From IMG/VR virus record IMGVR_UViG_3300040808_000874, positions 1-20,940 of that record: a stretch of DNA of 20,940 nucleotides. The stretch is one strand, 5' to 3'. Source of the DNA: a virus. The notes under the pieces were generated by a model, which was not told the origin of the DNA, ran no database searches, and was given only the letters and a program-made list of their open reading frames with translations. Shown here piece by piece: positions 1 through 20,940 of this stretch (its first letter is position 1; each line of letters starts with the position of its first letter). The position numbers and the translations under genes are program-made.

Positions 1-250
1 TGGTTGACGTGAAGCATTGATTCTCCCCAGAGGGGAGGTCTAGCTGGTGGTAATACGGTGCATAGGCAAATTCATCCGTGCTTTTGCCTGCAGCCTTCCA
101 TATTTGGAACCACTCAGCATCGTGGCTGAGCAGCTCCGGTGGCATATCCTCTGCCAGTTGTTGAATCGCAGCACGTTGGTGCGGCTGCCCTGAGAAGCGG
201 TCGAAAAACTGATTGAGTTGCAGCATCGAAGCGGCCAACCAATCAAGCAT
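1..250 (-). CDS. Putative endolysin, C39-like cysteine peptidase (N-terminal part, cut by window edge)
   Basis: The reading frame opens at ATG 250 and runs without a stop for 83 codons to the left window edge, so only the N-terminus is seen. The start lies inside the last codons of the upstream 61-aa gene, an 8-base overlap typical of coupled phage genes. The protein begins MLDWLAASMLQLNQ and continues as an acidic helical stretch. Near the edge comes a YYHQLDLPSG motif followed by ENQCFTST. In papain-like C39-type peptidases used as phage lysins, a Q-L-D segment followed a few residues later by a Cys in an N-x-C-F/Y context marks the nucleophile. I infer that Cys79 is that residue. Position next to two small membrane proteins supports a lysis role. 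The catalytic His and Asp would lie outside the window, so this is a moderate call; an uncharacterised structural protein is the alternative. Confidence 0.55.
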   Translation of the reverse strand, partial: MLDWLAASMLQLNQFFDRFSGQPHQRAAIQQLAEDMPPELLSHDAEWFQIWKAAGKSTDEFAYAPYYHQLDLPSGENQCFTST

Positions 251-428
251 CTGCTACGGGTTTGCCACTAGGAAACAAGTTAGCTTCGATGAAATCAACC
301 ATTCGATCGTCAACGGTGTTATCGGTCTTGGTGGCCAGCTTGCGCAGCATGTCGATGACAAGCTCTTTAACAGCGTTCGACTGCAGGAACTTGAAGAGGA
401 TGGGGCGAACCAGAAGCAGCATGACCAT
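243..428 (-). CDS. Small hypothetical protein with hydrophobic N-terminus (61 aa)
   Basis: ATG start at 428, 18 bases after the stop of the upstream 85-aa gene. The protein has a hydrophobic N-terminal stretch (residues 2-15, VMLLLVRPILFKFL) and then a charged amphipathic helical region (KELVIDMLRKLATKTDN, residues 21-37) ending in an acidic segment. It is not recognised. The hydrophobic segment is short for a true transmembrane helix, so peripheral membrane attachment is as likely as insertion. It sits between a single-pass coiled-coil protein and a putative endolysin, and its 3' end overlaps the endolysin start by 8 bases. A holin-associated or other lysis accessory role is possible but rests on position only. 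Confidence 0.6.
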   Translation of the reverse strand: MVMLLLVRPILFKFLQSNAVKELVIDMLRKLATKTDNTVDDRMVDFIEANLFPSGKPVADA

Positions 429-446
429 ATAAAAGCTGGGCGAAGT

Positions 447-704
447 CTAGGAATGTTTCTGTGATCCTTCCAGTCTTGCTACCGCTGCTTCAAGATCTCT
501 CAACCTTGCGAACACCTCTGCATCGCGCAATTTGATGTCTTTGTGCAGTACGTCTAGCCGGTGCACCATGTTGTCTACCGACGTTGTAAGCCGCACTACT
601 GCATCGCGGTTTTCGTTGAATCGTTTGCCGTAGCTGGTCAGGCTCATGGCCGCTACCGTTACCGAAGCCCCAGCTAGCGCACCAACTACCTCAACCACAA
701 TCAC
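447..704 (-). CDS. Single-pass membrane protein with C-terminal coiled coil, possible holin or spanin-like (85 aa)
   Basis: The start is GTG at 704 (GTG ATT GTG GTT), with a GAGAG purine run about 10 bases upstream. Residues 2-22 form one hydrophobic helix (IVVEVVGALAGASVTVAAMS). Residues 28-80 are a charged heptad-like region (EVFARLRDLEAAVARLEGSQ) likely to form a coiled coil. One N-terminal membrane span followed by a cytoplasmic or periplasmic coiled coil is common in small phage lysis proteins. With the endolysin candidate two genes downstream, this is a candidate holin or spanin-like component. No family is recognised with certainty. Only 17 bases separate it from the divergent plus-strand gene at 722. 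Confidence 0.6.
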   Translation of the reverse strand: MIVVEVVGALAGASVTVAAMSLTSYGKRFNENRDAVVRLTTSVDNMVHRLDVLHKDIKLRDAEVFARLRDLEAAVARLEGSQKHS

Positions 705-721
705 AAAGCACTCTCTACATC

Positions 722-973
722 ATGGCGACAGAGGAAAAGCAAGAACAGGAACACAACTCGCGCCTTGGCGATGTCGTCAAAATCGTTCTGCTGGGCTGGG
801 CGATGGCCATTCTTACTGCTAACTACCTTGGCGTTTTTAAGCAATCGCTAGACCCCACTTATCCAGCGTCGATCCTTAGCGGTACTGCAGCCAGCTTTGG
901 CCTGTCAGTCGGTAGCAACCGCAAGAAAAAAGAAGAGCCTAAAGTTCAAGGCAAAGCCACTCCCGAAAAATGA
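722..973 (+). CDS. Small single-pass membrane protein (83 aa), first gene of plus-strand cassette
   Basis: ATG at 722. A hydrophilic N-terminus (residues 1-16, rich in E/Q) is followed by one strong hydrophobic helix (residues 20-38, KIVLLGWAMAILTANYLGV). A second weakly hydrophobic stretch (residues 47-63, PASILSGTAASFGLSVG) and a Lys-rich tail follow. The layout suits an inner-membrane protein with a cytoplasmic basic tail; two short spans, as in some holins, are conceivable. It has no convincing Shine-Dalgarno. The stop overlaps the next gene's ATG (AAA TGA AAA), a 4-base overlap at 970-973, so the two are probably co-translated. From memory, similar proteins occur beside the same secreted genes in cyanophages, but this was not checked. 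Confidence 0.75.
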   Translation: MATEEKQEQEHNSRLGDVVKIVLLGWAMAILTANYLGVFKQSLDPTYPASILSGTAASFGLSVGSNRKKKEEPKVQGKATPEK

Positions 974-1473
974 AAAAGTTTCTCGCTTTTGCTGTGGTTT
1001 TGGCATCAGCCCCTGCGCAAGCTGACATAAGCCATAAAATCCAATCCAGCGTCCAATTAACAGTCGATGGAGCCGCAAGCGCCGCAACCCGAGTGCCCAC
1101 GGTCTACTCAGTCACAGGTTCGGGAGCTTCCACTACTGATGGAACAACTACTGGCGCTCTTGGCGGTTTTGGCGCTGTTACTAACGGTGTCCCTGCTGTC
1201 ACCACCATCAGCGCAACTCAAGCCACCAGCGGCTCTGCTTTCTCCTTCTCGTCCAGCTACATAGAAGGCGACAGCACAAGCGCAACGGGTAGCACTGTTA
1301 CCAGCGGTGTGGTTGGCAGCCTGCCGCTCTTTGGTGACACCACAACCACCTCAGGCGGTGTTGCAGGATCCTTGGCCGGCACCATTGATAGCCAACACGC
1401 TGTGACCATTACCGCTGGCGGTGCAGGTACTACCGCAACCGGCCAAATGGTCACTGAGCTAACGATTCGATGA
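970..1473 (+). CDS. Secreted Ser/Thr/Gly-rich protein with signal peptide (167 aa)
   Basis: ATG at 970, overlapping the upstream stop by 4 bases. Residues 1-18 (MKKFLAFAVVLASAPAQA) are a textbook Sec signal peptide: KK n-region, hydrophobic core, and A-Q-A before the expected cleavage at D19. The mature part is almost free of charge and very rich in Thr, Ser, Gly, Ala and Val, with alternating beta-type patterning (IQSSVQLTVDGAASAATRVP, residues 25-44). It has no cysteines. Such composition suits an extracellular beta-solenoid or a surface or fibre protein. It is not a recognised Pfam family to me. The 3' end overlaps the next gene by 4 bases (ATGA), so the two secreted proteins are likely made together. 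Confidence 0.8.
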   Translation: MKKFLAFAVVLASAPAQADISHKIQSSVQLTVDGAASAATRVPTVYSVTGSGASTTDGTTTGALGGFGAVTNGVPAVTTISATQATSGSAFSFSSSYIEGDSTSATGSTVTSGVVGSLPLFGDTTTTSGGVAGSLAGTIDSQHAVTITAGGAGTTATGQMVTELTIR

Positions 1474-1898
1474 GACGTTGGCCATTGCTGTTGCTGCTGC
1501 TGGCTAATCCGGTGGCAGCTGTGCCGGTGGTTCCTAACTTCCGGTCAGGCACAACCTCTAGTCACACAGAATCAACCACTCAGGTCACTGAGGTTATCCG
1601 CAGCGTTGATTTCGCTACGGGCTACACCTACAGCGCGTCGGGTTCTGGTATAAAGCACAGTGGCACAAGTATTGCCCCAGGTGCAGAGGCCACACAGTCA
1701 CAAACTGTCAGCGGTGTTAATAGCACTTGGACTGGCCTGCAATTAGAAGACAAACCCGAATGGTCACTAATCACCCCCGGCGCCAGTTTTCAATTCGTGG
1801 AAAGTTATTCCGGCCCAGGCATTCAGACGGTCACGGACATAACCCGAACCACCGTCGTAGAAAGCACCACCGACACTACCTCTATCTTTGCGCAATAG
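1470..1898 (+). CDS. Secreted Ser/Thr-rich protein with signal peptide (142 aa)
   Basis: ATG at 1470 in an ATGA overlap with the preceding stop. The N-terminus MRRWPLLLLLLANPVAAVP is a clear signal peptide: RR, a leucine core, and likely cleavage after VAA or AVA near residue 17-18. The mature part is beta-rich with repeated T/S-x-T patterns (SSHTESTTQVTEVIRSVDFA, residues 30-49) and ends in VESTTDTTSIFAQ. No cysteines are present. Together with the upstream 167-aa protein it forms a pair of small secreted beta proteins of similar composition. Function is unknown; a surface appendage, host envelope modification or a virion component are all possible. Its last ~140 bases overlap the next reading frame. 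Confidence 0.78.
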   Translation: MRRWPLLLLLLANPVAAVPVVPNFRSGTTSSHTESTTQVTEVIRSVDFATGYTYSASGSGIKHSGTSIAPGAEATQSQTVSGVNSTWTGLQLEDKPEWSLITPGASFQFVESYSGPGIQTVTDITRTTVVESTTDTTSIFAQ

Positions 1899-2599
1899 CC
1901 CTGTGGCCTAATCAGGCATTAGCGCAGGCCAATGCAACAGCAGCGCCAGTGGCCTCTAGTTCTGGGTCGGTGTCTAACCTCGCCGTGCAGCAGCTAACAG
2001 GTGCTTGGCCTACAGCACGTTTTAGCCAGGGCATTCAATGCCAAGGGCCAACACTAAACTTTTCGCCGTTTGTTACTGCCGGCAAGTCTTATGCCCTGCC
2101 GTTTGAAAGCACGATAAGAACCCCGTATTACGATCCCACCGACGATGACGAAAACGGCGTACCGGACAACCCAGGAAACATCCTCTACACACAAGAGATC
2201 CCGAGCCGTCAGAAAAATAACCACAACTGGAATTGGGGCTTTGGCATCACGCTATCAATGCCCTTAGATGGTGGCATTCAAGAACGCTGTAAGGCAGCGG
2301 CGGATACTGAAACCGCATTGCAGCGTCAGCTATTGGCCAACAAACGTTTGGACTTTGAGCTAAGCCGGTTGCGCCATTGCGGTGAGTTGGCACAAAAAGG
2401 AATTACGTTTAAGCCATCATCCCAATTTGCGATCATCTGCTCTGATGTGGCTTTAGTGCCGAAGCCTGGCCAGGTATTACCTCACCGGCATAGCATCACG
2501 GTTTCAAAGCCCGACGCAAAGCAAGTATTGCGCGGTTCCGGTCCCGCTGAGCCAGTCGCCGCTCCCATACCGATTCGACAGCAACCGTTTGCCCCCTAG
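1760..2599 (+). CDS. Secreted cysteine-containing protein, start codon uncertain (mature region from about 1925)
   Basis: The frame is open to the TAG at 2597-2599. The convincing protein begins with a basic run and a hydrophobic core, RRRKHHRHYLYLCAIALW, then PNQALAQANA, which looks like a signal peptidase site just before about 1925. No ATG, GTG or TTG lies in frame between 1763 and that site. The nearest starts are ATG 1760 and TTG 1727, which would put an improbable basic extension before the signal peptide. The frame is -1 relative to the upstream gene, so a frameshift fusion or a rare start (ATT, ATA or CTG) is possible. The mature part holds four Cys (QCQ, ERC, RHC, ICS), an acidic DPTDDDENGVPDN segment and a C-terminal half with LLANKRLDFELSRLRHCGE. 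From memory similar proteins occur in cyanophages. Function is unknown. Confidence 0.65.
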   Translation: MVTNHPRRQFSIRGKLFRPRHSDGHGHNPNHRRRKHHRHYLYLCAIALWPNQALAQANATAAPVASSSGSVSNLAVQQLTGAWPTARFSQGIQCQGPTLNFSPFVTAGKSYALPFESTIRTPYYDPTDDDENGVPDNPGNILYTQEIPSRQKNNHNWNWGFGITLSMPLDGGIQERCKAAADTETALQRQLLANKRLDFELSRLRHCGELAQKGITFKPSSQFAIICSDVALVPKPGQVLPHRHSITVSKPDAKQVLRGSGPAEPVAAPIPIRQQPFAP

Positions 2600-3167
2600 C
2601 GGTCTCCAGCTTTTTCATCACCTTTTTTACGGTTGGTTTGATCGTTTTCAGGATCAGTTCAGCCAAAGGTTTTGCCACCAGCGCAGAAGTAGTGGCAACC
2701 ACTGCAATAGTGGTGGTGGTGACAACGCTTCCCACATCTGGGAGCCCGTCGAGTGCCTGTTTGATAAATGGCGCCTCTGGCTGTGGCTGTGCTGTTGTCT
2801 GAGCTGGCGCCTCATCTGCTCTAGGTAATCTCGGGACTGTCGGTAATTGAGGGGTTGAGGGTTGTGAGTCCTCATCCTCATTTGTATTTGCCGGTGCCTT
2901 TGGTTCTGTAAATCTGAGTTCATTGGCGGTAAAGTCCATCGGCTCAAACGATGGAATCTGGCCCTCTGGGCAGGCGTAGCCAGTACGGGCAGGATCATCC
3001 CGCAGCAGGCTTGGATTCAGCTTTGCATCAGGGTGCACCGCCACACACCCTGGCATGTCAATGATTGGAAAGCCCAGCTCTAGCGTGACGCTTGAGGCCT
3101 GCGGGATGTTGTTGAGCGGCGGTATCTGCCGAACCTGAGGGATCCTGATAGACGGGATCTCAGGCAT
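2496..3167 (-). CDS. Pro-rich hypothetical membrane-associated protein (223 aa)
   Basis: ATG at 3167 overlaps the upstream stop by one base (TGATG). The N-terminal 80 residues are Pro/Ile-rich (MPEIPSIRIPQVRQIPPLNN), with two Cys (41 and 66) in a compact region ending CPEGQIPSFEPMDF. Residues 88-133 are an acidic, Pro/Gln-rich linker. Residues 147-165 (SVVTTTTIAVVATTSALVA) form one likely transmembrane helix. A strongly basic C-terminus follows (KKVMKKLETARG, then WERRLAQRDRNRAILALRRA). The layout suggests one membrane anchor with a basic cytoplasmic tail and an ordered N-terminal domain. From memory similar proteins occur in cyanophage genomes. The last 104 bases overlap the 3' end of the convergent plus-strand gene. 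Function is unknown. Confidence 0.75.
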   Translation of the reverse strand: MPEIPSIRIPQVRQIPPLNNIPQASSVTLELGFPIIDMPGCVAVHPDAKLNPSLLRDDPARTGYACPEGQIPSFEPMDFTANELRFTEPKAPANTNEDEDSQPSTPQLPTVPRLPRADEAPAQTTAQPQPEAPFIKQALDGLPDVGSVVTTTTIAVVATTSALVAKPLAELILKTIKPTVKKVMKKLETARGQTVAVESVWERRLAQRDRNRAILALRRALKP

Positions 3168-3391
3168 CAGAACGGCATAGCTGGGCCGGTAGCTTCAGGC
3201 AGCTTGGGCATCACATCTTTGATCTTGCCTTCTAGTTCGGCTTCGATGTGCTCAGTCACCTTGCCGCCGATGCGCTCCATGCTTTCATCCATGAAGTTAT
3301 CGAACTGCAGATAAGAGATCACCAGCGCTGCGGTCATAGAACCGCTGAGCAGGAAGCCGACAACGGCCATGGTGTCAATGATCTTGCGCAT
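3167..3391 (-). CDS. Small single-pass membrane protein (74 aa)
   Basis: I choose ATG 3391 (MRKIIDTMAVVGFLLSG) although the same frame stays open to 3595. The upstream 68 residues of that longer frame are low-quality sequence that overlaps a better 61-aa gene in another frame. Residues 8-29 are one hydrophobic helix with a basic start (MRK), so it is an N-terminal anchor or uncleaved signal. Residues 30-74 are acidic and amphipathic (ERIGGKVTEHIEAELEGKIK), ending PATGPAMPF-like (TGPAMPF). It starts 17 bases inside the upstream gene and ends in a 1-base overlap with the 223-aa gene, so the three are one translational unit. Function is unknown. Confidence 0.7.
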   Translation of the reverse strand: MRKIIDTMAVVGFLLSGSMTAALVISYLQFDNFMDESMERIGGKVTEHIEAELEGKIKDVMPKLPEATGPAMPF

Positions 3392-3560
3392 TGAGAATTG
3401 CCTTTTCGTTGGCGTATGGCGGGACTGTAAGGAACTGGAAGGCATCCTGCACATAAGGCAGTAACCAATCAGGCGGCCAACAGTATTGCCAGTTATCAGG
3501 GTTGGTAAAACAGGGCCAGACAACCACCCGCCAGAAGGCTGATAGGTAGTTGCTGGCCAC
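3375..3560 (-). CDS. Small Trp-rich hypothetical protein (61 aa)
   Basis: The start is GTG at 3560 (GTG GCC AGC AAC). The protein is unusually aromatic: five Trp, five Tyr and four Phe in 61 residues, with stretches FWRVVVWPC, NWQYCWPPDW and QDAFQFLTVPPYANE. Such composition is unlikely from a shadow frame, and the overlapping 142-aa frame here is Pro/Ser/Arg junk by comparison. The end (NAQDH) overlaps the ATG of the 74-aa membrane protein by 17 bases, supporting a coupled pair. A weak AGG lies about 7 bases upstream of the start; a TTG one codon earlier is an alternative start. Function is not recognised. Confidence 0.55.
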   Translation of the reverse strand: MASNYLSAFWRVVVWPCFTNPDNWQYCWPPDWLLPYVQDAFQFLTVPPYANEKAILNAQDH

Positions 3561-3575
3561 AATTGCCTGATCAGA

Positions 3576-3593
3576 GGCCCGCCGAAGCGGGCC
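3576..3593 (-). terminator. Strong GC hairpin with UUCG tetraloop (terminator-like, no U-tract)
   Basis: The minus-strand sequence GGCCCGCTTCGGCGGGCC forms a perfect 7-bp GC stem closed by C(UUCG)G, an extra-stable tetraloop. It starts 11 bases after the stop of the outer-membrane-like gene and ends 16 bases before the next GTG. No run of U follows (TCTGATCAGG), so it is not a standard rho-independent terminator. It may instead pause transcription, attenuate the downstream genes or protect the 3' end of the upstream message. Confidence 0.5.
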
Positions 3594-3603
3594 ATGCTGT
3601 CGC

Positions 3604-3963
3604 TCAGAACTTGTACTTAGAACCGAGCTTGAGGCCGTAGCTGTTGCTTTTGTCGCCAGTGGCCATGCTCACCTCGGTGTAAAGGTTGAGCTTGCCGTCT
3701 TTGGTGACAGGAGCGCTCAGGCCAGTTTTGGCAGAGAAGTTGTAATCAGTTTCCCCGCCTTCAGGAAACACAACCTGGGGACCGCCTTGGATGTACCAAG
3801 GGCCAGCCTCATAGCCGACGTGAGCATCAATGACGCCACCGCCAGAGGTTTGATTACCAGCAAAGCCAAGGTTGTATTCAGGGTTCACATAGAACCCATC
3901 AGCCATAGCGGCAGGTGCAGCAATTGCCATCAGAGCAATAGCAGCAGAAGCAGCCTTAATCAT
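3604..3963 (-). CDS. Outer-membrane-like beta-barrel protein with signal peptide (119 aa)
   Basis: I place the start at ATG 3963 (MIKAASAAIALMAIAAPAAM), since this gives a classical Sec signal peptide with likely cleavage at A-M-A before D22. The frame extends 9 codons upstream, but those residues (MRGCCYPTF) do not fit. The mature ~98 residues are built of alternating aromatic/polar beta strands with Gly-rich turns (DGFYVNPEYNLGFAGNQ, then HVGYEAGPWYIQGGPQ). It ends in GLKLGSKYKF with a terminal Phe, as in many outer-membrane beta-barrels, whose last residue acts as the assembly signal. It is short for a full 8-strand barrel. No cysteines are in the mature part. A secreted outer-membrane protein inside a phage late operon suggests host-surface modification or superinfection exclusion, by inference only. 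Confidence 0.75.
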   Translation of the reverse strand: MIKAASAAIALMAIAAPAAMADGFYVNPEYNLGFAGNQTSGGGVIDAHVGYEAGPWYIQGGPQVVFPEGGETDYNFSAKTGLSAPVTKDGKLNLYTEVSMATGDKSNSYGLKLGSKYKF

Positions 3964-3996
3964 GAATGTTGGATAACAACAACCACGCAATTTTAC

Positions 3997-4158
3997 CTAT
4001 GAATTGTCGTTATCCGGTTTGAAAACTGGATGCTCTAATGGATCCTTGCCAGTGCGTTCGATAGCAACAGCGCGGCGGTAATACCAGCAATCTGTTTTAC
4101 CCGCAGCTTCCAGCGCTTGTTTTACCTTGCGCCAGTTGTTGCGGGTATGTCTATCCAC
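3997..4158 (-). CDS. Small hypothetical protein, GTG start (53 aa)
   Basis: The reading frame runs from GTG 4158 to TAG 3997-3999. The GTG shares its G with the stop of the upstream 45-aa gene (TAGTG), the same one-base coupling seen at 4295, 4786 and 4995. The protein is VDRHTRNNWRKVKQALEAAG followed by KTDCWYYRRAVAIERTGKD and an acidic/Pro end. It is basic and helical in the N-terminal half, with one Cys and a WYY aromatic patch. Length, composition and coupling support a real gene. It is not recognised, although I recall short proteins of this type in cyanophages. DNA or RNA binding is conceivable from the charge. Confidence 0.6.
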   Translation of the reverse strand: MDRHTRNNWRKVKQALEAAGKTDCWYYRRAVAIERTGKDPLEHPVFKPDNDNS

Positions 4159-4295
4159 TAGCCTCGGCCTTGCCCCCGGTACTTCTTTTTATTTTTGCGC
4201 GGGAGCGAGTGTTGTCCCGCACCTTGATGGCTTTTCTTCGGTTTTCCGGGCTTATGTTCAATGCGACCTAATGCGGTCTTTGATTTAGCAGCCAT
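4158..4295 (-). CDS. Tiny basic protein (45 aa)
   Basis: ATG 4295 shares its A with the TAA of the upstream fiber gene (TAATG); the frame ends at TAG 4158-4160. The 45 residues begin MAAKSKTALGRIEHKPGKPK and end RKNKKKYRGQGRG. There are about fifteen Lys/Arg and only one Glu, with Gly and Pro throughout, so it should be an extended polycation without a folded core. Such proteins bind nucleic acid or acidic partners. The 3' stop is coupled to the next gene by one base. From memory similar short basic proteins are present in T4-like cyanophages; this is unverified. Function is unknown. Confidence 0.6.
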   Translation of the reverse strand: MAAKSKTALGRIEHKPGKPKKSHQGAGQHSLPRKNKKKYRGQGRG

Positions 4296-4786
4296 TAGCC
4301 ACCCATGTTGAGCAGAAGTTGAGCGCTAATCCTAGTGCTGCTTTCGACGTAATACACCAGCACGTCAACCTTTCCGCTAGTGCTGGTTGCAGTCGGTGCA
4401 GTGCCGCCAGCAAACTTCCAATAAGAGCCAAAGGCGACGGTATAAGAACCGCTGTAGCTAATAGCAATTGCGCCGCTCTGGCCTGCGGTCAGGTTGGACG
4501 GGTTGGCAATGGTTGTATTGGTGCCAAGCGAAACAGAGAAGTTGTTAGCCGTAGCAAAATTTGGCGTGATTGTGGCTGCAGAAGTAAGGCTGGAAACTGT
4601 GCCGCGCTGCGCCGCCGTAAAGGTTTGAGCCTTGGCAATTGCAGCCAATGGAAAACCGCCAGCTGTGCTGCCGTCATGGACGACGGCTACATCTTTGTCA
4701 GTGTCAACCGTGACCTCGCCAGCTGCGCCAGTAAAACTTGAATGCTGGCTAGTCGTGCCGCGTCGGAGTTGAATCTGCGTAGCCAT
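4295..4786 (-). CDS. Short tail-fiber protein with duplicated C-terminal module (163 aa)
   Basis: ATG 4786 overlaps the upstream TAA by one base. Residues 1-48 (MATQIQLRRGTTSQHSSFTG, then GEVTVDTDKDVAVVHDG) resemble the small N-terminal beta domain at the head of many phage fiber and Mtd-type receptor-binding proteins, with the pattern Q-x-RRGT, E-x-x-x-D, and V-HDG. Residues 54-163 are closely similar to the end of the 258-aa fiber at 10145-10921. Shared blocks include NNFS, ANPSNLTAGQSG and FGSYW, plus AQRGT near the start of the module. I infer a tail-tip or side-fiber subunit whose C-terminal module faces the host. No chaperone domain is seen. Host target is unknown. Confidence 0.75.
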   Translation of the reverse strand: MATQIQLRRGTTSQHSSFTGAAGEVTVDTDKDVAVVHDGSTAGGFPLAAIAKAQTFTAAQRGTVSSLTSAATITPNFATANNFSVSLGTNTTIANPSNLTAGQSGAIAISYSGSYTVAFGSYWKFAGGTAPTATSTSGKVDVLVYYVESSTRISAQLLLNMGG

Positions 4787-4995
4787 TAGGCGATGCTCCC
4801 GTAATCGGTTGAGCTGTCAACCGTTCCGGTGATCAGGCCATAATCCTGACTACCGGGATTGATTAGCACCATTGTGCCAGCAGTGTTTTTAATGTAAAAC
4901 TTGCCGTTGGTTGAATCCCAAGCGGGTTCGCCAACTGCAAAACTGCCGGCAGAAGGGGCAGAGCTGCCCCTCTTGAACTGCAGTTGAACTGCCAT
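4786..4995 (-). CDS. Small fiber-head-like protein (69 aa)
   Basis: ATG 4995 overlaps the upstream TAG by one base. Almost the whole protein is one copy of the N-terminal beta domain also seen at the start of its two neighbours: MAVQLQFKRGSSAPSAGSFA, then GEPAWDSTNGKFYIKNT. The conserved pattern is Q-x-x-(K/R)RG near residue 8, then a Gly-Glu-x-x-x-D turn and a short hydrophobic strand. About 20 extra residues (TVDSSTDYGSIA) follow and no fiber shaft. It may be a stand-alone adaptor that joins a fiber to the baseplate, or the remnant of a longer fiber. Coupling on both sides suggests it is still expressed. Confidence 0.65.
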   Translation of the reverse strand: MAVQLQFKRGSSAPSAGSFAVGEPAWDSTNGKFYIKNTAGTMVLINPGSQDYGLITGTVDSSTDYGSIA

Positions 4996-6524
4996 TAGTA
5001 GGTGCCCCCATCAATGGTTACGCCATCAATGGTGCCGCCAGTGATGCTGACGTTATTAGCTGCTTGGGTTGCAATAGAACCAAGGCCAAGGCTCGTGCGA
5101 GCCGTTGCGCCAGATTCAGCGACAAAGGTCGAGCCGTTGCCAACAATAAAATTGCCGTCGGTTACTGCAAGGCCAGCAATAGCCGACAGCTTGGCGTTAA
5201 AGGCTTGAACGTCGCTTCCGATTGCAAGGCCAAGGTTGGTGCGTGCACCTGACGAGCTGTTAGAGCCTGTGCCGCCATCTGCGACTGCAAGAATCCCGGT
5301 GATGTTGGATGCACCAAGATCAACACCAACTTCAGTGGACTCAATAACAAGACCACCATTTGCCTTGAGATCAAGCGCAAAAGTGGTGCCACTCAGGTCA
5401 AGACCATTACCAGCCGTGTAGGTGGTGTTGGTGTCAGTTGCGGCAATCGTGATGCTGCCGCCGCCGTTGGTAATGCTGATGTTTGAACCAGCGGTCAGCG
5501 TCGCTTTAGTCAGCGTGTTGCCGGTGCTATTACCGATCAGCAGCTGGCCGTTGGTATAGCTGGTCTGGCCGGTGCCACCTTTGTTGACTGCAATGGTGCT
5601 GGCGGACCATGTACCAGAGGTCAGAGTGCCGACGCTGGTCAGGCTGGAAGCAGTAACACCAGAGCCAAGAGTGCTGGCACTCAGGACGCTAGTGCCATTG
5701 ATCTTGAACTCTTTGCCAGAAGCAATGTTGACGTGCTCGGAAAAATCCCAGCTGTCAGTGGCATTAGTCCACGCAATCGTGTGATCGGTGGTTCCCTTCA
5801 GGGTGATGCCGCCACCGTCGGCTGAGGCATCGCTGGGGCTGGCAGTAGCGCCCAGTTCGATGTTTTTATCATCCACCGAAACGGTGGTGCTGTTCACCGT
5901 CGTGGTGGTGCCATTAACGGTGAGGTTGCCGCTAATGGTCAGGTTGCTGCTAACCGTGCCACCGCTGATAGGCAGGTACTCGCTGCTCAGATCAGGGATG
6001 TCACCGGCAACCAGAGCACGGAAGCTAGGCGTTCCGTTGCTGCCATTAGGAGCAGCAAAAACGCGGTTTGCGGTTTGGCTTGCAAGGCTGCCAGTCAGCG
6101 TGCCGCTGGTGGTGACAGGGCTGCCGCTAACACTGAAAATATTGGGCAGGCTTAGCGCAACACTGGTGACCGTGCCAGTGCCAAAGCTTGCTAGCTCATC
6201 TTGAACGTAGGCAGTGGTGGCAACCTTTGTGCTGTCGTCACCAGCAGAAGGGGTGGTCGCTGTAGCGCTGCCGCCGAGCGCAACCGTGCCAGAAAATGTT
6301 TTGTTGCCGCTAATCGTTTGGGTAGTGTCAAGCGTCGTAAAGGCGCCCTCACCACCAATTGCGATGATTGAGCTGGCTGTGCCGTCGCCGTTGTCGCCGT
6401 AGCCGTAGTAAAGCTTTTTATCCCCTGTATTCTCGTTAAACGCCAACTCCGAAGGAGCCAGCGACGAGGGAGCGCCAGCCGCACCCGTAGACGCCCTCTT
6501 CTTAATGCGGATGGTGTTGGCCAT
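4995..6524 (-). CDS. Tail fiber protein with GGTG repeats (509 aa)
   Basis: ATG 6524 begins 3 bases after the stop of the preceding gene. Residues 1-60 are the fiber-head domain (MANTIRIKKRASTG, then PSELAFNENTGDKKLYYG). Residues 65-115 carry TTQTISGNKTFSGTVALGG and KVATTAYVQDELASFG, a module frequent in marine-phage fibers. Residues 190-215 are a repetitive NLTISGNLTVNGTTTTV strand region. GGTG-x-T/S-N motifs (IAVNKGGTGQTSYTNGQLLI at 311-330 and LAVADGGTGSNSSSGARTNL at 412-431) mark two homologous blocks. The end (SITGGTIDGVTIDGGTY) lacks a peptidase S74 chaperone domain. Composition is Ser/Thr/Gly-rich without Cys, as in trimeric beta fibers. Role: host recognition; receptor unknown. Confidence 0.85.
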   Translation of the reverse strand: MANTIRIKKRASTGAAGAPSSLAPSELAFNENTGDKKLYYGYGDNGDGTASSIIAIGGEGAFTTLDTTQTISGNKTFSGTVALGGSATATTPSAGDDSTKVATTAYVQDELASFGTGTVTSVALSLPNIFSVSGSPVTTSGTLTGSLASQTANRVFAAPNGSNGTPSFRALVAGDIPDLSSEYLPISGGTVSSNLTISGNLTVNGTTTTVNSTTVSVDDKNIELGATASPSDASADGGGITLKGTTDHTIAWTNATDSWDFSEHVNIASGKEFKINGTSVLSASTLGSGVTASSLTSVGTLTSGTWSASTIAVNKGGTGQTSYTNGQLLIGNSTGNTLTKATLTAGSNISITNGGGSITIAATDTNTTYTAGNGLDLSGTTFALDLKANGGLVIESTEVGVDLGASNITGILAVADGGTGSNSSSGARTNLGLAIGSDVQAFNAKLSAIAGLAVTDGNFIVGNGSTFVAESGATARTSLGLGSIATQAANNVSITGGTIDGVTIDGGTY

Positions 6525-6527
6525 GGC

Positions 6528-6785
6528 TTAAAAGTTGCCTCCAAAAGTCAGCGTAGAGGTGGTCCAGGTGGCGTCAGCCTTAAACTCGCTGCCGTCGTAA
6601 TAGACGACGCTTCCGTTCACTTTAGCCGTGCTATCTACTTCTAATCCACTTGGGCCAACTGGGCCTTGCGGGCCGGCTGTAATAGCACTGACTACCGAAA
6701 CACTTTGAGAGCTGACAACCGCTGTTTGCCCGCCTTCTGTTACATCAACGGTTGTTGTGGTTTTGGTTACGTTTACAGAAGTCAT
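6528..6785 (-). CDS. Small structural protein with collagen-like GPQGPVGPSG core (85 aa)
   Basis: The start is ATG 6785 and overlaps the 112-aa gene by 4 bases (ATGA). Residues 1-36 are a Thr/Val-rich beta region (MTSVNVTKTTTTVDVTEGG). Residues 38-47 (GPQGPVGPSG) hold about three Gly-x-y triplets, a minimal collagen-like segment that in phages joins trimeric parts. Residues 53-85 (STAKVNGSVVYYDGSEFKAD) form a small beta domain resembling the D-G-x-x-F-K repeat seen in phage fiber linkers. It looks like a trimeric connector or adaptor in the fiber cluster. Family and exact role are unknown. Confidence 0.7.
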   Translation of the reverse strand: MTSVNVTKTTTTVDVTEGGQTAVVSSQSVSVVSAITAGPQGPVGPSGLEVDSTAKVNGSVVYYDGSEFKADATWTTSTLTFGGNF

Positions 6786-7120
6786 CGCGTGTAACCCTGC
6801 GCGACGTAAATTGTTCCCTCTAGGTAATACTCTTTCAATCCATCAGGATTTGTTAGCAGCACGTCATACCGCAGCTCATCAGGGAAATCAACCGTATCCT
6901 CATCGGAGAGGGATAAGGTAACTTTGCCTGCAGCGCGATCGGTGTAAGCGACCGAAAAATCAGCGTACTTTGTCGTTCTGGCCTCGTTCCAAGCTTGAGA
7001 GGTAACAGTCCAACCATCCAAATCAATCGGATCATCTGCGCTGTCTTTGAAGACAAGCACGATCGAATGATCGGCACTGCGTTGAACCGTAAAGTTATAA
7101 ATGCCAGGTTGAATGGCCAT
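6782..7120 (-). CDS. Small beta-sandwich structural protein, possible baseplate/fiber adaptor (112 aa)
   Basis: ATG 7120 follows a perfect ribosome binding site, which fixes the start and excludes the overlapping frame at 7134. The protein has alternating hydrophobic strands (MAIQPGIYNFTVQRSADHSI, DDPIDLDGWTVTSQAWNEA, GKVTLSLSDEDT, LRYDVLLTNPDGLKEYYLEG). The pattern of a polar residue followed by DL-x-GW and a terminal Y-LEGTI-V strand suggests an Ig-like or baseplate-upper-protein-type N-terminal fold, which in other phages carries receptor-binding proteins. I have no profile match, so this is inference. It lies in an ATGA overlap with the collagen-like gene. Confidence 0.7.
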   Translation of the reverse strand: MAIQPGIYNFTVQRSADHSIVLVFKDSADDPIDLDGWTVTSQAWNEARTTKYADFSVAYTDRAAGKVTLSLSDEDTVDFPDELRYDVLLTNPDGLKEYYLEGTIYVAQGYTR

Positions 7121-7123
7121 AAC

Positions 7124-7131
7124 TCACCTCC
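7124..7131 (-). promoter_or_regulatory. Strong Shine-Dalgarno (GGAGGTGA)
   Basis: The minus-strand octamer GGAGGTGA is a full match to the anti-Shine-Dalgarno of 16S rRNA and lies 3 bases before ATG 7120. Most neighbours have weak or no such site, so this gene may be the most strongly initiated in the fiber cluster. Confidence 0.75.
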
Positions 7132-7154
7132 CAAGCCCAGTTTAGGCAGTCTGA

Positions 7155-7718
7155 TTAAGCCTCAGGCCAAGGCGTGATGAACGGTTCAGTGTTGGCAACC
7201 ATTGAATCAGTTGCCTCGTCGTACACCTGCGCCGGATTGGTCAGCAGTGCTGCCAGCTCTTCGGTGGTGGTGCAGGCGTTGATTTCAGCCTCGCGGGTGC
7301 CGCTGGTGGTGCGGACTGCCTCGCGGTAAGCCAACACATCAGCCGGAATGGCGGTGTCGTTTTCAGCCTTGCGGGTGACGTACCAGTCGGTATTAGCGAG
7401 CAGGCTGCCAGCGATCTGCTTTTGCTTAGCAACCCACTCAGTCTTCAGACCTTTGTTAATGATCTGAACGCCATCAGCATCCAGCACGGGGTTGTCGTCT
7501 TCATCAACAGCGGGCTCATCTTCGAGCCGCTTGGGGTTGCCTTCGCTCCAGTAAAAACGGTTATCAACCGGAGCAGGGTCTGCTTCCCAAGTGATGCCGA
7601 TTGCAGCCTTTTCATCCTCGCTGGCAAGGCGCAGCCAGTTAGACGGGTACTGCGTACCGTCTGCGTCAGTGAAGGGGCGACCAACCGCAAGAGGCTGACC
7701 GTTCAGTAGAAATCCCAT
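7155..7718 (-). CDS. Probable tail/fiber assembly protein (187 aa)
   Basis: ATG 7718. Residues 1-31 (MGFLLNGQPLAVGRPFTDAD, then TQYPSNWLRL) form a small beta head. Residues 36-60 contain KAAIGITWEADPAPVDNRFYW. Residues 64-90 are acidic (EDEPAVDEDDNPVLDADG). Residues 106-158 hold the motif LLANTDWYVTRKAENDTAIP followed by a helical R-E-A-V-R segment and TTEELAALL. The D-W-Y-V-x-R-x-x-E-x-x-x-x-I-P pattern is typical of small tail-fiber assembly chaperones (Phage_tail_APC-like) that fold or attach the adjacent fiber. It sits between the 794-aa adhesin and the fiber adaptors, consistent with that role. The assignment is family-level and not certain. Confidence 0.7.
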   Translation of the reverse strand: MGFLLNGQPLAVGRPFTDADGTQYPSNWLRLASEDEKAAIGITWEADPAPVDNRFYWSEGNPKRLEDEPAVDEDDNPVLDADGVQIINKGLKTEWVAKQKQIAGSLLANTDWYVTRKAENDTAIPADVLAYREAVRTTSGTREAEINACTTTEELAALLTNPAQVYDEATDSMVANTEPFITPWPEA

Positions 7719-7756
7719 GGCTAAATAGTAGCGGTGGTGTGTGCCCGTTTCATAGG

Positions 7757-10141
7757 TCAGCGGGCGGTAGCGGGCGAAACACCGTCCCCGCCAAATGGGT
7801 TTTCACTAAAGGCGGCAAATATGTAGTTCTTGCCTGAAACATTTTCGACGCCATTTGTGTGTCTTGGCTTGAATCCGTTTGAGTAAATATCAAAATCAAG
7901 GTTCGTGAACTCTTGGGAGTTGCTATTTGGTAGCAAGTAGCCGGTTGCAATGTTGTAAGGATTGCGGGCAGTGTCCCGAACCATCCAAGAGGTTGTTGCT
8001 TGATCGGTGACTTTGATCATGATCCACCGTGGCTTAAACCCGCAATACACAAACGGACCATCGGTGGAACCATTTCCGGTGTAGCTGCCGAACTTGCTGT
8101 AGCCTTCGATTTCGGCAAAGAAATAAGCTACCTGAGTCTGGCTCCCGGCATTGATTGCTGAATTATTGCCCAGCGTCATAACAGTCGAAGTAGGAGCGGT
8201 GTTATTAAAAAACGCGGTGTCAGTTTCAGCGGCGAGGGTCAGGCTTAAATAAATACCTTTAGTTGCCCCCAGCGATTGATGATATACAAGCCAATGTTTG
8301 ACAGCGTTTCTTGCCTTGAAAATTGCAAAAGCTGGCGCAACACCTAAACCATGAGCTATGGTTGCGCCTGAGGTTCCGTTGCCTGTGTAGGTTGCAATAG
8401 AAAATCCAGCAGAGGGGTTGGCGCTTACCGTGCTGTTGATGCTGCCAGTGGTAAGGACTTCGGTGCCGTTTGCTGCGAGCCAGTTCCAAGCGACGTAGGT
8501 TCTCCCCGTAGCATTGACCGCGTAGCCACCACTGGTTTCGTCGTAGACGGTAAAACCATCGGAATCAAAGGATGTCAGACCCTTGCCTGTATAGCTCTGC
8601 TCTGCGCTGGCTGCATCTGAAAGCAAAAACGCCGGGGCTCCGCGCACGGCATCGGTCCAGTTGTGAAATTCGACGTTTGATCTGCCTTTGACCCAGGTCA
8701 AGTCGGGCTGAAATCCGACACCAGTAAGCGACTGACTTCCACCAGTTCCGGTGTAAGTTTTAATATTGAAATACTGCGACCCATCCGCAATGTCCGGCGC
8801 GGGCAGGTTGCTGGCATTGAGGGCAGAAAAACCGGTCGGTGGGGTATGGGCAAAGGCTTTTTGTCCGTAATTCATCGTGGCATTACACGATCCAGAGCTA
8901 GACCCTTGGTGAAACCCTAGTGAAGCGTTTTCCAGCGGAACTGAAACATCCGAAATGTCGTATGGACCATAATTCTGTCCAGATGGTCCGACAAACCTCA
9001 CTTCTTGATTGTCCAAGTCAAGAGCTATCCCAACTGTGTTGCCAGTGGTAAAACTTGCCCCGGTATCTACTAAGGTGTAGGTCCCAGATTGCTCAATGTA
9101 AATGCCACCAGCTCGATAGTACGAAACTCGTTGCCTGTAATCACCATCGCTAGGAGAAAAGAAGCTGGCATTGATACTAAATTCCCCGAGAGTATTGATG
9201 GTCGCTTCAGCGTAATACTTGCCAGACGAAAAACGAATGGTGGATAGCGGCATCCCAGCATTTCGATTGCCGCTGCTATTTGCAGTGGCACGCAAGTTTC
9301 CGTCAGTAAAAGACGACGCCCCAGGGACAAGGGGGTTTAGTGTCGAAAAATTATTAGTCGGCGTGTCGCTCACTACTTCTGTATTGCTGCCGGTATCCGT
9401 CAACGTGAGGTGGTTGCCGTTCCCGCTGTGATCATGACCAACGCCATTCGCGGCAGAAGAGTCATAGGTCAAATAGAAGCCGTTGTTGCCATAGCTGAGA
9501 CCAGTAACTTCGATTGGTCTCCACACGCCGTTATCGTCGAACTCACCAAAATCAGTCGGTTCGTATGCAGTGCCGTCAATGAAATGAGTCTCTGCTATAT
9601 AGTGCTCTCCTTGAGAGCTAAATTGACCGCTTGAGTTGTATGCAGCGCACAGGTTGACTTGGGTAGCGCTACCAAACAACCAAGTAGAGTTTTGAGCTGG
9701 ATAGAAACCTGTTGTCCAGTCAGTTATCTGAACTCCATTGACCCAACACTTGAATCTGTTGGTATTTGTTGATTGCGTAGTATCAACTTGATAAACATAG
9801 TGATACCAAGCGGTGTCATCCCTATGAAGCGCAACACTTTGGTTGTAACCGCTCAATCCAAGGCTGGTTGAAATGCCGGCTCTTTGAGAACCCGCAAACT
9901 GGATTGATCCAGATTGGTTTGACGCCGTGCCCCAAAAAATAAGCGTATTGCCATTGCTGTTGCTTTTCTTTTGCCACGCTGAAAACGTGCAAATTTTGTT
10001 GCTGGTAGCGGTGCCCTGAGTACGCCGAAGGCTTAGAGCGGTGCTATACCCCAGCCCGTTCCAAAAAAGACTTTGCTCAAGCTGATACGCCTGCGCTCCA
10101 CCACCGAGCATCAACAGGTTGGCGCTTCCGGGGATACCCAT
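7757..10141 (-). CDS. Large tail adhesin: LamG-like, SPRY-like and triple-repeat domains (794 aa)
   Basis: ATG 10141, 3 bases after the upstream stop. Residues 25-205 look like a LamG/concanavalin-type lectin: KICTFSAWQKKSNSNG, TAWYHYVYQVDTTQ, RFKCWVNGVQITDW and EHYIAETHFIDGTAY are the usual strand and active-edge motifs. Residues 280-425 resemble SPRY: SSGKYYAEATINTL, YYRAGGIYIEQSGT, TVGIALDLDNQEVRFV and SLGFHQGSSSG. Residues 456-781 are three tandem beta modules, each opening with TYTGNG-type turns and a GF-P-hydrophobic-K strand and closing with an aromatic WNW, FFAEIEG or FAAFSENP end. Lectin plus SPRY plus repeats indicate a carbohydrate- or surface-binding tail protein. From memory such proteins are common in marine phages. 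Target unknown. Confidence 0.8.
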   Translation of the reverse strand: MGIPGSANLLMLGGGAQAYQLEQSLFWNGLGYSTALSLRRTQGTATSNKICTFSAWQKKSNSNGNTLIFWGTASNQSGSIQFAGSQRAGISTSLGLSGYNQSVALHRDDTAWYHYVYQVDTTQSTNTNRFKCWVNGVQITDWTTGFYPAQNSTWLFGSATQVNLCAAYNSSGQFSSQGEHYIAETHFIDGTAYEPTDFGEFDDNGVWRPIEVTGLSYGNNGFYLTYDSSAANGVGHDHSGNGNHLTLTDTGSNTEVVSDTPTNNFSTLNPLVPGASSFTDGNLRATANSSGNRNAGMPLSTIRFSSGKYYAEATINTLGEFSINASFFSPSDGDYRQRVSYYRAGGIYIEQSGTYTLVDTGASFTTGNTVGIALDLDNQEVRFVGPSGQNYGPYDISDVSVPLENASLGFHQGSSSGSCNATMNYGQKAFAHTPPTGFSALNASNLPAPDIADGSQYFNIKTYTGTGGSQSLTGVGFQPDLTWVKGRSNVEFHNWTDAVRGAPAFLLSDAASAEQSYTGKGLTSFDSDGFTVYDETSGGYAVNATGRTYVAWNWLAANGTEVLTTGSINSTVSANPSAGFSIATYTGNGTSGATIAHGLGVAPAFAIFKARNAVKHWLVYHQSLGATKGIYLSLTLAAETDTAFFNNTAPTSTVMTLGNNSAINAGSQTQVAYFFAEIEGYSKFGSYTGNGSTDGPFVYCGFKPRWIMIKVTDQATTSWMVRDTARNPYNIATGYLLPNSNSQEFTNLDFDIYSNGFKPRHTNGVENVSGKNYIFAAFSENPFGGDGVSPATAR

Positions 10142-10144
10142 TGA

Positions 10145-10921
10145 TCAGCTGAAGTTGGTGAGCAGTGTTGCGTGGATGCTAGTCGTAGTTCGCACCGCAT
10201 ACGCCAGTGCGTCTACCGCTCCACTCCCAGTTGAAATCGTAGGCGGATTGCCACCAGAAAAATCCCAGTAGCTACCAAATGAAAGCGTTCTCGCCGTGCT
10301 GTCCTGGGTGATAAAGATTACGCCAGACTGCCCAGCCGTCAGGTTGCTTGGATTCGCCAGCGTGGTGTTTTCGCTCAGCGTGATGCTGAAATTGTTGGCG
10401 GCTGCAAAGTCAGGCGTCGCCGTGCCAGAGCTGCTGCTAAAGCTGGTGATCGTGCCGCGCTGTGCCTTGGTAAAGCTCTGAGTGATTGCAAGCCCTGCCA
10501 GGGTTGAAGTGGCATTAGGCAGCGTCAGGGTGCGGTCCGCCGTTGGATCGGTGACCGCCAGCGTGGTCTCAAAGTCGTTATCGGTTGCGCCTTCAAATAC
10601 CAGAGAGGCAGCATTGCCAAGCGTGACAGCGCCGGTAAAGGTGCCGCCAGCCTTCGCCATGTAGGTACTGCTAGCGCTGCTGGTGGTCAGCAAGCCAAGG
10701 TTGGCCGACCCAAGAGCGCCAACGGTTATCCAAGAGCTATCGCTGGAATCCCTCAGCTTGAGGGTTGCGGTATTGGTATCAGCCCACCACATGTAGGGGT
10801 AGGTGCTGGCAGGTTCTGTGCTGCTGCTGTTATTGCTGACAATTGCGGCTAGAGCATTATTCAAATCGGAACGGAAACTGGCCCCGTCCTGATTGGCTAG
10901 CGAATAGTCGTGGACAGCCAC
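10145..10921 (-). CDS. Tail fiber protein with C-terminal module shared with the 4295 gene (258 aa)
   Basis: The start is GTG 10921 with AGAAGG about 6 bases upstream. Residues 1-60 (SFRSDLNNALAAIVSNNSSS, PYMWWADTNTATLKLRDSS) are a known fiber opening: a helical segment followed by a W-W-ADT-x-T-x-L-K-x-R-D strand. Residues 88-140 carry MAKAGGTFTGAVTLG, FEGATDNDFETTL and PTADRTLTLPNATSTL, a repeat typical of marine phage fibers. Residues 148-258 match the end of the 163-aa gene (see ANPSNLTAGQSG and FGSYW). No Cys, no chaperone domain. As the first gene after J it is a candidate side fiber attached to the tail tip. Confidence 0.82.
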   Translation of the reverse strand: MAVHDYSLANQDGASFRSDLNNALAAIVSNNSSSTEPASTYPYMWWADTNTATLKLRDSSDSSWITVGALGSANLGLLTTSSASSTYMAKAGGTFTGAVTLGNAASLVFEGATDNDFETTLAVTDPTADRTLTLPNATSTLAGLAITQSFTKAQRGTITSFSSSSGTATPDFAAANNFSITLSENTTLANPSNLTAGQSGVIFITQDSTARTLSFGSYWDFSGGNPPTISTGSGAVDALAYAVRTTTSIHATLLTNFS

Positions 10922-10948
10922 TGTCGCCTTCTCAGTCTTTGGCTCACT

Positions 10949-13900
10949 TTAGCCCTTTCCAAAGCCAACGGCTGAGTAACTGAAGTTTCGGCTAATCCCG
11001 GTGTCTGACGAATTGAAAAACGCAACGTCAAAGCCTGTGGCTGAAACATTAGACAGAGTGAAATAATCACCGCTTTGCATGTTCTGAGCCGTAATGCCGA
11101 CCGCTGGCAACTTGCTATTGCTGCCAAGCAGGCTGGCTGTCCCGACAAAAAACGAATTGGCGAACGTCACCGACTTGGTGCCAGTACCGCTAGAAATCAC
11201 AGATTCACTCTGTTCAGTACGGCGCTCAAACTCGGCAACATAACCAAGCTCATCAACCAAAATATTTTGTGCTGTATCGGTGCTGGTTAGTTCAGCTTTG
11301 AACTGGAAAGCTCGGGCCTTAAAACTGCCATTTGCAAAATCAGCCCAATCACCCCAAGTTGGCGAACCGCTTGGGTCGTCGTCAGTTTTTCTGACAAACA
11401 ATTTTGCATTTACCTTGTCGGCCACGTCGCCATCAAATTTGGCCCAGCTGTCAATATTGTCTGTCTTGTCATCAATCAAGTCATCAGGGTAAAAACCGCG
11501 AGTGACAAACCGGCGCTTTAGGTCAAGAGCAAACACGCCCTTAAGATCAAGCGTGTTGACAAACGTATATTCACCAGAGCTGAGAGTATCGCCCAGCGAA
11601 TCAAGTTTGCCCCAATCGTCAATATCGTCTGTTTTGTCGTCAATCAGCGCATCGCTGGCCAAAGTCAAAGCATCATATTCATCGCTGTAAAAACAGCTAG
11701 TTTTCTGCCCTTGAAATGGCGGAGCGTCTTGATCTTCTCTGCGGGATTGCAAAAGCAACTTGCCGCGTGTGTCTGGGAGGTCAATGATGACACTTGTTTC
11801 ATTAGCGCTAAGGCGGCCCCCATCGTCTGCAAACTTGACCAGCACCTCACCTTCTACCAACGGAATTTTGGCGCTAGTTGAAGAGCCTGCAACAGCTTCA
11901 ATCAGGTCAACTGAATTGCTCCATGTGGCAGTTCCATCAATCAAGCTGTTGTGCTTAATGTAAACCTTGCCGCCGTTTCTAACGTCAAGATCAGTCGCCT
12001 CATCCCATTTAAGTGTTCCCTCTTTGTCGCTAGTGGCTTCAAAGCGCAGATTCTGCACATCAGCAGGAACTGCAGTTTTACCAATGGCAGTAAAGCTCAA
12101 GCTGGCAAAATCACTGGACTGCCGGCCCAATGAATTGATGCTGTAAACCTCAATTGTGTAAGTCGCTGCTCTGGTGTCTAAGATTTCATAATCAGGCTTG
12201 GTGACAGTCGCCGTTTCCCAGTTATCGTCGCCGGCCCTATAGCGCACCTTGTATTGCGGAATGCCTTTAACAGCCGACCAGCTAACAACAATTTTGACTT
12301 TGGCTTTATCGTTCTGTGCGTAAAACTTTTCCTCTGCCTCTGGGCTGGACGGTGGACTGGGTATTGCGTTTAGATTGCTGATCGTGCGGGATTGCAATGC
12401 ATAACCGCGTTCAACATGGTCATACTTGCCGACGTTGTATTTAAGGCCAGTGATTTCATAAACGTGGCCATCGGTTTCCCGAACGCTTAAAACTCGATAC
12501 TGCTGAGTTTGCAGTGAGTCAGTTTGAATAATCCAAATGCTGTTTGCATTGGGCTGTGTAGTCCAATCCTCATCAACGGTGATCAGCGTGCCGGTGCGGC
12601 TGATGATGTTTTTGGTTTCAACCGTGCCATCAGGCAGGATCACGCTTAGCGTCGCATCGTCATCCGGTAAACCGGTGGCATCATCAACGTTAATTGTGTT
12701 GTCGCCAGCAGCAGCAATGCGGCCACCAAAGCGAACGCCAGCCCTAACCGGATCCTGAACGTCTACAACCGCACCTGGGCGGATAAGTGAACCTGCATCA
12801 ATAGAGGTGGCAAAGGTAATTACCTCATGCTCTTGCTGTTCGGTGTAAAGAATCCACTGGCCCAAACGGTTCGCTTGACCGCGTGAGGTGCAGGCAAACG
12901 CTTTGATTTGAGTGGTGACAACGCCGTATTTTTCAATGGCGTCACGATCCTCTACAACCTCGTAATTGATTTCGCGGGTTTCAAGGTCTAGGTAACCAAC
13001 AATGGCGACAGTGTGCCGAGTTTTAAGATCAGAGCCGGCATAGCTAAAGCCATCCTCAGTGACATTGGCCCGTGTAAATAAATAGCTGGGATCAGTTGGC
13101 TTATCCTGCGTGATGGTCAGGGTGCCGGTTGACCAGTACGGCTGACAGCGCATAACGCTGCACAGGTCATTAATTAGCTTATATGCCTCGTATTGATTTT
13201 GAATAAGAGCATTACAGCTAAACCGGGCTTCTTTACCGCCAAAGCCATCATCGACAAGTCCATTGCAATACTGGCTGGCAGAATAGAACGCAAATTTATC
13301 TAATTGAGCGGCTTCAATATGATCCCCAAAACCATACCTCTTGCTGGTCAAAAGGTCGAATAGCACCCAGGCCGGATCGCTACACCATTGCGCTGCACCA
13401 AAGGTTCCGGTCCAAGTACCGCTATAAGTAACCCTGCCAGTATCTTGATCAACCGTGGCATTGTTAGGCAGCTGAACCTTAATCCCTCGTATGCGATATG
13501 AACGCGCAGGGATTGAGTTGAACTGTTCAGCCTGAAAGCGCAATGCAACCAATGCGCTGTTTGGATAACGGAGCTTTTGATAAATAAGCTCGGTGTAAGC
13601 CGTGAAGAATGTTGGGCTAACGTTGGTGTCTGAAGAATCAGCCGACTCTCGAACGACGCGAATATCAACAGGGAAAGCGCCGTCTAAATCAATGATGTAA
13701 TCGCGCTCATATCTGTCAGCTGTTCTGCCGCTAATCGTGTCGCGCTTGGCTTCGGTAAAACCGCCGCCGTTGTACTGAACATCAAACCGAATGGTGACGG
13801 ATGTGCCCAGGATGTCACCTTCATTGGTGCCACGCTCAAGCCGGCTAACGGCCATGCTGATTCGCACGGCGTCAACGTTGGTATCAGTAATCTGCCGGGT

Positions 13901-14353
13901 TATTGGCGTTGCTTGTTTAACTTCAATGTTTACAGATTGAATGTCTTCAGTCGCGCCAAATCTTGAAATATAGCTTTGCGCGTTGGTCCCGTACCTGGCC
14001 TCTACTGTTACCCCTTTGAAGTTGTAGTCTGAATCTGATAGGTCGGTTACATCAGCGCCGGATCTGAGGATTGGCGTATCAGTTAAATAAACGTCTTTTA
14101 GCAGGGCTTTGTTGTAGTTATCGGTGCCCCTGGTGTAATCCCTTGCAGAAGGGAAACCCTCAATTTCGCCCTCTGAAATAAGGTCCAGAATATTGCCATA
14201 GGCCGTAGAGGCCAAGTTGTCAGCCGTTCGCGTTGGCGTGCGAACTGCAGGCGCAGCAGATTGCTGAACTTGTACCGTTTGCTGGACGACTGTTTGGCCA
14301 CCGCCACCGCCGCCACCAGCGCCAATGATCTGGTTTTTATCTTTGTCTGCCAT
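10949..14353 (-). CDS. J: Tail tip / host specificity protein J (1134 aa)
   Basis: ATG 14353. The size and position just after I match lambda J, which forms the central tail tip and binds the host receptor. Residues 10-40 are a Gly-rich, Gln/Val-rich leader (GGGGGGG, VVQQTVQVQQ). Residues 45-115 hold LASTAYGNILDLISEGEIEG, the typical conserved J start. Residues 325-640 contain the central tip domain (YGFGDHIEAAQLDKFAF, CNALIQNQYEAYKLINDLCS). Residues 665-755 are a fibronectin-III domain (VVSWSAVKGIPQYKVRYRAG, TYTIEVYSINSLGRQS); 762-860 may be a second. Two copies of an IDDKTDxIDxWxKxD segment occur at 901-919 and 957-975. The C-terminal ~90 residues (GITAQNMQSGDYFTLSNVSA) are a small beta domain common in J proteins. 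No DIT or lysozyme domain. Confidence 0.92.
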   Translation of the reverse strand: MADKDKNQIIGAGGGGGGGQTVVQQTVQVQQSAAPAVRTPTRTADNLASTAYGNILDLISEGEIEGFPSARDYTRGTDNYNKALLKDVYLTDTPILRSGADVTDLSDSDYNFKGVTVEARYGTNAQSYISRFGATEDIQSVNIEVKQATPITRQITDTNVDAVRISMAVSRLERGTNEGDILGTSVTIRFDVQYNGGGFTEAKRDTISGRTADRYERDYIIDLDGAFPVDIRVVRESADSSDTNVSPTFFTAYTELIYQKLRYPNSALVALRFQAEQFNSIPARSYRIRGIKVQLPNNATVDQDTGRVTYSGTWTGTFGAAQWCSDPAWVLFDLLTSKRYGFGDHIEAAQLDKFAFYSASQYCNGLVDDGFGGKEARFSCNALIQNQYEAYKLINDLCSVMRCQPYWSTGTLTITQDKPTDPSYLFTRANVTEDGFSYAGSDLKTRHTVAIVGYLDLETREINYEVVEDRDAIEKYGVVTTQIKAFACTSRGQANRLGQWILYTEQQEHEVITFATSIDAGSLIRPGAVVDVQDPVRAGVRFGGRIAAAGDNTINVDDATGLPDDDATLSVILPDGTVETKNIISRTGTLITVDEDWTTQPNANSIWIIQTDSLQTQQYRVLSVRETDGHVYEITGLKYNVGKYDHVERGYALQSRTISNLNAIPSPPSSPEAEEKFYAQNDKAKVKIVVSWSAVKGIPQYKVRYRAGDDNWETATVTKPDYEILDTRAATYTIEVYSINSLGRQSSDFASLSFTAIGKTAVPADVQNLRFEATSDKEGTLKWDEATDLDVRNGGKVYIKHNSLIDGTATWSNSVDLIEAVAGSSTSAKIPLVEGEVLVKFADDGGRLSANETSVIIDLPDTRGKLLLQSRREDQDAPPFQGQKTSCFYSDEYDALTLASDALIDDKTDDIDDWGKLDSLGDTLSSGEYTFVNTLDLKGVFALDLKRRFVTRGFYPDDLIDDKTDNIDSWAKFDGDVADKVNAKLFVRKTDDDPSGSPTWGDWADFANGSFKARAFQFKAELTSTDTAQNILVDELGYVAEFERRTEQSESVISSGTGTKSVTFANSFFVGTASLLGSNSKLPAVGITAQNMQSGDYFTLSNVSATGFDVAFFNSSDTGISRNFSYSAVGFGKG

Positions 14354-14355
14354 GA

Positions 14356-14958
14356 TCAGATGTTATCCACGTCGATGCCGGCAGAAATAACCACCGAGCC
14401 GACTATTGTTTCACCAAAGATCAGGGGAACGCTGACGCCAGCCCTTGAAACGTTTTGAATACCGCTAAAGCTATAGGACGCTTGCGGATCCATCTCCGTA
14501 TTTTCAGTGGTCTTATTAGCTGTCGTCGGGTTGAATGACACTGGCCCAAACTGCCCCATCTGCGGCGTAGGACTTAGCAGCTGTGCAACACCGCCAAGCA
14601 CCAAGCTGGCGCCAACGGCACCAACAGCAAACATAGAGCTAAGGCCAAAAGCCGCAGCAGGCACAAACACGGCAACCGCAATCAATGCAACGCCGGCAAT
14701 GATTTTGCCTACAGCGCCGGCACCGCCAATCACCGGAACAATTTGAATACAGCCTGATGCAGGAAAGTTGATCTCCTCAACGTCACGCTCAGAATTATCA
14801 ACTATGACCTTGTAATGCTGTTCGGTCATGTGCCTTTCCAGCTTTGGAAAGTTGGCCAGCAGCATCCTTATGGCTTCACCAGCGCTAGAAACTTCAGCTA
14901 AAAAGCGCCGTTTGCCTACAAACTTTGCAAGTGCGCCATAGAGCTTAATTTCCCGCAT
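14356..14958 (-). CDS. I: Tail assembly protein I (200 aa)
   Basis: ATG 14958, overlapping the end of K by 14 bases. The N-terminal 75 residues ([20 protein letters not shown], then [19 protein letters not shown]) match the ubiquitin-like head of the lambda I family. Residues 76-126 form long Gly/Ala-rich hydrophobic stretches ([20 protein letters not shown] and [20 protein letters not shown]), characteristic of this family. The C-terminal part ([40 protein letters not shown]) matches the conserved end, where SGIQN-x-S-R-x-G-x-x-VP-x-x-x-GE is the signature. I joins the tip complex with J, K and L. It ends 2 bases before J. Confidence 0.92.
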
Positions 14959-15652
14959 CGTATCGCAGCACCTTGCCAGTGCATTTTAGGAGCCATTCCC
15001 CTAAAAGGTCTCTAGAGCTAAGCCGGCCTCTGAGGTGATGCAACACCAGCTGATCACCGATATAAACGCCAACATGGTTCAACTTGTTTGACTCAATAGC
15101 CATTAGCAAGGCGTCGCCCTCTTGCATCTCTTCTAACTTCACCTCTCTAAAACCGATCTCCTCCCAGCAGTCATCAAACATCGGCTGGCTGTTGAACTCT
15201 TCAGGCGTCGTTGGCCGGTCCCAATCACGCAGTTCAATCCCCTGCTCGGCGTACCAGTCCCGAACCAACGTCCAGCAGTCGGTTACACCCCAAACCCATT
15301 CACGGCCAATTAACGGCGCTCTGTAGCCCTCTGGCTTGCATTCACCCCATTGCTCAGTCTTAGGGTTGACGATGTACCAAGGCAGCCCAGACTTTTCGCA
15401 GGCCACTCGGTCTGCTTGGCTTGGTTGTGGCGGCGTTACCGGATGGCTATGGATGATTGCTACGACTTCACCTTGATCTTCAGCGGCGGCGTAATCGACT
15501 GGATCGAGGATAAAGAGATCACTACCCTCGGCCAGATTTTTACATGGCCAATACCGCTCACGACCTTTGATGATGACCAGCAAACCGCATGATTCACGCG
15601 GGTCTTCTGCCTTCGCGTGCTCAAGTGCTTTTGCCTTGGCCGTTTTCTTCAT
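14945..15652 (-). CDS. K: Tail tip hydrolase K: JAMM metallopeptidase plus NlpC/P60 peptidase (235 aa)
   Basis: ATG 15652 lies in an ATGA overlap with L. The N-terminal domain (residues 15-100) is a JAB/JAMM fold: E20 in PRESCG, then H68-S-H70 with S78 and D81 in [14 protein letters not shown], exactly the H-x-H-x7-S-x2-D zinc motif. The C-terminal domain (residues 113-225) is NlpC/P60: C126 in [13 protein letters not shown] is the expected nucleophile, H193 in LNHVGVYIG the general base, and LHHLRGRLS carries the usual third polar residue. So both catalytic centres look intact. In lambda K the protein is a tail-tip component and its peptidase is thought to act on cell wall during DNA entry. 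Length and order match the family. Confidence 0.93.
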
Positions 15653-16395
15653 CCGTTAAACGCGCCGATGCCAGGGAACCCGCCAAAGGGTAATTCATTT
15701 TCTTCCCCAAAACGAACTTGGCAGCTGCTTAGCTTTTTGCCGCATTTGTCATCGGCGCTATCGGTAACGGCCTTGTCGTTTTCGTCGTAATAATCAGTGC
15801 CGCTATAGCCACACTCCGAACCCTTGTAAATCCACGGGCAGAGGTTGGCGTGGCATTGACGTTTCGGAGCCCTGATCCCGGCCAAGTCAAATACAGCTGA
15901 CGCCTCAAATTCGACTAGATCACGGGTCTCGGCAACCTTGCGGCTGATGTAATAAATTTCAGATGGCATGACACTTGAGGTGTCAGCCGTGCCATAAGGA
16001 TTGCTTGCCTCGTCAGGGAAATTAGCGTCGTCGATGTAGCGCACCAAAGTGCGGATGCGCGTCAGCTTGGCGCCGGTTAAATCGTTGCCCGCATTGGAAG
16101 CATTGACGCTAAGCAGGATTGCGGTAATGGTGCCAAACATGTTGGACACGCGCACCGTTGGCCTGGGCAGCGTGCCACTGTCAGCTTTGTATTCAAACCC
16201 CTCAACCTGAATAGGAAACCGGCTATAGGTGTTCCCATCCCAAATGATGTCGCCGTTGCTGTTGAATTGATTGGTGCCGGCATGAAAACGGTAGGTGAAG
16301 TCAGCGCCATGCAGTGCCGCAAACAGCTCAAGCTCAAACAGCTCAATAATGCTGCTTGGGTTGACCTTCTGCAGTTCTGAATGCGGGTTAGCCAT
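15649..16395 (-). CDS. L: Tail tip protein L with Fe-S cysteine cluster (248 aa)
   Basis: ATG 16395 overlaps the M stop by one base. The N-terminal half ([19 protein letters not shown], then [20 protein letters not shown]) is the Phage_tail_L signature. The middle ([20 protein letters not shown]) leads to a Cys-rich end: C181, C186, C195, C218 and C225 in [19 protein letters not shown] and [15 protein letters not shown]. In lambda L four conserved Cys of this region bind a [4Fe-4S] cluster; C186, C195, C218 and C225 fit that spacing, with C181 extra. L caps the tape measure end at the tail tip. Full length for the family. Confidence 0.93.
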
Positions 16396-16742
16396 TAGGG
16401 CTCAAACACCTCACGGAAGGTGGCCGTAATGGTGGCACGATTAACAAATGGGATGCGCTTGGTCCACTGCTCACAAACCCACTTGTAAGACGTGGTTTCA
16501 TCTGGCGGCGTCCAATCAAACGCTGCCGCATCTTCTGCCCTGGCATCTAAAAACGTTTCGATCGTGTCAGCGTCAGTTTCTGACACCTCCCAAGTCAAAG
16601 ACCATTCCTTAGGGTTCATGTGACCGGGGATGCCATACAGCAAACGCTGTTCGTAGCCATCGCCAAACTGAATTTTTTTAACCTTCGGCTGGCTGCTCTT
16701 TTGTGCGCCGTAGGTAGGCGTAATTGAAGGGAAAGTAGCCAT
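16395..16742 (-). CDS. M: Minor tail protein M (115 aa)
   Basis: ATG 16742 overlaps the tape measure stop by one base (TAATG). The sequence fits the lambda M / Phage_min_tail family: VKKIQFGDGYEQRLLYGIPG (21-40) is the family's Q-x-F-GDGY-x-Q-R hallmark, followed by WSLTWEVSETDADTIETFL and ending FDWTPPDETTSYKWVCEQW with a final ATITATFREVFEP strand. M is needed at the tail tip with L, K and I. Length 115 is close to lambda M (109). It is next to L as in lambda. Confidence 0.92.
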   Translation of the reverse strand: MATFPSITPTYGAQKSSQPKVKKIQFGDGYEQRLLYGIPGHMNPKEWSLTWEVSETDADTIETFLDARAEDAAAFDWTPPDETTSYKWVCEQWTKRIPFVNRATITATFREVFEP

Positions 16743-19381
16743 TATGCGAGCAATCCTCCGGGTCGTTTCTGGCGCACCAGTTCCTGCCGAACTGCCATGC
16801 CAATTGCTTCGCCCAGCTTATTCGCATTGGGCTCATTGCCCTCGGCTTGAGTGCCTTTGGCGTCTACGTTGACCACCACCATTGCACCGCCGCCACCACC
16901 GCCACCGCGAGGAACAAACAGCTCAGGGCCTTTCTCTCCAACCATGTAGTTGGAGCCCGGCGAAACGGGACCACCGTTTGCACGCGGAGTGGCATGGCCA
17001 AACCGTGCGCCAAACTGTTCCATTACGGCCTGCCGGTTGCCACCAAAATTCCCAACGCCAAACATTGCCGCCATAAAGAGCGGATGGAATGGCATAAACT
17101 TGCCGCCCAAATCAACCATCCTGGGCAGCTTGTGGTTAGGAGTAATTTTGCCCCCAATGCCCGGCCTGAAATACTCTGGCCCGTTCTCGCCAACGATGTA
17201 GCCACGTCCGCCGCTAACCCGACCACCGCGAGCTTTGAAGCCGCCAAAGGTGGCGCCAGAAATTGAACCGCCAATGCCAGCGCCAACACCACCACCGCCG
17301 TAGCTAGCACCGCCCAAGGAACCGCCAATGCCAAGGCCAGAAACCTTGCCGCCTAATGCGCCAGCACCGCTCAAACCTGGGGCTGTCATGTTGCTAGCGC
17401 CAAAGGCAGCGCCAACACCAGGGAACAGGCTAGAAATAATCTTGAATGCCATCATGCGAATGGCGGCCTTGATAATGTCTGTCGCCATATTTAGGAAGCT
17501 CTGCGATATTGACTGGAAGAAATTCGCCAGCGCTTGCTTGGCACTCATCGTGCCATTGATCATGCCAGCAATGGACGTTGAGAATGCATCGGCAATGCCG
17601 CCAGAGATATTTTTAATCGCCAGCATCGGGCTTTGAAGCTCTTTGAATTTCTTTTTCAGTTCCTCTAAGTGCTGGGTGCGCTCACCACCCTTTTCAAAGA
17701 TCCCGCCAAACTCACCACCGAACTGGCCAGGCGTGACAGCAGCACCGGCAAAGGCGTCTGCAATCTCTTGCCGCAGTGCTTTGATCTTTTCTGAATAATC
17801 AAACTCAGTCTGCAGTAATGCATTCATGCGTTCACGCGACTTCATCTCGCGTTGCATGATCTGTTCACGCTCTAGCAGTTTTTCGATATAGGCAACCTCT
17901 TGAGCATTGCCCTTGACCTTTGCTTCACGCAATAGGTTCTCTAGTTCAAGCTGCTTCTGCGAAATATCCTTTTTCTTGTTCGCCTTGGTTAGATCCTTGG
18001 TCGCGTTTTGCTGCCGCTGATATTCAGCTTCATCACGCTCTGCTGCGATGTTCAGCTCATCGCGCAGCTTGAGGATGCGAGCATTGGTGGCGTCAAGCGC
18101 TTTTTTGGCTGCTATCTCGGCAAAGCCGCCACCCGTCTTACCGGATTCAGAAAGCGCAAGACTTGCAAGCCTTTGCTGTTGCAGGGCCTGAGTTGCGACC
18201 TCTGCAGCCAGCGCAGTTTGCAGCAGCTCAGTGGTTTGGCCTTTTAATGCTTGCTCAAACAGCTGTGTATTTTTCTTAGCTTGCTCTGTCTCGTCGTAAT
18301 AGGTTTTTACCGCCAGCGCTACCAACGCAAATGGCAATGCAACCAAGGCACCCTTAGCCAAAACACTGGCAGCAGCAAACGCTTTTTGTGCACCGGCTGC
18401 AAAGTAGATGGAAGCGCCAAAGAACCGATACAGCGCAATTTGCTGCCTAAGGAACTCAACCATCTGCAACGCCAGCACTGATTTCATCGCCTTTTGCAAA
18501 GCGATGTAAGCGGCAGTTGCAACGCCAATTTGCGCGGCCATCTGGCCTGCTTCTTTCGGGATCTTCGAGAACAGATCAAATAGATCTGTCATCACGTTTA
18601 GAACCTTGGTTACCGCAGGCTCAACACCCTTGGCTAGCTGCTCTTGGAAGTCACGGAAGCTTTCGCCCAAGCTGTCAACAGCGCCCGCATAACCAGCACT
18701 GCCAGCAGCCTTGGCCGCGTCGCCGTACTGCTTCTCAATCTCCTTAAGGATGAAGTCCTGGGCCTCAGCAGCCTTGCCGGCCTCAACCAGCTTTTTAATG
18801 ACCTCTTTCTGTGCGTCAGTAAATTGCGTGCCAGCCCGTGAAAGCGCCGTGAGGCCCTTGACGGGATCCTGCAACGCCTTGGCCAACTGCAGCAGAGAGC
18901 TGTTTACGTCTTGCTTGGTGACCTGCGCAACGTCTGCAGCAGCCTCAGCAACGCGCTGGTAACTGCTAACTGCAATGGTCTGGAAGCTAGTAAGAAGCGC
19001 AAAGCCTCGGGTGAAATCTTCCTGATTAAATAACGTCGCCTTGCCCAGCCGATCTGCCACCTTCTGCAGGCGCTCTAATTCGCCAGCAGCAGCACCAACT
19101 TTGCGCAGGCCATTCTCTAATGCAGCAGCATCAGCCTGACGCTCGCCAAGAGTTTTCAGGCTGCGGCCAAGCAGGTTGACCGCGCCAGTAATGGCAACAA
19201 CCGGACCAACAACGGAACGGAATGCAATGCCAAAACGTTGAACGTTGGCAGTAGCGCTGGCCGTTGCCTTGCTAGTTCGGTTTACCTGGGTTTCTAGCTT
19301 TCTGGTTTCCTGCTGAGCTTTTCTGAGGCCGGTTACAGCTGCCCGCGTATCTACGTTTAGCCTTACCTGAGCCTCAGCCAC
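16742..19381 (-). CDS. H: Tail tape measure protein (879 aa)
   Basis: The start is GTG 19381, 25 bases after the frameshift extension's stop, with GAGAGG 7 bases upstream. Residues 1-60 (RKAQQETRKLETQVNRTSKA) are an amphipathic helix. Residues 75-270 and 360-545 are long coiled-coil regions. Two hydrophobic stretches at 283-305 and 330-360 (LAKGALVALPFALVALAVKT) and one at 595-660 may enter the membrane during DNA ejection. The C-terminus is Gly-rich with two copies of a GGxVxxxxxYxVGExGPEx(F/Y) motif (719-738 and 803-822), typical of lambda-type tape measures, then GGGGGG and KLGEAIGMAVRQELVRQ. At about 0.15 nm per residue the tail would be near 130 nm (inferred). The chaperones G/GT immediately upstream should coat it. 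Confidence 0.92.
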   Translation of the reverse strand: MAEAQVRLNVDTRAAVTGLRKAQQETRKLETQVNRTSKATASATANVQRFGIAFRSVVGPVVAITGAVNLLGRSLKTLGERQADAAALENGLRKVGAAAGELERLQKVADRLGKATLFNQEDFTRGFALLTSFQTIAVSSYQRVAEAAADVAQVTKQDVNSSLLQLAKALQDPVKGLTALSRAGTQFTDAQKEVIKKLVEAGKAAEAQDFILKEIEKQYGDAAKAAGSAGYAGAVDSLGESFRDFQEQLAKGVEPAVTKVLNVMTDLFDLFSKIPKEAGQMAAQIGVATAAYIALQKAMKSVLALQMVEFLRQQIALYRFFGASIYFAAGAQKAFAAASVLAKGALVALPFALVALAVKTYYDETEQAKKNTQLFEQALKGQTTELLQTALAAEVATQALQQQRLASLALSESGKTGGGFAEIAAKKALDATNARILKLRDELNIAAERDEAEYQRQQNATKDLTKANKKKDISQKQLELENLLREAKVKGNAQEVAYIEKLLEREQIMQREMKSRERMNALLQTEFDYSEKIKALRQEIADAFAGAAVTPGQFGGEFGGIFEKGGERTQHLEELKKKFKELQSPMLAIKNISGGIADAFSTSIAGMINGTMSAKQALANFFQSISQSFLNMATDIIKAAIRMMAFKIISSLFPGVGAAFGASNMTAPGLSGAGALGGKVSGLGIGGSLGGASYGGGGVGAGIGGSISGATFGGFKARGGRVSGGRGYIVGENGPEYFRPGIGGKITPNHKLPRMVDLGGKFMPFHPLFMAAMFGVGNFGGNRQAVMEQFGARFGHATPRANGGPVSPGSNYMVGEKGPELFVPRGGGGGGGAMVVVNVDAKGTQAEGNEPNANKLGEAIGMAVRQELVRQKRPGGLLA

Positions 19382-19405
19382 GGTGCTACCTCTCGTGGCT
19401 CAAGT

Positions 19406-19938
19406 CTACCGACGGGATGACTTGGCCCGATCTGATTGCTCTTTTTCCATTTCGGCTTTGACCTCATAGTAGGCAGCAAAGTGCATGAACTCCGCATCGG
19501 TTAATTCGGTGCGGAGCCTGCTTACAGTCATGCCTAAATCGCAGGCCAGGTGGAACTCAAAGAAGAGCCACCCATCCTGCCTCAGTCGTTTTTTGCTTCC
19601 TGCAGGTTGGCGTCATCGCCAAGGCCAAACAGGAACAGCTCAAGTTCGTTCAGCACCGATTCAGGCAGTTGGCGCTTGAGCTTTGGCGCGTCGCCAGGTT
19701 CAAACGCCTTGCTGCCATCCTCTAGCTCTGCCATTTGGCACAGCATCTGGGTGCTGATTTCTAGTGCCTCTTCGCTGTTGGCAAGCGTCGTGGCCCGTTG
19801 CCGATCGGATCGCGTAATTGGCTTGAAATACAAGTCAAGTACAGGCTGTCCATCAGCACCCTTAACGACGAATTTGCGCCGTTGGTTCAGATCAAAAGAG
19901 TTGATCAGGAGATCAACTGCACGGGTTTTGGCAGGCAT
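19406..19938 (-). CDS. GT: Tail assembly chaperone GT, -1 frameshift product (about 177 aa)
   Basis: Reading starts as G (ATG 19938). At the slippery A_AAA_AAC the ribosome can slip by -1; the next codon is then CGA at 19588-19586. The new frame stays open for 60 codons to TAG 19408-19406. I checked it codon by codon. The extension begins RLRQDGWLFFEFHLACDLGM and continues TVSRLRTELTDAEFMHFAAY, then a charged end (EMEKEQSDRAKSS). This W-x-x-x-E-(F/H)-xx-AC-DLG...T-E-L-x-x-E-(F/L)-xx-xx-AY pattern is a T-type tail chaperone domain. In lambda the GT:G ratio is set by this slip; G binds the tape measure and T recruits tube protein. The T frame has no own start that I would favour. Confidence 0.88.
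19582..19938 (-). CDS. G: Tail assembly chaperone G (118 aa)
   Basis: I use ATG 19938 (MPAKTRAVDLLINSF) rather than the TTG at 19944 two codons upstream. The protein is mainly helical and acidic. Residues 18-42 (RKFVVKGADGQPVLDLYFKP) are a beta hairpin, and residues 43-118 (ITRSDRQRATTLANSEEALE, LCQMAELEDGSKAF) match small tail chaperones that precede the tape measure in siphoviruses. The end LQEAKND lies on the slippery heptamer, so most ribosomes end here and a minority make GT. Position, between tail tube and tape measure, is as in lambda G. Identity rests on context, size and the frameshift. Confidence 0.85.
   Translation of the reverse strand: MPAKTRAVDLLINSFDLNQRRKFVVKGADGQPVLDLYFKPITRSDRQRATTLANSEEALEISTQMLCQMAELEDGSKAFEPGDAPKLKRQLPESVLNELELFLFGLGDDANLQEAKND
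19588..19594 (-). promoter_or_regulatory. Programmed -1 frameshift slippery site A_AAA_AAC
   Basis: Six A then C on the minus strand, in the zero frame of G as GCA AAA AAC, two codons before the TGA. This is a canonical X_XXY_YYZ heptamer, one of the most slippery in bacteria. A slip re-reads as AAA AAA CGA and opens the T frame. No downstream stimulatory stem or upstream SD was identified by eye. Confidence 0.87.
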
Positions 19939-19996
19939 TAACAATCAAGGCCCATAAGCAGGCCAAGACTATCACCACCTGCCAAAAGAAGCAGCC

Positions 19997-20413
19997 TCAG
20001 ATTGCCTCAGTAATAGCACCGTTGACGGTGAAATTACAGGTGATCACTTCCAGCTCGCCAACAGTGGCGCTGTACTCAGCAGAGGTGATGATCCCTGCAA
20101 AGCTCAGTTTCTTAGTGCCAGAGGTGTCCAGAAACAGCTCAAAGGTTGCATCGCCGCCATCTTCGGTGGTGAAGATGTCGCTAATGAAATCGTTGGTTTC
20201 GTCAGCGCTGGAAGCGGTGTAGAGCACTTCAACGGTGCCTTCACCAGAGATCAGCCCGCCGACATAGGCACGGCTGGTGTCGCCATGGTCGGTGACTTCC
20301 AGCAGTTCCTTATTTACGGTCAGGCTCCAGCTGCGGGTCGAAGTGATGGCAGCGTTAGTGCCCCCATCCTTTTCAAAGCTGACGGAGCCTTCCTCGCCAC
20401 GAAAAAAGGCCAT
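19997..20413 (-). CDS. Major tail tube protein (138 aa)
   Basis: ATG 20413 (MAFFRGEEGSVSFEKDGGTN). Strand-rich, acidic and Gly/Thr-rich, with blocks TSTRSWSLTVNKELLEVTDH, GDTSRAYVGGLISGEGTVEV and GELEVITCNFTVNGAI. The order W-S-L-x-x-x-x-E-x-x-E-V-T-D-xG followed by G-x-x-x-x-G-T-x-x-x-L/V, and an F-x-x-x-G-x-I at the end, is typical of phage tail tube proteins (lambda V-like). These stack in rings around the tape measure. It sits between the tail terminator and the chaperones, the expected place. The length is short for lambda V but normal for the N-terminal tube domain without an Ig extension. Confidence 0.88.
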   Translation of the reverse strand: MAFFRGEEGSVSFEKDGGTNAAITSTRSWSLTVNKELLEVTDHGDTSRAYVGGLISGEGTVEVLYTASSADETNDFISDIFTTEDGGDATFELFLDTSGTKKLSFAGIITSAEYSATVGELEVITCNFTVNGAITEAI

Positions 20414-20455
20414 GGTTGAACCAAGGTAGGTTTACGGTAATTTTAGCGATCAGTA

Positions 20456-20881
20456 TTAGAGGCTCTCAAATGCCTCAAACGTCACGCGCATTTGGGTTTG
20501 AAAGAAACCCTCAGGGATCGGAGTAGCCACAACCTCAGGCCCGTTCACCGCATCAAAGATGATGCCGGAAACAACTTGGCGGTTAAACAGATCACGCGCA
20601 CGCTTGGTGATCGTGTAGTTAGCGCCTGGGCCGTCGCCCTTCGGCGTAAAAATGTTGATGGCCATGACACCCCGAACGCTGTTATCACTGCCGGTGGTGC
20701 CGCCTTGCGTCAGGTACGAATTAACGCCGAACGACACGAGGCATTGCAGCCAAGTCGAATTAGGCGTTGGCACATAAGGCGTATTGTGAAACGCGACGTG
20801 ATAAGACGGCGAACCATCAAACTCCGTCTTCATCCGATCTTCAATCGTGTACCGGAGAGTATTTAGGTCGATTGCTGCCAT
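20456..20881 (-). CDS. Tail terminator-like protein (141 aa)
   Basis: ATG 20881 shares its A with the upstream TGA. Features: N-terminal helix (NTLRYTIEDRMKTEF), a strand-loop region (PSYHVAFHNTPYVPTPNSTW, then LQCLVSFGVNSYLTQGG), a helical middle (YTITKRARDLFNRQVV), and a final strand FFQTQMRVTFEAFESL. The F/V-F-x-xx-R-x-D-L-F and xQ-x-x-V-x-x-x-F-E pattern matches small phage proteins of the DUF4128 / tail terminator type, which cap the tail tube (lambda U-like) for joining to the head. Its place just before the major tail protein fits. Confidence 0.8.
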   Translation of the reverse strand: MAAIDLNTLRYTIEDRMKTEFDGSPSYHVAFHNTPYVPTPNSTWLQCLVSFGVNSYLTQGGTTGSDNSVRGVMAINIFTPKGDGPGANYTITKRARDLFNRQVVSGIIFDAVNGPEVVATPIPEGFFQTQMRVTFEAFESL

Positions 20882-20940
20882 CAGCTCTCTCTAGAGATTT
20901 TGCGCCAGTTGGAATCTACATACGCTTGCATATCTTTGGC
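20881..20940 (-). CDS. C-terminal end of an upstream head-tail/tail completion gene (partial)
   Basis: The minus strand from 20940 reads in one frame AKDMQAYVDSNWRKISRES and stops at TGA 20883-20881, sharing one base with the next ATG. Only 19 codons are in the window. By position it should be a head-tail connector or minor tail protein (HK97 gp10-like), but nothing in these residues proves it. Confidence 0.5.
   Translation of the reverse strand, partial: AKDMQAYVDSNWRKISRES

Follow-up and report, generated by a model that had tools for sequence, protein, structure and literature searches.

A cyanophage outer-membrane-type protein with six predicted strands, and the division of its family into two charge-reversed types

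The minus-strand gene at 3604-3963 of the window (the whole 20,940-nucleotide stretch of viral DNA that was analysed) encodes a protein that we assign, almost without reservation, to the Pfam family PF24653, "Cyanophage outer membrane protein like beta barrel domain." The match covers the full length of the profile (positions 1-122 of 122) and scores 95.1 bits against a cut-off of 27 (4.8e-27); PHROG 417, an entry without a function, also matches. Because the window protein is a full-length member, the family is not new, and it has already been named barrel-like by the Pfam curators. What seems to be new here is the six-strand make-up of the protein, along with a division of the family into two types with reversed inner charges, points that we did not recognise as treated in any paper of the literature searched, which was available in part and had most subscription papers outside its scope. 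Taken as a whole, our best explanation is that the gene encodes a type A PF24653 outer-membrane protein that changes envelope traffic during infection, a reading to which we give an even chance.

The reading frame begins with an ATG at 3963 and ends with a TGA stop at 3604-3606. Its parts are listed below, with strands placed from an AlphaFold2 model (DSSP) and alignment columns.

3604..3963, minus strand: type A PF24653 (Phage_OMP) gene, 119 aa, residues 1-119 on profile positions 1-122 of 122
3901..3963, minus strand: Sec-type signal peptide, residues 1-21, with predicted cleavage between AMA and D (from the sequence; low-confidence model helix at residues 2-13)
3859..3894, minus strand: predicted strand 1, residues 24-35, inward Y25, N27, E29, N31
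3805..3852, minus strand: predicted strand 2, residues 38-53, inward D46, H48, G50, E52
3766..3798, minus strand: predicted strand 3, residues 56-66, inward Y57 (mortise-tenon Tyr), Q59, G61
3709..3747, minus strand: predicted strand 4, residues 73-85, inward K79, G81 (mortise-tenon Gly), S83
3661..3690, minus strand: predicted strand 5, residues 92-101, inward Y95, E97, S99
3613..3642, minus strand: predicted strand 6, residues 108-117, inward G110, K112, G114, K116, then Phe119

The plus-strand reading of the same interval is stop-free too, and the sole listed open reading frame in that frame lies at 3787-4002 (71 aa, TTG start). In the encoded protein, a Lys near the N terminus is followed by a hydrophobic stretch whose best 10-residue Kyte-Doolittle mean is 2.55, and a cleavage-type site past residue 21 leaves 98 mature residues that end in Phe. 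We compared these features across a family set that started as 486 ORF hits. Of these, 16 were left out because a contig end cut them or no Met start fitted, and merging 111 duplicates left 359 unique sequences. A basic residue is present at positions 2 to 5 in 358 of these unique sequences, a cleavage-type motif lies ahead of strand 1 in 355, and the last residue is Phe in 356. An earlier, sequence-only reading of this DNA had described, without naming a strand, a signal peptide and about 98 mature residues with a terminal Phe, and both descriptions hold for the window protein.

That reading had also described a strand-alternating mature sequence with aromatic girdles, a pattern that the family alignment bears out. 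Comparing outward with inward positions, the fraction of FILVMWY residues differed by 0.50 and that of DEKRNQH by -0.42, and each contrast was reached by 0 of 2,000 within-strand shuffles, which were allowed the best of 64 phase choices. Outward positions were more variable (entropy contrast of 0.70, reached by 15 of 2,000 shuffles). The outward ends of the strands carry aromatic residues, such as those at positions 34, 51, 56, 109, 117, and 119, and each of the inward glycines at positions 50, 61, 81, and 114 is present in at least 94% of sequences (weighted). On the modelled strands, the inner face is polar and conserved and the outer face is nearly charge-free, with 0.01 acidic and 0.01 basic outward residues per type A sequence and 0.01 and 0.34, respectively, per type B sequence.

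The AlphaFold2 model of the window protein, built with 82 sequences, has six strands (mean pLDDT of 84.8, pTM of 0.67, block pLDDT of 85-96 from residue 21 onward), and a type B model likewise has six (pLDDT of 85.7). When the window model was compared with known structures using VIA-align, the first 17 rows were outer-membrane proteins or designed membrane barrels, among them the OprF barrel (Z 11.0, 2.4 A over 93 residues), the designed barrel 6x9z (Z 10.1, 1.5 A over 83 residues), and OmpA (Z 9.8, 2.8 A over 90 residues); its best matches are to 8-stranded barrels, 6x9z included, and avidins appeared at Z 7.4-7.9. For the type B model the matches were the designed barrel TMB10_163 (Z 9.6, 1.6 A over 88), OpcA (Z 9.3, 2.0 A over 96), 6x9z (Z 9.1, 3.4 A), and autotransporters (Z 8.0-8.4, 2.4 A over 101), with Z values that are near ties. 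The difference between the two models' matches perhaps reflects a sheet of uncertain curvature, which may be open. Foldseek returned no PDB match at E <= 0.001 for the window model, and in a viral library 10 rows passed 0.001, of which four were named PF24653, two were named "DUF680," and four were nameless. By sequence, the window protein had no PDB relatives at E <= 10 and scored 19.7 bits against OMP_b-brl (PF13505), below the cut-off of 28.7. Family membership, the fold model with its outer-membrane barrel matches, the pattern of the two faces, and the C-terminal Phe all speak for the earlier claim that the protein is outer-membrane-like, and we regard an outer-membrane location, as modelled, as highly probable.

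The structural matches also suggest which strands are present. The matched chain ranges start at 33 in 6x9z, 38 in OprF, and 46 in OmpA, positions that we take to be past the first hairpin of each structure. Positions 57 and 81 of the window protein lie on model strands 3 and 4, which would be strands 5 and 6 if the first hairpin were missing, and they are occupied by Tyr and Gly in 353 of the 359 unique sequences (the others being G/Y in 2, G/F in 1, S/N in 2, and F/G in 1). In eight-stranded outer-membrane proteins, a lumen-facing Tyr on strand 5 lies over a Gly on strand 6 (Y80-G112 in OmpX and Y94-G126 in OmpA; PMC5542473). In each of four covariance runs, the Tyr57-Gly81 pair ranked first or second among the couplings, and the three cases in which it is reciprocally swapped come from S-SBP1, a T7-like phage, and two IMG/VR contigs retrieved with the type B query. 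Because the match ranges and the Tyr-Gly pair agree, we equate the six strands with strands 3-8 of an OmpA/OmpX-type barrel; OmpX itself reportedly still folds after deletion of hairpins, provided that the central one is kept (PMC5542473). That the chain has six strands is, in our judgment, likely.

Whether such a sheet closes was addressed with mean-field covariance (359 sequences, Neff of about 62). The first run recovered hairpins 2-3, 3-4, 4-5, and 5-6 (z of 3.7 to 7.1), with hairpin 1-2 (z of 2.6) and the closing pair of strands 1 and 6 (i+j of 141-143, z of 2.7) equally weak. The strand 1-strand 6 signal in type A alone was z 1.9-2.0. With five-residue registers, strand pairs 2-6 and 3-5 ranked above the closing pair 1-6, and a covariance run coupled E52 to K116. 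Charged side chains apparently fill the lumen, and this speaks against a monomer with an open pore. No natural fusion of two copies was seen, in that no ORF among 421 loci had two domain hits at 1e-3. PMC6340704 states eight strands for the smallest single-chain barrel and reports no clear case of strand deletion; a six-stranded outer-membrane protein, if true, would lie below that stated minimum. The sequence-only reading had raised both a small barrel and an oligomer, which is the right pair of alternatives, and we lean slightly toward an oligomer rather than a closed monomer. More tentatively, this could be the first natural outer-membrane barrel made of six-stranded chains, an OmpA/OmpX-type barrel minus its first hairpin, arranged as a six-stranded mini-barrel or as 6+6, and types A and B, as tandem genes with opposite inner charges, could make up a mixed barrel whose composition shifts with phosphate stress.

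Relatives are common in marine cyanophage DNA. A tblastn search (E <= 1) found them in 385 of 50,697 phage records, every one at less than 60% identity, with at least 80% of the query covered in 258; by name, these records are Synechococcus (290), Cyanophage (68), Prochlorococcus (22), uncultured (3), and Marine (2). In IMG/VR, 27 loci matched the window protein, and queries from other branches of the family gave 24, at least 589, 182, 162, 36, and at least 577 confirmed stretches, from which we took at most 80 loci per query. Many cyanophage relatives were found by the homology search, and none of those seen is known as a cytoplasmic protein; nor was a barrel-less fold predicted, with the closure of the sheet uncertain. 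The label "DUF680" attached to several of them stems from record annotations (for example, PSSM2_246/247 of P-SSM2 and Syn19_158); PF24653 fits instead, and DUF680 gave no Pfam row at E <= 10 for the window protein or at E <= 1 for six other members scanned.

Cellular genomes were searched as well. The window protein found no relative in genome contigs, the family alignment found five contigs of metagenome-assembled genomes (MAGs; L422 to L426), and 14 control genomes held no PF24653 copy. A host origin was considered for the five and set aside, since four of them look like cyanophage DNA in the wrong bin: L423 to L426 align to phage loci, L423 and L424 carry psbA, and L423 and L426 carry a T7-like capsid gene. 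On L422 only the barrel gene is visible. Given this resemblance, no cellular homologue is established. As an aside on binning, L423 to L426 are filed under Porticoccaceae, Flavobacteriales, Rhodobacteraceae, and TMED88 MAGs, with long alignments to phage loci and psbA, capsid, or hli matches.

The family is split into two types whose inner charges are reversed, and the window protein is type A. At positions 29/79/97/112, 270 of the 359 unique sequences have E/K/E/K (type A), 84 have K/E/K/E (type B), and 5 have other combinations. Inward positions hold 4.2 acidic and 3.1 basic residues per type A sequence (net, -1.1) and 7.6 acidic and 8.9 basic residues per type B sequence (net, +1.3). The 274 E97 sequences group in the tree without any K97 sequence among them (support, 0.91). 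The charge reversal was probably one ancient event, and the 354 sequences are for that reason not independent proofs.

The two types also differ in their neighbours. For neighbour and Pho box counts, type was called from the residue eight from the C terminus (P-SSP3 is not typable this way), and for inner-charge counts it was called from position 97; neighbours were counted over 486 copies, 11 of them not typable, at loci that were not de-duplicated by contig. On this basis, pstS lies no more than 600 bp downstream on the same strand of 95 of 110 type B copies, and psbA lies within the same downstream distance of 77 of 365 type A copies. Wherever a locus holds a single A copy and a single B copy (69 loci), the two share a strand and A comes first, 16-241 bp away from B. 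In line with these tandem loci, pstS is found within 1.5 kb of 71 of the 365 type A copies. P-SSM2 has the order PSSM2_246 (A), PSSM2_247 (B), pstS, with both copies placed under cluster T4-GC 241, and S-TIM5 and S-SCSM1 also have the order A, B, pstS. Syn19_158 (B) is followed by pstS, and a second, untyped copy lies 31 kb away. Among 83 loci best matching the S-RIM8 type A copy, 31 have nrdC within 1.5 kb.

The repeats of a Pho box are spaced by 3. We scored up to 220 bp upstream of each gene for two repeats of PyTTAAPyPyT/A (PMC10976474, which otherwise has no bearing on this gene), with a maximum score of 16. Scores of at least 14 were found for 62 of 83 type B genes versus 12% of first-order shuffles, and scores of at least 15 for 36 of 83 versus 0.6%. 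In three groups of type A genes, scores of at least 14 were found for 0 of 26, 3 of 45, and 13 of 193, compared to 0, 5.6, and 4.6% of shuffles. After thinning to <75% identity, the counts were 9 of 11 for type B and 2 of 53 for type A; after thinning to <65%, they were 6 of 8 and 1 of 25, with one of the 6 (L329_+_228) counted as B by its C-terminal residue, not B by position 97, and grouped with type A in the tree. PSSM2_246, a type A gene, scores 14 of 16. The best 19-base score for the window gene is 11 of 16, short of a Pho box.

The A/B split suggests that the description "phosphate-limitation gene" fits type B only. Zeng and Chisholm reportedly found in 2012 that P-SSM2 g247 and pstS are induced under phosphate starvation, and PSSM2_247 is type B in the present typing. 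The printed label "DUF680/PhCOG173, phosphate-limitation" appears to lump the two types together. A DUF680 cluster (PH1168) is over-represented at BATS along with PstS (PMC3686209), and DUF680 is among the genes found in 15 of the genomes compared in PMC3037559. In S-TIM4 evolved on Synechococcus WH8102, ORF224 ("DUF680," PhCOG173) acquired 13 different mutations, many of them expected to be disruptive, at a cumulative frequency of about 100% per population, and the authors considered it a non-structural nutrient-response gene lost under replete conditions (PMC6224464). A family gene thus appears to be dispensable or costly in one lytic phage. By our typing, ORF224 is type A, lies beside nrdC, is the sole PF24653 copy in its genome, and scores no higher than 12 of 16 for a Pho box; its phosphate label may therefore have been carried over from type B. 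Since ORF224 is a type A gene without a Pho box, the split would alter how the S-TIM4 selection result is read.

The window gene has a setting of its own. Preceding the barrel gene is a lambda-like module of tail genes, which encode the tail terminator, the major tail protein, the tape measure, the minor tail proteins, the tail assembly protein, and J and are followed by fibre genes, in agreement with the late-operon setting given in the sequence-only reading. The genes adjoining it are as follows.

4295..4786, minus strand: tail-region gene upstream of the barrel gene, matching phrog_9648 tail protein (2.2e-17)
3375..3560, minus strand: phrog_703 gene, next downstream, beside the barrel gene in 39/40 window-clade loci
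3167..3391, minus strand: phrog_568 gene, 74 aa, in 36/40 window-clade loci
2496..3167, minus strand: phrog_570 gene, 223 aa, in 26/40 window-clade loci

The window clade is siphovirus-like and contains 28 unique sequences (support, 0.992). A survey of window-clade and S-RIM8-type loci, made after setting aside 8 duplicate loci, places the barrel gene upstream of a phrog_703 match, at 47-113 bp, in 39 of 40 window-clade loci, with phrog_568 next in 36. In the tree, the clade stands beside copies that came mainly from the T7-like S-RIP1 query (support, 0.918), which suggests transfer of the barrel gene between phage types. J of the window is closest to those of the Prochlorococcus phages MED4-117 and P-HS2/MED4-184 (42-43% identity), and MED4-117 and P-HS2 have 0 PF24653 matches each. 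The neighbours of the window gene are tail genes and phrog_703, phrog_568, and phrog_570, with no pstS or psbA among them. Across 2450-4400 we counted no promoter-like site and a single terminator-like site, on the plus strand; both counts are below the shuffle means.

Several other features of these loci were observed. Near the tail-fibre end of MED4-117 and P-HS2, where window-clade phages have the barrel gene, there is a DUF7936 (PF25590) gene (L216 10275-10610 and L217 2687-3022). The "plasmid stability" label of phrog_568 is unlikely for a 74-aa protein that has a hydrophobic N terminus and is kept in cyanosiphovirus-like loci. Small plus-strand genes at 970-2599 match phrog_564, phrog_650, and phrog_848, the first two with signal-peptide-like N termini; matches to these three also occur in a minority of T4-like-branch loci, and a phrog_564 match is present at the P-SSM2 locus and at 8 of 83 S-RIM8-type loci. 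An open-ended ORF at 2-250 (minus strand) has a weak endolysin match (phrog_28234, 6.7e-6).

The position of the gene bears on a function that the sequence-only reading had put forward, namely, that the barrel could block superinfection, for which it might alter or hide a surface receptor. Small phage-made outer-membrane proteins are known to exclude superinfection or mask receptors, and a place after J and the tail-fibre genes recalls lom of phage lambda, which is phage encoded and located near J. The predicted outer loops, however, are short (residues 34-44, 66-73, and 101-108), and Ail_Lom gave no Pfam row at E <= 10 for the window protein, in a search whose HMMER filters drop most weak matches. 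Relatives of the gene adjoin psbA, hli, nrdC, or pstS, type B is associated with pstS and with Pho boxes, and S-TIM4 appears to do without its copy or to pay for it, in a family treated as nutrient-linked (PMC6224464). Superinfection exclusion is neither supported nor refuted; of the earlier interpretation, the outer-membrane part stands, and we rate the exclusion part as possible yet unlikely.

It is improbable that the protein is a minor component carried in the virion. LC-MS of particles purified on CsCl did detect the divergent member S-SZBM1_90 (2 peptides, 25.4% coverage; PMC9146016), but outer-membrane fragments could co-purify with particles, and a signal peptide would be unusual for a virion protein. 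Moreover, the S-TIM4 member was called non-structural, and populations with disruptive mutations in it took over on WH8102 (PMC6224464). S-SZBM1_90 (L225 3051-3419) has a type B-like Glu in its last strand, yet a glutaredoxin neighbour as type A often has. A little less probable still is a lysis aid that weakens the outer membrane late in infection: the gene sits in a late run with an endolysin-like fragment at the other end of the window, but the other phages viewed keep it with psbA, nrdC, hli, or pstS, and its loss was favoured in S-TIM4 on WH8102 (PMC6224464). A decoy that stays in or blocks host BamA, as an incomplete barrel with a strong beta-signal might, would suit the six strands, the near-universal Phe, and the uncertain closure of the sheet, but is very improbable given a conserved inner network and mortise-tenon pair that speak for a stable folded product. 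Equally improbable is a soluble, avidin-like periplasmic barrel, to which the avidin rows in VIA point and against which stand the outer face with 0.01 acidic residues per sequence, the Phe in 356 of 359 sequences, and the 17 membrane-barrel rows ranked first.

We return to a type A outer-membrane protein acting on envelope traffic. Its signal peptide would export it, with a Phe beta-signal at its C terminus, and the predicted product is a six-stranded antiparallel sheet, nearly charge-free outside and with a polar, salt-bridge-type inside, equivalent to strands 3-8 of an OmpA/OmpX-like barrel. The BAM machinery of the infected cyanobacterium would insert it into the outer membrane, where it may close by itself into a minimal barrel of six strands or join a second chain (6+6, for example), and so change what crosses the envelope during infection. 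Its charge-reversed type B twin would act under phosphate stress together with PstS, and type A would act as a regular part of infection, its genes lying close to psbA, hli, and nrdC in other phages and after the tail-fibre genes here. A role in nutrient or envelope traffic falls just short of an even chance; we infer it from the link between type B and PstS and from the selection published for S-TIM4, and the nutrient link comes from relatives because the window gene has neither a Pho box nor a pstS or psbA neighbour.

Among known systems, the closest is PF24653 Phage_OMP/PHROG 417 itself ("DUF680," PhCOG173, T4-GC 241), which the window protein matches over its full length and at the same length. 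Within that family, the window gene belongs to a siphovirus-like clade with its own setting and is type A without a Pho box or adjoining pstS. OmpA, OmpX, and OprF share with it the fold match to what we read as strands 3-8, the Tyr-Gly mortise-tenon pair, and the C-terminal Phe, whereas the window protein has two predicted strands fewer, short outer loops, and a PF13505 score below the cut-off. Lambda Lom, of the Lom/Ail group, is likewise a small phage-encoded outer-membrane protein near J; Lom/Ail proteins have 8 strands and long loops, and the window protein gave no Ail_Lom Pfam row at E <= 10. For closure by several chains, the models are TolC and YadA/Hia, split barrels in which each of 3 chains contributes 4 strands, and from these the window protein differs in bringing 6 predicted strands per chain.
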